A stretch of 64,000 bases of DNA, taken from assembly GCA_028285755.1 (NCBI GenBank), contig JANQOQ010000008.1:1147399-1211398 (forward strand). The letters run 5' to 3'. The notes under the pieces were generated by a model. That model was not told the origin of the DNA. It worked only from the letters and a program-made list of their open reading frames with translations, and did not search any database. The position numbers and the translations under genes were made by a program. How positions within the stretch are numbered: position 1 is the stretch's first letter; every line of letters begins with the position of its first letter. Positions 1-64,000 of the stretch are shown here, piece by piece. Source of the stretch: Puniceicoccaceae bacterium. GTDB lineage: Bacteria; Verrucomicrobiota; Verrucomicrobiia; Opitutales; JAFGAQ01.

Positions 1-323
1 TAAAAGCCTCCCTGAAAGTGCAAAACTTCCCTTGTAGTGAAAAAACCATCGAAGTTGAGCTCCTGGGGTACAAACCCTATCAACTGCCGGGTGATCTGAG
101 AAGCACTCTTCACATCGTAGCCCGCGACTGATATACTGCCCTCAAAGCGGGAAATGAGACCTGTAATGCAGCCAATCAATGTTGTTTTACCTGCACCGTT
201 GGGTCCCAATAATGCAAATATCTCACCAGGTTGAACGGTGAAACTTAGATTGTTGAGAGCCTGCAAGCTGTCATATCGTTTGGAGACTGCCTGAATATCC
301 AGGATAGGCGCGTAAGTTTGCAT
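1..323 (-). CDS. ABC transporter ATP-binding protein, N-terminal part (runs off the window)
   Basis: The first 107 residues of an ABC ATPase are encoded leftward from an ATG at 323; the rest lies beyond base 1. The Walker A motif GPNGAGKTTL follows a typical ABC start (ILDIQAVSKRYDSLQALNNL), and a Q-loop segment (IGFVPQEL) is followed by LHFQGGF. The FQGG segment after the Q-loop resembles YadG-type ATPases of ABC-2 exporters, so the product probably energises an exporter together with a permease encoded further left. The signature motif, Walker B and H-loop are outside the window. It is divergent from the gene at 476, with about 150 bases between them. The ABC family is certain; the subfamily and cargo are inference. 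Confidence 0.9.
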   Translation of the reverse strand, partial: MQTYAPILDIQAVSKRYDSLQALNNLSFTVQPGEIFALLGPNGAGKTTLIGCITGLISRFEGSISVAGYDVKSASQITRQLIGFVPQELNFDGFFTTREVLHFQGGF

Positions 324-475
324 GGTTTGTAAGTAAAAGAACAAATGATGGGTAATCTTAGGTATGTCAAAGCTGCATCCAATTGATAATACTCTTGTTA
401 ATAAATAACCTTAGTAGAAATCGCATCGTTTTGCGTCATTATTAATGAAGACTTATTTCTCTTTTCTGTTTTACT

Positions 476-1258
476 ATGGATCGCATACCCGTTTCTACTC
501 CTCTCACTCCTCAAAGACTGGTTGAAATTAATGCCTGGAAAACCCTTCCCACGCTTGATGACTGGGATTCGGAGCCACCCTACGAGCGTATTTATACTGC
601 TTATTTACAGCATGGTTATGTTAACCAAGAGCGTATTGGGGGTATGCTGTGGTATAAACGGCATGCTACGGATTCTCAGGGTCATTTTAAGCTCGAAGTC
701 GTAGAAAGCCGCTTTGGTATAGCCAATAATGAGCATACGCTCAAGGCCGACATGATTTTACAGGAAGATACCTTGAGTCGGCCCATTAGCTGGGAGCTCT
801 CCAGTGAGTTCTCGGTAAAGGGTGAAATTATTGACGAGCGTCTCCGTTATCTGGAAAGCGGGCAGTTGAAGGGCGATCAACTGAAAATTAATACTAAGGG
901 GGTTATCATGCAGCGCAAGGTGGGTAAATCTCTCGCGACGAATTGGGGTTTGTTTGACGCACTTGCCCGCATGCAAGGCAAATTACAGGCGCCTATTGAG
1001 CTCGACCTGCTTCAAGACTTAAGCCTTTACAAGCCTGATCAGACATTGCGTCTTCGCAAAAAGCGGCATCAAAGCTGGTTTGAGAATCAAGACTTGCATT
1101 GTTTTAGCCTTTTGGGTGCCGGCAATCTGCCCTGGGAATATTGGCTCGATGATCAGGGGCGGGTGCTATGTGCAATCAACTCATTTAATATCTGGCTTTT
1201 GGATGCAGAAGCTCCGCAACGCTTTGCTGCGTTTAAAGAGCAAATTTCAAGGAGATGA
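476..1258 (+). CDS. Hypothetical protein coupled to a sulfatase
   Basis: A 260-residue soluble protein that I do not recognise. It has no signal peptide, no membrane segment and no cysteine-rich or nucleotide-binding motif. It is rich in aromatic residues and in alternating polar/hydrophobic stretches that suggest a beta-rich fold, but that is only an impression. Its stop overlaps the start of the Tat sulfatase by four bases (ATGA at 1255-1258), so the two are almost surely co-translated. Coupling to an exported sulfatase might mean a shared pathway, but nothing in the protein proves it. The ATG at 476 lacks a clear Shine-Dalgarno sequence, as do many genes here. Confidence 0.75.
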   Translation: MDRIPVSTPLTPQRLVEINAWKTLPTLDDWDSEPPYERIYTAYLQHGYVNQERIGGMLWYKRHATDSQGHFKLEVVESRFGIANNEHTLKADMILQEDTLSRPISWELSSEFSVKGEIIDERLRYLESGQLKGDQLKINTKGVIMQRKVGKSLATNWGLFDALARMQGKLQAPIELDLLQDLSLYKPDQTLRLRKKRHQSWFENQDLHCFSLLGAGNLPWEYWLDDQGRVLCAINSFNIWLLDAEAPQRFAAFKEQISRR

Positions 1259-2643
1259 ATCGAAAGATCGATAGAAGAGAATTTGTTAAAACTTCTTCGG
1301 TGGGGTTGGCAGGGTTAGGGCTGACTAGCCATAAGGGCTTTTCTATATCTACTTCTAAAACGCGCAAAGCGCCCAATATTTTGTTTCTATTCACGGATCA
1401 GCAGCACATCGACTCTATATCTGCGCTTGGCTGTGACTATGTGAAGACGCCCGGTATGGATCGAATCGCTCAGTCGGGAACCAGTTTTACAGAATCCTAC
1501 TGCCCAAGCCCTGTATGCGGCCCCTGCCGAGCATCAGTATATACGGGGCGGACGCCAGCGGAAGTTGGCGTAATTGCTAACTCGCATCGCCCCGTCAAAG
1601 GTATACCTTTTATGGGGGAATGGTTTCGCGATTCGGGCTACGAAACCCTATATATGGGCAAATGGCACGTGCCGCAATATACCAGTTCTCGTATACCGGG
1701 ATTCAATGTAGTATTTTGTGGGCCGGGAGGTCCGGGGTCTTTTGCCGATAATTCTTACACCTTTGCTGCGGATGCCTATTTGCGGAATTACAGGGGTTCG
1801 AAGCCATTCCTGATGGCAATTAATTATATGCAACCGCATGATATCTGCGAATGGTTACGTATCAATAGACTCAGGCTCGATGAACTTCCTTTCCCCGAGA
1901 TCGAAGGCGAATTACCACCATTGCCTGATAATTTTGAATATCCTGAGCAAGAGGCACAACTGGTTAAGGATCGACGGGTAAGAAATGAAAACGTCACCGG
2001 TGAGTGGGATGAGCTGCATTGGCGCTACTATTTTTGGGCCTATTACCGCCATGTCGAAATGGTGGATGCAGAAGTAAATCGTGTGATGAATGCATTGGAA
2101 TCTGCCAATCTACGCAAAAATACCCTAGTGGTGTTTTCTTCAGATCATGGGGAGGGAATGGGGCACCATCAAATGGTGCGCAAAAGCATTCTGTATGATG
2201 AAGCGGCTAAAGTACCGTTAATATTTAGTCTACCAGGTCAAATCGAATCGAATGTCGTTAATAAGAGTGATTTGGTTACTCTTACGGATCTGATGCCGAC
2301 TTTTTGTGATTTTGCCGGGATTGATGCTCCGCCCAAAATGCGTGGCTACAGTCTTAAGAAAACGCTTACATCCGGGCATAAACTGAAACGCGATTTTGTG
2401 ACTTCGGAGATAGAAACCAATCGGGGCCAGATGATTCGTACCCGCAATTATAAATACATTGCCTATCTTAATGATCCGAACAAGCAGCTATTTCACGTTA
2501 AGGATGATCCGGGAGAAACCCAAAACGTCATTAACAGCAAAAAACATCGATCGGCTTTCACAGATCATAAAGAGCTACACAAGGATTGGATCAAAAGCCT
2601 GGATATTCCTGAAAACCTGGAGAATCGTTGGTATGTGAGCTAG
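1255..2643 (+). CDS. Tat-exported S1-family sulfatase
   Basis: A 462-residue sulfatase that would hydrolyse sulfate esters, probably of a polysaccharide, outside the cytoplasm. The N-terminus carries a twin-arginine motif (DRREFVK, residues 7-13) followed by a hydrophobic stretch, so export by Tat is likely; the other four sulfatases here have Sec-type signals. The formylglycine site is CGPCR (C88 to R92), fitting the C-x-P-x-R rule. LFTDQQ near residue 48 and SSDHGEGMGHH near residue 302 supply metal and active-site residues. The C-terminal sulfatase subdomain (KYIAYLNDPNKQLFHVKDDP) is complete. An AAGGAG sequence abuts the ATG, which overlaps the upstream stop. The sulfated substrate cannot be told from the sequence. 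No formylglycine-generating enzyme is in the window. Confidence 0.95.
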   Translation: MNRKIDRREFVKTSSVGLAGLGLTSHKGFSISTSKTRKAPNILFLFTDQQHIDSISALGCDYVKTPGMDRIAQSGTSFTESYCPSPVCGPCRASVYTGRTPAEVGVIANSHRPVKGIPFMGEWFRDSGYETLYMGKWHVPQYTSSRIPGFNVVFCGPGGPGSFADNSYTFAADAYLRNYRGSKPFLMAINYMQPHDICEWLRINRLRLDELPFPEIEGELPPLPDNFEYPEQEAQLVKDRRVRNENVTGEWDELHWRYYFWAYYRHVEMVDAEVNRVMNALESANLRKNTLVVFSSDHGEGMGHHQMVRKSILYDEAAKVPLIFSLPGQIESNVVNKSDLVTLTDLMPTFCDFAGIDAPPKMRGYSLKKTLTSGHKLKRDFVTSEIETNRGQMIRTRNYKYIAYLNDPNKQLFHVKDDPGETQNVINSKKHRSAFTDHKELHKDWIKSLDIPENLENRWYVS

Positions 2644-2837
2644 ATCTGGAAGTGTACTATGATCGCCCGAAACCAGGGAGGCTGGGTTTGCATAAGATAC
2701 AGGGCGGCGATTACCAGGACACCCACGAAAAGCAGCACCTTATTGATACGCTTGAGCATGATCAAAAAGATAAGCAAAGCGATCCCGGTTGCGATCGTCT
2801 TAAGCCTTACTTCATCACTGAGAAATTCCTCAAGCAT
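2640..2837 (-). CDS. Possible small membrane protein
   Basis: A 65-residue leftward reading frame predicting a short polar N-terminus (MLEEFLSDEVRLKT), two hydrophobic segments (about residues 14-26 and 33-48) separated by the basic turn LKRINK, and a short tail. The composition is that of a real membrane miniprotein and it fills the only gap between the sulfatase and the carbonic-anhydrase-like gene. It overlaps the sulfatase 3' end by four bases, tail to tail. There is no Shine-Dalgarno sequence and I recognise no family, so it could be chance. The forward frames over the same bases look non-coding. Confidence 0.5.
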   Translation of the reverse strand: MLEEFLSDEVRLKTIATGIALLIFLIMLKRINKVLLFVGVLVIAALYLMQTQPPWFRAIIVHFQI

Positions 2838-2903
2838 CGTATTTGAAATTTATAATAATTTAAGCGTTTAAGACAACTCTCGATTGCCTCTTAACGAAAT
2901 TAA

Positions 2904-3476
2904 ATGCTATTTGGTCTTTTAATGAAAATTTCACTTAAAGAGCGGCTTGATAAGTTTCTGGGGAAGGCTCCTCAGGTGGACCCCACTGCATATGTAGCAG
3001 ATACAGCTGTGGTTATCGGTGATGTGAAGATTGGCAAATATGCCAGCGTATGGCCGACGACGGTTCTTCGTGGAGACATTGAGAGTATTGTAATTGGGGA
3101 CTACAGCAACATTCAGGATGGCAGTATTGTGCACCTCGCAGATGATTTGCCAGCCATCGTAGGGGAGTGGGTCACCGTAGGCCACGGTGCGATTATCCAT
3201 GCCTGCACGATTGGAAATGAATGCCTGATCGGCATGCGGGCTACGGTTATGGACGGTGCGATTATCGGTGAGCAATCGATAGTAGGTGCGCATACGCTCG
3301 TAACCAAAGATTTCGTAGCACCCCCCGGGTCGATGATATTGGGCACACCCGCGCGAGTCGTTAAAAGCCTGGATGAAGCGACCCGTAATTCACTCAAAGC
3401 CTGGGCTGAAAAATATGTCGAAACCGGCCAAAGGCATAAGGAAATACTGGAATCGCAGACCGGGTATTCGGTTTGA
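2904..3476 (+). CDS. Gamma-carbonic anhydrase family protein (left-handed beta-helix)
   Basis: A 190-residue hexapeptide-repeat protein of the gamma-carbonic anhydrase/YrdA class. Repeats such as VIGDVKIGKYASVWPTTVLRGD and IVIGDYSNIQDGSIVH build a left-handed beta-helix, and an amphipathic C-terminal helix would pack on the trimer. The three zinc-binding histidines are present: H77 (SIVH), H94 (VGHG) and H99 (AIIH). R56 and D58 (LRGD) and Q71 and D72 also fit the family. The acidic proton-shuttle loop of the Methanosarcina enzyme is not evident, so activity is uncertain, as for most short family members. An in-frame ATG at 2922 (MKISLKERL) is an equally plausible start. The gene stands alone. 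Confidence 0.9.
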   Translation: MLFGLLMKISLKERLDKFLGKAPQVDPTAYVADTAVVIGDVKIGKYASVWPTTVLRGDIESIVIGDYSNIQDGSIVHLADDLPAIVGEWVTVGHGAIIHACTIGNECLIGMRATVMDGAIIGEQSIVGAHTLVTKDFVAPPGSMILGTPARVVKSLDEATRNSLKAWAEKYVETGQRHKEILESQTGYSV

Positions 3477-3567
3477 TTTGTAAAAAATAGTATTAAGTTT
3501 CTGGTTACCAATCGCTTATCTTGTTTTTTGCCTTAACTAATCTGCGAATTTTCCGAATAAGCAGATT

Positions 3568-4086
3568 ATGTCTAGTGTTTTTACGATCAGCGAACAGGAA
3601 TTGGCTGACATGATGGAAGCTTCCATGCGTGACGTTTTTTCAACCATGGTAAAGTCGAGTATCAAGCAACATCCTGTAGACCAATCCAAGCGCGTCAGCC
3701 AAATCATTGATGAGCTTTTTTCCAAGGATGTAGATCTGGTTGTAACCGATATCGGATTCATCGGGGAAATTTTTGGCTTTGTTTATATTTTTATGGAAGA
3801 GCCTACTGCTGAGTTCCTATACAGTAAGCTAAATACACATAATGAAGACAAAAGCGGGAATGAAATCGTCTACGACACTGCAGCTGAGTTTACCAATATC
3901 GCTATAGGAGGCTTCAAAAACCAGCTCACGCATTGGGGATACCCCTGCCAATTGACGCTGCCTTCAGTGATTAAAGGTCGGGGGGTATCGGTCGAGGCGA
4001 TATCCGGATGCAAAAAGCAGATGTTTCAGTTCAAGACCCGAGGGAAGTCGATACTAGCAGTCCTGATTATCAAAGAGGATAACTAA
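3568..4086 (+). CDS. CheX-like chemotaxis phosphatase family protein
   Basis: A 172-residue cytoplasmic protein of the CheC/CheX/FliY fold. The single phosphatase motif E-x-x-N is present as AEFTN (E107, N110) in a helix, followed by GGFKNQL and then CQLTLPSVIKG, which matches the 'ISLPTVV-G' strand of CheX. CheX removes the phosphoryl group from CheY-type response regulators. No CheA, CheY or receptor gene is nearby, so the partner is unknown; a regulator of pilus motility or another two-component system is possible. Its last four bases overlap the stop of the convergent E2 gene. Family assignment rests on motif reading, not on a search. Confidence 0.78.
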   Translation: MSSVFTISEQELADMMEASMRDVFSTMVKSSIKQHPVDQSKRVSQIIDELFSKDVDLVVTDIGFIGEIFGFVYIFMEEPTAEFLYSKLNTHNEDKSGNEIVYDTAAEFTNIAIGGFKNQLTHWGYPCQLTLPSVIKGRGVSVEAISGCKKQMFQFKTRGKSILAVLIIKEDN

Positions 4087-5711
4087 ATCAGACGCAGCTG
4101 ATCGTTACCGTTGATCCAATCTGGATCAGTTCCCGGCTCCAGATTTTCGATATCCGATTTAAGTAGCTCGATAAATTTGGCTGCGGTGACTCCATCAATC
4201 GCGCGGTGATCACAGGCGAGCGTAATATTCATCATGTAGCGGATGCCCAGGAAATCCTCGGTGGGGACGATCTTTTTCTGTATTTCACCCACAGCCAGAT
4301 TACAGGTTTGCGGGGGTACAATCACAGGTATGAACTGGCTTACCCCATACATCCCCAGGTTAGAGATCGTGAATGTAGCATCGTAATCGATTACCACCTT
4401 TGTAGTGTTCGCGAGCTCCGCATTTTTTTTGACCGCTTCGGATACTTGCAAGAGCGATTTATGGTAGACGTCTGGTACCACGGGCATGACAACGCCTTCG
4501 TCCACGGAGGTGGTAACGCCCACATTGATAGAGCGTTTCAAAATTAAGCGGTCCTTTTTAACGTGGGCATTCATTTCGGGCATTAATGCCAGCGCATGGC
4601 CTACAGACTTTACCAGCATATCGGTAACAGTCACTTTGCCTTTGGTGTGCGCATTGTAGGCCTTTCGCCATTCCTTTGCTTTCGTAAAATCAACTTCGGC
4701 AAACAAGTAGAAATGAGGGATTTCCTTTTTGCTGAGCGCCTGGGTTTCGGCATATTTCTTCTTTACCGAGTTAAAGGGGATAATCAGGTCTTCACGCTTA
4801 GCCAGATGGAACTGGATGGAGATTTCCTCATAATCAGGGAAGGGCACGTCACTATCTTCAGCTTTATCGGAGGTGCTCGCGATCTCTTCTTTCGGAACTT
4901 CCTCGGGTTGCTTATCTTCATTTTCGCTAACCGGTTCAGAAGTTACATCGGCTACCGGTTCCATGAAATCCTGATCTGAATTTTCAGGTTCTACCGGGGT
5001 TTGCGAAATTTCCAGATTCGGCAGCTCTGCGAGGTTAGCTTCTGAATCCGGCTCTGGCTCATCCCACTTAATTTTAAGGGGAGTTTTTTCAGCTTCTTCA
5101 GTGACTTCGGTTGCTTTGTTTTCGGTTTTGGTAGCGCTGGGTGGAGGCCCTTCGTTAACGGCGTTTTCGACGTCGATGTAGAGAATTTTTCCATCCTGCC
5201 CTGTGCCCGTAAGTTGGGTATAGTCGATGCCAAACTTTTCCGCCAGTTTCTTAGCAGCCGGGCTTATGCTGACTGATGCTCCTTCATTTGAGGGTTCTTC
5301 AGTAGGCTCAGCCGATTCCTCGGACGTAACTTCAGGAGAATCTTCAACCAATGCTTCTTCTGCTACCTCCTCTTTAACTTCTTCGACAATGGGGGCTGGT
5401 TCTTCGAGGGCTTCGTCAATGGGCAGGGGTAAAGTGTCGTCATCCGGTTCAGGGGATGCACCGTTCAAAGAATCCTCGGGAGAGTCGAGTACGGCTATGG
5501 GTTCATCAAAATTGATACGATCATTCGCGTTTTGACTGATCTTACTCAATACACCCTCCTCTTCGGCAGCAACTTTAAACGAGCCCAAGGGAGTTTTGAT
5601 AATCGCCAGGATGTCACCGGTTTCAATTTTGTCTCCTTCCTGACGCTCCCAGGAAGTAATGGTGGCTTCGTCAAACTCGGGACCGGGTTTTGGCAAGCGA
5701 ATTTCAATCAT
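4083..5711 (-). CDS. 2-oxo acid dehydrogenase E2-type acyltransferase with atypical lipoyl domain
   Basis: A 542-residue protein with E2 architecture. A lipoyl-like domain spans residues 1-77, then an acidic Glu/Pro/Ala-rich linker with a peripheral-subunit-binding domain (about 147-187, ISPAAKKLAEKFGID then GTGQDGKILYIDVENA), a second linker, and the catalytic acyltransferase domain (about 300-542). The catalytic signature DHRAIDG and the FTISNLGMYG strand are intact. E2 normally passes acyl groups from E1 to CoA through a lipoyl-lysine. Here the DKA lysine is replaced: the hairpin reads IIKTPLGSFKV, with Leu42 where lysine should be; K39 and K46 flank it. No E1 or E3 gene is adjacent. The fold is clear; the substrate, and whether it is lipoylated, are open. 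Confidence 0.88.
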   Translation of the reverse strand: MIEIRLPKPGPEFDEATITSWERQEGDKIETGDILAIIKTPLGSFKVAAEEEGVLSKISQNANDRINFDEPIAVLDSPEDSLNGASPEPDDDTLPLPIDEALEEPAPIVEEVKEEVAEEALVEDSPEVTSEESAEPTEEPSNEGASVSISPAAKKLAEKFGIDYTQLTGTGQDGKILYIDVENAVNEGPPPSATKTENKATEVTEEAEKTPLKIKWDEPEPDSEANLAELPNLEISQTPVEPENSDQDFMEPVADVTSEPVSENEDKQPEEVPKEEIASTSDKAEDSDVPFPDYEEISIQFHLAKREDLIIPFNSVKKKYAETQALSKKEIPHFYLFAEVDFTKAKEWRKAYNAHTKGKVTVTDMLVKSVGHALALMPEMNAHVKKDRLILKRSINVGVTTSVDEGVVMPVVPDVYHKSLLQVSEAVKKNAELANTTKVVIDYDATFTISNLGMYGVSQFIPVIVPPQTCNLAVGEIQKKIVPTEDFLGIRYMMNITLACDHRAIDGVTAAKFIELLKSDIENLEPGTDPDWINGNDQLRLI

Positions 5712-5913
5712 AAGATTCTAGCAAAAAAATATTTAACTAAACTGCAATCCTGGATTTATTTAGTCTAATAGGTTAGCATGACTAAAATTCATGTAAGGAA
5801 AAGGTGATTTTTACCAGTAATGCACTTCTTAGATTGAAACATTGCTCTTTTTCATATTGCTGATGCTATTCATAGGAATTGTTCTATAAATCTAATGAAG
5901 AAGTAGTTATTTG

Positions 5914-6738
5914 ATGTTAGCACCAAAATATCTTGTAAGAAGATTATATGAATTAGCGCGTAAGCCCAACGAGCGAAAATTATGGGTACAACGTCGAAAA
6001 GACAGAAAGGCGTTAGAAGAACTAATACATCAAGAGCGCTTCAAATTCAATACCTTGAAGATAGGTGGGTTTAAAATCGATTATGCGGATGCCTTATCGA
6101 CTTATTATGCCTACAAATCGATTTTTGAGGATGAGATTTATAAGTTTGATACAGAGAAGCGCAGCCCGCACATCATAGATTGCGGGGCGAACATTGGTCT
6201 GGCTGTGCTTTATTGGGATACCTTGTTTGAGAACCCTTATATAACTGCTTTTGAACCGGACCCCAATATTTATAAGGTCTTAAATGCCAATGTAGAGCGG
6301 TTCAGCTCAGCTAATATTGCTCTATATCAAAACGCGGTATGGGTAGCTGAAGAGCCGCTGAAATTTATACAAGATCATGCAGATTGTGGCCAAATTGGTG
6401 CTTCAGAGACCTCAATTGACATTCAAGGAATTCGTTTGAGGTCGTTTCTTGAGAAATATCCTCAAGAGATTGACCTTTTAAAGATGGATATTGAGGCCGC
6501 AGAAACCGACGTGCTGATAGACTGTCGCGGTGCTCTGGATAAGGTGAATCGAATTTTTGTCGAATACCATTCCATGATTTCCAGGAAACAAAACTTAGAG
6601 AAATTGCTGGATGTTATTATCGATGCAGGTTTCAGGGTACATATTCAACCTGAGTTAGTTTCTAATAAACCCTTCTTGTATCTTCCGGATAATTATGGAA
6701 TGGATATGAGGCTAAATATATTTGGATTAAGGGCATAA
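5914..6738 (+). CDS. FkbM family methyltransferase
   Basis: A 274-residue SAM-dependent methyltransferase of the FkbM family, which O-methylates sugars or lipids in surface polysaccharide and natural-product pathways. The SAM-binding motif I (HIIDCGANIGLAVLYW), the acidic loop (ITAFEPDP) and the FkbM-typical LLKMDIEAAETDVL are all visible. The ATG at 5914 is preferred; an in-frame TTG lies directly before it. The last base of its stop is the first base of the next gene's ATG (TAATG), so it is translationally coupled to the glycosyltransferase. The pair is visibly AT-richer than the genes to its right, which may indicate acquisition. The methyl acceptor is unknown. Confidence 0.9.
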   Translation: MLAPKYLVRRLYELARKPNERKLWVQRRKDRKALEELIHQERFKFNTLKIGGFKIDYADALSTYYAYKSIFEDEIYKFDTEKRSPHIIDCGANIGLAVLYWDTLFENPYITAFEPDPNIYKVLNANVERFSSANIALYQNAVWVAEEPLKFIQDHADCGQIGASETSIDIQGIRLRSFLEKYPQEIDLLKMDIEAAETDVLIDCRGALDKVNRIFVEYHSMISRKQNLEKLLDVIIDAGFRVHIQPELVSNKPFLYLPDNYGMDMRLNIFGLRA

Positions 6739-7937
6739 TGCTGATCCAGCACTTAAACACTTATAATACGGGAGGAGCGGCCAGAGCTGCATTGCGGCTG
6801 CATCTAGGTTTGTTAAGGCAAGATATCGACTCTCGTTTTGCAGTGAAAACTAAGAACTTTGAGGATAGTTCAGTTTTGGAAGTACCTTTTGTAGATAGTC
6901 GGAACCCGCTCATAAAAAAAATAACAAGACAATTTGGGCGAACCAAGCGGATATCTACACAATCCCCCTACAATAATGGGCGATCCCATTACAGTTTCAA
7001 ATCCTTTAGACAGCTGAGCACTCCGGATATCTACCATTTTCATTGGCTGGCCAAGTTGGTCGATTGGTCATTACTACCGAAGTTTGCTAAGTCGGCACCG
7101 ATTATTTGGACACTTCATGATATGCAGCCCTTTAGTGGTATATGGCATTACCAACCCTATGAAACAGAAGTTACAACTGAACTCGAACGATTGGACGCTA
7201 AAACATTAAAGTTTAAGCTCAAGGTCATTCAATCGATTGCTGAAGATCGGGTGATAATCGTCTCGCCGTCAAAGTGGTTATACGAGGAATCTTCCCAAAG
7301 CGAAGTTTTCAGCAAATTTAGACATTTTCGGATACCTTATGGCTTAGATACTGATGTATTCAGGCCTCATGATAAATTGGTGGTTCGAAGGAAACATAAT
7401 TTGCCCTTGGATCTACCTATTGTAGGGGTAATGGCTGATCGTTTAGAGGACCCTCGAAAAGGGCTTAAATTATTCAGCGAGGCGATCAATCGCTGCAAAA
7501 CACAAAATCTAGGAATTCTCACGATTGGGGAGAATTTGGAACAATGGAGGTTGAGTAAGAATCATTATGATTTGGGCTATATCAATGAAGATCATAACTT
7601 AGCTGAAGTATACTCTGCGTGCGACCTTATGGTAGTGCCATCGCTTCAAGATAACTTACCGAACGCAGTATTAGAGGCCATGGCCTGCTCAACCCCTGTC
7701 TTAGGTTTCGACGTAGGGGGGATCCCCGATATGGTAAGGCCAGGAGAGAATGGATGGTTAGTTCCGCACAGTAATATTGAGGCGTTGGCCAATGCAATGG
7801 ATCACGTATTTGCAGAAGACCAGCTCATTGAAAAATTTGGCCAAAATGCCAGAAAAATCATCCTGCAGGATTATTCTCTTGAAAGACAGGCGACACAATA
7901 CATCGACTTATACCGTCAAATTCTTAATGTTAACTGA
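6738..7937 (+). CDS. Glycosyltransferase family 4 protein
   Basis: A 399-residue GT-B glycosyltransferase of the GT4 group, probably adding a sugar to a surface polysaccharide or glycan. The N-terminal domain has the acceptor-side glycine motif (YNTGGAARAALRL) and the TLHDMQPFSG segment. The C-terminal donor domain has VPSLQDNLPNAVLEAMAC and STPVLGFDVGGIPDMV, the E-x7-E-type motif of retaining nucleotide-sugar transferases. No membrane segment is seen. It is coupled to the FkbM gene by a one-base overlap, so the two likely modify the same glycan. Donor and acceptor sugars cannot be read from the sequence. Confidence 0.92.
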   Translation: MLIQHLNTYNTGGAARAALRLHLGLLRQDIDSRFAVKTKNFEDSSVLEVPFVDSRNPLIKKITRQFGRTKRISTQSPYNNGRSHYSFKSFRQLSTPDIYHFHWLAKLVDWSLLPKFAKSAPIIWTLHDMQPFSGIWHYQPYETEVTTELERLDAKTLKFKLKVIQSIAEDRVIIVSPSKWLYEESSQSEVFSKFRHFRIPYGLDTDVFRPHDKLVVRRKHNLPLDLPIVGVMADRLEDPRKGLKLFSEAINRCKTQNLGILTIGENLEQWRLSKNHYDLGYINEDHNLAEVYSACDLMVVPSLQDNLPNAVLEAMACSTPVLGFDVGGIPDMVRPGENGWLVPHSNIEALANAMDHVFAEDQLIEKFGQNARKIILQDYSLERQATQYIDLYRQILNVN

Positions 7938-8032
7938 TTCATATCCACTGCTTGCTATAAAAAGTAATATTTTTTCAGAGAGTATAGTTCGCGGCTAAAT
8001 CTTAATCTTATTCTAACTGACTGGTTTTTCCG

Positions 8033-10291
8033 ATGATCGTTCACATGATAGGCGTGGCTCAATTGAGGCCCTTGGGTGCTTGGAATCTTGCTGCAGGCAT
8101 GGATGAGGCCATGGCCACGATTCGATCTGCCGTTGAGCGTTGCGAGGAATATCCCGAGTTTCAGTTCAGCCTTGCCAATACATGGCCTTTGCAAGTGGTC
8201 GAAAAGCACGACCCTTCACTGATGAAGCGTATCAAAAAGCTCGTAAAGAAAAAGCAATGGTACTTCGTTGGGCCATGGGTGAATGAAATCCACCCGGACA
8301 ACTCGAGTAACCGCTTATGGAATAAAAACCTCACTCTCGGACATCAGTATGCCAGTAAGCAGTTTGGCGTAAGTTCGAATACCGCAGTGCATTTTGAAAG
8401 CGATTCTTTTTCAACGGTGTTTCGCGACCAACTCATTGATCAGGGAATTCGCAATTTTGTGTACAAGGGAAAATTACCAGCCAATCTTGGCACTCGCTCT
8501 TGCTTATACCGATGGATGCAGGATAACGGTGAATACCTTTTGGCTTATTGTGCTTATCCCCATTATCGCACCCGTAGTTTCGATCTTTACGGGCAGATTA
8601 TGGAAGCCGTAGAGTCTGGGAATCTTCAACTGGGCCATGCACTCTGCTTTTACGGGGTTGGCAATCATGGTGGCGGGCCTACCAAGCAAAATATCGAATA
8701 TATACTCGAAAACCAGAATGCTTATGAGGGTGTGGAATTGAGGTTCAGCAACCCGGACGCTTTTTTTGGTGAGGCACAGCTTATGGCCGATGCTTTTCCG
8801 GAGCATGATTCTGCCATCGAAGGCTCCGGTATCGGTCACTTCTCGATCGGAAGGGCAATCAGAAAGCAACAGCAGGATGCAGAAATGGCATTGGAGGTTA
8901 CTGAGCATTTATATGACCGCTATAAGAAGCATTTGATCCATAAAACCGGGGAGCGACAGTTTAGTGAGCATTGGAACCGTTTATTGTTAGGTGCAAGTAC
9001 ATCGGCGATGGGGGGCAAAATCACATATCAGGCTATGCAAACGGTAAGCGAAATCCAAAAGCGGGTGATCTCCGAAACGGAGGATTGGATGTATAAGTTA
9101 AGCCGGGATTGGGCGCGCAGTGAACTCGAACCGACCAATCACCAACAGATCGTGCTGTTAAATCCATATGATTATGACTGGGAGGGGTGGGTAGAATGGA
9201 AACCGAACCTCGATGGTGATAATTGGGGTAAACGACAGCTTCTGGACGAAACCGACAGCCCGGTTGATTATCAGCTTGTGGAAACCTACCATTCCGATGG
9301 TGCCCAGGTGACCCTGCTTTTTAAACTAAAAATTCCTGCTGGGAGTTATCGTTTGTGGATTCTACGCGAGTTTGGTACCCTCAATGATCAACTGGGCGAA
9401 GTAAAAAAACCGGATGAAAGCGCCCTGAAGGTTAATAAGACGCAGATTTCAAATGACTTGTATCGGTTGCGCGTATCTCCAAGGTCCATTACCCGCATTT
9501 GCAGTGCTCAATCGGAAGATCAGGATGATGGTAACTGGTTGGGGCGTTTAGGGATAACCTTCAGCCTGAAAGATGATAATACCGGGCTGGAATCCAAAGA
9601 TCGTGTCGATTTTGATCTCCCACTGGCCGGAGGTATAGAAAGCGAAGGTTGGACTATTGAAGAACAGGGAACCCACCGCATGGGTTTAAGTAATGGGGGA
9701 ATATTGGGCGGCTCCCGCTATCAATGGCGCTTGCAAATGTATGCCGGCGATCCCCGCATCTTCATTGAATTGGGGATATGGTTTCAGGAGCAGGAGCGTC
9801 TTCTGCAGATGAATTTTCAGTTTGCGGATAAATTCACAAGCTGGGTGGATTCCCATAGCAGTCATTACGTGAATGAAATGACGAGCGCTGCTGAATGCGC
9901 ATTCCGTGGCTGGATCATGGGGCGTAATCAGGATCGGCAGTTTGGAGTGTTCAGTGAGGATGTGTTTTCGGCAAGTTTTACGGAAAATGAGTTGAGTTTA
10001 ACTTTGCTAAGAAGTGCCGCCATTCCTGAGCCCTATAATGCCTCAATGTTCCAGTTTACCGATCAGGGCTACCATTTATTCCGGATTCAATTGTTGCCGG
10101 ATTGTAAAGTACGGCCTGAGGATTTACCGCAATATTGGTTGAATCCCAGCGCTCAACCCATCGTATGGGATCGCTATGAGGGTATGAATCGCCCCGCGTG
10201 GGAAAATGCCACTCCCCCACACTTGCAGGAAGCCAATGAGAAACGCGCACTCGCCGACGGACTGATGCAACACCTAAAGCCGGATGCATAA
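8033..10291 (+). CDS. GH38 alpha-mannosidase-like protein with altered metal site
   Basis: A 752-residue protein with a family 38 glycoside hydrolase layout: catalytic domain (about 1-250), three-helix alpha-mannosidase middle domain (about 265-350, GHFSIGRAIRKQQQDAEM), and C-terminal beta domains. GH38 enzymes hold a Zn or Ca ion with an H-x-D motif near the N-terminus, an Asp nucleophile, and a distant His. Here the N-terminal motif reads AQLRPLGAWN where relatives have AHLDPVWLW, so Q10 and R12 replace the His and Asp. The nucleophile position (ESDSFS, D124) and the HGGGPT His (H212) remain. It has no signal peptide. It may use another metal arrangement, be inactive, or bind sugar only. 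Six bases separate it from coaE. Confidence 0.82.
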   Translation: MIVHMIGVAQLRPLGAWNLAAGMDEAMATIRSAVERCEEYPEFQFSLANTWPLQVVEKHDPSLMKRIKKLVKKKQWYFVGPWVNEIHPDNSSNRLWNKNLTLGHQYASKQFGVSSNTAVHFESDSFSTVFRDQLIDQGIRNFVYKGKLPANLGTRSCLYRWMQDNGEYLLAYCAYPHYRTRSFDLYGQIMEAVESGNLQLGHALCFYGVGNHGGGPTKQNIEYILENQNAYEGVELRFSNPDAFFGEAQLMADAFPEHDSAIEGSGIGHFSIGRAIRKQQQDAEMALEVTEHLYDRYKKHLIHKTGERQFSEHWNRLLLGASTSAMGGKITYQAMQTVSEIQKRVISETEDWMYKLSRDWARSELEPTNHQQIVLLNPYDYDWEGWVEWKPNLDGDNWGKRQLLDETDSPVDYQLVETYHSDGAQVTLLFKLKIPAGSYRLWILREFGTLNDQLGEVKKPDESALKVNKTQISNDLYRLRVSPRSITRICSAQSEDQDDGNWLGRLGITFSLKDDNTGLESKDRVDFDLPLAGGIESEGWTIEEQGTHRMGLSNGGILGGSRYQWRLQMYAGDPRIFIELGIWFQEQERLLQMNFQFADKFTSWVDSHSSHYVNEMTSAAECAFRGWIMGRNQDRQFGVFSEDVFSASFTENELSLTLLRSAAIPEPYNASMFQFTDQGYHLFRIQLLPDCKVRPEDLPQYWLNPSAQPIVWDRYEGMNRPAWENATPPHLQEANEKRALADGLMQHLKPDA

Positions 10292-10297
10292 ACGCGT

Positions 10298-10879
10298 ATG
10301 AAGATCGGTCTCACAGGAGGCATAGGCACGGGTAAGTCTACGGCTTTGGGTTTCTTTAACAAACATGGCTGCTGCACGCTTTCAACGGATCAGATTGTGC
10401 ATGAACTTTACACTAAGGATCAGGATGTAATGGCTGAATTATGCGATGCATTTGGAAGTGCCGCAGTGGCTGACGGGCGGGTGGACCGCGTCTACCTGGC
10501 GAGCAGAGTATTTAATGATCCAGAGGCGCGTAAGCAGCTGGAATCGATCGTCCACCCCCGGGTAAGGGAACGCTGGATGGCATTTGTACAAAGTGAAGGG
10601 AACGGTATCCGCGTAGTTGAAATCCCGCTGCTCTTTGAAAAAAAACTTGAAAAACACTTCGATTATACTGTTATGGTATACAGCGAACCAAGTGTTAGAG
10701 TTCAGCGATTAAAGAAGAGAAATATGGATAAACGAGCGATTGAAGCTCGTATGCGCACCCAACTTAATCAGGATCAAGCGGTCAAACTTTCCAACTTTGT
10801 AATCCACAATAATGGTTCTCTTGATTTTCTGGAAAAGCAGGTTGTGCATTGTATGGATCTCCTCAAAGCCAAACTCTAA
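10298..10879 (+). CDS. coaE: Dephospho-CoA kinase
   Basis: A 193-residue P-loop kinase for the last step of coenzyme A synthesis, ATP-dependent phosphorylation of the 3'-hydroxyl of dephospho-CoA. The P-loop GGIGTGKST spans residues 7-15. The family motifs STDQIVHELY (substrate-binding Asp), IVHPRVRERW and VVEIPLLFEK follow in order, and the lid region RMRTQLNQDQAVKL is present. The length is normal. It lies just after the GH38-like gene and 62 bases before rho. Coupling of CoA synthesis with rho is probably chromosomal order rather than shared function. Confidence 0.97.
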   Translation: MKIGLTGGIGTGKSTALGFFNKHGCCTLSTDQIVHELYTKDQDVMAELCDAFGSAAVADGRVDRVYLASRVFNDPEARKQLESIVHPRVRERWMAFVQSEGNGIRVVEIPLLFEKKLEKHFDYTVMVYSEPSVRVQRLKKRNMDKRAIEARMRTQLNQDQAVKLSNFVIHNNGSLDFLEKQVVHCMDLLKAKL

Positions 10880-10941
10880 ATCCAATAAAACCTACCTTTC
10901 CTATTTTAGCATTTTAGAGATATTCCATTTCGCATTCCCTT

Positions 10942-12762
10942 ATGAGTGAAGAAGATAAAGTAAATGAAACTTTAGAGAAATCTGCGGACGCTGCAGAAAA
11001 TAAAAAACCCGAACCTGCAATAGGTCCGATTGAGCTTCCAGCTAAGGAGGAAGCTAAACCAACGAATCAAAAGCAGTTGTTATTTAGCTCAGATAATGAG
11101 GATGAAAAATCCAGCGATAACCCGGCACAAGAGGCTCCTGAACCTGAGGATGGCAAAGATTCTGAGGATGCCAAGGGAAGCCAGCCGGAGTCAGGGGCTG
11201 AAGAATCTGCAAAACCCCAAAACCGCAAGCGTACGAATCCCAACAACAATAAGAACAACCGCCCTCAGCAGAAAAACCAGCAGGGTGGGCAGCTTTCCAA
11301 TCGCAAGAAGAAGCAGATGGAATGGAAAGCAAAGCAGGCTAAGAAACAAAACCGTAAAGACCGTTTTAAAGTAGATGGCCTCAATGCTGAGGTGGATGAA
11401 GCTCTGGAGCTTGGAAACCTAGCGGATTTTGAATCGTTAAAAACCCTTGAGGGTATCACGAATTACCTGAGTGAACTGGAGATTCCCCAATCAGACGGGA
11501 TATTGAACTTTAATGAAGTTTATACGCTACCCCTAGAAGAGATTCGCGAACAGGCGAATGCTACCGATCAGGATGTGCCATCAGCTGCGAATCGCATTCA
11601 ATTATTTGAGGCCATTCTGAGGGATGCCCATCAGAAAGGCAAAACGATCGAGAACACCGGGGTTTTGGAGATCCTTTCAGATGGAAACGGATTGCTGACC
11701 TACTCTTCAGACAGTTACCGGCTGAAGGCGATGTGTGCTTTTGTACCGGCAGTATTCATTAAGCAGTATGGGCTACAACGCGGCCACGAAATCAAGGCCC
11801 GGGTTATCCCTGCTATCGAAGAGGCGAAATGTCCGTTGGCTGTAGAAATACTCGCGGTGCAGTCGATGACCATCGAAGAGATCAATAAGGTCGTACCGTT
11901 CACTGAGCAGATTCCTTACTATCCACTGGAGCGTATCTTCCTGGAGTCCGATAAGCAGGAGAAAGAGAACATGATATCCATGCGTGTGGTCGACCTGATC
12001 TCACCGATAGGCTTCGGGCAACGTGGATTAATCGTAGCTCCACCGCGCACAGGTAAAACGATTTTGATGCAGGGTATCGCCAACTCCATCCAGAATAATT
12101 ATCCCGATGCTCATCTGATTATCCTGCTGGTGGATGAACGCCCTGAGGAGGTGACCGATTTTAAACGCCGGGTAAGCGGAGAGGTCATCAGCTCTACATT
12201 TGATGAGTCTGCCGAAAGTCATGTGCACGCTGCTGAGATGGTAATCGAGAAGTCGCGCCGCATGGTGGAAGTCGGCAGGGATGTGATCATACTGTTGGAT
12301 TCAATTACCCGTCTGGCACGTGCTTATAACACCGTCATGCCCAATAGCGGTAAGATTTTATCCGGGGGGGTGGAAGCTAACGCACTGCAAAAGCCGAAAC
12401 GCTTCTTTGGTTCCGCGCGAAACATTGAAGGCGGAGGCAGCTTAACCATTATCGGCACTGCGCTTGTCGAAACCGGCAGTAAGATGGATGAGGTGATCTT
12501 TGAAGAGTTTAAAGGCACGGGGAACATGGAGCTGCACCTTGATCGTGCACTTGTGGATAAGCGGATATTCCCGGCACTCAGCATGGATAAGAGCGGCACC
12601 CGTAAGGAAGAGCTGCTCTATCACCCGGATGAGCTGTTGAAAATATATTCCCTGCGTCGTGCAATGAAGGGCGTACCCTCAACGGATGCCATGGAGATGC
12701 TGATCAACCGGGTCAAAAAATCCAAGAGCAACGCAGAATTCCTGATGAACGTAAATCGTTAA
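10942..12762 (+). CDS. rho: Transcription termination factor Rho with long disordered N-terminus
   Basis: A 606-residue Rho helicase, the hexameric RNA-dependent ATPase that ends transcription. The first 150 or so residues are a low-complexity polar extension. An acidic half rich in Glu, Asp, Ser and Pro is followed by a basic, Asn/Gln-rich half ([12 protein letters not shown] and QQKNQQGGQ) and a lysine/arginine-rich segment. After it come the RNA-binding CSD region ([18 protein letters not shown]) and the ATPase core with P-loop APPRTGKT (366-373), Walker [17 protein letters not shown], and Q- and R-loops ([20 protein letters not shown]). E. coli Rho is about 420 residues, so the extension is about 190. 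Similar insertions occur in Bacteroidota and other phyla, and may bind RNA or drive condensates. Confidence 0.98.
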
Positions 12763-12848
12763 TCCTTAAAATTTGTTAATCGCTTTGATTTCAGCTCAAT
12801 CAAAACCCTGGCCGACCGAATAAGCAAATAATCCCAATACGATCTATT

Positions 12849-13907
12849 ATGAGCTATCAGATGTATGAGCTTCTCGAATTGATGGTTGAGGAAAGTGCCT
12901 CGGACCTTCATTTACATGTGGGCCAGCCTCCCAGCTTCCGCATTGACGGTACCATAACCCCGGTAGACGGCCCCGAGCTAACACCGGACGATACCGAAGG
13001 GCTCATGGAAGCGATCGCCTCCGACTCCCACCAGCAGAAGGTGAAGACCATCGGGGGGGTGGATTTTGGGTTTAGCTATCAGGATAAGGCGCGTTTTCGC
13101 GTGAATATCTATAAGGCGAAGGGTGCATATGAAATGGTGCTTCGTCAGATATCGAACAGTCTGTTGAGTCTAGAAAAAATTGGTCTGCCCGATAAGGTGA
13201 AGGAGATGCTGATGCGTCCGCGCGGGCTGATACTGGTTACCGGGCCGACCGGCTCCGGTAAATCCACGACGCTGGCTTCCATGATCGACTGGATCAATAC
13301 GAACCGCAATGGTCATGTCATCACAATTGAAGATCCCATCGAGTTTTACCACTCACATAAACGCTGTGTGGTTTCCCAGCGTGAAATCGGCAATGACGTG
13401 GGCACCTTTCAGGATGCGATACGTTCCGCCTTGCGCCAGGATCCGGATGTGTTGCTCGTGGGTGAAATGCGGGATCTCGAAACCATTGAAGCGGCCATCA
13501 CCGCAGCGGAAACAGGTCACCTGGTATTTGCAACCCTGCACACAACCGGTGCTGCTCGCACCATTGATCGTATTGTGGATGCATTCCCCATGGGGGCAAA
13601 GGATCAGATCCGCACCCAAATAGCATCCTCAATCATTGCTGTGATTTCGCAATCACTCTGTAAGAAGACCGGGGGAGGGCGTGTTGCTGCCTTTGAGATT
13701 ATGGTTACTACCAACTCTATAGCGCAGTTGATTCGCGAAAATAAGACTTACCGCATCAATTCGGATATTCAAACCGGTTCAAAATTCGGTATGATTACCT
13801 TGGATTCGCACCTTTTAAGCCTTTACAATCAGGGGCTCATCAGCGCGACGGAAGCCATTATCAAGGCTCAGTATCCTCAGGAAATGAAGGAGAATGTGAA
13901 TATTTAG
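12849..13907 (+). CDS. pilT: Type IV pilus retraction ATPase PilT
   Basis: A 352-residue secretion-superfamily ATPase that powers retraction of type IV pili at the inner membrane. The N-terminal PAS-like domain ([19 protein letters not shown]) is followed by the RecA-like domain with Walker [10 protein letters not shown] (132-140), the Asp-box ([10 protein letters not shown]), Walker B ([11 protein letters not shown]) and the His-box ([10 protein letters not shown]). [20 protein letters not shown] is typical of PilT rather than PilB, which is longer and has a zinc site. No pilin, PilB, PilC or PilM-Q genes are in the window, so its partners are elsewhere. It follows rho by 86 bases. Confidence 0.96.
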
Positions 13908-14088
13908 AATCCGCTGACGTCTAAATAGACTATACAATAATAGTAGTAATACGCTTGCAGGCGACAGACTTAAGGTTTTGACCAATAGGTCGATAAATCA
14001 CTATTGATTGTCATACAGAAATAGTTAACCTTCACTCTAATAAGCTGTAGAATGCAGACTGATCAGCGTTAAAGAATTCAACCAGATA

Positions 14089-14598
14089 ATGACGGAAGAA
14101 AAACCAGATTTCGTGGTTTGTATAGAAAACGACGATGTCATTGTTCGCATCAATGGTAAAGCGACGTATATGAATTGCTCACCCATTAATGATTTCTTTG
14201 AGCGTATCTTAATGGAGGGTCATAACCATTTCGAGATCGATTTTGCAAATTGTCTCGGCATGGATAGTACTTTTTTGGGGGTATTGGCAGGCGTCGCATC
14301 CAAGACCATGCGTAATGATCCTCAGGGAGATGTGGTATTTGCCAATTTAAGTCCGCAAAATAAGCAACTGATCCGTGGCCTGGGGTTACATCATCTGCCG
14401 ACAGTTAAAATCGAGGATAATATCGACTACGGCTGTAGCGATGAATCATCTGCGGTCGAGATCAACGGTATACATGTGGATAAAGAAGCCAATCATGAGA
14501 TGATTTTAGAGGCACACGAGAGGCTCATGGAGTTAAATCGTGCCAATGAACGTCGGTTTCAGGATGTCGTAAAATATCTCCGGCGCGACGTCGATTGA
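14089..14598 (+). CDS. STAS domain protein (anti-sigma-factor antagonist-like)
   Basis: A 169-residue protein whose first 110 residues form a STAS domain. The characteristic strand-helix IDFANCLGMDSTFLGVLAG includes the conserved Asp-Ser (D59, S60), where partner-switching kinases phosphorylate SpoIIAA-like proteins. The C-terminal 60 residues are a charged helix (EANHEMILEAHERLMELN) that could mediate an interaction. It probably takes part in a partner-switch pathway with an anti-sigma factor or phosphatase, but none is nearby. It is 180 bases after pilT, and the XerC/D gene starts 19 bases after its stop, so those two may be co-transcribed. Confidence 0.85.
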   Translation: MTEEKPDFVVCIENDDVIVRINGKATYMNCSPINDFFERILMEGHNHFEIDFANCLGMDSTFLGVLAGVASKTMRNDPQGDVVFANLSPQNKQLIRGLGLHHLPTVKIEDNIDYGCSDESSAVEINGIHVDKEANHEMILEAHERLMELNRANERRFQDVVKYLRRDVD

Positions 14599-14617
14599 GT
14601 GAGGATCAATAGCAATC

Positions 14618-15532
14618 GTGGTAAATGCAACAGACGATTGGGTAGCGGCATTTAGCAATTATATTGCGCTTGAAAAGCGATATTCGCCCCACACTCAGAG
14701 AAACTACGAAGCGGCAACGCAGCAATTTATCGAATGGGCGAGTGATAGGTTGGGCGATTCCTTTCAATGGTCGGCCCTAGATGGCAGGCTCATGCGTAGT
14801 TATGTCGTGTTTTTGCAGGGAAGTGTATCCCGAAGAACCTTGGCGAATCACATGTCTGCGCTTAAATCGTTCTTTAGATATTTGCTCAAACAGGGGCAGG
14901 TAGAGTCGAATCCATGTCAAGGCCTGAGTTTGCCTAAAATTGATAAAAAACTGCCCGTCTATCTGACCCTGGAACAAATGAAACAACTTCTGGAGGCTCC
15001 TCTACAAACGGCTCGCGATAACCCGGAAAAAGCACTCCAGGCGTGGAGGGATCGCGCGATTATGGAGGTCTTTTATGGAGGAGGTCTGCGGATCAGCGAA
15101 GTGGTTGGACTGAATTGGCAGGATGTGGACTTGCACAATGGAGTCGCCCGCGTATTCGGAAAAGGACGTAAGGAGCGAATATGTCCTCTGGGAAAACTGT
15201 GCATTGAAGTGCTTCGGCAGTATCGGCACCTTTTAAGTCAGAATGGATATACGGGGGATGCTGTTTTTACATCCAATCAGGGCCGCATATCAGTGCGTTC
15301 AGTCCAGCTGATGCTCAAAAAATATCTGGAAATCGCAGGCCTGCCAATGGATATCACCCCACACAAACTGAGGCATTCCTATGCTACCCATTTGCTGGAT
15401 AAGGGTGCGGATATTCGGGTTGTGCAGGAGCTCCTGGGGCACGTAAGTCTCTCCACGACCCAAGTCTACACGCACGTGAGCATGGATCGTTTGCGGAAAG
15501 CCCATCAACAGGCCCACCCCCGAGCCGAATAA
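14618..15532 (+). CDS. Tyrosine recombinase XerC/XerD
   Basis: A 304-residue site-specific recombinase that resolves chromosome dimers at dif during division. The N-terminal SAM-like domain (residues 5-95) and catalytic domain are complete. The catalytic set is present: R158 (GGGLRISE), K182 (GKGRKER), H249 and R252 (PHKLRHSYATHLL), H275 (LLGH) and Y284 (TQVYTHV). The length and motifs are those of housekeeping Xer proteins, not phage integrases, and no element borders are visible around it. XerC and XerD cannot be told apart here. The start is GTG at 14618, with GAGG about 13 bases upstream. It follows the STAS gene closely. Confidence 0.94.
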   Translation: MVNATDDWVAAFSNYIALEKRYSPHTQRNYEAATQQFIEWASDRLGDSFQWSALDGRLMRSYVVFLQGSVSRRTLANHMSALKSFFRYLLKQGQVESNPCQGLSLPKIDKKLPVYLTLEQMKQLLEAPLQTARDNPEKALQAWRDRAIMEVFYGGGLRISEVVGLNWQDVDLHNGVARVFGKGRKERICPLGKLCIEVLRQYRHLLSQNGYTGDAVFTSNQGRISVRSVQLMLKKYLEIAGLPMDITPHKLRHSYATHLLDKGADIRVVQELLGHVSLSTTQVYTHVSMDRLRKAHQQAHPRAE

Positions 15533-15558
15533 CCTCACCCCTTTATGCCCCTACTTCC

Positions 15559-17139
15559 ATGAGTCACTTTATTGAATTTCGCGTATGGAAGTTTTGTTTG
15601 CTGATAGTTGGGGTGGCCATACTATTGGCGTTGAGAATACCGGTGCTTTGGCAATCGGGTGAATTTGTGGCAGAGGATAGCTGGGTATTTTTTACAGACG
15701 CCTGGAATTACCCTGCTTCCGAATCCATCCTAAAACCCTATGCCGGGTATTTCCATCTGCTTCCACGCATCCTTGCTGAGGGTTTTTCTGTATTCCCGGT
15801 TCTCTACCAACCCTATTTATATGCGGGCTTTGCACTTTTTATAAACGCAATAATTTTATCACTTATTTACCTGCCACCATTTCGCAAACTGATCGATTCG
15901 GATGGGCTGCGTTTACTTTTGGTAGTTGTATTAGCATTCAGCCCGCACATCGAGAATATGGGGCTTTTACTCGGACTTCATTGGTATTTGGCGTATGCAT
16001 TTGTGCTGACCCTTATGTTGGATGTTCCGCAAATTCGCAATCGGCAAGTGCTTTGGTGGGGGTGGTGTAGCTTATGTGTGTGGTCATCTCCATCAACTTA
16101 CCTGTTGTTACCATGGATAGTATTCAAGTGGTTTAGAGCGAATAACCTGTGGCATCGTTTGTTCTGGGTTTGGGTGGGCCTGAATATTCTAGTGGTGGCT
16201 GCGATGGGGGTAATTATGCGTATCGGATTGCCCAGTCGTACGGCTGATTTTACATGGATCGAGCTGGTTACAGCCGCTGAACGTCTGATAATGAGGGGCT
16301 GGCTGGGTAGTGGTATGCTGGGGTATAAAAGTTCGGTGTTCCTGGCGAATAATTACCCCGTGATTCTCACGATCATACTTATTATGCTGCTGGTCGCTTT
16401 AAGCATCTTGTTTTGGAACATTCGCAGACAAAAGGTAACCCCCTGTGTTGTCTATTTGATTATATTCGCATTCGGCATGCTGCTTATGAGCTTTGCCCGT
16501 ACGCTCTATATATCCGATTGGGCGAGCGATTCTTTTCCGAAGCATATCCGCTACCTTACCGCTCCTACACTACTACTCTATGTCGCTGTATTTTCGGCTG
16601 TGGTTTCCTCCTCGAAGCTGGGAAAGCAAACCTGGCTCGTTTTGGCAGGAATCATTCTGGCGTTGAATATTATCGTATCGACTTCGGCGGATTCACATTG
16701 GGCCCGAAAACCCGAGCATTTCAAATTTCGTGACTATATAACCACCATACAGAATTTTGAAGATTCAAAGCGTGCATCATCACAACCTGCCAGCCTATAC
16801 ATCCCGGCAGATATACCGTATTGGGGCGCTGTGCTTAAGATCAATGGCGGCCTGTTTGTTCCCCCTGAAGCGAACCTACTGGAGTATTTGGATGCGAAGG
16901 AGATCGCTGAAAACCAGTATCAATCGTGGATGGGTGATTTTGAGCTGCTTGGCATTCATGGACATATTGACCACAAAGTGCTTGGACCACTCACATTTCA
17001 GGGCGTGGAAGGAGGGCGGATATTCTTTCGGGATGAATCGGATGCGTCCTTGTTAACAAGCCCGTTGTTATATCCTCATTTTTGGAAAATTCAAGGAACT
17101 GACTGGCAGATAGTGAGGGTCAGCTCAGATCCAGAATAG
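15559..17139 (+). CDS. Polytopic membrane protein, possibly GT-C glycosyltransferase-like
   Basis: A 526-residue integral membrane protein with about 10-11 hydrophobic segments between residues 10 and 385, then a 140-residue soluble C-terminal domain. An early periplasmic loop has EFVAEDSWVFFTDAWN; an acidic pair after the first helix is typical of GT-C enzymes that use lipid-linked sugars, but I see no firm family signature. The C-terminal domain (PASLYIPADIPYWGAVLKIN) would be extracytoplasmic. It begins 26 bases after xerC/D. Its last 20 bases overlap the convergent dgt gene on the other strand. A role in cell-surface glycan assembly is a guess from topology. Confidence 0.8.
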   Translation: MSHFIEFRVWKFCLLIVGVAILLALRIPVLWQSGEFVAEDSWVFFTDAWNYPASESILKPYAGYFHLLPRILAEGFSVFPVLYQPYLYAGFALFINAIILSLIYLPPFRKLIDSDGLRLLLVVVLAFSPHIENMGLLLGLHWYLAYAFVLTLMLDVPQIRNRQVLWWGWCSLCVWSSPSTYLLLPWIVFKWFRANNLWHRLFWVWVGLNILVVAAMGVIMRIGLPSRTADFTWIELVTAAERLIMRGWLGSGMLGYKSSVFLANNYPVILTIILIMLLVALSILFWNIRRQKVTPCVVYLIIFAFGMLLMSFARTLYISDWASDSFPKHIRYLTAPTLLLYVAVFSAVVSSSKLGKQTWLVLAGIILALNIIVSTSADSHWARKPEHFKFRDYITTIQNFEDSKRASSQPASLYIPADIPYWGAVLKINGGLFVPPEANLLEYLDAKEIAENQYQSWMGDFELLGIHGHIDHKVLGPLTFQGVEGGRIFFRDESDASLLTSPLLYPHFWKIQGTDWQIVRVSSDPE

Positions 17140-18391
17140 ATCCAAATTCCGGGTCAAACAACTGCTTGTAGGTGCGGATCGCCATAGAATCCGTCATTTC
17201 GGAAATATGGTCGCAAATGATACGTGCGCGTGCACGATCAGTTTCTGTCTTTTGGATCTCCAGTTCGGATCTTGTGGGTAAGAGTTTTAGACGGCTTTTG
17301 CACGGCTTGGTCAGATAATTATCCACAAATCCCTGGAATAGCTTTTCCAGGATATAAGCTCCCTTAAATTCAATCTTCTGGATCTGTGGTGAGTGAAATA
17401 TGAGCTCCAGAGCCAATCGTTTATAGAGTTTGGACTCGTCCTGGCATGAAGTATCCACATTCAGCTCAAAGGCATAACGATTTGAGAGCCTGGAAAGTGG
17501 ATGCTCCCTTTGCTGCAATTGTGCAGCGTGTATAAACTCTCCTATTTTCTTGTTTAAGTAGCCCTCAAAGCGTCCGCTTTGAATTCTTTCTGCCAACGCC
17601 ATAATCAACCGGGAGTCTGCTTCAGACAAACCTGCATTCTCAGCCCATTTTTCAATCTTTGCGGCACTTAAATACCCGACTTGTATACTATCGATGATGT
17701 CGTTGATCGAGTAGGCGATATCATCCGCCCAATCCATTATCTGGCACTCTAAGCTTTTAGTTAAATTCTCGAAGCTCTGGCCTCCATTTACAAACTCAAG
17801 ATAGGCACGATCTTCATCATAAATGAAGTGATTGTAAGGATACTTGAGCTGGTCGCCATGTGGTTTGATCAAATCAGCCTGGCAGTGTTTGTATTTCAAA
17901 ATCGAATCAATCAGTGCCCGTGTGGGATTCATGCCATCAGTGGCCATTCCCCGGTCATAAAACAGCTGGGTCAATATGCGCAGTGTTTGGCCATTGCCTT
18001 CGAAACCTCCAAATATCTCCATGCTTTCATTAAGTTTTCGCTCGCCGATATGCCCGAATGGGGGATGTCCCAGATCGTGTGCAAGGCCGGAAGCTTCTGC
18101 CAGATGAGGGTCGATGTAAAAGTCATCGGTGAGCTCCAGAGATTGCCGATTCAGTTTATCGACCAGGGAGCGGGCGATTTTGGAAACTTCGATCGAATGG
18201 GTGAGGCGTGTGCGGTAAAAATCAAACTCTCCGGACTGAAACACCTGGGTTTTTGACTGTAATCTGCGAAAGCTGTAGGAAAAGATGATGCGATCGCGGT
18301 CGATTTCAAAAGGATTGCGGATTTCACCCTCCTGAGCTTTGGCAGGGTGGTAACGCTCAAAATCAAAGGCCTGATAAAATTGATTGGACAT
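17120..18391 (-). CDS. dgt: Deoxyguanosinetriphosphate triphosphohydrolase-like protein
   Basis: A 423-residue HD-domain enzyme that splits dNTPs, classically dGTP, into deoxynucleoside and triphosphate. The metal-binding HD set is present: RTRLTHS (H65), GLAHDLGHPPFGH (H105, D106) and a later Asp in MDWADDIAYSIND. The N-terminal FRRLQSKTQVF segment is typical of the family. Substrate range can differ between orthologs, so dGTP specificity is by family. It is the last gene of the leftward pyrH-frr-proB-dgt run; its ATG shares one base with the proB stop. Its 3' end overlaps the oppositely transcribed membrane gene by 20 bases. Confidence 0.95.
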   Translation of the reverse strand: MSNQFYQAFDFERYHPAKAQEGEIRNPFEIDRDRIIFSYSFRRLQSKTQVFQSGEFDFYRTRLTHSIEVSKIARSLVDKLNRQSLELTDDFYIDPHLAEASGLAHDLGHPPFGHIGERKLNESMEIFGGFEGNGQTLRILTQLFYDRGMATDGMNPTRALIDSILKYKHCQADLIKPHGDQLKYPYNHFIYDEDRAYLEFVNGGQSFENLTKSLECQIMDWADDIAYSINDIIDSIQVGYLSAAKIEKWAENAGLSEADSRLIMALAERIQSGRFEGYLNKKIGEFIHAAQLQQREHPLSRLSNRYAFELNVDTSCQDESKLYKRLALELIFHSPQIQKIEFKGAYILEKLFQGFVDNYLTKPCKSRLKLLPTRSELEIQKTETDRARARIICDHISEMTDSMAIRTYKQLFDPEFGSILDLS

Positions 18392-19512
18392 CAGGCAACG
18401 GTCATCAAAGCCAATGAATCGCGGTGGACAACTTCCACCTTTGTCTTGTCCGGGAAAATGGCCTGGATTTCATGGTTTCTTTTGCCGAGCACTTGCTCAA
18501 GCTCGTAAGAGCTATAGCGGCACAAACCCTTGGCGATTACGAGGCCATCCGGGTTGACAATGCTGACGAGTGAGCTCGCCAGAAAAGTGCCTTCATAGTG
18601 AGTAATCCCTTTTGCCAGCAGACTACTTCCTTCACGCTTGATGGCTGTTTCGGCACCCGAGTCCACATACAGCCTGCCCGCGCTCTTATCAAAAAAGGCC
18701 AACCATCGCTTATGCGCGGTTAAGTCCAGGTTGCCGGGTTCAAAGTAGGTCCCCATAGGTTCACCGGCGATGAGTTTGAATATAACATTCTCAATACTAC
18801 CATCCGCGATGAACATTCCACAGTTCGAACTGGATGCGATCTTTGCTGCGTCGATTTTGGATATCATACCGCCCACAGCAGTTGCACTCTGCGTGCCTCC
18901 GGCCAGTTGTTCGATCTCCGGCGTAATTTCTTCTACCACCGGAATACGCTCGTTTTTGGCTAAATCATACAAGCCGGGAGCGGTCGACAGGATAAAGAGC
19001 AGATCTGCCTTCGTGAGGCTGGCAACGAGCGCGCTGAGCACATCGTTGTCACCGAATTTGATCTCATCGGCGCTGATACTGTCATTCTCATTGATGATCG
19101 GGATAACTCCCGATTTGAGCATGCGGTCCAGGGTGTCGCGCACAGCAGTATGGCGTTTTTTGATCTTCAGGTCATCCCGGGTCAGTAGCATTTGCCCGAC
19201 AGTAATCCCCGAGGGGTCAAATGCCTTTTGCCAGGTTTCTATGAGGATGCTCTGTCCTACAGCCGCGCAGGCTTGCAGGGTCGGAAGGTCGGTAGGTCGC
19301 TTTTTTAAACCCATGCGTCCCATGCCCAGGCCAACGGCCGCCGAGCTGACCACGTAGACGACTACTCCCTGCTCACGGAGCCGGTGGATCTGGTCGCAGA
19401 TACCGCCGATCACCTCCATGTTCAGCTTGCCGATCTCAGAAGTCAGGATACCAGTGCCCAGCTTGATGACCACCTTTTCGATGATTTTATCTTTGTAGAT
19501 GGGTTTTTGCAT
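18391..19512 (-). CDS. proB: Glutamate 5-kinase
   Basis: A 373-residue cytoplasmic kinase that phosphorylates glutamate to gamma-glutamyl phosphate, the first step of proline synthesis. The amino-acid-kinase domain (1-260) has VVIKLGTGIL, VYVVSSAAVGLGMGRM, the glutamate-binding IPIINENDSI and the nucleotide loop FGDNDVLSALVAS. The C-terminal PUA domain (about 275-360) is present, as in full-length ProB. Feedback inhibition by proline is known for the family. proA is not in the window. It sits between frr and dgt on the same strand, 48 bases after frr. Confidence 0.96.
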   Translation of the reverse strand: MQKPIYKDKIIEKVVIKLGTGILTSEIGKLNMEVIGGICDQIHRLREQGVVVYVVSSAAVGLGMGRMGLKKRPTDLPTLQACAAVGQSILIETWQKAFDPSGITVGQMLLTRDDLKIKKRHTAVRDTLDRMLKSGVIPIINENDSISADEIKFGDNDVLSALVASLTKADLLFILSTAPGLYDLAKNERIPVVEEITPEIEQLAGGTQSATAVGGMISKIDAAKIASSSNCGMFIADGSIENVIFKLIAGEPMGTYFEPGNLDLTAHKRWLAFFDKSAGRLYVDSGAETAIKREGSSLLAKGITHYEGTFLASSLVSIVNPDGLVIAKGLCRYSSYELEQVLGKRNHEIQAIFPDKTKVEVVHRDSLALMTVA

Positions 19513-19560
19513 AGCTCCACGCTACTGGGTAGCGCTACTGTAAAGTGCTCGCTGATTCGC

Positions 19561-20121
19561 TTAGACTTGCTTCAAGTCGGCTTCCTTGGCTTCGAGAAGT
19601 TTGGCAATCTCGCCATTGAAGCGGTCAGTGACTTTTTGCACTTCCTTTTCGTAGACCTTTTGATCGTCCTCAGAAATTTCGCCGTTCTTTTGGCCTGTTT
19701 TTAGCGCGTCCATCGCAGTGTGGCGTGCCGCACGTATGCCGATACGTCCATCCTCAGCCATTTTATTGGCCACTTTTATTAAATCCTCACGGCGTTCACG
19801 GCTGAGCTCAGGGATAGGTACGCGGATGAGCTGCCCATCCACCGCAGGATTGAGGCCGATGTTTGCGGTCAGTATACCTTGTTCGATGGGCTTTACAGAG
19901 CCTTTGTCCCAAGGTTGAATCAAAATCATACGCGGTTCGGGAGTGGTGATCGCAGCAACATCGCGGATCTTCATCTGCGAGCCGTAAACGTCCACGTTGA
20001 TGCTCTCCACCATTGAGGGGGAAGCCTTACCAGTGTGCAGGGTAGAAAATTCGTGTGCGGTGTGGTCGAGCGCCTTTTGCATCTCTTCTTCGAGAGTCAT
20101 TAATACTTCATCTGGGTCCAT
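19561..20121 (-). CDS. frr: Ribosome recycling factor
   Basis: A 186-residue protein that, with EF-G, splits post-termination ribosomes. The family motifs are all visible: HEFSTLHTGKASPSMVESI near the N-terminus, AAITTPEPRMILIQPWDKG in the second domain, and the C-terminal helix pair with IPELSRERREDLIKVANKM. The length is standard. It lies 33 bases after pyrH, the widely conserved pyrH-frr order, and before proB on the same strand. Confidence 0.98.
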   Translation of the reverse strand: MDPDEVLMTLEEEMQKALDHTAHEFSTLHTGKASPSMVESINVDVYGSQMKIRDVAAITTPEPRMILIQPWDKGSVKPIEQGILTANIGLNPAVDGQLIRVPIPELSRERREDLIKVANKMAEDGRIGIRAARHTAMDALKTGQKNGEISEDDQKVYEKEVQKVTDRFNGEIAKLLEAKEADLKQV

Positions 20122-20154
20122 AAGTCTATAAGCTATTGTGGGTTATCGTTGAGA

Positions 20155-20898
20155 TTACGCATGGATTACCGAGCCCAGGTCTTCTCCCTGGATTGCCCGG
20201 CGGATGTTTCCTTTTTGCTTCATGCTGAGCACGAGAATGGGAATTTTATTATCCATACACAATGAAAATGCATTACTGTCCATGACTTGCAAGCGCTCCT
20301 TGAGAACTTCATAGTAGGTGATACGATCATACTTCTTGGCATCCGGGAACTTCATGGGGTCCTTATCGTAGATGCCGTCCACCTTCGTGGCCTTGATGAT
20401 CACCTCGGCGCCGACTTCGCTGCCCCGCAGCGCGGCTGCCGAATCGGTGGAGAAGTAGGGATTGCCCGTGCCAGCCGCAAATACAACGATGCGCCCCTTT
20501 TCCAGGTGACGGATGGCCCGGCGTTGGATAAATGGCTCTGCAACGCGTTCCATGGGGATCGCCGTGAGCACCCGCACATCAGCACCCATATCCTCCAGGC
20601 AATTCATGATTGCCAGGGAGTTGATCACCGTGGCAAGCATGCCCATGTGATCGCCCGTGGTGCGATCCACAGTGCCGCCCTTGAGCCCCTGGATGCCGCG
20701 AAAGATATTGCCCCCGCCGATCACGATGCCCACCTCGACTCCGAGGTCGCTCAGTTCCTTGATTTCTTCGCAAATGGATTGCAGCACCGCTGCATCGATC
20801 GGATTTCCATTTTCCTCATTCTTAAGGACTTCGCCACTTAACTTGAGGATCACCCGCTTGTATTTTAAGGTCGTTTCAGTTTGAGAATCATCAGCCAT
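20155..20898 (-). CDS. pyrH: UMP kinase
   Basis: A 247-residue amino-acid-kinase-fold enzyme that makes UDP from UMP with ATP; bacterial PyrH is hexameric and regulated by GTP and UTP. The N-terminal [22 protein letters not shown] and [15 protein letters not shown] motifs and the C-terminal [18 protein letters not shown] are all present. The ATG at 20898 is chosen; the frame extends three codons further only through a TTG. It heads the leftward pyrH-frr-proB-dgt run. A promoter is expected in the 116 bases between it and the oppositely oriented tRNA gene. Confidence 0.98.
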
Positions 20899-21014
20899 CT
20901 TAAGCAACGGTTAAACGCCCTTTTATGAAATGAGTCAACTGTAGAGAATCTCAAGTATTGTCACTTGACGTTTTTACAAAGGGAATATTTATTCCTTGTT
21001 TTTAAAGTATGCGA

Positions 21015-21088
21015 AGGCCGATGGTGTAATGGTAGCACAAGTGGTTTTGGTCCACTTAGTCGGGGTTCGAGCCCCTGTCGGCCTGCCA
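21015..21088 (+). tRNA. tRNA-Gln (UUG), CCA encoded
   Basis: A cloverleaf can be drawn by hand. The 7-bp acceptor stem pairs AGGCCGA (21015-21021) with TCGGCCT (21078-21084). The D-arm is GTG...CAC around AATGGTAG. The anticodon arm is AGTGG/CCACT with loop TTTTGGT, giving anticodon TTG. The T-arm contains GGTTCGAGCC. Discriminator G is at 21085 and CCA is encoded at 21086-21088. TTG reads CAA and, by wobble, CAG glutamine codons. It stands alone, divergent from pyrH and tail-to-tail with the DUF1080 gene of the sulfatase cluster. Confidence 0.96.
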
Positions 21089-21117
21089 TATTTCAAACCT
21101 CCCGAATATCCTCTAAG

Positions 21118-21831
21118 TTATTTTACCAACGCAGCGGTCTGATCTGTAGTGGTTACACCCGGTGGGAGTTCCATGATGCGAATGTTGCGAAAGTGGATTT
21201 CGGCACCTTCGGCTTCCAGGCACAAATAGCCTTTCTTGATCTCGGAATTACTGATGCCATTTACAAATTTGCCATTGATAGAGAGCTTCACCGTTCCATC
21301 TACGGCCACCACGACATATTTATTCCATTCGCCCTTGCCCTTGCAGCGCATTTCAACGGATTTGCTGCGTGTTCCGCGTGGGTTATCAGGATTAACGTAG
21401 AGGCCCATAGAGCCGAAGAGCTCACCGCTGACGTAGGCGGGGTCGCGATTATGTATCTTGGGCCATTCGAGCTCCAGCATCTGCACTTCTACCCCCCGGG
21501 GCAGGCGCTCTTCGGGGCTACGCTGAGTGTAGGGAACGCCTTCGCTCCAGATAAATATGCCCGAATTCCCCCCGGCTTCCATGTGCCTCCATTCGATTTC
21601 CAGGATGAAGTTTTCATACTGCCGTTCGGAGCGCATGACACCGATAGGGTTACCGGTGCAGATCAGGATACCATTCTCAAACCTCCAGGTTTCCGGACTG
21701 GTATTCACATCGATCCACCCGGATAGGTCCTTCCCGTTAAAGAGGTCGATAAACTTAAACTCACTTTCACTTTGGGCGATTGAGTGGAAAGTTGTGGCTA
21801 TAATAAGAAGTAACAGGGTAGGGGTTTTCAT
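21118..21831 (-). CDS. Secreted DUF1080 family protein (3-keto-disaccharide hydrolase-like)
   Basis: A 237-residue exported protein of the DUF1080 family, a concanavalin-like jelly roll abundant in Verrucomicrobiota and Planctomycetota. A Sec signal peptide covers about residues 1-19 ([20 protein letters not shown]). Family landmarks are [40 protein letters not shown] and the C-terminal [15 protein letters not shown]. Some members hydrolyse 3-keto-glycosides; the role here is by family only. It is the last gene of the leftward cluster with CE15-type esterase and two sulfatases, 31 bases after the esterase, so polysaccharide breakdown is likely. Confidence 0.93.
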
Positions 21832-21862
21832 GATTAATTAGAAGTTTATGGGGTATTTCGAT

Positions 21863-23023
21863 TTACCAACCTGCAAATTTAAGATAGCGTTTCCAATCGT
21901 AGACCATGAGGTTGTGTTTGCCGGGGCGTAAGTGGTAGCCCATGTTTCCAATCCAGTGCTGTATGCCGGGTTCGAAATTTTTTGGGGCGATGCCCAGGCC
22001 CTTATCGTATAATTGATAGACGGGTGCTGCCATTTGCCAGGCGAGGTATTCGCCCTGAGGGTCTGCCCAGGCATCATCACTCGCACTGGCTACATATACC
22101 TTTCGCGGTGCGATCAATGCCAAAAGCGTGTGCTGATCCACCGGTAGATCGTCCTCAGCATCGTTATACTTTTTGTAGTTATCGGCGAACCAATGGGGAA
22201 AACGGTCATTAATATCCTTCACCCGCTCACCGGATTTTCTGCGAGCAAGCGCAGCACCCGAGCAGCCTGAGTTATTGCTGACCACCATAGCAAAACGTTC
22301 ATCCGAAGCGCCTGCCCAAAGTGCGGCCTTTCCGCCTCGCGAATGGCCGACAATGGCCACTTTGCTTGCATCGATATCCGGGTCCGTCTCAAAGTAGTCC
22401 ATCGCCCGGCTGGCTCCCCATGACCAGGCCGCAATGGTTCCCCAGCTACTTGCTTCGCTTTGTGCAGTTTGCTTAAACAGGCGCTTCATTCCATATCTCC
22501 ATGTTAAATCGGGATCATCGGGTGCAACTTCGCGATTCATAAAGGCTGCGGCAGCATAGCCTTGTTTTAAGATGGTTTCTACAGGCCAAAAATCGGACTT
22601 AATCATTCTCGTCGGATCAAGATGTTCCTGATCACGATTGCATATGAGGAGAAAACAGGGTGAGGGTTCTGCTTGGGCGGGTAGAAAAATCAACACTTCA
22701 AAATACGTTTCCCCCCTTTCAGTTTCTAAGTAGATGTTGACGCGTTTTCGGGTGGCAGTGATGTCTCCCAGCATCATCTCCTTTGTATCTACAATTTTGA
22801 AAGTCGTAATATATTTTGAAGGTGCAGGCGCATGCCCGTAGATTTCATCGGCAAAGAGTGTGAGTAGCTCAGAGCGGCGTAGGGTTTCCCATTGCTCTTG
22901 GGTCGAAATACTGGTTCCGTTTTCTAGCCCAAGTGGGTCCGGTAAATTTAGGGCCTCTGTCATGGTGTGTAGTCCGGTCATGAGCATGATTCCGGTTATG
23001 TATGTTAGAGTAATTTTATGCAT
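21863..23023 (-). CDS. Secreted CE15-like esterase (glucuronoyl esterase family)
   Basis: A 386-residue exported alpha/beta hydrolase resembling bacterial CE15 glucuronoyl esterases and related acetylxylan esterases. A signal peptide covers about residues 1-24. The nucleophile elbow is VGHSRGGKAALWAG (S228). RDQEHLDP, SEASSWGTIAAWSWGASRAMDYFE and NNSGCSGAAL are typical of bacterial CE15 proteins. The catalytic His is probably within HWIGNMGYHLRPGKH (H356 to H370). CE15 enzymes cut esters of 4-O-methyl-glucuronate; whether that or another uronate ester is the target is unknown. It sits 17 bases downstream of a sulfatase gene and 31 upstream of the DUF1080 gene. Confidence 0.88.
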   Translation of the reverse strand: MHKITLTYITGIMLMTGLHTMTEALNLPDPLGLENGTSISTQEQWETLRRSELLTLFADEIYGHAPAPSKYITTFKIVDTKEMMLGDITATRKRVNIYLETERGETYFEVLIFLPAQAEPSPCFLLICNRDQEHLDPTRMIKSDFWPVETILKQGYAAAAFMNREVAPDDPDLTWRYGMKRLFKQTAQSEASSWGTIAAWSWGASRAMDYFETDPDIDASKVAIVGHSRGGKAALWAGASDERFAMVVSNNSGCSGAALARRKSGERVKDINDRFPHWFADNYKKYNDAEDDLPVDQHTLLALIAPRKVYVASASDDAWADPQGEYLAWQMAAPVYQLYDKGLGIAPKNFEPGIQHWIGNMGYHLRPGKHNLMVYDWKRYLKFAGW

Positions 23024-23040
23024 AAGTCTGCTTTAGGTTA

Positions 23041-24507
23041 TTAATAGGCTCCGGTGGTTCCATACATTTCCATTTTGGACGCACGTGGGCGCTTGCGCAC
23101 GGAATGATCGGGCTGTCCCGTGTCTCTGAAAAATTCATCAGGAGTACGTTTGCTGGGGATAAAATCACCGCTCCTGACAAACTGTTCCTCCAATTCATTC
23201 TTTAGAGTCGCAAATATATACTCGTATCGGGAATTCTCCGCAACATTGTTCAGCTCGTAAGGATCATTTCGCAGATCATAGAGCTCGTATTCGGCTCTGG
23301 GCTCCAGACAGGTTCGCTGAATTGGCGTGAGCCCGCCTTCCGCTTCGAGCTTAAGCATGCTCTGCCAGGTGAGTGCACGCCCGATATCTGCAGAAGGCGT
23401 GGGTGGTAGCTCGGGATAGGTATTTTTGATGAGTTTGAAATTCTGGTTTTGCACAGATCGCCCATGGTCTTCGTAATCATGCCAGTGGTCCTCAGCAAAT
23501 GCGTATTCGCGGATTTCGGTTTGAGGGTCCATTAGGATCGGTAAGAAACTCACGCCTTCAAGTTGCTCCAGTGGGTCTACTCCTGCGATTTCGAGAAAGG
23601 TAGGTGCAATATCAATACTGCTTACCAGACTCTTGGTGTGGATGCCAGCTTCTACATTTGCAGGCCATTGCAGGACAAATGGGGTGCGGATGCCTCCATC
23701 ATACAGGGTGGTCTTATCGCGGGGGAAAGGCCTGCCATTATCGGTAATAAAGAGGATCAGCGTATCCTCGATGACCCCCTGCTGAGTGAGTTCTTCAACG
23801 ACTGCGCCTATGTAGCTGTCCAGACGCGTGATTTCATCGTAATATTGGGCGAAATCCTTACGGGACTCAGGAGTATCGGCTGTATAGGGGGGGATGATCA
23901 CATCTTCGGGTAAATTGGGCTTCTCAAGAATATTTTCCTGGTATTCGCGATGGGGGTCGAAGGCGGCAAACCACATGAAAAAGGGTTTATCCTTCGGGCG
24001 ATTTTGCAGAGTGGGCACCCAATCGCTGCATCCGCTGGGGTCAGCGGCTATCATATTGCCTGTGCTGTTACCCGGTGTTGTGGGGAGCTGAAATCCCGCG
24101 ACATCCCCTTCCACGACTGCATCGAAGTGCTCTTTCACTGCTTCGCCCATATGCCACTTACCGGCAGCCGCGGTGTAGTAACCGGCAGATTTTAAGGCTT
24201 CGACAAATGTTCTTTTATCCTCGGGGATAGGCCAGTGGAGCTGCTCGGCACCCGTGTTATGGGGGTATTGTCCGGTTATAAGGCTGGCACGGCTGGGACT
24301 GCAGGAATTGGTCGTCAGGTATGCATGCTTGAAGAGGATGCCATTTTCAGCGAGTTTATCAATATGTGGGGTGCGTACGGTCGGGTGTCCGTAGGCGCCT
24401 ACATCATCCCAATTCATATCATCTGCAATGATTAAAACAAAATTCGTACGTGCGGATAGCGCATACAGACTTAGAAAGAGTAGGGGAACAATAAGTCGTA
24501 GAAACAT
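23041..24507 (-). CDS. Secreted S1-family sulfatase
   Basis: A 488-residue sulfatase with a Sec signal peptide (about residues 1-19). The formylglycine motif is NSCSPSRASLITG, with C69 converted by a maturase encoded elsewhere. Metal ligands D29 and D30 lie in IIADDMNWDD and the later pair in FITDNGRPFPRDKTTLYDGG. LYDLRNDPYELNNVAEN marks the C-terminal domain. The overall pattern resembles heparan N-sulfatase-like bacterial groups (S1_8), but I cannot fix the subfamily. It is in the middle of the leftward cluster, with another sulfatase 54 bases upstream and the CE15-type esterase 17 bases downstream. Confidence 0.95.
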   Translation of the reverse strand: MFLRLIVPLLFLSLYALSARTNFVLIIADDMNWDDVGAYGHPTVRTPHIDKLAENGILFKHAYLTTNSCSPSRASLITGQYPHNTGAEQLHWPIPEDKRTFVEALKSAGYYTAAAGKWHMGEAVKEHFDAVVEGDVAGFQLPTTPGNSTGNMIAADPSGCSDWVPTLQNRPKDKPFFMWFAAFDPHREYQENILEKPNLPEDVIIPPYTADTPESRKDFAQYYDEITRLDSYIGAVVEELTQQGVIEDTLILFITDNGRPFPRDKTTLYDGGIRTPFVLQWPANVEAGIHTKSLVSSIDIAPTFLEIAGVDPLEQLEGVSFLPILMDPQTEIREYAFAEDHWHDYEDHGRSVQNQNFKLIKNTYPELPPTPSADIGRALTWQSMLKLEAEGGLTPIQRTCLEPRAEYELYDLRNDPYELNNVAENSRYEYIFATLKNELEEQFVRSGDFIPSKRTPDEFFRDTGQPDHSVRKRPRASKMEMYGTTGAY

Positions 24508-24561
24508 GTGAGCCTACATATAGACTGCACTTTGTTATTCCAAGAAAAACCTTTCAGCAGC

Positions 24562-25878
24562 TTACGGATTAAGTGCCTGCAGGGCAGCGTTCAGGCTCGT
24601 ATAGACAGCTTGAACAGTTTCGGATGTTTCGGTGCTATCCAGCAAGTTGGTTTGCTCGTAGGGGTCGTGTAATAGGTCATAGAGTGTTTCCTCACCAGTG
24701 CTTGGGACTATTAGTTTATAACGCTCGTTGCGGATGGTTTTGCCACCCAGTGTTGGATCATCCGGGTCGAAATATTCGGTATAATTGAAGTCTGAATCGG
24801 GCAAGGATTCAGGATCATTCATCAACCAGGGCATAAGACTCACCGCATCCAGGGGCTGTTCCGCATTGGGTTCATAGTTGATGCCAGCGACGTCCAAAAT
24901 GGTCGAAAAGAGGTCAAGCACATGCACGGGTTCATTGACGCGAGAAAGTTGAATATCGTCTCCGGGCATATCTATAACCATCGGTATCCTGACGCCTCCC
25001 TGTTGAAGGCTTCCCTTTACCGTTCCGCGCTCCATGTATTCCTGCCTCACCTGATTAGGAGTGCCGTTGTCGCCGATAAATAGGATGGCAGTATTGTTGC
25101 GATCGATACCCTCAAGCAGTCTTCCAAACTCCGTATCAAAGGCTTCGCAGGCGGCTTCATAATAGGTGCGGTTGGTGAATAAAGCGAGGGGATCATTCAG
25201 GTTACCCTTTGTATGCAAGTCCTCGGGGGGTGCGTGAAAGGGGGTATGCGGTGCGTGAAATGCCAGCCATGCAAACCACGGGCTATCTTGCTGATTCTCA
25301 TGCCAGCTCAGGAAGTTATCGACGATTTCGGTAGTCGAATAGGTCGTCATTGCTTCCGTTTCACCATTGGTTACTTTGTTCCAGCTAAAATAATCACTAA
25401 TTCCGCCGGTCAATGTCCCCTCGAAATGAGGCCAACCGCCTATTGTATTCGGCCCGGTATTGCCGCCTCCCAGGTGCCATTTGCCAAATTGAGCCAATGC
25501 GTATTCGGGGGCCTGTAGTGCGAAAATTTCGGGTAGCGTCGTTTCATTTTGCCCGAGTTCCATGCCAACGCTCCCCACGTTGGTTCGAAATCCATATCGC
25601 CCTGTGATAATAGCTGCGCGTGTAGGGGTGCAGGATGGGTAAGCCCAGGCGTGATTAAAGACGGTGCCGCTAGACGCCAGGGATTCAACCGTCGGCATAT
25701 TCGGTAAAGAGGCTGAAAGGCGGGGCTGTGTATTATAAAGGGTGGATTCTTCCGCACTAAAATCATCGATGATAACGAGCAGGATGTTACTCGGTGTAAC
25801 CGATTCCTCCTGTGCGATAAGTGGCTGCAATAAGCCGCCAACTAATATTCCTATACAGGCTAATTTCAGGGTAAGCAT
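24562..25878 (-). CDS. Secreted S1-family sulfatase (arylsulfatase-like)
   Basis: A 438-residue sulfatase with a Sec signal peptide (about residues 1-22, ending near LIAQ). The formylglycine motif is PSCTPTRAAIITGRYG (C83), of the C-T-P-T-R type found in arylsulfatase A/B-like groups. D38 and D39 in VIIDDF and FIGDNGTPNQV provide metal ligands. KWHLGG carries the active-site Lys and His. The C-terminal LYDLLHDPYEQTNL is intact. It differs in motif from the neighbouring sulfatase, so the two probably remove sulfate at different positions of the same glycan. It is 63 bases downstream of the phosphatase gene. Confidence 0.95.
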   Translation of the reverse strand: MLTLKLACIGILVGGLLQPLIAQEESVTPSNILLVIIDDFSAEESTLYNTQPRLSASLPNMPTVESLASSGTVFNHAWAYPSCTPTRAAIITGRYGFRTNVGSVGMELGQNETTLPEIFALQAPEYALAQFGKWHLGGGNTGPNTIGGWPHFEGTLTGGISDYFSWNKVTNGETEAMTTYSTTEIVDNFLSWHENQQDSPWFAWLAFHAPHTPFHAPPEDLHTKGNLNDPLALFTNRTYYEAACEAFDTEFGRLLEGIDRNNTAILFIGDNGTPNQVRQEYMERGTVKGSLQQGGVRIPMVIDMPGDDIQLSRVNEPVHVLDLFSTILDVAGINYEPNAEQPLDAVSLMPWLMNDPESLPDSDFNYTEYFDPDDPTLGGKTIRNERYKLIVPSTGEETLYDLLHDPYEQTNLLDSTETSETVQAVYTSLNAALQALNP

Positions 25879-25941
25879 ATCTAAGCAAACGCGTAAGCAG
25901 TAACAAAAGTTACATATTCTTAGTTATGAACTCACAAATGG

Positions 25942-27327
25942 TCAATAGGGCAAGCTGTCCTGATCGTAAGGTTTAGTGTTTTCAAAGACCCGTTCTTTCA
26001 ATTCGGGTTCGATATTCAGCACTTCCTTAGAACCATCTTGGTTTTTTCGGATTTGAAAACCATCATAAAGTTTTCCAGTTGCTGTGTATGCATGATAGGT
26101 CAGTTGATCACTCTCCACATTTATGACCTGAAAGAACTGGGTATTTTCTGCCTTTCGTTCGAGATTGACTCCGTAATCTGCAAAGTTATCCCAGCCCTTT
26201 TCATTAAATCCATACATCTTGGGTCCGCTGACAGAGTTCACATATACTGTTGCGACTGCATCCTTAGCTGCGTCCGGGTCGGTGAAATGAACCGGTACCT
26301 GACCGCGTGCATAAGTATGGTCATGCCCCTGTAGGATGAGATCGACCTGATACTCGTCGAATAGGGGTTTCCATTTTTGGCGTTGCTCCGAATTATCGCG
26401 ATCACGACCCGAAGAAAATACCGGATGGTGGAAGCTGACGATTATCCACTTTTGAGTATTCTCTTTCAAGCTTTTCTCAAGCCAGGGAATCTGCGAATCT
26501 ATCTCACGGTTCGTATTTAGGATAATGATTTTTGCGTTCGCAATGTCGTGGGTGTAGACTGTTCCATGGATTTTTTCAGGCAGGCTCTGTTCCTGGGGGA
26601 GTGAAAACTGATAGTTCCATTGCAAGGACAGTACCCGTTCACCGAGTCGCAGCAAATTATCAGCATCATATTCGTGGTTACCGCTGACAGGCAAAGTTAA
26701 AAGCGATGCATGGATCCAGCCCCCTGCCTTAAACCACTCAGCCCACTCGGTATCGTGGTGGGCCCGGTTGATCAGGTCCCCCGCATGCAGAGCAAAGTTG
26801 GCATTTGGAGCCTTTTGGTAAGCCGCCCGAATCACCCGGGACCAATGGGATAGCACCGAGTTTTGTGCATCCCCGAAGTAGATGAACGAAAAGGAATTAC
26901 TGCCAATCGCAGGAGCCGTGCGAAACTGAATCCACTCGCTCCAATACCCTTCAGAACCAACACGATAAGCATAGAGGGTATTGGGTTTCAGCTCGGTGAA
27001 ATTAACCGTATGGTAGTGCACTGTCTGCTTTTTATTCCATTCAGTTTTACCAAATTCCAGAGGCTTGGTTAGTGCTTTATATTGTTCTGCGCCCACATCA
27101 AACCGTGCGTCATCAGTGGCTTTGATGATTTCAGCATAAGCTTCCTTTATCGTTTCACTGGTTCTCCACGAAACGGCGGCACTCGTTGTCGGATCTGTTA
27201 GTGGAGTGAGTATGATGCGATCCGGGTCATTACTCGGTTTTTCCCAATGGTGCAGAGTAGCATTATGCCCCCATAGGTTGAGGCCAAAAAGCAATGAGAG
27301 GAATGTCGTGGTTAAGAGTGCTTTCAT
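25942..27327 (-). CDS. Secreted purple acid phosphatase-like metallophosphoesterase
   Basis: A 461-residue exported protein with a signal peptide (about 1-20), an N-terminal fibronectin-III-like purple acid phosphatase domain (about 35-140, VSWRTSETIKEAYAEI and LKPNTLYAYRVG), and a calcineurin-like catalytic domain. The metal-binding blocks occur in order: FGDAQ, HAGDLINRAHH, SGNHEYD, SFHHPVF and GHDHTYARG. It would hydrolyse phosphomonoesters outside the cytoplasm. As first gene of the leftward sulfatase/esterase cluster it may act on phosphorylated sugars, or simply supply phosphate. It has its own upstream region of about 120 bases, including the terminator of the SRPBCC gene. Confidence 0.92.
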   Translation of the reverse strand: MKALLTTTFLSLLFGLNLWGHNATLHHWEKPSNDPDRIILTPLTDPTTSAAVSWRTSETIKEAYAEIIKATDDARFDVGAEQYKALTKPLEFGKTEWNKKQTVHYHTVNFTELKPNTLYAYRVGSEGYWSEWIQFRTAPAIGSNSFSFIYFGDAQNSVLSHWSRVIRAAYQKAPNANFALHAGDLINRAHHDTEWAEWFKAGGWIHASLLTLPVSGNHEYDADNLLRLGERVLSLQWNYQFSLPQEQSLPEKIHGTVYTHDIANAKIIILNTNREIDSQIPWLEKSLKENTQKWIIVSFHHPVFSSGRDRDNSEQRQKWKPLFDEYQVDLILQGHDHTYARGQVPVHFTDPDAAKDAVATVYVNSVSGPKMYGFNEKGWDNFADYGVNLERKAENTQFFQVINVESDQLTYHAYTATGKLYDGFQIRKNQDGSKEVLNIEPELKERVFENTKPYDQDSLPY

Positions 27328-27400
27328 TAATGTACTATTTTAGCTTTTCGTCTCTTGAACTGTCAAACTTTGACCTCAACGATACACATCCTTAACAAAA

Positions 27401-27430
27401 AAGCCGGGCGAGAGCCCGGCTTAATCGAGG
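27401..27430 (-). terminator. Rho-independent terminator of the arsR-SRPBCC unit
   Basis: A perfect 9-bp stem (27401-27409 with 27414-27422, AAGCCGGGC/GCCCGGCTT) and a GAGA tetraloop. Read leftward it is followed by a T-rich run (complement of 27395-27400). It lies 30 bases past the SRPBCC stop, so it ends leftward transcription from that gene before the phosphatase gene. Confidence 0.85.
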
Positions 27431-27451
27431 GAGGAATTGTAATGTATATTG

Positions 27452-27907
27452 CTAGATAAAAGTTGCTGCGAGGTGGCCGATGCAGTTGTTCCAGCCCTCT
27501 GTGTGCGGGGCGATCATATCCTCGGTGGGTAATTCGTGTGTGAGCTTGAAATGGGTGCCCGTATCGGTTCGGCTGAGCTCTATAGTCACCACCGAGTGTT
27601 CCAGGAAACCCTGGGATCTCCAGGTGAAGGCCAGTTTATCCGGTTTGCTGATCTCCAGGTATTCACCATTGGGAGCGTGGGCTTCTTCACCCCCGCATTC
27701 TTCTTTTGAACCATCCGGATGATGCATGTGCACGGTGTATTTGCCCCCCACGCGAAAGTCCTGTTCTACTTTAGCGTATCCTTCAGGCATGCCATAAAAC
27801 CATTGGTTCATTTGTTCGGGGATCGTCAACGCATCAAAAACCGCCTCCTGGCTTGCCGGAAGTTCGCGCTCAATGACAAGTTTTTTTTCTAATTCTATCG
27901 TTTTCAT
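27452..27907 (-). CDS. SRPBCC (AHSA1-like) domain protein
   Basis: A 151-residue START/Bet v1-like protein of the AHSA1 (activator of Hsp90 ATPase homologue) family. Landmarks are ERELPASQEAVFDALTIPEQMNQWF near the N-terminus, FRVGGKYTVHMHHPDG, and the C-terminal HTEGWNNCIGHLA helix. Such proteins bind small hydrophobic ligands in a helix-grip cavity and are often encoded with ArsR regulators, as here: its start is 10 bases after the arsR-type stop. The ligand and function are unknown; a stress or detoxification role is the usual proposal. Confidence 0.93.
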   Translation of the reverse strand: MKTIELEKKLVIERELPASQEAVFDALTIPEQMNQWFYGMPEGYAKVEQDFRVGGKYTVHMHHPDGSKEECGGEEAHAPNGEYLEISKPDKLAFTWRSQGFLEHSVVTIELSRTDTGTHFKLTHELPTEDMIAPHTEGWNNCIGHLAATFI

Positions 27908-27917
27908 AGGTATAATG

Positions 27918-28253
27918 TTATTTGGATTTATTGGATTCGAGAAATTGTTCGAGATTATCGATGCGCTTCATCCAATGAGCCGTGAGCTGATTGAGAATTT
28001 CACGCGCATCCTTAATGGGTTGTTCGTTGAGCATAAAACGATGGTGCTTTCCTTTTTTCATACGGGTAATGAGTTTTGCATTTTCCAGGACTTTCAGGTG
28101 TTTGGATATGGCGGGGGCTGAAATCGAATAAGGCTTTGAGAGTTCCTGAACGGTAGCGGCCTGCCTGGATATGTCGTTCAACAGCCCACGCCGCGTACGG
28201 TCTGAGAGTGCATGAAAGACGCGGTCGGTTTCTATTTCCTTATAATTAACCAT
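27918..28253 (-). CDS. ArsR family transcriptional regulator
   Basis: A 111-residue winged-helix repressor. The N-terminal half reads RVFHALSDRTRRGLLNDI, and the recognition-helix region ISAPAISKHLKVLENAKLI is followed by the wing GKHHRFMLNEQ. It lacks the ELCVCDL-type metal-binding cysteines of ArsR/SmtB metal sensors, so it belongs to the non-metal group usually paired with SRPBCC proteins. It probably represses its own operon; a 10-bp inverted repeat at 28289-28314, just upstream, is a good operator candidate. The signal is unknown. Confidence 0.94.
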   Translation of the reverse strand: MVNYKEIETDRVFHALSDRTRRGLLNDISRQAATVQELSKPYSISAPAISKHLKVLENAKLITRMKKGKHHRFMLNEQPIKDAREILNQLTAHWMKRIDNLEQFLESNKSK

Positions 28254-28288
28254 GCGGTTAAATGTATGAGGGTCATTTTAAATATGTC

Positions 28289-28314
28289 AACAATTAACTT
28301 TTTGGTTAATTGTT
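28289..28314. promoter_or_regulatory. Inverted repeat, candidate ArsR-family operator
   Basis: Two perfect 10-bp arms, AACAATTAAC (28289-28298) and GTTAATTGTT (28305-28314), are separated by six bases. The repeat lies between the arsR-type gene (start 28253) and the rightward nucleoside hydrolase gene (start 28360). The site could control both directions. A terminator is unlikely because no rightward gene precedes it and the stem is AT-rich. Confidence 0.55.
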
Positions 28315-28359
28315 TTTTTGGACTTGGGTTGTAACGCGATTTGTATTACGGATCACCCT

Positions 28360-29379
28360 ATGAATTCTTTATTTACCCCCATTCGTGCCAGTATCAGTTT
28401 CCTCGTCTTGTTTCAGGCTATTTATATATACGCTAAAGTTGACCAAGAATACGTAAAGCCTCACCGATTATTTCAGAGATATGATTACAGCCAGCGTGTG
28501 GCCCCGGTAGTGCCGCCCAAGGGTGAAAAGATGCGGGTGATCATCGATACCGATGCCTACAATGAAATCGATGATCAATGGGCCATCGTGTTAGCTTTGC
28601 TTTCCCAAGACCGCTTTAAGATAGAAGGATTTGTCGCTGCAAACTACGATAATGCGGATACCGGCGGTCCGGGAGGGATTGAGAATTCCTACAATGAAAT
28701 ACTCAATATCCTGAAGTTGATGGATATGGAAGGACGGTTTCCGGTGAAACGGGGATCTCATCCGATGCGTTATATGTATGAGGCGTCACCTTCTGAGGGC
28801 GTGGATTTTATTATCGAAACCGCTATGGCATCGACCCCTGAAGATCCGGTCTGGCTGATTTCTTTGGGTACTGCCACAAATGCTGCATCCGCTTGGTTGC
28901 AGGCTCCCGAGATCGCGGATCGGGTCGTTTTCTTCTGGCACGGCCGCACGCAATGGCCGGATCTCATGGTGAACTTCAATGTGTTTGGTGATCGGAATGC
29001 AGCCATAATACTCTTTGATCTACCAGTGCGTTTCGTGTTATTTGACACGGGCGGGCATCTGACCTGCAGTATGGAAGAAACCAAGCGGGAGGTTTATCCC
29101 TATGGCAAAATTGGCAGATATTTGTATGAGTATCGAACCACCAAGAAATGGTTTCAAGCGGAAGACAAGGGCCTCTTCGATTTGGGCGATGTTGCTGCCC
29201 TGGTAGACCCGGATATTGCTCAGTGGGAAGCAGTGAAATCTCCCCAAGTTTCTCGTGATCTCAAATACATGTTTACTGAAAAGCGGGGGGAAATATTGCG
29301 CTGTTATGATATGGATCGGGATGCGACTTTTCAGCTGCTGTATGATAAATTGCAGGCGGCATATCCAAATAAGGAATAG
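28360..29379 (+). CDS. Exported inosine-uridine nucleoside hydrolase-like protein
   Basis: A 339-residue protein of the inosine-uridine nucleoside N-ribohydrolase fold. The calcium-binding N-terminal motif appears as MRVIIDTDAYNEIDDQWAI, an expanded form of the canonical DTDPGxDD, and WLISLGTATNAA matches the family's LGPLTN strand. The ATG at 28360 gives a Sec signal peptide (MNSLFTPIRASISFLVLF and on to about residue 25); the frame extends upstream only through a TTG. The His that activates ribose in true IUNH enzymes is not obvious, so substrate and activity are uncertain. Exported relatives with DTDAxNEIDD are common in Planctomycetota and Verrucomicrobiota. Confidence 0.87.
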   Translation: MNSLFTPIRASISFLVLFQAIYIYAKVDQEYVKPHRLFQRYDYSQRVAPVVPPKGEKMRVIIDTDAYNEIDDQWAIVLALLSQDRFKIEGFVAANYDNADTGGPGGIENSYNEILNILKLMDMEGRFPVKRGSHPMRYMYEASPSEGVDFIIETAMASTPEDPVWLISLGTATNAASAWLQAPEIADRVVFFWHGRTQWPDLMVNFNVFGDRNAAIILFDLPVRFVLFDTGGHLTCSMEETKREVYPYGKIGRYLYEYRTTKKWFQAEDKGLFDLGDVAALVDPDIAQWEAVKSPQVSRDLKYMFTEKRGEILRCYDMDRDATFQLLYDKLQAAYPNKE

Positions 29380-29484
29380 CAAATCGGTGTGAGCAATGTG
29401 ACGCCGGTGATCAGAGTTCCTGTTTTATTTTGGAATAAAAAGTCAGGATAGCTCGTTTAGTAGGTCAATAACCCATTAAGACCT

Positions 29485-29940
29485 ATGAATACTATTCTAT
29501 CTAAATCTTTAGTTTTACTGAGTGCATTCACTTTCGCACTCTCTGTATCTGCAGAAGATCCCATATATACGGGATCCTTTAGCAATAAAGCAGTTGGAGG
29601 CTATGACACAGTCTCTTACTTTCAAGGGACTGGTAAACCCGAAAAGGGGGTGAAAGACTTTCAAACCGAATGGCGCGGAGCGACCTGGTTTTTCGCTAAT
29701 GCGGAAAATCTGGAAAAATTCAAAGCTGATCCGGAGAAGTATGCCCCGCAATATGGCGGCTACTGTGCATGGGCAGTCTCTCAGGGATATCTGGCAAAGG
29801 GGGACCCTTTAGTGTATGAAAAGGTGGGTGATAAAATTTATCTGAACTATAATCAGGACGTAAGCGATAAATGGGAGCCGGAGAAAGATACTTTGATTCC
29901 AGCTGCAGATGAAAAGTATTCGGGATTAGTCGATTTATAA
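29485..29940 (+). CDS. Secreted YHS domain protein
   Basis: A 151-residue exported protein with a signal peptide (about 1-23, MNTILSKSLVLLSAFTFALS) and one YHS domain, the short domain named after Tyr-His-Ser and often linked to metal binding. The segment VGGYDTVSYFQGTGKPEKG, the core WRGATWFFANAENLEKFKAD and PEKYAPQYGGYCAWAVSQ are typical of the 'YHS domain-containing' periplasmic family. A single Cys (YGGYC) is conserved in that family. The role is unknown. It stands between the nucleoside hydrolase and the DUF3147 gene on the same strand. Confidence 0.92.
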   Translation: MNTILSKSLVLLSAFTFALSVSAEDPIYTGSFSNKAVGGYDTVSYFQGTGKPEKGVKDFQTEWRGATWFFANAENLEKFKADPEKYAPQYGGYCAWAVSQGYLAKGDPLVYEKVGDKIYLNYNQDVSDKWEPEKDTLIPAADEKYSGLVDL

Positions 29941-29973
29941 AATAAGCAATAAAACATATTTGAGGTAGTAGAG

Positions 29974-30014
29974 TGGGGTTGTCAGCCAAGGAGAATTTTG
30001 GTAAGGCAACCCCA
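29974..30014 (+). promoter_or_regulatory. Stem-loop ending at the start codon of the DUF3147 gene
   Basis: A 10-bp stem with one G-U pair, 29974-29983 with 30005-30014, pairs the leader with the bases up to and including the A of the ATG at 30014. Inside it a small CCAA/TTGG stem presents GGAGAATT in its loop. The arrangement would hide the start codon region in the mRNA. No T-run follows, so it is not a terminator. Function is inference. Confidence 0.4.
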
Positions 30015-30367
30015 TGTTTATTTTGTTTAAATACCTCATTACCGCAGGCATCATCGTATTGGTTTCGGAAGTTGCCAAGCGGGCAGATAAAGTCGGTGCG
30101 CTTATAGCAGCTTTACCGTTTGTTACGATTCTGGTGATGATCTGGCTGCATGTAGAAAACCAGGGCAGCGAAAAGATTGCAAATCACGCTTATTACACCT
30201 TTTGGTATGTGTTACCTACACTGCCCATGTTTTTGCTGTTGCCCTGGATACTGCGCAAAGGGGTGGATTTTTGGCTGGGTTTACTGATTAGTGTATTCGT
30301 TACTTTTGTTTCTTTTATTATTACGACTGTGCTAGTAAAGCGTATTGGCGTTGATCTTATGCCTTAA
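30014..30367 (+). CDS. DUF3147 family membrane protein
   Basis: A 117-residue integral membrane protein with four hydrophobic segments (about residues 3-20, 30-46, 62-82 and 86-110). The early motif SEVAKRADKVGALIAALPFVTILVM matches DUF3147, a widespread family of small inner-membrane proteins without known function. The length is normal. It lies 73 bases after the YHS gene, with the leader hairpin between them, and 60 bases before the sulfatase gene. Confidence 0.88.
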   Translation: MFILFKYLITAGIIVLVSEVAKRADKVGALIAALPFVTILVMIWLHVENQGSEKIANHAYYTFWYVLPTLPMFLLLPWILRKGVDFWLGLLISVFVTFVSFIITTVLVKRIGVDLMP

Positions 30368-30427
30368 TTACGTTTTGTCTTAAGTATCTAACCTTAGATT
30401 AATTACATTTTATCCCCCCGATAGCCC

Positions 30428-31945
30428 ATGAAACTCCCTGCAGTCGCCAGTATACTCATTTTCATTTTTTCATTATCCCAAGCATCAGAGCGCAATATTG
30501 TCCTGATCGTCACGGATGACCAAAGCCAGACGCTGGGTTGCTACGGGGATCCGGTAGCAGTCACCCCCGCTCTCGATAAGCTGGCTGAGGAGAGCACCAT
30601 TTTTACCAACGCGTACGCGACGACTGCAAGCTGTAGCGCCAGCCGATCGGTGATACTAACCGGCACTTACAATCATGCCAATGGTCAGTACGGCCACCAG
30701 CACCACTATCATAAGTTCACTACTTTTCAGGATTTGGTGGGGCTCTCGCTTCCGCGAGCACTTTCACGAGCAGGCTATCGTACGGCGCGGGTGGGAAAAT
30801 ACCATGTAGCTCCGGAAGTGGTGTATCAGTTTGATGAGCATTTACGCGGCTACGATCATGGTAGTAATAACGTCGGTTTTGCGGATGTTTGTGAGGACTT
30901 CATTAAAGCGGATGATGACCGTCCTTTTTTCCTGTACTTTGCCACGAATAATCCCCACCGGGGTGGAGGTGAAGACCAAAACTCGGACGATGAGTTTAAG
31001 GCAAATATGTTTGGTAATTTGCAGAACAGACAAGGTTTTGACGGGGTAGAAGAGGTATTCTATGATCCTGAGGAAGTGGTCGTACCCGGATTCCTTCCCG
31101 ATACGATGGAGACCCGCAAGGAGCTTGCACAGTATTATCAGTCTGTCTCTCGGGTTGATAAGGGAGTGGGCCGTTTGATCGAATTGCTGAAAGAGGCGGA
31201 TCTTTTCGATAAGACGATGATCATCTTTACCGCAGATCATGGCATGGCATTTCCCGGGGCGAAAACCACGGTGTATGAAGGTGGGTTGAAGGTGCCGTTC
31301 GTGGTATTTAACCCTTATGGAGATCGAAAGAAAGTATTCAACAATGCCTTGGTTAACCATGCGGACATCACCCCCTCGATCCTTGATTTTGCACAAGCGC
31401 TCGATCACAAAAACAATCGACCTGCGGAGTGGATTGATGTGGACGCCTTCTGGGAAGCGCGGGGAGAGCAGGCACTCGCTAATCGGGATGGGCGTATTGA
31501 GTTTGATCGCTACCACGGGCAATCGTGGCTCCCGGGGCTAGGAAAAGAAGGTATTCCGGGGCGTGATGAAACCTACGCTTCCCACACTTTCCATGAGATT
31601 ACCATGTATTACCCCATGCGGGTGGTTAAGGATCGGGATTATAAACTGATCTGGAATATTGCCTACAAGCAACCCTATCCGTTTGCCTCTGACCTGTGGG
31701 TGGCTTCCACCTGGCAAGCGCAACTGGCGAAAGGCCCCGATGCCCCTTACGGACAGTGGACCGTGCAGGGTTACCAATATCGTGATGAGTTTGAGCTTTT
31801 TGACCGCAATAACGACCCTTACGAGGGCAAAAATTTGGCTTATGATCCCAAATACTCAAAAGTGCTTAAAGAGTATCAGGAAAAGCTTAAAGCCTTTCAG
31901 GAAGAGACGGATGATCCCTGGATCATGAAGTGGGAATACGAGTAA
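30428..31945 (+). CDS. Secreted S1-family sulfatase with C-x-A-x-R motif
   Basis: A 505-residue sulfatase with a Sec signal peptide (about 1-20). The formylglycine site is TASCSASRSVILTG (C69), with Ala in place of the usual Pro; C-x-A-x-R sites are known in heparan N-sulfatase-like groups and are still matured. D30 and D31 (IVTDDQSQ) and TADHGMAFPGAKTTVYEGG supply metal ligands. GKYHVAPE holds the Lys and His of the active site. The whole protein resembles bacterial S1_8-type N-sulfoglucosamine sulfohydrolase-like enzymes, though the substrate is unproven. It precedes galK and the symporter on the same strand by 159 bases. Confidence 0.95.
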   Translation: MKLPAVASILIFIFSLSQASERNIVLIVTDDQSQTLGCYGDPVAVTPALDKLAEESTIFTNAYATTASCSASRSVILTGTYNHANGQYGHQHHYHKFTTFQDLVGLSLPRALSRAGYRTARVGKYHVAPEVVYQFDEHLRGYDHGSNNVGFADVCEDFIKADDDRPFFLYFATNNPHRGGGEDQNSDDEFKANMFGNLQNRQGFDGVEEVFYDPEEVVVPGFLPDTMETRKELAQYYQSVSRVDKGVGRLIELLKEADLFDKTMIIFTADHGMAFPGAKTTVYEGGLKVPFVVFNPYGDRKKVFNNALVNHADITPSILDFAQALDHKNNRPAEWIDVDAFWEARGEQALANRDGRIEFDRYHGQSWLPGLGKEGIPGRDETYASHTFHEITMYYPMRVVKDRDYKLIWNIAYKQPYPFASDLWVASTWQAQLAKGPDAPYGQWTVQGYQYRDEFELFDRNNDPYEGKNLAYDPKYSKVLKEYQEKLKAFQEETDDPWIMKWEYE

Positions 31946-32104
31946 TTCTGAGTTTAGTTTTTTCCGTTTTCTACTATAACCTACCTCAAAAGTAAGCATT
32001 GAAGTGTTATAGCATTAGAATGGGTGTAGAGCGGTAGTGATCATATAATTATTTATAATGACTGAATGCTTGCACTTTAACTTGAATAATTCTTTAACGA
32101 CCAG

Positions 32105-33283
32105 ATGTCTACTTTGGATATAAGTGAAAACCTGGATGAGCTAGAGCGGATCACGCATTCGGGGTTTGTAGATCAATTTGCGAGTCAGCCGACTCATCGT
32201 GTCGCCTCCCCGGGCCGGCTGAATGTAATTGGCGAGCACGTCGACTATAATGATGGTATTGTACTTCCGGCGGCGATTGAGCGATGGATTTTTGGCGTAT
32301 TTGCTCCATCCGCAGGGAATCAGGTGGTCGTGTATGATGCCAAGTATACGGAGTCCATAACGATTGATCTTGCAGAAGAGCTAAAGCCTCAAAAAGGCGA
32401 GTGGGCCAATTACATCAAGGGAGTTTTCGCTCAATTTCAAAAACAAGGTATCCAAATACCGGCATTTAATGCGTGTATTTACTCCAATGTGCCCACCGGG
32501 GGCGGACTGAGTAGTAGCGCGGCGCTTGAGGCGCTTTTTGCAACGATTGTTGAAACGCTGCTGGAGAGCCCCATGGACAAAATGGAAAAAGCGTTGCTTT
32601 GTCAGAAAGCTGAACACGAGTTTGCAGGCGTTCCCTGCGGGATTATGGATCAGGCGGCGGTGATTCTCGGCGAGCAAAATCATCTCTTGAAGCTGGACTG
32701 CCGGGACCTGTCCGTGGAAACCGTTCCCTTTACCAGCGAAGAACTGGGCTTAATGATTATTGATTCCAAGGTGCATCATGAACTCGCAGATGGTGAATAT
32801 GGCAAGCGCAGGGCATCCTGTGAGCAGGTTCGGGATATACTGGGGCTTAGCTCGCTTAGAGATGCCACGATGGACCAATTAGACGCTGCAAACATAGACG
32901 ACGATGTCCTGTATCGAAGGGGCAAGCATGTGATCACCGAAATTGAACGGATCGAAGCTGCGATTGAGGTCTTGAAGGTAGACGACTTTGTGGCCTTGGG
33001 AGAATTGATTAACGGGAGTCATTTTTCACTCAGTCATGACTGTGAGGTAAGTTGTCCGGAATTGGATTTTATTACGGATCAGGCGCGTAAACACCCGGGA
33101 GTTCTGGGAGCACGCATGATGGGAGGTGGATTTGGCGGCTCAGCGATCCTTCTTGTTCGCAAAGACCAAGCCGAAGCCGTGGCTGCTAAGATTGATCAGG
33201 CCTATCAGGAGGCTTATAACCTAAAAGCTGCTTTTTTCCTGACAAATCCATCTCAAGGTGTCAGCGTGAGCCCTCTAAGTTAG
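32105..33283 (+). CDS. galK: Galactokinase
   Basis: A 392-residue GHMP kinase that phosphorylates galactose at C1 for the Leloir pathway. The galactokinase signature GRLNVIGEHVDYNDGIVLP is complete. The ATP-binding PTGGGLSSSAALE and the C-terminal GARMMGGGFGGSAILLV are intact, and CGIMDQAA carries the catalytic Asp. The length matches the family. The symporter gene begins 28 bases later, so uptake and phosphorylation of galactose are probably one operon. galT and galE are not in the window. Confidence 0.97.
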   Translation: MSTLDISENLDELERITHSGFVDQFASQPTHRVASPGRLNVIGEHVDYNDGIVLPAAIERWIFGVFAPSAGNQVVVYDAKYTESITIDLAEELKPQKGEWANYIKGVFAQFQKQGIQIPAFNACIYSNVPTGGGLSSSAALEALFATIVETLLESPMDKMEKALLCQKAEHEFAGVPCGIMDQAAVILGEQNHLLKLDCRDLSVETVPFTSEELGLMIIDSKVHHELADGEYGKRRASCEQVRDILGLSSLRDATMDQLDAANIDDDVLYRRGKHVITEIERIEAAIEVLKVDDFVALGELINGSHFSLSHDCEVSCPELDFITDQARKHPGVLGARMMGGGFGGSAILLVRKDQAEAVAAKIDQAYQEAYNLKAAFFLTNPSQGVSVSPLS

Positions 33284-33311
33284 AATATTTTTAAATCTGT
33301 TACCCTGAAAT

Positions 33312-35285
33312 ATGAATATTATTGAAGTTGTACTCTATATAGTAGCCGTGGTGGGCGTTATTGCACTCGGCATCTGGAAAAGTCGTGATGAAGACCTCAA
33401 GGGCGAAAAAGGCGCATCTGATTATTTCCTGGCAGGCCGTGGTCTTACTTGGTGGCTGGTTGGATTTTCCCTCATTGCTGCAAATATCTCTACCGAGCAG
33501 TTTGTCGGAATGTCGGGCTCCGCTGCAAATTGGCTGGGTATGGCGATCGCCTCCTATGAGTGGATGGCTGCAGCGACTCTGGTGATTGTAGGGTTTTTCT
33601 TTTTGCCCAAGTTCTTGAAAACCGGTCTATATACCATTCCTGAGTTCCTGCAGTATCGCTTCGATGGGGTTGCCCGACTCTCCATGGCGATTCCGGCGAT
33701 TGTTACACTGGTATTTGTAACGACTTCATCCGTGATCTTTTCGGGCGCAAAGTTTATTTCAGAGTATTATAACACGGTTCCGATTCTCAATAACCTGACG
33801 ATTGTCTGTTGGCTGATCGCCGCCTTTGCCGCCATTTATGTATTTGTGGGCGGCCTTAAGGCGTGTGCATGGACGGATCTCGTATGGGGTGCGGCATTGA
33901 TACTTGGAGGAGCGATCGTCATGTATATGGCATTCTCGGTGTTAGCAGATAAACCTGCTGATGAGCTCATCTTGACGAAAGTGGCGAATTCTGAAGCAAC
34001 GGTTGCAGATTTGGAGGCTGCGGGACCCTTTGAGCGATTTATGTTATTGAATGACGGGGTGGACGGGGAAGCAGAAGCCCGCAACGGGCCCAATGGCTCT
34101 GGTGGTAAGCTCCATATGATACGCCCGATAGAGGATACCGATATCCCCTGGACTGCGCTATTAATCGGGCTGTGGATTCCGAACTTCTTTTACTGGGGGC
34201 TTAATCAGTACATCGTTCAACGGACACTCGGTTCTAAGTCACTTGCGGAGGGCCAAAAAGGGATCGTATTTGCGGCATTTTTGAAGCTATTGATACCCTT
34301 CATAGTGGTTATCCCCGGCATACTGGCGTATAATTTGTTTTCCGGAGATTTACATCAAAGCGCTGCCGAACGAAATATGGGCATCGTAGAGAATGCCCAA
34401 CCGGGTGAAGTGTTCACTGTGGATTATGAATTTGTGAAAAGGCAACCGGATATGGCTGCACAAATTTTGCAGAAGAACGTGCAAGCCAGTCCCGAGAAGC
34501 CTATCGTCGATTTTGATACGAATGACATCGCGGGAATGGCCAATACGATTAATACGTTTGCGCTCTCGGCGATTGAAAGCGGGGCATCCAGTGCTGGTGA
34601 TTTGAAAGGTTATGACTATGATGCGGCGTTTCCGGTGCTCGTGCGTAATCTGATCAAACCCATGCCGCTGATTTCCTGGTTTGTTCTCGCTGCGCTCAGT
34701 GGTGCGGTGATCAGCTCGCTGGCATCGATGTTAAACTCGGCTTCCACGATAGCGACCATGGACCTATATTCAAAGTTCACGGGCGAACAGGATCCGGCGA
34801 AACTGGTGAGTATAGGCCGTATGTTTGTAGTTATATTCGTAATCCTGGCCGCCTTCGTTGCTCCTGCCCTGGATAATTTTACGAGTATTTTTGCCTACAT
34901 CCAGGAGTTCCAGGGCTTCATCTCCCCGGGTATATTAGCTGTATTTATTTTTGGCTTCTTCTCCCCGCGCACTCCCCGTTATTTTGGTGCAGTGGGCATC
35001 GGACTCAATGTAGTCGCTTACGCCTCCTTTAAATGGCTTATCGGCCCTTGGCTGGTAGCTAACGGGTGGTGGTATTCGGATCAAATTGCGTTCCTGGATC
35101 GTATGGCAATCTGCTTCTTCCTCGTTATTATTACCGGATTGGTGATTACCTGGCTGAAGCCCATGAAAGCCCCGGTAACCATGCCAGAAAATAAGGAAAT
35201 TGCGCTGGAATCCTCCAATGTTGCAAAGATTGGCGGGATCGCTGTTTTGGTGTTAACGGTGATTTTCTATATCCTATTCTGGTAA
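33312..35285 (+). CDS. SGLT-type sodium/sugar symporter (SSS family)
   Basis: A 657-residue Na+-coupled symporter of the solute:sodium symporter family, probably importing galactose or a related hexose since it follows galK. About 14 membrane segments are seen. Signature regions include DYFLAGRGLTWWLVGFSLIAANIS and STEQFVGMSGSA near helices 1-2, and GLNQYIVQRTLGSKS in the middle, which is SGLT-like. Two long hydrophilic insertions (about residues 215-270 and 352-440) enlarge it beyond the 500-550 residues of simple members. A strong terminator follows 30 bases after the stop. Confidence 0.94.
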   Translation: MNIIEVVLYIVAVVGVIALGIWKSRDEDLKGEKGASDYFLAGRGLTWWLVGFSLIAANISTEQFVGMSGSAANWLGMAIASYEWMAAATLVIVGFFFLPKFLKTGLYTIPEFLQYRFDGVARLSMAIPAIVTLVFVTTSSVIFSGAKFISEYYNTVPILNNLTIVCWLIAAFAAIYVFVGGLKACAWTDLVWGAALILGGAIVMYMAFSVLADKPADELILTKVANSEATVADLEAAGPFERFMLLNDGVDGEAEARNGPNGSGGKLHMIRPIEDTDIPWTALLIGLWIPNFFYWGLNQYIVQRTLGSKSLAEGQKGIVFAAFLKLLIPFIVVIPGILAYNLFSGDLHQSAAERNMGIVENAQPGEVFTVDYEFVKRQPDMAAQILQKNVQASPEKPIVDFDTNDIAGMANTINTFALSAIESGASSAGDLKGYDYDAAFPVLVRNLIKPMPLISWFVLAALSGAVISSLASMLNSASTIATMDLYSKFTGEQDPAKLVSIGRMFVVIFVILAAFVAPALDNFTSIFAYIQEFQGFISPGILAVFIFGFFSPRTPRYFGAVGIGLNVVAYASFKWLIGPWLVANGWWYSDQIAFLDRMAICFFLVIITGLVITWLKPMKAPVTMPENKEIALESSNVAKIGGIAVLVLTVIFYILFW

Positions 35286-35314
35286 GCCAATAAAAATTAT
35301 ACCTTTTAAAAAGG

Positions 35315-35343
35315 CCGGAAGCGTTTCTGCTTCCGGTTTTTTT
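35315..35343 (+). terminator. Rho-independent terminator after galK-symporter
   Basis: A perfect 8-bp stem CCGGAAGC/GCTTCCGG (35315-35322 with 35329-35336), a six-base loop, and a run of seven T. It ends the galK-symporter transcript. Confidence 0.92.
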
Positions 35344-35421
35344 GTTGTCCTCACAGGACTTTTTTGAGTAATTTACTCAATTAGGAGTCTATGACTTAGA
35401 AGGTTGTTAGTGTTAGTTTGG

Positions 35422-36486
35422 ATGAAACGTTTTTTTTGGTCTTGGTTGTTAGGGCTTGCGGTGGTTTCCTCATACGCGCAAGACACACTTAAATTTAAGA
35501 ATGGGGACGTGGTGACAGGCCGGTATCTCGGGCAGAGTGAGACGATCATTTTCTTTGATTCTGAGATCTTTGGGGTTATCAAGGTCCCGCAGGGTATGTT
35601 GGTTATTGATCCGGCTGAACTCAGGAATAAAAATGTACCACAGGTTACTGAAGAGCCCGCGCCTCCTCCACAAGCTCCGGCACCACAAAGAAGGCCACAG
35701 GTTGCTGATAAACCGGCAGCCCAACCCCAAGAGCCTGAGCCAGTCATAGAAAACCGTTTGCAGTATTTTTGGCGGACCGCTGAGCAAACTTTAAGCCGGG
35801 TGGTCAATGATCGGGTCCCTGGGTGGTTTCCCCAGCTTCCGGAAAAATGGGACGGTAGCCTGAAATTTGGATTTAATTATAATGATGCCCGTAGATTGAA
35901 TACGAGAACCTATGGGGAATTTAACCTCGAGCGGGATGACAACAACCATAACTTCAATTTGAAGACCTATTTTGCCTATGCAGAACAAAACCGGGTGACC
36001 AATGAACAGGACTATGGGGGGTCTTTCCGATATCGTTACAAATTTGGTCAAGGCAACTTCGTTGAGAGTTTAACGACTGTTGATATTGATAATATTAATG
36101 AACCTGATCGTCGTATTACAGAGTCGTTGGGTTACGGGGTGTCCCTGCTCAGGTCCGATCGACTCAAGCTGGATGTGGTTCTCGGGGGTGCACTCGAGGA
36201 AATACAAGTGAGTGATATGGACTCTGAGTTGAATTTCAGGGTATCCTTGAATGAAAACTTTAATTGGCGTTTTAATAAACATTTGAATTTCAAGCAAAGC
36301 TTACGCGTGCTTGAAAATGTGGAGGACTTTGGAGAGTATTATATTCGCTTTGACTCAGGGCTGAATACACTCATTATTGGAGCCCTAAACTTGGGCATCA
36401 CCTACCGTCTCGATTATGATTCTGCATTGAGCCGCGCGAATCGCCAGAAGACCCGACTGGTCACCAGTTTAGGTATCAATTTTTAG
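35422..36486 (+). CDS. DUF481 outer-membrane beta-barrel protein
   Basis: A 354-residue exported protein. The ATG at 35422 gives a clean signal peptide (MKRFFWSWLLGLAVVSSYAQ); upstream codons are reached only through a TTG. An N-terminal Sm-like strand region (LKFKNGDVVTGRYLGQSE) is followed by a Pro/Gln/Ala-rich linker (about 85-115). A DUF481 barrel of alternating strands (LKFGFNYNDARRLN, YGGSFRYRYKFGQGNFVES) then runs to a terminal Phe, as outer-membrane proteins do. DUF481/YdiY proteins are salt- or acid-induced barrels of unknown role. Only eight bases separate it from the octaheme lipoprotein gene, suggesting they act together. Confidence 0.88.
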   Translation: MKRFFWSWLLGLAVVSSYAQDTLKFKNGDVVTGRYLGQSETIIFFDSEIFGVIKVPQGMLVIDPAELRNKNVPQVTEEPAPPPQAPAPQRRPQVADKPAAQPQEPEPVIENRLQYFWRTAEQTLSRVVNDRVPGWFPQLPEKWDGSLKFGFNYNDARRLNTRTYGEFNLERDDNNHNFNLKTYFAYAEQNRVTNEQDYGGSFRYRYKFGQGNFVESLTTVDIDNINEPDRRITESLGYGVSLLRSDRLKLDVVLGGALEEIQVSDMDSELNFRVSLNENFNWRFNKHLNFKQSLRVLENVEDFGEYYIRFDSGLNTLIIGALNLGITYRLDYDSALSRANRQKTRLVTSLGINF

Positions 36487-36494
36487 TTGCTGTT

Positions 36495-38762
36495 TTGAAA
36501 AATAACCCCCCCAGTAAGGGCACTCTCTTGGGAGCTGCCGCCATTGCTGCTGTTGTGATGACTTCGTTTATCGCATCCTGCAGTAATCAATCGGAGGATG
36601 AGATACCGTATCTGAACTCACGGAGTGGGTCCAAGATATTTATCGGTAATCCATCTGCTAAATGCATGAGCTGCCATCAGGATGTCTATGATCAGTGGCG
36701 AACCTCGCACCATGCGCTGGCAAACCGCACGATGACTGCCACTAATTTTGCAGAGGCCTTTGAACCGCCCCATCAGCACCAGGAGGGTGGACCGGTATCC
36801 GAGATTTACAAAACTGAAGATGGGCGGCTGATTATCGAGACCTTGGGCCCTGATGACACGATTGAACCCTTTGAGCCCGAGATGGTCCTGGCCTACGACC
36901 CGCTTATTCAATTCTTAATCCCTTTTCCTGGGGGACGGTGGCAGGTGACCGAGCTTGCTTGGGACATCCACAACAAGGAGTGGTTCAATGTATACGGGTA
37001 TCAGAATCGCAGACCTGAGGAGTGGGGCCATTGGTCACAGAGGGGAATGAACTGGAACACCCAGTGCGCTGAGTGTCATACTTCCAATTATGCCAAGAAC
37101 TATGATCATGTGACGGATGCTTTTGCGACTACCTGGGATCAAATGGGGATTTCCTGCCAGCAGTGCCATGGGGAGATGGAGGCTCATCTGGAAAACCCCG
37201 TTGCCGCATTGATCCCTGAAGAGCAGGCCGTCCAGGAAGCGTATTTTGATAATTGTATAACCTGCCACAGCCGACGTGAAAACTTTTCGGGAGATTTTAA
37301 GCCTGGAGATAAATACTTTGACCATTTCAGAGTGCAGTTGCCGGTCATGGATCAATTTTATCATGCAGACGGGCAAATCAAGGATGAGGTGTTTGTCTAT
37401 GGATCTCTGGCGATGAGCCGTATGCATCATGCGGGGGTGAAGTGCCTGGACTGCCATAATCCGCACACCAATGAGATGATTTTGCCCATCGATAACAATT
37501 CCCTCTGCCTTTCCTGCCACCAGGGTGTGGGTGTGAATGGAGCACCCCCGATTGAGCCGCTCACCCATAGTAATCATGGAGCGGGTAGCACCGGTAACCG
37601 ATGTGTGGAGTGTCACATGACCTTTACTACCTATATGATGCGCGACCCGCGGCGTGATCACGGTTTCCACATGCCTGATCCTAAGCTGACGATCGAGTTG
37701 GGCATTCCCAACGCCTGCAATAAGTGCCATACTGAAGAGACCGCCGAGTGGGCGATGGAGCACTACGATACCTGGTATGGTGAAAGCGATAAAATCGCAC
37801 TGAACCGACTCAGAGCTCGTACGCTCTCAGCGGCATATGCGGGTGACCTCGAATCAATTGATGGGTTAAGGACCTTGCTCGAGCAGGAGATCATCCCGCT
37901 GTGGAAAGCCACATACCTGCAGCTGATTATGACCCTGGAGCCTTCCCCGGAGAATATGCAACTGGCCCGCAGTTATTTTGAGGATGAATCGCCGCTGGTC
38001 AGAAATGTGGTGGTTCAAACTCTCGGTATTTATCCGGAAAATCACACCTTTATCCGTCCTGCTCTGGATGATGAATCGCGACTGGTCCGCATTGATGCAG
38101 CCTGGCACCTCCGTGCCTCCATCGATCAAAACTCAAGGGCCTGGCAGGAACTGTTTGAGTATATGTATTATGCAAGTGATCAACCCGCAGGAGCCATGCG
38201 TCTGGCTGACTATCATATGGGTGTCGGTGACTTGCCGGAGGCAGAGCGTTGGTTAACCAAGGCATCGAACTGGGATAAAACTTCCCCGATGGTTTGGATG
38301 AGTCGTGGAATGCTTTCCAATAGTATGGGTAAAAATGAGGAAGCACTCGGGCACTTGAAAAGAGCTCAGGGGCTGACCACGGAAGATCCCATGCCCAGCT
38401 ATTACATTTCTTTGCTGCTTGCTGAAATGGGAAGACCTGGCGAGGCGCAGCTTGAATTAGAAAAGCTGGTAGTTAATCACAGTGATTTTGACCGTGCATG
38501 GTATAACCTGGGCTTGCTGTATTCGCAGCAAAATCAGCCGGAAGAGGCGATTAGGCGTCTCGATAAAGCGATTGAGTTGAACCCACTGCAACCCGACTAC
38601 CCTTATGCCAAGGCGACTATCCTGATTCGCATGGGGGCAATACCCGAGACTCTGGAAATTCTCCAGTCTATCTTAGAGGTATACCCGAATTATGCTCCGG
38701 CGGCTCAATTGTATCAAAGACTTATGCAACAGACAATTCTGCCAAATAATGAACAAAATTAA
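36495..38762 (+). CDS. Octaheme c-type cytochrome lipoprotein with HEAT-like and TPR repeats
   Basis: A 755-residue lipoprotein with eight CxxCH heme-binding motifs, at about residues 57, 191, 221, 254, 317, 338, 370 and 408. The start is TTG at 36495; it yields a signal anchor ending in the lipobox-like FIASC (C29). The first motif with DQWRTSHHALAN resembles the cytochrome c554/c' family. After the hemes come HEAT-like repeats (about 440-540) and at least four TPR-like repeats (about 555-745). It should be an extracytoplasmic electron carrier or multiheme oxidoreductase with a protein-binding C-terminus. The substrate is unknown. It follows the DUF481 barrel gene by eight bases. Confidence 0.92.
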   Translation: MKNNPPSKGTLLGAAAIAAVVMTSFIASCSNQSEDEIPYLNSRSGSKIFIGNPSAKCMSCHQDVYDQWRTSHHALANRTMTATNFAEAFEPPHQHQEGGPVSEIYKTEDGRLIIETLGPDDTIEPFEPEMVLAYDPLIQFLIPFPGGRWQVTELAWDIHNKEWFNVYGYQNRRPEEWGHWSQRGMNWNTQCAECHTSNYAKNYDHVTDAFATTWDQMGISCQQCHGEMEAHLENPVAALIPEEQAVQEAYFDNCITCHSRRENFSGDFKPGDKYFDHFRVQLPVMDQFYHADGQIKDEVFVYGSLAMSRMHHAGVKCLDCHNPHTNEMILPIDNNSLCLSCHQGVGVNGAPPIEPLTHSNHGAGSTGNRCVECHMTFTTYMMRDPRRDHGFHMPDPKLTIELGIPNACNKCHTEETAEWAMEHYDTWYGESDKIALNRLRARTLSAAYAGDLESIDGLRTLLEQEIIPLWKATYLQLIMTLEPSPENMQLARSYFEDESPLVRNVVVQTLGIYPENHTFIRPALDDESRLVRIDAAWHLRASIDQNSRAWQELFEYMYYASDQPAGAMRLADYHMGVGDLPEAERWLTKASNWDKTSPMVWMSRGMLSNSMGKNEEALGHLKRAQGLTTEDPMPSYYISLLLAEMGRPGEAQLELEKLVVNHSDFDRAWYNLGLLYSQQNQPEEAIRRLDKAIELNPLQPDYPYAKATILIRMGAIPETLEILQSILEVYPNYAPAAQLYQRLMQQTILPNNEQN

Positions 38763-38859
38763 CCTCAACTGAATCTTTTTAAATAATTCAGATTTTATAT
38801 TTGCAGCGAAGCGCAACTTACTCAAGATGCCTGTTTTGTTCTCAGAGTTTTTCCAAGGA

Positions 38860-40026
38860 ATGAATTTCGAACATAATATACCCAAAACACTCACATTTAA
38901 AGGGATACTCGTTTCGGTTGTGCTGTTGGTATCAGCCAGTGCTCGGGAGATACCGGTTACAACGATTGATTTTGTGGAGGTTCAAAACCAGTCACTCGAT
39001 TCTAATTTCTTCAGAACCTATATCGCGAGTAACCACCCTTTGACATTTTCTGCAGGAAACACGGCTGACATGATCCTGATCACCGATCTCAATGATCCCG
39101 ATAATTTGATTGAAATCAGAGAGGGAGAGCCGGGAGATTTGAGTGATACCACAGATGATACCTTTATCTACATTGGAAGTTATGAGGGCTTTAACTCACA
39201 AACGGGTCAAACCATTGATCGCGGCTACATCATGATTGAAGCTCAAAATGATGCTCCGACTTTTGGGTTAAGTCAGCAAGAAATCAATGTCGGCTTTTTG
39301 CGGATTAATAATCCCTGGCAGATACTTCCAGACCAAACAGAGAATTTCATCGGTGGCCTACAGGGTACCATTACCTATGATTCCCTTTCCCGGAGCCGAA
39401 CCGATCAAATTTTTCTGAGCGGCACGTTCCAGGGGGAGCCCATCACTTTTAGTGGTGTAGCAAGCACGCTGGTTACTGAGGATGATACGGTTGGGATGAC
39501 CAATTTGCTGCTTGAAAATGCGGATGGCACTGCGGTTGATTTCCAAACCATTCTCTTTAGCAGGACTGACAATGACTATGAAGCCTTATTAAGAAGAAAT
39601 AATGATGCTTCGGAGCCGGATCGCTGGAATCACCGCTACGCTATGATTGTTGCGACCGATACTCAGGACAGCGATCAGGATGGTGTGCCTGATTTTTCGG
39701 ATACCGGGGATGCAGTCGTCAATCAGGCCTCGAGTGTAAACAGTATTTTCTCAGCGGAACTAGGCGCGAGCATCCAGGATCACGGTAACGACCTTTACTA
39801 CTCAGATTTGGTGGGATGGTTTATGAAGCCCACCTTGCAGGAAGCCGGATCCATTTCAATCTTCAGCACGGCTGAAGGCCTTGGCCTAATGACAACGAAT
39901 GCCAAGGATACTCCTTACTTTACACGTGAGAGTGACGGAACAGTGTTGTTTTTTCAGGTAAATGAAAATGGTTTACCCAAGTATTATGATTTTGCGACCG
40001 AGCAGTGGCATGAGCTCAACTATTAA
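38860..40026 (+). CDS. Secreted hypothetical protein with Asp-rich calcium-type repeat
   Basis: A secreted protein of about 388 residues that I do not recognise. The ATG at 38860 gives a signal peptide ending near SASA and has AAGGA directly upstream; an in-frame ATG at 38827 would add 11 residues. The body is beta-rich. Near residue 275 it has DTQDSDQDGVPDFSDTGD, an Asp-rich loop of the thrombospondin type-3 kind that binds calcium. The C-terminus (KYYDFATEQWHELNY) is aromatic. Four bases after its stop starts the Calx-beta protein, so the two are a transcription unit and probably parts of one surface structure. Confidence 0.8.
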   Translation: MNFEHNIPKTLTFKGILVSVVLLVSASAREIPVTTIDFVEVQNQSLDSNFFRTYIASNHPLTFSAGNTADMILITDLNDPDNLIEIREGEPGDLSDTTDDTFIYIGSYEGFNSQTGQTIDRGYIMIEAQNDAPTFGLSQQEINVGFLRINNPWQILPDQTENFIGGLQGTITYDSLSRSRTDQIFLSGTFQGEPITFSGVASTLVTEDDTVGMTNLLLENADGTAVDFQTILFSRTDNDYEALLRRNNDASEPDRWNHRYAMIVATDTQDSDQDGVPDFSDTGDAVVNQASSVNSIFSAELGASIQDHGNDLYYSDLVGWFMKPTLQEAGSISIFSTAEGLGLMTTNAKDTPYFTRESDGTVLFFQVNENGLPKYYDFATEQWHELNY

Positions 40027-40030
40027 TCCA

Positions 40031-42757
40031 ATGTCAGATTTTAAAGCAGTATACAGGATAGTCCAAAAAGCACGCATTGCTTTGATGGGTGGATTTTCAG
40101 TGCTTTTGCTGAGCGCGACATTGTCCGCACAAATCACGGTCAGTTTTGATGAAGCGGGCCAAACGCACATAGAATCCGCTAATAGCACAGTGGTTGTCGA
40201 GTTGTCACCTGATAGCCTAACAGGTCAGCTCAATTTCACAACCGAGGTATTTGACGGAGCAGTGGTTTTCCTTGAGTTAAATGAGGCATCCTTTGTAGAG
40301 TTTGATGTACCTTACACCATAACCTCTGCCACTACGGCTACCCTGGATGATGACTATCGGGTATATGAGCCTACTACTGAGTCGGGTGACGAAGTGGTCA
40401 ATCAGTTTAAAGACACTATTAAATTCCGTCCGGGTGATCTTCGAAAACCAATCCCCATTGAGATTATCAACGATAATAATGAAGAGGGAGATGAGTTAAT
40501 CGTATTGGCGATCGACACATCCAATCTATCGGTTGCCGGGCCTGGAGAAATTCTAACACACACCATACGTGTGCGTGATAATGATATCATCACAGCGCGA
40601 TTCGCCTCCCACAATGAGGAGTTTTCCGAAAGTCAGGATATTGCAGCAACGATCATCCTGAGCTCACCTTCAGATAGTGAAATCACGATACCTTTTACCG
40701 TTGCTACAGGTACTGCACAAGATGCGGATATTGACCCTTCCGCTTCTGAATCGACCACCTCACCCATTACCATTCCTGCAGGCAGTACAACGGCACGAAT
40801 TATCGTATCGGTCGTAAACGATAATATCACCGATGCGGATACCGGAGGTTCACTCCTTGAAACCGTAACCATTACCATGGGAACCCCTTCACTTGAGGAC
40901 AATGGGGGTAATCTGTTGGGCGATCCGATTCCGTTTACGGGAACCATCCGTGATAACGAGCCCATTACCATCCAGTTCAGCGATTTTGTGAATGAAGGCT
41001 TTGAAATTGCCAGAGAAGAGTTTGCATCCGGAGCTTTGGTTGTGGAGCTTATTGACCCAGAGGGAAATCCCACAAGTGCCGGTACTGAAATTGAAGTGCC
41101 CTTCACTTTAAGTGGAACAGCCACTGAAGGTGATAGCGATACTTCAGACTATGATGTCATTGACAGTCCGATCAGCATAGCCGAGGGGCAATCAGCTGTA
41201 AATTTCAATATCAATATCAATAATGATGATACTGCCGAAGAGGATGAAACAATCATCATAGATCTGGCACAGCCGAACTACGTGGATGAGGGGGGTGACC
41301 TCGTATTGGGGGAAAACCGCTTTCAGATTACGATTGAAGACAATGATCCGGTAACCCTTCAATTTGGTGCGGTTTTTAGTCGTGATGATGAAGAGGCTGC
41401 TGAGGATTTTGATGTGGATGATATCCGCTTTATACCTGCGGACGGTATCATTGTAGGTGAGTCTCAGGGCTTTGTAAATATACCTGTATTTTTATCATCA
41501 CCGGTGGCGAATGCTGTTAGCTTTGATCTGGAAATCGTTAGTGCCGGAACTTCCGCTACATTCATCGACCCTCGTAATCTCAATGCGGATACTGATGAAA
41601 ACTCATGGGATTTTACCAGCGGTGCAGGTTTGAACATCACTTCGTTAGACTCAACACTAAATGTCTCGATACCTGCAGGGGTAGAGAACGTTACAATCCC
41701 GTTGATTCTAAATAATAACGATGAAACACCCGTAGTCTTCGGGCAATCACCCGCAGAGGATGTTGAGCCTGATGAGTCCATACAGCTTCGTATAAGCAAC
41801 GTGAATACCGGTGATAGCCAAGTGAATCTGGGCAGCCAAACCACTTACGATATTACGGTTAAAGAATTACCCGATATTGATGTTACCGCCTTGTTTAATG
41901 GACTAAGCCCGAACCCCAGTAATTTCATAGCGGGGGGGCCGCGCTACAACAGCCTTACGAGCCTGCATGAGGTGATTTATAATTTAAGTTTAAACACCCC
42001 CTTAAACCCGAATGATTTTGCTGGTTACCGTTCATTTAAGTTCAGTTTTCGCACGGCTACCTATGATCTGGGTACTCCTGATAGTGCTGGGAATGACCCA
42101 TTGGTCAGTGATCCCCAATTCCCTGCAGAAGATCAGGCATATCAGCTTTTTGTTGATCCGCAGTTTGAACCTCATTATCCGGACGGGTTCGATTTTGTAT
42201 TGCTGAGGGAAGGCGAAGACCAGACTTCATCTGACTTTACGGATGTGAATGCAGACCTGAGTATACGTAATCCATTCGTTTTACGTCCATTGAATCTACC
42301 GACTTTAAATGACTCCGAGGCGGTTCTGGATAATCGTTATGGGATAAATGAGTCTTTTGACTGGACCGTTGAATTTTCAAATGCCGGGTTCTTACAACTC
42401 GACACTTCCAAAATTGATCCGGCTCAGAATGCGGATCGCCTGAAGGTCTTTTTATCGGTGGATGATGTCAATTTAACCGGTCTCTCCGGAAACTTGTTAG
42501 CAGTTCCCATTATCGAACCTCAAACGGATGGATCTGTATTAATCGTACCCAGAACCAATACCGTTCGATTCTTTGAAATTCAATATCAGGACGAAAATGG
42601 AGAATGGAAAGTAGCCCAGCCTGCCGTTATCGAGAATCCATTCTTAATCAACAATCGCGTCTCCAATTTCCATTTTTGGCTGGATTTGGGGCCGCCGAAG
42701 ACTGAGAAACATCCTTCTGAAGCACCCTTTCGCATGTATCGTGTAATTACCCGTTAG
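40031..42757 (+). CDS. Secreted Calx-beta repeat protein
   Basis: A 908-residue secreted protein. The ATG at 40031 gives a signal peptide ending at LSATLSAQ; the frame stays open upstream inside the previous gene but lacks a signal there. About four Calx-beta-type domains can be seen, each ending in an Asp-rich strand such as VRDNDI, IRDNEP and IEDNDP, with calcium-binding loops like NDDTAEEDETI and NNNEEGDE-type turns. The fourth is more diverged. The last 260 residues form another beta-rich region. Such repeats occur in large adhesins and matrix proteins. It is six bases before the barrel-like gene at 42763. Confidence 0.85.
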   Translation: MSDFKAVYRIVQKARIALMGGFSVLLLSATLSAQITVSFDEAGQTHIESANSTVVVELSPDSLTGQLNFTTEVFDGAVVFLELNEASFVEFDVPYTITSATTATLDDDYRVYEPTTESGDEVVNQFKDTIKFRPGDLRKPIPIEIINDNNEEGDELIVLAIDTSNLSVAGPGEILTHTIRVRDNDIITARFASHNEEFSESQDIAATIILSSPSDSEITIPFTVATGTAQDADIDPSASESTTSPITIPAGSTTARIIVSVVNDNITDADTGGSLLETVTITMGTPSLEDNGGNLLGDPIPFTGTIRDNEPITIQFSDFVNEGFEIAREEFASGALVVELIDPEGNPTSAGTEIEVPFTLSGTATEGDSDTSDYDVIDSPISIAEGQSAVNFNININNDDTAEEDETIIIDLAQPNYVDEGGDLVLGENRFQITIEDNDPVTLQFGAVFSRDDEEAAEDFDVDDIRFIPADGIIVGESQGFVNIPVFLSSPVANAVSFDLEIVSAGTSATFIDPRNLNADTDENSWDFTSGAGLNITSLDSTLNVSIPAGVENVTIPLILNNNDETPVVFGQSPAEDVEPDESIQLRISNVNTGDSQVNLGSQTTYDITVKELPDIDVTALFNGLSPNPSNFIAGGPRYNSLTSLHEVIYNLSLNTPLNPNDFAGYRSFKFSFRTATYDLGTPDSAGNDPLVSDPQFPAEDQAYQLFVDPQFEPHYPDGFDFVLLREGEDQTSSDFTDVNADLSIRNPFVLRPLNLPTLNDSEAVLDNRYGINESFDWTVEFSNAGFLQLDTSKIDPAQNADRLKVFLSVDDVNLTGLSGNLLAVPIIEPQTDGSVLIVPRTNTVRFFEIQYQDENGEWKVAQPAVIENPFLINNRVSNFHFWLDLGPPKTEKHPSEAPFRMYRVITR

Positions 42758-42762
42758 TATCC

Positions 42763-43854
42763 ATGACTCGAAAATTAAGATTTTTTTGTTTGTTCAGCCT
42801 GTTGGGAGTTTCCACCTCATGGTCTCAGGGAATTTTCGAAAGTTCGTGGATTCTGCCTGAGGAGGGGCGAGCAAACAAGGTGTTTGTAAATTTACATTTT
42901 GTAACTGGAGTTTCTGTAGAATTTGGCAACTTGGGTGAGATTAGTTTTCTGGACAGCGATTTGGAGGACTTGTTGCTCGAATTTGATGATGGGTTTATTA
43001 AACTATCCCAGGCTGACTCCGCAATTACCAGTGCTTACAGTTTTCTCGAAAGAAATGCGACCCTCAATGACGATGGAGATGTTGAGTCATTTACATTGAG
43101 TCGATTCAGGACGGAATCTTTGGGAACCTCACTCGAAAAGGATATTGATATGGCGCCAGGTTGGGAACTGGGTGCGAATTATGATATTTGGAAGCTGACG
43201 AACCGAATAACGACCGGCTTTACCGCCGCTGTGGGTTTTTCCGCAATCAGAGCTGAACATCGTGATACGATTCAAGCACGATTGATTCGGGAGCGTGCAA
43301 TCGTTGACTTGAGCGAGCCTCTACCCGGCATAATAGGAAATAATGGCGATTTTACCCAAGGATCTGGTCCCCAGCTCAATATTAATGACATACGATTTGA
43401 AGGACAGACGGGCGTTTTTCAGATGATCAATGGAGAATTGGTCGAAGTATTAACCGATGTTCGCGGTGTTTACGAAATTGAAGCCGCTATGGGAACGGTT
43501 CGTTTAGGTCCTTATCTCGATATACAGCTTACAGATCGCTTGTTCCTCTATGTGGGTTTTGGTTTTACGGGTGCGTATCTATCCTCCGACTTTACAGTAT
43601 CCCAAAGTTTTAGTGTGCCTACAACCGGTAGGGACAGGCTGGTGAGTGAAACGGTCAGCGATGGGCAGTGGCTGATAGGGGGGTATGCTGAAATAAACCT
43701 GCTCTATAAGATTAACGAGCAGACATCTATTTATGCAGGTGCGCAAAGTCACTTCCTGAGTGATTTTGATACGCAAACTAATAATGACACTTTTGCTGAG
43801 ATTGATATCAGCAAGCCCACCTACCTGCAAATGGGCTTTGAGCTGGATTTTTAA
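42763..43854 (+). CDS. Outer-membrane beta-barrel-like protein
   Basis: A 363-residue exported protein with a signal peptide (about 1-21, ending at TSWSQ). The second half shows alternating amphipathic strands (VRLGPYLDIQLTDRLFLYVG, WLIGGYAEINLLYKINEQ, TSIYAGAQSHFLSDF) and the protein ends in LQMGFELDF, an aromatic C-terminus typical of outer-membrane barrels. No family is recognised. It is the last gene of the 38860-43854 run and follows the Calx-beta protein by five bases, so it may anchor or export that protein; that is inference from order only. Confidence 0.8.
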   Translation: MTRKLRFFCLFSLLGVSTSWSQGIFESSWILPEEGRANKVFVNLHFVTGVSVEFGNLGEISFLDSDLEDLLLEFDDGFIKLSQADSAITSAYSFLERNATLNDDGDVESFTLSRFRTESLGTSLEKDIDMAPGWELGANYDIWKLTNRITTGFTAAVGFSAIRAEHRDTIQARLIRERAIVDLSEPLPGIIGNNGDFTQGSGPQLNINDIRFEGQTGVFQMINGELVEVLTDVRGVYEIEAAMGTVRLGPYLDIQLTDRLFLYVGFGFTGAYLSSDFTVSQSFSVPTTGRDRLVSETVSDGQWLIGGYAEINLLYKINEQTSIYAGAQSHFLSDFDTQTNNDTFAEIDISKPTYLQMGFELDF

Positions 43855-43916
43855 TCTCCCAGACCAGTTACGCTGTTAAACTTGATAAATTTTGTAAAGT
43901 GACATAGCGTCATGAT

Positions 43917-44333
43917 ATGGTAAGCACAAGTGCGGACGAAACCAAGCGCCACCATCAACGGGTACGTGATCAGCATCAATCCGAAATAGCTCAGGATTAT
44001 GTTGAGGCGGTTTACCGTTTAAAGGAGGAGGGGAAGAAGACACGTGTTACCGATATTCAATCCATTTTTGGTGTCTCGCACGTTACCGTTATTCGCACAT
44101 TGGGTCGTCTTGAGGATGCAAAACTCATTGTCAGGAATAAGCAGGGGGAAGTCGAGTTGACAACTGAAGGAAACAGTCTGGCGAAACAAGCATACGAGCG
44201 GCACAATCTGGTCTACCAGTTTTTAATCAAGCTGGGGGTAACTCCGGAAACCGCTTCAGCGGATACTGAAGGCATCGAGCATCATATCAGCCAGGAAACA
44301 GTTGAAAAAATGCGCCATTTTCTTGAAGAATAG
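43917..44333 (+). CDS. MntR-like DtxR-family regulator
   Basis: A 138-residue protein resembling the E. coli type of MntR, the manganese-responsive repressor. The N-terminal helix RVRDQHQSEIAQDYVEAVYRL, the winged helix (DIQSIFGVSHVTVIRTLGRL) and the dimer/metal region are all present. The motif DTEGIEHHISQETVEKM matches the metal-binding helix with its E-H-H set. It lacks the SH3-like domain, as MntR does. Target genes are not evident: no MntH or MntP is in the window, and the next gene is a membrane protein of unknown role. Manganese is assumed from the family. Confidence 0.9.
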   Translation: MVSTSADETKRHHQRVRDQHQSEIAQDYVEAVYRLKEEGKKTRVTDIQSIFGVSHVTVIRTLGRLEDAKLIVRNKQGEVELTTEGNSLAKQAYERHNLVYQFLIKLGVTPETASADTEGIEHHISQETVEKMRHFLEE

Positions 44334-44337
44334 GCTT

Positions 44338-44814
44338 ATGACTCCCGAGTATATCCATTTACTGATTAACCACTTCCCCATCCATGGTATCTTGTTGAGC
44401 ACCGCTGTTCTGATTGGCGGATTAATTGCCAAGAAACATGCGGTGGTATTTTCGGCACTTTTAGCCATGTTTGTCTGTAGTGCCTCTATCCCTTTTGTGA
44501 TGAAGTCGGGGGAGGATGCCTACTATCGCTATGAGGCGGATCCGGCCGTATATCATTTGGATGCAGAAGCGATTGAGATCGCCAAGAAGCACTATGACGA
44601 AGCTGAATTTGGCGCAAAGGCTACCTATTTACTGGCTGTGATATCCGGGCTTGCTTCCATTTTTTACCTGAAACGGCGGGAGCAACTCAGAAAATGGATG
44701 TGGGTAGTGGCTTTTTTGGCAATCGTGTGCCTGGGTTTGAATGCGTGGATCGCCAAGTCAGGTGGAGAGATACGGAGGCCTGATTTTCGGGCTCCTGTGG
44801 AAGCTCAGTCCTGA
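44338..44814 (+). CDS. Membrane protein of unknown function
   Basis: A 158-residue membrane protein with four hydrophobic segments (about residues 14-30, 35-52, 96-113 and 121-138). It starts with MTPEYIHLLINHFPIHG; the two His and the 'HLLINHFPIHG' opening recall DUF2231-like small membrane proteins. The ATG at 44338 is chosen because it is five bases after the mntR-like stop; an in-frame ATG at 44302 lies inside that gene. A polar loop rich in Asp and Glu (YHLDAEAIEIAKKHYDEAEF) joins the second and third segments. The 3' end overlaps yidD by ten bases on the other strand. Confidence 0.78.
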   Translation: MTPEYIHLLINHFPIHGILLSTAVLIGGLIAKKHAVVFSALLAMFVCSASIPFVMKSGEDAYYRYEADPAVYHLDAEAIEIAKKHYDEAEFGAKATYLLAVISGLASIFYLKRREQLRKWMWVVAFLAIVCLGLNAWIAKSGGEIRRPDFRAPVEAQS

Positions 44815-45056
44815 GCTTTGTTCAGCTTCGGCGGCACCGGATCATAGCCACAACAGCCCCAGGGATTGCAGCGGATTACACGCTTCAGGGTTAGCCACCC
44901 ACCATAGAAAAAGCCGTGCACCTTAAAGGCTTCTATTGCGTAGTTTGAGCAGGTCGGCTCAAATCGGCAGCCATTCCCAGGGCCAGTGATCATCAGGATG
45001 AGGGGTGAAACCGTGAGTTGATACAACCGTATAAGCAGTATAGGAATCCACTTCAT
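44805..45056 (-). CDS. yidD: Membrane protein insertion efficiency factor YidD
   Basis: An 83-residue protein of the YidD family, a membrane-associated helper of YidC-dependent insertion. The signature is complete: LIRLYQLTVSPLI, then CRFEPTCSNYAIEAFKVHG, then RVIRCNPWGCCGYDPVP. The length is standard. In most bacteria yidD sits between rnpA and yidC; here it follows cysS by four bases instead, so it is detached from its usual neighbours. Confidence 0.96.
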   Translation of the reverse strand: MKWIPILLIRLYQLTVSPLILMITGPGNGCRFEPTCSNYAIEAFKVHGFFYGGWLTLKRVIRCNPWGCCGYDPVPPKLNKAQD

Positions 45057-45060
45057 GGCC

Positions 45061-46452
45061 TTAACCCAGCGGTTCCAAATCGTAGCCGTCCTTGCGATCC
45101 TTCACATTCCAGCCGAGCTCGGTGATTTCAGCTCTTAGAGTATCCGCCCGCCCCCAATCACGATCCTGTTTTGCCTGCCAGCGGGCTTCAGCAAGGTCCA
45201 GGATTTCTTGTGGGGCATCGCGTTCTTCAGAGGGAGTGGAATCGAGCGTAAGTCCTAATACATAGAGAACATTCTCAAACCCTTTTTTGATTTCAATAGA
45301 GTTGGTCAGTTCCGTTTTTTCCAATTGCGCAATTATAGTAAATAATCGACCCAACGCCTTGGATACATTAAGGTCATCACAGAGTGCCTCGATCACAGGC
45401 TCAAAGTCGCCAAATTGGTTACTATGAGGCGTTTCAGGATATTTAGCTCCAACCAGTTCTTTGAATTTCCTGAGCTTATTGATGGCGCTACGAGCAGCAT
45501 TCATAGAATCCCAGGTGAAATTGATAGGGTGCCGGTAATGACCACATACTAAGGTATATCGCAGCTCTTCAGCACTATATCCCTTATCCAGAATATCCTT
45601 TAGAGTATATAGATTGCCCAAAGACTTACTCATCTTTTCACCTTCAACCCGTAAGTGCGCGATGTGAAACCAATGCCTCACAAAGGGTTTATCGGTAGCG
45701 CCCTCACTTTGGGCAATTTCATTTTCATGATGGGGAAAAATCAGATCTACACCGCCGGAGTGCATATCGAAAGAATCACCGAGATATTTCATGCTCATCG
45801 CACTGCACTCGATGTGCCAGCCAGGCCTTCCCGGTCCCCAGGGGCTTTCCCATTGGTTAGGGCCATCTTCGGGTTTCCACGCCTTCCATAGGGCGAAATC
45901 ATCGGCATTCTCTTTGGAGTATTCATCATCCGAATTGAGCCTTCCGTCCGCATTCTTTTTGCGGTCGTCGAATTTGAGCTGGGAGAGTTTGCCGTAACCA
46001 TCAAATGCATCGATGCGGTAATACACCGATTTATCTTCGCCTACGTATGCAAGGCCTTTCTCCTTGAGTTCAGCAATGAGCTCAATCTGCTCTTTGATAT
46101 GGGCAACAGCTGAGGGGCTGACGTGCGGCGGCAGCAGATTCAGTGTAGCGGCATCTGCTTCAAAAGCCTTGCGCCAGTATTCAGTAAACTCAGAGAGGCT
46201 CTTGCCCTCTGCCTGCGAGCTACGGATAGTCTTATCATCAAAGTCAGTAATGTTACGCACATGGGTAATTTGCATACCCAGTACCTCAACCGTTCGTCTG
46301 AAGGCATCCTGCGCCAGGAATGTCCGGAAGTTGCCAATGTGCGCCGGGCCATAGACAGTGGGTCCGCAGCAATAGAATCCCAGGTTTGAACCGTTTTCGG
46401 GATAAACGGTTTCCTGTTGGCGCGTTAAGGTATTCTGTAGTTTCAATTCCAT
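45061..46452 (-). CDS. cysS: Cysteinyl-tRNA synthetase
   Basis: A 463-residue class I synthetase that charges tRNA-Cys. The HIGH-type motif is GPAHIGNF, preceded by the zinc ligand in [18 protein letters not shown] and [12 protein letters not shown] supply the other zinc ligands, and the KMSKS loop is EKMSKSLGN. The C-terminal anticodon-binding part ([20 protein letters not shown]) is complete. The ATG at 46452 (MELKLQNTL) fits the family start; an in-frame ATG 16 codons upstream adds an unusual extension. A strong hairpin lies 80 bases upstream in the leader. yidD follows immediately. Confidence 0.97.
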
Positions 46453-46532
46453 ACCGTAAAGATCACCAAAGAAGATTTTGTTGGAGAGACAAGCCAACAT
46501 TTAATACGTCTCAGAGAACCCATATAAAAATA

Positions 46533-46560
46533 GAGCGATTCAGGCCCCCCTGAATCGCTC
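46533..46560 (-). promoter_or_regulatory. Terminator-like hairpin upstream of cysS
   Basis: A perfect 12-bp inverted repeat, GAGCGATTCAGG (46533-46544) with CCTGAATCGCTC (46549-46560), and a four-base loop. Read leftward it is followed by TATTTTTAT, so it looks like an intrinsic terminator 80 bases before the cysS ATG. No leftward gene lies between it and the rightward gene at 46699. It could be a leader attenuator for cysS or the end of a short RNA started near 46630. Confidence 0.5.
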
Positions 46561-46698
46561 ACTGGTTGTTGCTGTTATTTACTCTATTAGTTAGTCGAAA
46601 ACAAAAATCGACTCTTCAATTTACTCATATATAGGATAATTCAAGGGTTTGGCTCCGAAAAACATAATTTTATTTAATTTAAGCTACAAAATTTGCTT

Positions 46699-47091
46699 AT
46701 GGACATGACAATTACGACTCCCGCACTCCTATTTCCGGCGATTTCGCTACTTTTGTTGGCATACACGAATCGTTTTCTGGTATTGGCTGATGTCATTCGC
46801 AGGCTGCGCCGAATGGAACAGGAAGACAGTAGCGACATTATTACGCGACAAATTAAAAATTTGAGACGCCGGCTCTATTTTATAAAAACGATGCAGACCT
46901 TTGGGGTGCTCTCTTTTATAATCTGCACCGTTTCCATGTTCAGTTTACTGCTGAAGTATCAAATGCTGGGAGGAATACTCTTTGGTGTGAGTCTCATTTC
47001 ACTGGTAATATCGTTGATCTATTCATTGCGTGAGGTCAGCTGCTCGATGAATGCAATCAATATTGAGCTTGAGCAAATCAAAGAAAAATAA
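46699..47091 (+). CDS. DUF2721 family membrane protein
   Basis: A 130-residue membrane protein with three hydrophobic segments (about 8-28, 66-85 and 89-108) and a basic amphipathic stretch between the first two (RQIKNLRRRLYFIK). The start TTPALLFPAISLLLLAYTNRFL and following RRLRRME match DUF2721, a family of small bacterial membrane proteins of unknown role. The ATG at 46699 is chosen; another lies two codons later. It is 68 bases before the thioredoxin-like gene. Confidence 0.85.
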   Translation: MDMTITTPALLFPAISLLLLAYTNRFLVLADVIRRLRRMEQEDSSDIITRQIKNLRRRLYFIKTMQTFGVLSFIICTVSMFSLLLKYQMLGGILFGVSLISLVISLIYSLREVSCSMNAINIELEQIKEK

Positions 47092-47159
47092 AATACCCGC
47101 AATCATTTTTGCGTCCAAGAGGTTGTAATAATTAAATAAGATTTAACACTTAAACTATC

Positions 47160-47681
47160 ATGTGGAAAACAAACTTTAAAAATTTCAGTGTCGCGGGCCT
47201 TCTGTTTAGCTTGGTATTCAGTCTCAATGCGACCAATCTTTCTGAGGAACTATCAGGTCGCCTGGTAGATTCGGAGGGTAATCAGATCGACATATCTGAG
47301 CTTTCTGAAAAAAAGCATGTGCTCTTCTACTATTCTGCAAGCTGGTGTCCGCCCTGTAAGATTTTCACCCCTGGCTTTGTAGACTTTTATGAGAAGAACG
47401 GAGGTGGAGAATCCTTCGAAGTAGTCCTCGTAAGTTCTGACAGAAATGCGAAGGCCATGTATAAGTATATGAAGGATGCCAAAATGCCTTGGTTGGCGTT
47501 GGACTTTCAAGAGCGTGGTAATACCGATGTGAGTAATCAGGGAGGTCCCTACATTCCATCACTTGTAGTATATAACAACGAGACTGGTGAGATCGTATAT
47601 CGCTCATTTGACTTTGTAACCGAAGAATACTACAGCCCCCAGCAAATTCTGGACATGTTCGGAGAGAGTATTGCTTCTTAA
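47160..47681 (+). CDS. Exported thioredoxin-like (nucleoredoxin-type) protein
   Basis: A 173-residue protein with a signal peptide (about 1-24) and a thioredoxin-like fold. The redox centre is SASWCPPCKIFTPGF, a WCPPC motif as in nucleoredoxin and tryparedoxin-like proteins. FEVVLVSSDRNAKAMYKYMKD and MPWLALDF follow, also nucleoredoxin-like, and YIPSLVVYN carries the cis-Pro. It should reduce or exchange disulfides outside the cytoplasm. The partner is unknown. A terminator follows about 27 bases after the stop. Confidence 0.92.
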   Translation: MWKTNFKNFSVAGLLFSLVFSLNATNLSEELSGRLVDSEGNQIDISELSEKKHVLFYYSASWCPPCKIFTPGFVDFYEKNGGGESFEVVLVSSDRNAKAMYKYMKDAKMPWLALDFQERGNTDVSNQGGPYIPSLVVYNNETGEIVYRSFDFVTEEYYSPQQILDMFGESIAS

Positions 47682-47707
47682 ATTTCGAATCTTAGTTTTT
47701 GGGGTAT

Positions 47708-47743
47708 AAAAAGGCTGCAGTTCCTACGGGGCTGCGGCTTTTT
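47708..47743 (+). terminator. Rho-independent terminator after the thioredoxin-like gene
   Basis: The stem pairs AAAAAGGCTGCAG (47708-47720) with CTGCGGCTTTTT (47732-47743), with one G-T pair and an 11-base loop; the T-run extends the stem. The A-run on the 5' side makes it potentially bidirectional, but no leftward gene enters it. Confidence 0.85.
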
Positions 47744-47795
47744 GTTTAATTAAATAGGTTTAGTACCAAGATTGGATTCATCCGTCTTAAGGTTG

Positions 47796-49313
47796 ATGAC
47801 CAATGCTATTCTTAAGTTGCTGTTTATTCTCATTTTAGCATGCCAGCTGAATCATCTGTTTTTGTTCGCTAAGGAAGCTGAGAGTAAACCCAATTTTCTC
47901 TTCATTTTAATCGATGATCAGCCTTTTGATGCTTTTGGACATTTTGGGCGATATCCTTTTTTGGAGACACCTCATTTAGATCGACTGGCAGAGGAGGGCG
48001 TTACGTTCAGTAACTTTTTTTGCACCGCATCTTTGTGTTCACCTTCTCGTGCATCTTTTTTGACCTCGACGTTTCCTCATATTCATGGGGTCAATCAGAA
48101 CCATCCCCAGGTTGACCCGGATTGGGAGAAATTCCCCCCTTATACTCAGGAGCTGCAGTCTGCCGGATACCAAACGGCCATGGTCGGAAAAATTCATATG
48201 GCCCATAAAGCAGGTAAGGATCATATTCGCCCGGGTTTTGATTATTGGTTATCCTTTAACGGACAAGGCGACTTTTTCGATCCCCAATTAAATGAAAATG
48301 GTAAGGAGTTTCAGGAAGATGGTTATATTACGGATGTCTTGACAGATTATACCGTGGATTGGCTCGAAAACAAAAGGAACCCGGACAAACCTTTCAATTT
48401 GCTCTTTTGGCACAAAGCGGTGCATGAACCCTATGAGCCTGCTCCCAGGCATGACGGTGCTTTTCAAAATACACCGTTACCGGAGCCACCGCACGGGACG
48501 GCCCGTGAAACCTTCCTGGGTAAACCCGAATGGCAAAGAATCAAAGCTTTTGATTCGAAGTGGCAGGAATATGAACCCGTCGATCAGCTACCAGAAAAAC
48601 CCTGGGATCCCTATAATCGTCGCTATCAAAAACTTTTAGAGTGTGTCTTATCGATTGATGAATCGGTGGGTCGTGTATTAAAGACTTTAGAGAAGCTAAA
48701 TTTGCTGGAGAATACGGTTGTTATTTTTTCCAGTGATAATGGCTATTTCATGGGGGAGCATACGTATTGGGATAAACGCATTGCTTACGAGCCCTCTATG
48801 AAGATCCCTCTGCTCATAAGATATCCGAGTTTAATAAAGCCTGGTAGCGACATAGATGCCCTATGCATGAATATTGATATGGCCCCAACCATTCTTGAGC
48901 TGGCAGGTGTTGAAATACCCAAGCACTACCAAGGTGAGTCGATGCTTTCTTTGCTCAGCAACTCACAGGCAGATTGGAGAGACTCTGTATTCTTTCAGTA
49001 TTATGTGGATGATGTGTATCCATATGCTGGGCCCGATATGATTGCGGTTCGCACAAAGCGTTATAAGTGGATTGATGCTTTTCTGGAAAATGACATCGAT
49101 GAGCTTTATGATCTAAAAGAAGATCCGGGAGAAATGCATAACTTGATCAACGATCCAGAACATCAAGAAGTATTGGAAAAGATGCAAAAAGAAGGCGAAC
49201 GGCTGAAGGCCCTCTATACTTATAATTCGGATCGGGACTGGTGGTTACGCCAGGTGGTCAGTGAAGAGAGTCCTGAGATAGAGGTGGATGCAAAGCTTTT
49301 TAATGAAGGCTGA
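47796..49313 (+). CDS. Secreted S1-family sulfatase
   Basis: A 505-residue sulfatase. The ATG at 47796 gives a hydrophobic signal sequence over about residues 4-24; upstream codons are reached only through a TTG. The formylglycine motif is SLCSPSRASFLT (C81). D40 and D41 in ILIDDQPFDAFG and SSDNGYFMGEHTYWDKR are the metal and active-site residues; GKIHMAHKAG has the Lys and His. LYDLKEDPGEMHNL closes the C-terminal domain. It resembles choline-sulfatase or iduronate-2-sulfatase-like S1 groups in general form, but the substrate is unproven. It stands alone between a terminator and a leftward gene. Confidence 0.95.
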   Translation: MTNAILKLLFILILACQLNHLFLFAKEAESKPNFLFILIDDQPFDAFGHFGRYPFLETPHLDRLAEEGVTFSNFFCTASLCSPSRASFLTSTFPHIHGVNQNHPQVDPDWEKFPPYTQELQSAGYQTAMVGKIHMAHKAGKDHIRPGFDYWLSFNGQGDFFDPQLNENGKEFQEDGYITDVLTDYTVDWLENKRNPDKPFNLLFWHKAVHEPYEPAPRHDGAFQNTPLPEPPHGTARETFLGKPEWQRIKAFDSKWQEYEPVDQLPEKPWDPYNRRYQKLLECVLSIDESVGRVLKTLEKLNLLENTVVIFSSDNGYFMGEHTYWDKRIAYEPSMKIPLLIRYPSLIKPGSDIDALCMNIDMAPTILELAGVEIPKHYQGESMLSLLSNSQADWRDSVFFQYYVDDVYPYAGPDMIAVRTKRYKWIDAFLENDIDELYDLKEDPGEMHNLINDPEHQEVLEKMQKEGERLKALYTYNSDRDWWLRQVVSEESPEIEVDAKLFNEG

Positions 49314-49324
49314 TCGTTTACCTG

Positions 49325-49744
49325 CTATTCGTCCCTCACAGCATCAAAACCGTATTGTTCCAGCATCTCCCCAATGACCTCAGTAAAGGGAATTTGAAGT
49401 CCCTTTTGCTTTGAAAATTCAGAACAACACTCCAGATAAGCAAAAACAGAGTCTACATTCTGAGGCGGGCTAATCCTCTCACTTTGATGATCATAGAAAA
49501 AATCAACGGCACGTGCCCACTCCCTGAGCGAATAATCGGATTCATTGATTAAGTAGGTTATCTTCTCTTCAGCGACTTGTGCGGAGCCCATGAGAGTCTT
49601 GAGTTCTTGTAAGCAAAGATTCAAAAGATTTTTATTATTCTCATCTAACACTGTATCGCTAATGACTGATACTATCTTCTCTGAATAACCGGATATAGTT
49701 AAATCAAAACCATTTTTGGGGGTATTTGAGGGGTCGTTTGTCAT
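49325..49744 (-). CDS. Hypothetical protein
   Basis: A 139-residue, mostly helical, acidic cytoplasmic protein that I do not recognise. There is no signal peptide or membrane segment. The region LREWARAVDFFYDHQSER is the most distinctive stretch, and a CC pair occurs near residue 104 (YLECCSEF). The ATG at 49744 is chosen because the frame continues upstream only through a TTG. It is divergent from metH with 70 bases between the starts and convergent with the sulfatase, 11 bases apart. Confidence 0.7.
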   Translation of the reverse strand: MTNDPSNTPKNGFDLTISGYSEKIVSVISDTVLDENNKNLLNLCLQELKTLMGSAQVAEEKITYLINESDYSLREWARAVDFFYDHQSERISPPQNVDSVFAYLECCSEFSKQKGLQIPFTEVIGEMLEQYGFDAVRDE

Positions 49745-49814
49745 AAAATGTCTCTGTAAGGTACTCAAAATTATGGGTTGAAAGCAAGCAAATGAGTGCT
49801 AGGTTACTTCTCTT

Positions 49815-52800
49815 ATGAATTTTCCTGCACATTGGAAGCCCTATACATCAAAGGGTCAGGCTTTTTTAGAGCTACTGGATCAGCGCATCGTGATTCTGGA
49901 TGGTGCAATGGGTACGATGATTCAGCAGTATAAGTTGGAGGAAAAGGATTTTAGGAATGATGCCTTGGCAGATGTGAAGGGTGATCTTAAAGGCAATAAT
50001 GACCTACTAAGTATTACACGGCCTGATGTGATTGAGCAGATCCACCGGGAGTTTGTTGCTGCGGGTGCGGATGTTTTGGAGACCAATACTTTTAGCTCTA
50101 CCACGATTGCACAGGCAGATTATGGCCTAGAGGATTGGGTGGATGCGATTAACATCGAGTCTGCGAAGATAGCCCGTAAAGTAGCTGATGAGTTTTGGGA
50201 GAAGGATGGGCGTACGGTATTTGTTGCGGGTGCTTTGGGGCCTACCAATCGAACAGCGAGTCTTTCGCCGGATGTGAGCCGGCCGGAGTATCGGGCAGTC
50301 ACCTATGATGAGCTCCGCGAGGCGTACTACCAGCAGGCGAAGGCACTCGTCGAGGGTGGAGTGGATATTCTGCAACCTGAGACGATTTTTGATACGCTCA
50401 ATGCGAAAGCGGCTCTTCATGCAATCGAAGATCTGTTTGAAGAGTTGGACTTTCGTCTACCGGTGATTGTTTCCGTGACCATTACGGATCAATCCGGCCG
50501 TACGCTCTCCGGGCAGACTACCGAAGCATTTTGGAATTCCATCCGTCATGCGAAGCCTACGGTTGTAGGGCTGAATTGTGCACTGGGTGCGGATCTCATG
50601 AAACCCTACCTCGAGGAGCTCAGCCGGGTGGCGGATTGCTACGTGCATGTATATCCGAATGCAGGGCTGCCGAATCCATTGAGCGAAACCGGTTATGATG
50701 AGACACCGGACCACACCGGCGGAGCCGTAAGTGCTTTTGCGAAAGAGGGTTTGGTCAATCTGGTTGGTGGATGCTGTGGGACGACACCTGAGCATATTGC
50801 ACGTGTTGCCGAGTTATCTAAGCAGTATGAAGCTCGCAAGCTACCCGATATCGAGTCGGGTCTACGCCTTAGCGGCTTGGAGCCTTACAATTCGGTTGGA
50901 GACAAAGCAGAATTTATCAATGTCGGGGAGCGCAGCAATGTAACCGGGTCTCCCAAATTTAAGAAGCTCATCAAGGCAGGTGACTTTGAGGGAGCTTTAG
51001 CTATTGCACGCTCGCAGGTGGAAAAGGGTGCACAGATCATCGATATCAATTTTGATGAAGGGATGCTCGACGGTGAGGAGTGCATGACGAAGTTTCTCAA
51101 TCTCGTCGCTTCCGAACCCGATATCTCCAAAGTGCCGATCATGATCGACAGCTCCAAATGGAGCGTGATCGAAGCGGGTCTCAAGTGTGTGCAGGGGAAG
51201 TGTGTGGTCAACTCGATCAGCCTCAAGGAAGGGGAAGATGCATTTAAGGAGCAGGCACGCAAGATTATGCGCTACGGAGCCTCGGTGATCGTGATGGCCT
51301 TTGACGAAAAGGGTCAGGCGGACTCTATGGAGGGTAAAGTAGCGATTGCACAACGGTCATTTAAAATATTGACCGAAGAGGTGGGTATGGATCCCCACGA
51401 TATTATTTTTGACCTGAATATTCTCACGGTCGCAACGGGTATGGAGGAGCATAACAACTATGCGGTCAATTTCATAGAGGCGGTTCGTGAAGTGAAGCAG
51501 GTTTGTCCCGGTGCGCGTACCAGTGGCGGGCTCTCGAATATCTCATTTTCATTCCGTGGGAATAATCCGGTGCGTGAAGCCATGCATGCCGCTTTCCTTC
51601 ATCACGGAATCGAGGCTGGTCTGGATATGGCGATCGTCAATCCGGGGCTGCTGATGGATTATGAAGATATCGGCCCAGTCCTGAAAGAAAAGGTCGAGGA
51701 TGTATTACTGAATCGAAATGCGGACGCAACGGAGGCCTTGATCACGCTCGCAGAAGATATTAAGGCCGGCAAGTCTACGGCTCCGAGTGCAGGCTCTGGG
51801 TCTGTGGAGGATCGTATCAATCAGGCTTTACTTAAAGGGATGACCACCTTGCGGGATTTGGCCGAGCAGGCCATCCAGGCGGGTGATCCAACTGTGATCG
51901 AGCGTTTTCTTGAATCCGGTGCGGGAAACTCAGAACCTAAAAAAAAAGTAACTGATAAGGAAGACTGGCGCAGTGGCACTGTAGAGGAGCGGCTATCGCA
52001 TTCGTTGGTTAAAGGAATTACGACCCACGTAGAGGCAGACACCGAGGAGGCACGGCAAAAATATTCCAAGCCGCTGGAAGTGATTGAGGGGCCTTTAATG
52101 TCCGGCATGCAAGTCGTGGGGAAGCTTTTTGGTGAAGGTAAGATGTTCCTTCCTCAGGTGGTCAAGAGCGCACGCGTCATGAAGAAAGCCGTTGCCTATC
52201 TGCAGCCTTACATGGAGGCAGAAAAATCCGAAGGCAGTTCTGCTGGCATATTCCTGATCGCTACCGTAAAGGGGGACGTGCATGACATTGGCAAAAACAT
52301 TGTTGCGGTGGTCCTTGGTTGCAATGGATACAAGGTCATTGATCTGGGGGTCATGGTGGATTGTGACACGATTCTAAATACTGCCATCGAAGAAAAAGCA
52401 GATTTCATTGGAATGTCCGGGCTCATCACACCGTCTTTGGACGAAATGATCAAAAACGCCAAGGAGATGGAAGCCCGCGGAATGAAGGTACCGTTGTTGA
52501 TTGGTGGAGCGACGACTTCCAGTGCGCATACTGCAATCAAGCTTGCACCGCATTACAGTGGGGCAACCGTCCACGTATCGGATGCTTCATTGGTCACCGA
52601 AGTGTGCGCGCGCCTGGCGAATCCCAAACTCAAACAAGCTTACGTTAAGGAGCTGGATGAGAAATATGAAGGCATACGCAGGCGACACGCTGAAAGTGCA
52701 AATGATGATGTGAAGTATCTACCGATCGGGGAAGCACGTGATAAGGCGCTGGCGATTGACTGGGAAAACTATCGCTTCCCGGAAGTTGAACAATGGGGAG

Positions 52801-53744
52801 TTCAGGTTATGAAAACGATTCCTGCGGGGGAAATACTGGACTACTTTGACTGGTCCCCATTTTTCCAGGCCTGGGAACTCAGAGGCAAATTTCCCAAGAT
52901 TTTGTCCCATAAACAGCATGGTAAGCAGGCCAGTGATCTTTATGAGGATGCAAAGCGGATACTGAAAGATTTGGTAGATAATGACCGGGTTAAGATCCGG
53001 GCAGTATGCGGTATTTTTCCAGCAAATCGTGTTGGTGATGATGTTGAAGTCTATGATGCTGAGAGTGGTCAGGATTTAGTGACGTTCCGTTTCCTGCGCC
53101 AGCAGAAGGAAAAGCTCGAGAATGCTGCGGATCATCCTTATCTGAGCCTTGCCGATTTTATAGCCCCCAAAGAGCTTGGTAAACAGGACTCCATAGGTGC
53201 GTTTGTAGTGACTGCTGGACAGGAGATCGAGGACTACGCTTATGAATTTAAGCAAAACGGGGATGATTACACCGCGATTCTCATCCAGTCCCTCGCGGAT
53301 CGTTTTGCGGAAGGCACTGCAGAATATTTGCATAAATACATGCGTGAACAGTGGGGCTATGGGAAAGAAGAGGATATAAAACTCGGCGACTCATTCCCAA
53401 CCACAGCCGATGAGGTCCACCCCTATGCTGAGTGGCTCATTCGTGAAAAGTATCGCGGAATACGTCCGGCAGCCGGTTATCCATCTTGCCCGGAGCATAC
53501 CGAGAAGGCTACGCTTTGGGAATTGCTGGATGCGGAGAAGACTACCGGAGTTAGCCTGACTACATCCTATGCAATGAACCCGCCCAGCTCCGTATCCGGT
53601 TTATATTTTGCTCATCCGGAAAGTCACTATTTTCCAGTCGGACGCGTTGAGAAGGACCAGATTGAGGATTATGCTAATCGCAAGGGGATGACGGTCGAAG
53701 AAGCTGAGAAGTGGCTGCAGCCAAACCTCGCCTACGATATTTAG
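49815..53744 (+). CDS. metH: Cobalamin-dependent methionine synthase
   Basis: A 1309-residue MetH that methylates homocysteine using methyltetrahydrofolate and cobalamin. The domains are in the standard order. The homocysteine domain (1-330) has zinc cysteines C255, C320 and C321. The pterin domain (about 355-620) has [16 protein letters not shown]. The B12 cap (about 715-805) precedes the B12-binding domain with DVHDIGKN (lower ligand H823), and the SAM activation domain (about 965-1300) has [15 protein letters not shown]. It is about 80 residues longer than the E. coli enzyme. Part of the excess is a segment near residue 663 that repeats the first cap helix at about 720. No cobalamin riboswitch is evident in the short upstream region. 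Confidence 0.98.
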
Positions 53745-53759
53745 GGAAACACATAAATA

Positions 53760-54479
53760 ATGAGTGACCTAGAGCCCATTCCGATTCTCAACCTGGTATG
53801 GCTGCTTATACCGGTGCTGGTAGTTGCCTATATCTATTCACGCTGGGTTGGTAAAAAGTGGGAGATTGCTTACGCCTCTCTGCGAATGGCGGTGCAACTA
53901 ATTCTCGTAGGATTCGTGTTGAGCTTTGTATTTACGCAGAAAAATCCCTGGTTGAGCATGTCCGTGATCATTCTGATGATTACCGTTTCCAGTGCGATTG
54001 CGCTTCGTAATATTGAAAACAGGAATATTGGGATTTTTCGGGATATATTGATCTCCATACTCGTGGGGGGAGGGGTTAACCTGATCATCGTGGTTGCATT
54101 GGTGCTTCAGCTGGATCCTTGGTATGAGGCGCGCTACATTATCCCTTTATCCGGGATGATATTTGCGAATGGTATGAATACCGTAAGCCTGGCGGCCGAA
54201 CGGTTTTACAGCGAGCTGGAAATAAAGGAAGATTTTATTAAGGCCCGGTATGCGGGGTTCCGGGCGGCGATGATACCTCAAATTAACGTATTGTTGGCGG
54301 TCGGTTTGGTGTCCCTGCCGGGTATGATGACCGGTCAAATCCTATCGGGTATTTCACCTTTGATTGCGGTACGTTACCAAATCATGGTAATGTGTATGAT
54401 CCTGGGCACTGCGGGACTTACCACCATGCTGTTTTTTGCACTGCGCAAGCGTTGCTACCAGCTGAATAAATGTTACTAG
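53760..54479 (+). CDS. FetB/UPF0014-type ABC transporter permease
   Basis: A 239-residue permease of the FetB (YbbM, UPF0014) family with seven hydrophobic segments. Landmarks are AYASLRMAVQLILVGFVL, IIPLSGMIFANGMNTVSLAAERF and the coupling region FIKARYAGFRAAMIPQINVLLAVGLVSLPGMMTGQIL. In E. coli FetB works with the ATPase FetA in iron export and oxidative stress resistance. No FetA gene is adjacent; the only nearby gene is metH, 15 bases upstream. The partner ATPase must be elsewhere. The metal is assumed from the family. Confidence 0.9.
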   Translation: MSDLEPIPILNLVWLLIPVLVVAYIYSRWVGKKWEIAYASLRMAVQLILVGFVLSFVFTQKNPWLSMSVIILMITVSSAIALRNIENRNIGIFRDILISILVGGGVNLIIVVALVLQLDPWYEARYIIPLSGMIFANGMNTVSLAAERFYSELEIKEDFIKARYAGFRAAMIPQINVLLAVGLVSLPGMMTGQILSGISPLIAVRYQIMVMCMILGTAGLTTMLFFALRKRCYQLNKCY

Positions 54480-54558
54480 TATCTTAGGGCAGAAATAGAT
54501 GTGACAGGATTACATTTTGCTTATCGCAATCCCGTATGAGCAAACCCCATTTTAAGAC

Positions 54559-55365
54559 TCATGCCGACTGCGTTTTAGTCATGCCCCTCATGACTACTGC
54601 CATGATGCGTATTCTCAACCAGCGGGGAACGGTCAGCATGGAGTAGCTGATCAGCTTAGAAAGAAATCCGGGCCGTACTGTTTGACGTTTGCCCAGTGCT
54701 TTGAGAATCGGTACTGCAATATCCTGAGGCTTTAGCGCATTACCCATCTGCATCTTCGCACGACCCGCAAAGCTCGAGTTCACGGGGCCGGGTGCTGCCG
54801 ACAGCACATCGATTCCTGTAGACTTAAGTTCTACGTGCAAGGCTTCTGCGAGCGTCTGGATGTAAGCCTTCGTAGCCGCATAATTACTTGCTCTGGGAGC
54901 GCCCTGGAAGCCAACGATGGAACCAAAAAGGATAATACCACTACGGGACCTGTTTTCAAAACGCTGGGTGAAGTATTTCGTTTGTTCCAAAACCGCATAG
55001 CAATTGGTAAGGAGCATATCCGTCTCTTTCTCCAAGGGGATATCCGAGAAAGATCCGGATGTGCCAAAGCCCGCTGCAGCTACAAAGAGACCTATGTCGA
55101 AATCCTTGGTTTGAGCAATCAACTTGCTGAAGCTGTCCTTGGTCGAGAGATCCAGAGGGATCACACTAACGTGGATGCCGTGCTCGGATTTTAATTTGGA
55201 TGCGAGGTCATCCAGTATTTTTTCACTGCGCGCAATGAGTATCAAATTCAGGCCCGCTTTTGCTAGCTCAGCTGCTATTGCTTTTCCGATTCCGGATGAA
55301 GCACCGGTTACCAGCGCGTACGGTCCATAGTGGGTTTTTAGGCGATTTGCTAGGTTCTTGTTCAT
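54559..55365 (-). CDS. Short-chain dehydrogenase/reductase (DltE-like)
   Basis: A 268-residue classical SDR. The NAD(P) motif is TGASSGIG (20-27), the catalytic Tyr and Lys are in SNYAATKAYIQTLAEAL, and the Ser is in IILFGSIVGFQG. LSAAPGPVNSSFAGRAKM follows, where a PG motif leads into the substrate loop. The C-terminal hydrophobic stretch (SKLISYSMLTVPRWLRIRIM) suggests membrane contact, as in DltE-like SDRs. The ATG at 55365 fits the family start. It is divergent from the HxlR-type regulator, with 45 bases and a palindrome between them, so that regulator probably controls it. Confidence 0.92.
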   Translation of the reverse strand: MNKNLANRLKTHYGPYALVTGASSGIGKAIAAELAKAGLNLILIARSEKILDDLASKLKSEHGIHVSVIPLDLSTKDSFSKLIAQTKDFDIGLFVAAAGFGTSGSFSDIPLEKETDMLLTNCYAVLEQTKYFTQRFENRSRSGIILFGSIVGFQGAPRASNYAATKAYIQTLAEALHVELKSTGIDVLSAAPGPVNSSFAGRAKMQMGNALKPQDIAVPILKALGKRQTVRPGFLSKLISYSMLTVPRWLRIRIMAVVMRGMTKTQSA

Positions 55366-55373
55366 GATAATAG

Positions 55374-55388
55374 CTTGCAAAATGCAAG
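55374..55388. promoter_or_regulatory. Palindrome between SDR and HxlR genes, candidate operator
   Basis: CTTGCA (55374-55379) and TGCAAG (55383-55388) flank AAA in the 45-base divergent intergenic region. The position, between both start codons, suits an HxlR-family operator controlling both genes. Binding is inference. Confidence 0.5.
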
Positions 55389-55410
55389 TAATTGTATATC
55401 TGTCAATACT

Positions 55411-55761
55411 ATGCAAAGCTTTTCTATCGATGTTCAGCGTTCATGCTGTCCGGTCGCATCCTTTTGTGATCTTTTTGGTGACAAGTGGTCACTGGTGGTC
55501 ATTCGAGATCTGTTTGCAGGCAAAGCGAGTTACAATGAGTTTTTGGATTCCCCTGAGGGCATCGCAACCAATATCCTGCGGGATCGTTTGGGCAAGCTCA
55601 TCGACTTGGGGATAGTTGAAAAGTATTATCCAACCAAACGGGGCAGGCGTGCGTCCTATCGTTTAACTCCAAAAGGGGATTCGGTTTACCCGATATTGCT
55701 TAGCATCAAGGACTGGGCTTTAGAGAATATCCAGAATACGGAAGCTCGCATCCAGGCCTGA
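55411..55761 (+). CDS. HxlR family transcriptional regulator with N-terminal cysteines
   Basis: A 116-residue winged-helix regulator of the HxlR family. The opening RSCCPVASFCDLFGDKWSLVVIRDLFAG is typical, and GIATNILRDRLGKLIDLGIVE is the recognition helix, followed by the wing YYPTKRGRRASYRLTPKG. Three cysteines, C12, C13 and C19, precede the helix-turn-helix; in YodB and HypR similar cysteines sense quinones or disulfide stress. The ATG at 55411 gives the standard length. It is divergent from the SDR gene and likely regulates it and itself through the palindrome at 55374-55388. Confidence 0.93.
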   Translation: MQSFSIDVQRSCCPVASFCDLFGDKWSLVVIRDLFAGKASYNEFLDSPEGIATNILRDRLGKLIDLGIVEKYYPTKRGRRASYRLTPKGDSVYPILLSIKDWALENIQNTEARIQA

Positions 55762-55768
55762 GTCATTT

Positions 55769-57382
55769 TTACAACCCACCCATCAGGGCGATGAGCATTT
55801 TGGCAAAAATGGTCATTACAATGAGTGCTACGGGATACGCGGTCGCATAGCTGACAACAGGGATCTTGGAATTTGAGCGTCCGGTAAGGGCTCCAAGTGC
55901 AGGAGTCGAAGTCATACCGCCACAAATACCCCCAAGTGCCTGGAGGGCATTGAGTTTAAACACTTTCTCTGCGAGTACATAGGTGATTAGCATAGGCAGC
56001 AAAGTAATCAAACAGCCTACGAGGAACAAAACCGGCCCCATTTCAGCTACCGTTGCTACAAGCGCGGCTCCCCCTTTGACCCCTGCATCCGCCAGGAATA
56101 ATACCAGGCCCAGCTCCTGAAGCAACTGCCGGGTAGGGCGGGGAATATGCCCTACAATACGCCCAATCCTTCCGAAATGGCCAAGGATCAGAGCGACAAA
56201 CAGGGGACCCCCCGCAAGCCCGAGCGATATTGAGGGGGCACCCGGTAGCGTAAAGGGGATCATACCTACGATGATACCCAGCGTAATTCCGAGCGAGAGG
56301 GAAAGCAGGTCGGTCTCATCAAACGCTTCGCTTCGGTGCCCAATATGCTTTGCGAAACGTTTGAGGTCATCTGGATTTCCGACGACCTTCAGGATGTCCC
56401 GGTTTTCCAGCTTGGTATCATTATCCGGCGCAAATGTGAAGTCCATGCGCGTGATACGAGTGATCATTACTCCAAATTCTTTGAGTGCGTTTAACTCCCT
56501 GAGCGATTGTCCAATGACATTGCGATGCGTCACTACGAGGCGTTGTTGCTCATTTTCGACATCCTTGATGTAGTGCTTATCGATTTTCTTTCCGAGGTAG
56601 TCGGTCATAATGGCCAACTCACGCGACCTGCCTACGAGTAACAACTGCTGGCCTTGCTCGAAGGCCATGTCATAGGTGATTGGGACTAGGCGTTCGCCTT
56701 TCAGGACCCGGGATATATGGCAGGCCTGCTCACCCAGTGCAGGTAAGTCTGCAAGCAGTTTTCCGAATAAATTGGGGTTTGTGATTTCTACGAGCGCGGT
56801 TTCTACACGCGAAATTTCATCTGTGGGGTCGACGCTTTCTGCCGCAATTTTGTCAAGATTCTGCCGGAAAAGACGGGGTGCCAGTTGCACAAATAAAACG
56901 ACCCCGATCACTCCAAAGGGATAAGCGATACCGTAACCGATTACGACCCCTGAGCTCCCATCCGGTAGACCCTCAGTGGCCGCCGCAAGGGCGGGGGTGC
57001 TCGTCATTGCGCCAGCAAAAATACCGACTGCAAGATCAGTAGGGATATCCAATAGCCAATAGCTCAGCCAGGTAAGTAATGCTGCTGTTCCGACAATCAT
57101 CACTGCGAGCTTTGCCAAGGTGCTGCCTTCTTTTGCCAATGCAGAAAAGAAACGCCCTCCTGCGGAGATACCGACGCAATAAACGAACAGGACAAGCCCA
57201 ATCGTACCGATTTGGTCGGGTATAGAATATCCCAGATGTCCACAGAGCAAACCGGTAAATAGCACTGCAGAGCTCCCGAGGCCAATGGATGCGATTTTGA
57301 GGTTGCCCAATAGCATACCGACGCCGATTACTGCAAACAAAGCGACCAGTGGGTTACTGAGGATGATATCGACCGTATTCAT
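55769..57382 (-). CDS. AAE-family antiporter (YidE/YbjL/AspT-like) with TrkA-C domains
   Basis: A 537-residue inner-membrane protein of the aspartate:alanine exchanger family. It has two blocks of membrane helices (about 5-180 and 375-535) that repeat each other, with GAMTSTPALAAATEG in the first and GGMTSTPALGALTGRS in the second. Between them lie two TrkA-C (RCK_C)-type domains (about 200-280 and 285-365). The substrate of most members is unknown; AspT swaps aspartate for alanine. The ATG at 57382 is preferred over an in-frame TTG 15 bases upstream. It is tail-to-tail with the HxlR gene and divergent from the DAHP synthase gene. Confidence 0.92.
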   Translation of the reverse strand: MNTVDIILSNPLVALFAVIGVGMLLGNLKIASIGLGSSAVLFTGLLCGHLGYSIPDQIGTIGLVLFVYCVGISAGGRFFSALAKEGSTLAKLAVMIVGTAALLTWLSYWLLDIPTDLAVGIFAGAMTSTPALAAATEGLPDGSSGVVIGYGIAYPFGVIGVVLFVQLAPRLFRQNLDKIAAESVDPTDEISRVETALVEITNPNLFGKLLADLPALGEQACHISRVLKGERLVPITYDMAFEQGQQLLLVGRSRELAIMTDYLGKKIDKHYIKDVENEQQRLVVTHRNVIGQSLRELNALKEFGVMITRITRMDFTFAPDNDTKLENRDILKVVGNPDDLKRFAKHIGHRSEAFDETDLLSLSLGITLGIIVGMIPFTLPGAPSISLGLAGGPLFVALILGHFGRIGRIVGHIPRPTRQLLQELGLVLFLADAGVKGGAALVATVAEMGPVLFLVGCLITLLPMLITYVLAEKVFKLNALQALGGICGGMTSTPALGALTGRSNSKIPVVSYATAYPVALIVMTIFAKMLIALMGGL

Positions 57383-57502
57383 GTATTGTGAGAGCAACTC
57401 AGAACGGATGAATAGACAAGTGCTATTTGATATGCGAAATCTGCAATTGCATAATAATTATCACTTGTGCAATAGGTTTGAGCCCTTATTAATACAGCTC
57501 TT

Positions 57503-58525
57503 ATGATCATTTCAAAAGAGCCTAAATTGACGGATGCCCAGCTTGCGGAGGTGGAGTCGATTGTTGCTGATTTCAACTGTCGCATCCAGGTGATAGTGGG
57601 GGAGCATCGTTGTGTATACGCGATATTGGGGGATGAGAGCCATGAGCTGATGTTTAACCGCTTGATCGGGCTTCCCTACGTGGATCGTGTAGATCATATT
57701 GAATCTCCCTATCGACTGATGGATATTCGGGGCGAGCTCGCAAAGCAACCCTTCGTAATCAACGACTGCGATCTTAATAAGGACCTCTTAATCATAGCCG
57801 GGCCCTGTACCGTTGACCCTAAAAATCCCGATTTACTGTTTGAGACCGCAGAAGCAGTTAAGGAGGCGGGTGCGCATATGCTCCGGGGTGGGGTATGGAA
57901 GCCGCGTACGGTTCCCTATTCCTATCAGGGCGATACCAAATCTCTCGAATTGATGCTTGAAGCCCGATCGAGGACGGGTCTCCCATTAAATATTGAAGTG
58001 ATGGACAGCGTTCAGCTGGATATTGCCCTGGAAGCCGGGGTGGATATGCTGCAAATCGGCACGCGTAATGCGCTTAATTATTCATTGCTTAAGGAGATTG
58101 GTCAAAAAACCCAGAATATCGCCTGTAAAGTGTTGCTTAAACGCGGTCGCCATATGGGGCCGATTGACGAATTTATTGCGGCAGCGGAGTATATTGTCGC
58201 CAATGGGAATCCCGGGGTTTTGTTGTGTCCGCGGGGAACGTTGCCCGGGCTGGATGGTTATCGCAATCACCCGGATGAGTCGATCATACCTCTACTCAAG
58301 CAGAAGACCTGGGCACCGGTTGTTTATGATGCATCGCATGCGGTCGGTCGGTCTGCCTTTGTTCCTGCCAGCTCAAAAGCGGCAGTTGCGTATGGAGCAG
58401 ATGGGCTTAATCTCGAAACGCACGTAGCACCGGGCGCAGGTATCGGGGATGATCCCAAGCAGGCAATTACCCCTGAAGTGCTTACCAAGCTCATAAGCGA
58501 TCTCAATACGATTCGATCGCTCTAA
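57503..58525 (+). CDS. 3-deoxy-7-phosphoheptulonate synthase (DAHP synthase, type I beta)
   Basis: A 340-residue enzyme of the first shikimate step, joining phosphoenolpyruvate and erythrose 4-phosphate. Residues 1-70 form the ferredoxin-like regulatory domain of the AroF/Thermotoga type, which mediates feedback control. The catalytic barrel has IIAGPCTVD, GGVWKPRTVPYSYQG, LQIGTRNALNY, VLLKRGR, LCPRGT, YDASHAVGR and GLNLETHVAPG, giving the Cys, His, Glu and Asp metal ligands. No chorismate mutase domain is fused. potA begins 14 bases after the stop, so the amino-acid gene and the polyamine transporter may share a transcript. Confidence 0.95.
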   Translation: MIISKEPKLTDAQLAEVESIVADFNCRIQVIVGEHRCVYAILGDESHELMFNRLIGLPYVDRVDHIESPYRLMDIRGELAKQPFVINDCDLNKDLLIIAGPCTVDPKNPDLLFETAEAVKEAGAHMLRGGVWKPRTVPYSYQGDTKSLELMLEARSRTGLPLNIEVMDSVQLDIALEAGVDMLQIGTRNALNYSLLKEIGQKTQNIACKVLLKRGRHMGPIDEFIAAAEYIVANGNPGVLLCPRGTLPGLDGYRNHPDESIIPLLKQKTWAPVVYDASHAVGRSAFVPASSKAAVAYGADGLNLETHVAPGAGIGDDPKQAITPEVLTKLISDLNTIRSL

Positions 58526-58539
58526 GGCATTGATTCAAA

Positions 58540-59688
58540 ATGGCAGCGCTCCTCGAGATTCAGTCGGTCACCAAACGTTACGACAATCTTGCTGCTGTCG
58601 ATAATGTAAGCCTTGAGCTCGAGGCCGGCGAAGTGTTTTCACTCCTCGGGCCGAGTGGCTGTGGTAAAACGACGTTGCTGCGTATGATCGCGGGCTTCGA
58701 AACCCCGGATAGCGGGCGTATTCTACTAAATGGCAAGGATATCACTGCACTTCCTCCCAATAAGCGTACGATCAATACCGTTTTTCAGAACTATGCGTTG
58801 TTTCCTCACATGACCGTTTTTGAAAATGTAGCTTTTGGCCTGCGTATGCAAAAAAAGGCGAAGCCGGAGATAAGCATCGAGGTGGATGCTATGTTGGACC
58901 TCATGGAGCTGAGCGATCATGCTTCGAAGAAACCCAACCAGCTTAGTGGTGGGCAAAAGCAGCGCGTTGCTATCGCCCGGGCATTGGTCAATAAGCCGAA
59001 ACTCTTATTACTGGATGAGCCTCTGGCTGCACTCGATCTGAAGTTACGCCAGCGTATGTTGATCGAACTGGATGCCATTCACGATGAAGTAGGCATCACA
59101 TTTCTTTACGTTACCCATGATCAGAGTGAGGCGATGAGCCTGTCCGATCGCATTGCGGTCATGAATCACGGGAAATTTGAGCAGATGGGCTCACCTGTTG
59201 AGATTTATGAGGCGCCAATCAACAGTTTTGTGGCGGCGTTTATTGGAGATACGAATTTTTTGAATGGAAAAGTAACCGCAATGCCGAATGATGAATTCTG
59301 CACGGTCCGGGTGCCATCGCTGGGAGATTTGCTGGTTTGGAAGGATAAGGATGTAAGGGTAGGTGAAGAGCTGAATCTATCGATCCGCCCTGAGAAACTA
59401 CGTATAGCTCGCAAGAAGCCTGAAAAGCCGGATTTATTGAATTGTATTCAGGCTGTAGTCGAAGACGTCGTCTACCTCGGATCTTTGACTAAATATCGTT
59501 TGAAGTCGGGCGAATACACTTTAATTGTTGAACAACAGCATGGGCATTATCTGTTGGATGAAAAGCCGATTACCTGGGAGGAGATTGTGTGGGTCTATTG
59601 GCACTCGGAAGATGGTTATATGCTGCAGAGCTATCAACAGGACGATGAGTCGCTGATGGCGCTCTCAGAGGACATGCCGGATGAATAA
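58540..59688 (+). CDS. potA: Spermidine/putrescine ABC transporter ATP-binding protein
   Basis: A 382-residue importer ATPase. Walker A is GPSGCGKTT, the signature LSGGQKQRVAIARAL, Walker B LLLDEPLAALD, and the H-loop FLYVTHDQSEAMSLSDR. The C-terminal TOBE domain (about 280-365) reads LSIRPEKLRIARKK then VEDVVYLGSLTKYRLKSG, the PotA pattern. It energises uptake of polyamines through PotBC. It overlaps potB by eight bases. The order potABCD with a binding protein last is the standard one, which supports the name. Confidence 0.95.
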   Translation: MAALLEIQSVTKRYDNLAAVDNVSLELEAGEVFSLLGPSGCGKTTLLRMIAGFETPDSGRILLNGKDITALPPNKRTINTVFQNYALFPHMTVFENVAFGLRMQKKAKPEISIEVDAMLDLMELSDHASKKPNQLSGGQKQRVAIARALVNKPKLLLLDEPLAALDLKLRQRMLIELDAIHDEVGITFLYVTHDQSEAMSLSDRIAVMNHGKFEQMGSPVEIYEAPINSFVAAFIGDTNFLNGKVTAMPNDEFCTVRVPSLGDLLVWKDKDVRVGEELNLSIRPEKLRIARKKPEKPDLLNCIQAVVEDVVYLGSLTKYRLKSGEYTLIVEQQHGHYLLDEKPITWEEIVWVYWHSEDGYMLQSYQQDDESLMALSEDMPDE

Positions 59689-60520
59689 ACCCAATCGGTA
59701 TGTAGAATGGTTATTGAGCGTACCGACGTATGTGTGGCTCATTGTATTTTTTGTATTTCCCACGTTTATTATTTTGTGGATCGGTTTTAAGCCAGCCACA
59801 TTGAACGGGGGGATTGACGAAGGGTGGACGCTGCAAAATTACCGGGAGATTTTTAGCTCTAACTATACTCCGATTCTGCTGCGAACCTTAAGCATCAGCA
59901 TATGGACGACAGTTATATGTATCTTGATCGCAATACCGGTGGGATATTGGTTGGCACGTTTACCTGCACGTATACGATATTGGATGCTTCTACTCGTGAT
60001 TTTGCCGTTCTGGACCAATATGCTCATTCGCATCTTTGCCTGGAAGACGATTTTGCATCCTGAGGGCTTTATTAAGAATAGTCTCGTATTTCTTGGGATT
60101 GTGGAACCCAATGCTACGCTTCTTTATAACGAGGGTTCCATTTTAATCGTTTTGGTGTATACCTATCTGCCTTTTGCGATACTGCCCATCTATGCGGCTG
60201 CGGAGAAGTTTGATTTTGGTTTGTTGGATGCGGCTGCAGATTTAGGGGCCCGGAGCTGGGAGGCTTTTTTAAGGGTGTTTATTCCGGGGATCAAGCTGGG
60301 TTTGATCACGGCGGTGCTCATTGTCTTCATACCTGCTTTGGGTTCGTATGCGATTCCGGATATCATGGGTGGCTCAACCAGCGAAATGCTGGGAAACAAA
60401 ATCGCACAAAGGACTTTTACGGATCGTAATTTGCCACAGGCCAGCGCCCTGGCGAGCTTATTTGCAGTGGTTGTAATGACGCCTGTTCTGGTTTATCAGA
60501 TCCGACGCTCACTTCAATAG
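59681..60520 (+). CDS. potB: Spermidine/putrescine ABC transporter permease PotB
   Basis: A 279-residue permease with six membrane segments. It carries the EAA-type cytoplasmic loop DAAADLGARSWEAFLRVFIPGIKLGL that docks with the ATPase. FWTNMLIRIFAWKTIL and PDIMGGSTSEMLGNKIAQRT are PotB/PotH-typical. It forms the membrane channel with PotC. It overlaps the potA stop by eight bases and ends 11 bases before potC. Confidence 0.95.
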   Translation: MNKPNRYVEWLLSVPTYVWLIVFFVFPTFIILWIGFKPATLNGGIDEGWTLQNYREIFSSNYTPILLRTLSISIWTTVICILIAIPVGYWLARLPARIRYWMLLLVILPFWTNMLIRIFAWKTILHPEGFIKNSLVFLGIVEPNATLLYNEGSILIVLVYTYLPFAILPIYAAAEKFDFGLLDAAADLGARSWEAFLRVFIPGIKLGLITAVLIVFIPALGSYAIPDIMGGSTSEMLGNKIAQRTFTDRNLPQASALASLFAVVVMTPVLVYQIRRSLQ

Positions 60521-60531
60521 AAACGCAGCCC

Positions 60532-61302
60532 ATGAGAAACCGACCAAACATACCAGGCTTCATCGCTATCACGGTGTTGGTCTTCTTCTATCTGCCCATT
60601 TTTTATCTGGTGATGCAGTCGTTCAATGAGGCTCGTTTTGGCGGCCCCTGGCGTGGATTTTCACTGCAATGGTATGCGTTGTTGTTTGATCGTCCTGAGG
60701 TGTGGCGGGCGGTCAGGAATACATTGATTGTAGCTCTAAGTTCCACTGCGATTTCAACGGTGTTGGGGACTTTGGCTGCCTGGTGCCTGCATCATTACCG
60801 GAGTCGTTTGCAGCAGTCCCACTATGTATTGGTGTATGCGCCGCTGGTGTTCCCGGATCTTTTGATGGGAATCAGCCTGCTGCTACTTTTCATAAACCTG
60901 GGCTATCCGTTAGGTTTGGGAACCGTGATCCTAGCGCATATCACGTTTTGTATCAGTTATGTAGCTTTTGTGGTGCTGGGTAGATTGCAGGATTTTGACT
61001 ACAACTTAATAGAAGCTTCTCAGGATTTAGGTGCCGGCTGGGCTACGATTATTTACCGGGTTTTGCTACCGGTGATGGGGCCTGGAATACTGGCAGGAGC
61101 ACTCCTTGCGCTCACGCTTTCGATCGACGATTTTATCATTACATTCTTTGTGTCCGGGCCTACCAGCGCGACTTTGCCGCTCTACGTTTTTGGCATGATG
61201 AAGCAGGGTTCACCGACGATCATTAATGCTCTCTGCACACTGTTTATGTTGGCTACTTTTTCGATTGTCATTTGGGGACAACGTTATCTATATCGGCGGT
61301 GA
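60532..61302 (+). CDS. potC: Spermidine/putrescine ABC transporter permease PotC
   Basis: A 256-residue permease with six membrane segments. The opening FYLPIFYLVMQSFNEARFGGPWRGFSLQWY is typical of PotC, the EAA loop reads LIEASQDLGAGWATIIYRVLLP, and SIDDFIITFFVSGPTSATLPLYVFGMMKQG is the PotC/PotI signature. It is the second half of the polyamine channel. It begins 11 bases after potB and ends 22 bases before potD. Confidence 0.95.
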   Translation: MRNRPNIPGFIAITVLVFFYLPIFYLVMQSFNEARFGGPWRGFSLQWYALLFDRPEVWRAVRNTLIVALSSTAISTVLGTLAAWCLHHYRSRLQQSHYVLVYAPLVFPDLLMGISLLLLFINLGYPLGLGTVILAHITFCISYVAFVVLGRLQDFDYNLIEASQDLGAGWATIIYRVLLPVMGPGILAGALLALTLSIDDFIITFFVSGPTSATLPLYVFGMMKQGSPTIINALCTLFMLATFSIVIWGQRYLYRR

Positions 61303-61324
61303 AAATTCTCATTATTTTTAACCT

Positions 61325-62380
61325 ATGAAAATCAAACTGTCTTTCACCTTCCTGGTGGCAGGAGCGGCTCTGATTTTGAGCCTCCTTTTTAATGGTTGTG
61401 CACCCAGTAAACCGGAACTCCGCGTTTATAATTGGGTGGATTATTTCGATGAGGGCCTGATCGAAGAATTTGAGGATCAATACGGCTGCACGGTTATCAT
61501 GGACTACTTCGATTCCAATGAGTCGATGTATGCCAAGATTAAAGCAGGTGCAACGGGATATGATGTGATTTTTCCGACCAGCTACCAGGCGATCCTCATG
61601 TATGAGGAGGGTCTCATTGGTGAAATTGATCACTCGAAGATCCCGAATATTGGCAATATTGATCCCGTATATCTGGAAACCGCAGCGATCGATAAGGAGC
61701 TGGAATACAGTGTGCCTTACATGATTGGCACAACTGGCATCGGCTATAGCAGCACCGCTTTGCCGGATCTGGAGGAGAGTTGGGCGGTTTTGGCTTTGCC
61801 GGAAGTCAATAATCGTAGCACCCTGCTCAACGATGTGCGAGAGACCATCGGAGCCGCATTGGCATACCTCGGGTATAGTATCAACTCTACCAGTGAGGCA
61901 GAGATCGCCGAGGCTGCCGAAGTGGTGATTGGCTGGAAGCGCAACATTGCGAAATTTGAAAATGAGCAATACAAGCCCGGTCTGGCATCCGGTGAATTTA
62001 TCCTGGCTCATGGTTACAGTGGGGATGTTGCCCAAATCGTGGATGAAAACCCGGAAGCGGCCATTGAGTTTATGCTGCCGAAAGAAGGCTTTGTGGTCTG
62101 GTGTGATGACATGGTGATCCCCGTGGATGCGCCCAATGTGGAGCTTGCACATACCTTCATCAATTTCATGCTGGAGCCCGAAGTGGCTGCGCGGAACATG
62201 GAATACAACTACTATAAGGCTCCCAATGTGCCCGCTTATGAGCTTGTGCTGGATTTACTTGAAGATCCGATGGTATTTGTGCCTGATGAGCTGGCCACGA
62301 AGGGTGAGATCATTCGACCACTCGGCGAAGTCAATGCGATCTACAATAAGTATTGGGATCAGATCAAAGCGGCTCAGTAA
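61325..62380 (+). CDS. potD: Spermidine/putrescine-binding lipoprotein PotD
   Basis: A 351-residue substrate-binding protein. The N-terminus is a lipoprotein signal ending in LLFNGC, so it is tethered in the periplasm. LRVYNWVDYFDEGLIEEFE is the PotD opening, and YDVIFPTSYQAILMYEEGL and YSVPYMIGTTGIGYSS follow. Polyamine-binding aromatic and acidic residues are expected in the cleft (WVDYF, DYFDSNE, HGYSGD, WCDDM). It closes the potABCD unit, and a strong terminator lies 24 bases after the stop. Confidence 0.95.
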   Translation: MKIKLSFTFLVAGAALILSLLFNGCAPSKPELRVYNWVDYFDEGLIEEFEDQYGCTVIMDYFDSNESMYAKIKAGATGYDVIFPTSYQAILMYEEGLIGEIDHSKIPNIGNIDPVYLETAAIDKELEYSVPYMIGTTGIGYSSTALPDLEESWAVLALPEVNNRSTLLNDVRETIGAALAYLGYSINSTSEAEIAEAAEVVIGWKRNIAKFENEQYKPGLASGEFILAHGYSGDVAQIVDENPEAAIEFMLPKEGFVVWCDDMVIPVDAPNVELAHTFINFMLEPEVAARNMEYNYYKAPNVPAYELVLDLLEDPMVFVPDELATKGEIIRPLGEVNAIYNKYWDQIKAAQ

Positions 62381-62403
62381 CAAGCTCTAACAGCATCAAT
62401 TTA

Positions 62404-62431
62404 AAGGCCACGTTACTCCGTGGCCTTTTTT
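62404..62431 (+). terminator. Rho-independent terminator after potD
   Basis: A 9-bp stem AAGGCCACG/CGTGGCCTT (62404-62412 with 62419-62427) with a six-base loop and a T-run to 62431. It ends the potABCD transcript. The leftward gene at 62413 overlaps it with its 3' end. Confidence 0.9.
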
Positions 62432-63447
62432 GTTGTCAGACTCAAATTCCAGATACGCTCGGCTTTCGATGCGATGATATACAGGCTGGCAGCAAGGATA
62501 GCAAAGAACAGTGCCTTATGCGTGCCCTCCCAAAAGTATTCAAAGAAGCGCGTATAGAGATTGATGAACAGGAAGGTGAGGCCAAAGCCACGTAGGGTGC
62601 CGTCATCCACACGCAGACTGAAATAGATCGCCAAAACGCTGACCACTGCAAAACAAATGGACCAATAGAGCTGATCTATGTGGCTGACATCATTCCAACC
62701 GGTTTCATTCCCCCAGATGGATAGAATCCAAAGCGAGATAAACATCCAGAGCAGGCCAATGACTTTGGTGGGCCCGTAGAAATCGCCCCGTGATATATTC
62801 TTTTTAAAGGCATATGCCGCAAGAAAGGTGATCGCTCCCAGCAAAACAAATCGAAGCGGGTAATTCATACCCAGGAAGTAGCCACCTCCCCAATAGCCGG
62901 TGCTTGCACCAAACCATCCCCCGACATTCAGTAGGGCAAAGATCCAGATGAGCTTGGACTTTACGAGGTATGCGATTTCCAGGCTGATGATGCTAGGGAG
63001 CAGGAACCAGTAATGGTCGCGCACATAGTGCAATTCATAGTGATTGGCGATTAAACCGATCGAAGTGGTGAAGAGGATCACCCCAAAGAAGTGAATGGTT
63101 TCTGTAGAAAATACGCGTAGCGGGAACTTCTTTGCGTATTGCCAGCCTGAGTAGAAGAACCCAAGGGAAAGCAGCCCTACAAAGCCGCTCAGAATTAACT
63201 GGTTATCGGAAAAAAGCCCGATAATGGCCTTCATGATTCTGGCATCCTCAATCAGTGTAATAAATGAGATAAGGGTGCATATGATCGCGATTACGAAGCT
63301 GAAACGTGCGAGCCGCTTCCAGTCAAAGGAAAGGGGTTCGACATGCCCAACCATATGGTCCTTCTGCTCCTTCGATATGACGGACTCCTGTTCTAATTGT
63401 TCCAGGGTCTCGGTGAAAATTTGGTATTTTGATTTTTTTAGTTTCAT
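62413..63447 (-). CDS. Polytopic membrane protein (DUF2157-like)
   Basis: A 344-residue membrane protein. A soluble N-terminal helix pair (about 1-45, FTETLEQLEQESVISKEQ) precedes about nine or ten membrane segments. The layout, a short coiled region asking for 'L...G.I...Q', then many helices, resembles DUF2157/DUF4401-type predicted membrane proteins, but I am not sure of the family. The ATG at 63447 has GGAGG only two bases upstream; a TTG three codons earlier is also possible. It is downstream of the DUF2145-type gene on the same strand, with a hairpin at 63467-63489 between them. Confidence 0.75.
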   Translation of the reverse strand: MKLKKSKYQIFTETLEQLEQESVISKEQKDHMVGHVEPLSFDWKRLARFSFVIAIICTLISFITLIEDARIMKAIIGLFSDNQLILSGFVGLLSLGFFYSGWQYAKKFPLRVFSTETIHFFGVILFTTSIGLIANHYELHYVRDHYWFLLPSIISLEIAYLVKSKLIWIFALLNVGGWFGASTGYWGGGYFLGMNYPLRFVLLGAITFLAAYAFKKNISRGDFYGPTKVIGLLWMFISLWILSIWGNETGWNDVSHIDQLYWSICFAVVSVLAIYFSLRVDDGTLRGFGLTFLFINLYTRFFEYFWEGTHKALFFAILAASLYIIASKAERIWNLSLTTKKATE

Positions 63448-63466
63448 GGCCTCCAAAAGTTGCTAC

Positions 63467-63489
63467 CCCGATCCTCCAGGAGAATCGGG
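63467..63489 (-). other. Inverted repeat between the DUF2145 and membrane protein genes
   Basis: CCCGAT, C, CTCC (63467-63477) pairs with GGAG, A, ATCGGG (63479-63489), leaving one mismatch and a one-base centre. Read leftward it is followed by bases containing only TTTT further on, so it is a weak terminator or a leader or mRNA processing hairpin. Confidence 0.4.
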
Positions 63490-63505
63490 ATAGAGTTATC
63501 ACACT

Positions 63506-64000
63506 TTACATCGTTATCTCAATGAAATCTTCGACTATTCCCTGTTCACGCATGTAGTCGCGCACACTCCCGAAGGTAGCGGTGTAGATATTGTTGCTTG
63601 CCTGATCATCAAGGGTTGCTCCTTCCATGAAACCGATACCTATTTCCTGAAAGAGGCTGAGCTTCATAATGTGAGCGTCGTATGTATCCTGGATGGTATT
63701 GTTGACTTCTTGGGCATTGGTGGTCTGTAGTTTTGCGGCTACTACGACCTCAAGGGTGTGGGATACACAGTTGTCAAAATCGTCATTATAGGGATTTGCG
63801 ATCAGATTGTAATTTTCATTGTGCAGTTCCGAATAAAACGGGGAGCGCAGCACCTTGAGCATCTCACGCTGGATTTTCTCATTCGGAATGATGATTCCGA
63901 TTTTGGGCTCAGCTATGCCTGCACACATGTCATATACGAAATCCTGAACCAGGTGGCTGCGGTTCTTACGACCTCCAGCACCCTGATAGAGATTATACAC
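63506..64000 (-). CDS. DUF2145 family protein, C-terminal part (cut by window edge)
   Basis: The last 164 or so residues of a leftward protein whose 5' end lies beyond base 64000; the first codon shown, a GTG, is internal. YNLYQGAGGRKNRSHLVQDFVYD, IIIPNEKIQREMLKVLRSPF and LHNENYNLIANPYNDDFDNCVSHTLEVVVAAK match my memory of DUF2145, in which a conserved N-C-x3-L region sits in a peptidase-like fold. The function of the family is not established. The membrane protein gene follows by 58 bases. Confidence 0.75.
   Translation of the reverse strand: MYNLYQGAGGRKNRSHLVQDFVYDMCAGIAEPKIGIIIPNEKIQREMLKVLRSPFYSELHNENYNLIANPYNDDFDNCVSHTLEVVVAAKLQTTNAQEVNNTIQDTYDAHIMKLSLFQEIGIGFMEGATLDDQASNNIYTATFGSVRDYMREQGIVEDFIEITM

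Follow-up and report, generated by a model that had tools for sequence, protein, structure and literature searches.

The minus strand of the 64,000-nucleotide window encodes a full-length E2-like protein (4083–5711, 542 amino acids) with a lipoyl-type domain, a peripheral-subunit binding domain (PSBD), and a catalytic domain, in which the lysine that receives lipoate is absent. We give about an even chance to the reading that this protein, here called the pseudo-E2, is a neofunctionalised E2 paralogue, a subunit without carrier function that is part of, or attached to, a dehydrogenase core. The observations behind this are that the whole group lacks the lysine, that fold and domains are retained, that the lysine-less domain is under selection, that the catalytic His has been lost more than once, and that there is no spare E1.

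Pfam profiles match the 542-residue protein at residues 3–75 (Biotin_lipoyl), 149–182 (E3_binding), and 310–525 (2-oxoacid_dh), all above the cut-off; none of the NCBIfam equivalog cut-offs is exceeded by it. The gene converges with a CheX-like gene on the plus strand (3568–4086), and the two ends share 4 bases (4083–4086 of the window). Coordinates of the features are given in Table 1.

Table 1. Features of the pseudo-E2 gene, in window coordinates, and the evidence for each.
Feature	Position	Strand	Evidence
Lysine-less E2-like coding sequence, 542 amino acids	4083..5711	-	Open reading frame; Pfam architecture; orthologues in 5/5 family genomes
Lipoyl-like domain, residues 1–76, without lipoyl lysine	5484..5711	-	PF00364, 43 bits; predicted beta-sandwich, pLDDT about 87–96; 60–79% identity between genera
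Codon TTG (Leu42) in place of the lipoyl lysine; four orthologues have Ile	5586..5588	-	Profile alignment; model turn between strands 34–39 and 44–48
Lys39, invariant in 5/5 orthologues; last residue of the pre-turn strand	5595..5597	-	Alignment and model
Lys46; Arg in two orthologues	5574..5576	-	Alignment
Linker 1, residues 77–148, acidic, fast-evolving	5268..5483	-	Low pLDDT; high nonsynonymous change
Peripheral-subunit (E1/E3) binding domain, residues 149–186	5154..5267	-	PF02817, 40 bits; G003 vs G001: 0 nonsynonymous / 7 synonymous changes
Linker 2, residues 187–290, acidic	4842..5153	-	Low pLDDT; fast evolving
Helix-containing segment FPDYEEISIQFHLAKREDLI, residues 291–310, preceding the catalytic domain	4782..4841	-	Helix 294–303; alignment
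E2 catalytic (trimer-forming) domain, residues 311–523	4143..4781	-	PF00198, 196 bits; Foldseek matches to E2 cores
FTISNLG motif, intact in G000; FTVTVME in G002, FTLFDLG in G003	4353..4373	-	Alignment
Active-site motif DHRAIDG, intact in G000; DSRAIDP in G002, DPRGIDG in G003	4191..4211	-	Alignment
C-terminal extension ENL..DPDW..GNDQLRLI; insertion with invariant DPDW, then hydrophobic end	4086..4142	-	Alignment

Codon 42 (5586–5588) reads CAA on the plus strand and TTG, Leu, on the minus strand, at the position where E2 lipoyl domains hold the lipoate-receiving lysine. The sequence-only reading had reported this replacement, a gapless alignment to normal E2 lipoyl domains, and Lys39 and Lys46 on either side, and was correct in all three. 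Among 47 E2 lipoyl domains aligned to a profile, all 42 ordinary E2s have Lys at this position and all five orthologues Ile or Leu, a contrast that reflects a single evolutionary event and hence carries no probability. The tip motif of all five orthologues is IIKT[PS][IL]GSF[KR]V, with Leu or Ile at the lysine site; the same reading had proposed checking whether Leu is conserved among relatives, and an aliphatic residue (Leu/Ile) was found in all five family members and lysine in none of them. The modifiable lysine at the beta-turn tip, by which a functional E2 is recognised, is absent (Leu42; Ile in four orthologues). To turn a Lys codon (AAA/AAG) into TTG, ATC, or ATT, two or more bases must change. 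With independent assemblies in agreement as well, sequencing error is excluded; judged from the sequences, the lysine-less lipoyl domain is real, and neither an error nor a product of decay. A search of the open-access literature returned nothing directly relevant on lysine-less lipoyl domains, which is not proof of novelty.

An orthologue is present in every sequenced member of the GTDB family, i.e., in five genomes of three genera (G000, analysed here, to G004), several of which are fragmentary; the G001 orthologue is cut by a contig end. The G004 orthologue is 60% identical over the full length, while those of G002 and G003 are more divergent and have longer linkers. Elsewhere in the order, a full-length profile found no orthologue in 368 genomes, and a lipoyl-domain profile none in 341; in the phylum and class samples there is none outside the family, the best matches being ordinary E2s with the lysine, and a related-loci search of genome contigs matched only distant Firmicutes E2s. 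Since all five family orthologues share the trait and it was found in none of the other genomes searched, it is an old, fixed feature of one bacterial family rather than a one-off.

Between genera, the lipoyl-like domains are 60–79% identical, compared to 43–67% for the catalytic domains. Nonsynonymous/synonymous counts in the close pair G003/G001, small as they are, amount to 1/4 (lipoyl domain) and 0/7 (PSBD), whereas the two linkers reach 32.5/20.5 and 50.5/34.5; the folded lipoyl-like domain and PSBD thus appear clearly more constrained than the linkers. In the AlphaFold2 model (25-sequence alignment, mean pLDDT 75), pLDDT is about 87–96 for the lipoyl-like domain, 80–92 for the PSBD, and mostly above 80 for the catalytic domain, and the linkers are predicted to be disordered. 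Residues 40–43 form a predicted beta-turn between strands 34–39 and 44–48, with Leu42 at the tip; the constant presence of a large aliphatic residue here (Leu/Ile) suggests a hydrophobic tip that acts as a binding surface. Foldseek matches the C-terminal half of the model to E2 cores, e.g., 7q5r_A (TM-score 0.89 on the target, rmsd 1.3).

The catalytic motifs F-T-[IV]-SNLG and DHRAIDG are both intact in G000 and G004, where the segment at residues 291–310 (FPDYEEISIQFHLAKREDLI) is also conserved in the alignment; it is less conserved in G002 and G003. The sequence-only reading did not foresee that two of the four orthologues have lost the catalytic His, which is Ser in G002 (DSRAIDP) and Pro in G003 (DPRGIDG); the latter motif comes from close to a contig end, in an assembly that is 77% complete, and is weaker evidence than that of G002. 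The tree groups G000 with G003 and G004 with G002 (support 99/77 and 99/87), and, as the two His-less orthologues are not sisters, His was lost twice, independently. Branch lengths are 1.07 and 0.77 in the His-less lineages and 0.21 and 0.13 in the His-bearing ones. In a fixed-topology comparison both the catalytic part and the N-terminus evolve faster in the His-less lineages, the catalytic part more so; a clean decoupling of rates, with the catalytic part relaxed and the N-terminus not, was therefore dropped. In every orthologue the conserved RxxIAxR helix, with which the catalytic domain begins, is changed. Because the catalytic His is gone in two orthologues, acyl transfer is unlikely to be the function shared by the family. 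The PSBD and DHRAIDG are intact in G000, as the sequence-only reading had stated, but its argument from an intact DHRAIDG applies to G000 and G004 and not to G002 and G003.

Two further departures from ordinary E2s concern the PSBD and the C-terminus. The PSBD, although present by PF02817 (40 bits), is more acidic than usual, with a net charge of -1 to -3 (+1 in G002), compared to a mean of +2 in ordinary E2s. An insertion with an invariant DPDW, ahead of LRLI, breaks up the usual C-terminal ENPxxxL (the end is cut in G003). In actinobacterial AceF, a three-residue C-terminal insertion blocks trimer–trimer contacts (PMC10415282), and the DPDW insertion may, by analogy, likewise alter assembly.

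In the tree, the pseudo-E2s are monophyletic (100/100), with a long stem (1.25), and lie next to the ordinary E2 of G669 (locus L059; 95/93), from another family of the phylum. This is the closest catalytic domain outside the family, although the G669 protein keeps the lysine (ESDKAS), has DHRGVDG, and has normal linkers. On its contig (L059:1-270, G669:C217), the gene follows closely on what looks like the last part of a class II fructose-bisphosphate aldolase gene, and the short L059 stretch shows no E1. A recent duplication of the genome's own PDH E2 was rejected as the origin, as the tree places that E2 among the PDH E2s of the order and the pseudo-E2 apart.

The genome holds LipB-LipA-E1alpha-E1beta-E2 (PDH) and E1-E2-E3 (OGDH) clusters, a 1042-residue E1-lipoyl-E2 fusion, GcvH, and two biotin-carrier-type proteins (LipA, LipB, and GcvH were identified by reading translations); the sequence-only reading had suggested looking for a second E2 or free lipoyl protein, and three other E2-type proteins are present. 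The pseudo-E2 is the fourth E2-type protein, and the same set of four occurs in G002, G003, and G004. An E1_dh search of the genome gives only three E1s above the cut-off, and two strong E3-type hits are present. An orphan E1 in need of the pseudo-E2 was considered and rejected: each of the three E1s has its own E2, so that no complex is left for the pseudo-E2 to serve alone. The fusion (L047:5311-8436; G000:C2, about 989310–992435) comprises E1_dh, Transket_pyr, Transketolase_C, a lysine-bearing lipoyl domain, and an E2 catalytic domain (DHRWING), but gives no match for a PSBD; similar frames of 1000–1140 residues are present in many of the order's genomes. Another E2 of the order (L015:1507-2859, G005:C107) has DHQAIDG instead of DHRxxDG and keeps the lysine; one TAA lies inside the match.

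In none of the family genomes is the pseudo-E2 gene next to an E1 or E3 gene or linked to any E2, which extends the earlier remark, confirmed at this locus, that E1 and E3 genes are not adjacent. The gene is divergent from a GH38-CoaE-Rho-PilT block in G000, G004, and G002. Its neighbours include a nitroreductase-family gene in G004 and G002, at matching places (L041:14242-14748; L042:8003-8548), and an rlmN-like gene in G003 and G001; in G000, FkbM methyltransferase and glycosyltransferase genes lie between the pseudo-E2 and GH38 (5911–7937 of the window).

As a non-carrier subunit, the pseudo-E2 would descend from a complete E2, on a branch other than those of the PDH and OGDH E2s in the same genome; the lipoyl lysine would have been lost once, ahead of the divergence of the family, and the catalytic His later, twice. 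The lipoyl-like domain and the PSBD would have been retained for binding, and the trimer-forming catalytic domain for assembly. The protein would enter or decorate an ordinary 2-oxoacid dehydrogenase core and tether E1 or E3 or tune the stoichiometry, with the lipoylated ordinary E2s doing the carrying, an arrangement that would work like the eukaryotic E3BP. Co-assembly with a dehydrogenase core, the identity of the partner complex, and a binding role of the hydrophobic tip are inferred. The loss of His in two non-sister lineages, with the remaining protein kept, favours this function; a core scaffold had been among the earlier suggestions, and remains the best reading given the constraint on the lipoyl-like domain and PSBD and the lack of a spare E1. 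Against it stand the missing genomic linkage to E1, E3, or any E2, and the G000 and G004 proteins, which have an intact active site and a slower-evolving catalytic domain than the His-less lineages. Further, the acidic PSBD may bind E1 or E3 in other than the usual way, and, by the same analogy with AceF, the insertion before the hydrophobic C-terminal end might prevent a normal core.

Among known systems, E3BP (PDHX, protein X) of animal and fungal mitochondria is likewise an E2 paralogue with a lipoyl-type domain, a PSBD, and a homologue of the catalytic domain, found beside an active E2, and has lost the catalytic His, as in G002 and G003, while G000 retains it. It is believed to be part of the E2 core and to recruit E3 (PMC10156792, PMC7494870), has viable lipoyl carrier domains in mammals (PMC7494870), and is described as a eukaryotic gene (PMC10156792). 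The pseudo-E2 differs in that it lacks the lipoyl lysine in all members, occurs in bacteria, has lost catalytic residues in only some members, and is only a putative binder of E3 or E1. In a phmmer search a mitochondrial E2 (8piu, 4e-49) scores above human protein X (6h60, 7e-32), and the tree contains no eukaryotic sequences. Tentatively, and with somewhat less than even confidence, the pseudo-E2 can be regarded as an independently evolved bacterial counterpart of E3BP, i.e., a carrier-dead E2 paralogue that would co-assemble with an active E2 core, its lysine-less domain serving as a docking or regulatory module and its hydrophobic tip replacing the swinging arm. Compared to an ordinary E2p of the alpha2beta2-E1 type, such as the PDH E2 of the genome (G000:C13:176746-178047), domain order and fold are the same, whereas the pseudo-E2 has [PS][IL]G in place of DKA, long acidic linkers, an altered start of the catalytic domain, the DPDW insertion, and a branch of its own.

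The sequence-only reading had also proposed that the core is served by another lipoyl protein. In this case the core would be active in G000, with acyl groups supplied by PDH or OGDH E2s through their lipoyl arms, and the His-less orthologues would represent later losses. Retained catalysis does fit G000 and G004, because their active site (DHRAIDG and FTISNLG) is intact and their catalytic domains evolve more slowly, on short branches; lipoylated E2s and lipoyl synthesis genes are present in the genome; and the E2 domain of actinobacterial OdhA, served by AceF, provides a precedent (PMC10415282; PMC10581250). Moreover, the H375A substitution reduces the efficiency of E. coli E2o only 54-fold (PMC8146983), so that His-less forms need not be fully dead. 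Service by another lipoyl protein is therefore possible in G000, but, with His gone in two lineages and FTISNLG also lost in G003, cannot be the group-wide function; the RxxIAxR helix is altered throughout, and there is no spare E1. The OdhA/KGD–AceF system does resemble the pseudo-E2 in having an E2 core without its own lipoyl group, another, lipoylated E2 in the genome, and, in AceF, an insertion near the C-terminus (PMC10415282). However, OdhA is an active enzyme fused to E1, with no lipoyl domain or PSBD, while the pseudo-E2 keeps a lipoyl-like domain, has no E1 domain or fusion, and is of doubtful activity, judging by its motifs; a core served in trans would not need a lysine-less lipoyl domain, and OdhA simply does without one. 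Overall, we consider such an acyltransferase unlikely, but it is the main rival and may still apply in G000 and G004.

Less probable again is an unrelated scaffold, in which trimers or larger particles would present the lipoyl-like domain and PSBD to partners other than dehydrogenases. The lack of linkage to dehydrogenase genes, the less basic PSBD, the modified C-terminus, and the conserved hydrophobic tip would all agree with such a scaffold; however, the PSBD and the catalytic fold are retained, and no operon partner is conserved across the three genera, the nitroreductase gene being adjacent only in genus g3, with different surroundings in g2.

A shifted lipoyl site at Lys39 (or Lys46), also raised earlier, is very improbable. 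Lys39 is invariant in 5/5 orthologues, but in the predicted structure it ends the preceding strand, three residues off the tip, and it stands where ETDKA has Glu; Lys46 is Arg in G003 and G001. In the Bacillus stearothermophilus lipoyl domain, the D41K/K42A mutant, with the lysine moved by just one residue, is not lipoylated (PMC6270654). Finally, a decaying gene or a sequencing error can be dismissed almost entirely, despite the catalytic residues lost in two orthologues, given long open frames under purifying selection in three genera, the GH38-CoaE-Rho-PilT synteny kept in two, agreement of independent assemblies, and Ile at this site in orthologues; conservation and the scarcity of nonsynonymous changes rule out a pseudogene and, together with the high-confidence predicted fold, bear out the earlier statement that the gene is not decayed.

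Bacteria are generally taken to recruit E1 and E3 via a single E2 type, and why cells evolve inactive E2 copies is an open question for E3BP (PMC10156792). A conserved bacterial E2 paralogue that cannot be lipoylated would provide an independent test of this question, and the staged loss, of the lysine first and of His then twice, makes the order of events readable. The pseudo-E2 of this family would show a lipoyl domain serving a purpose other than the carriage of lipoate.
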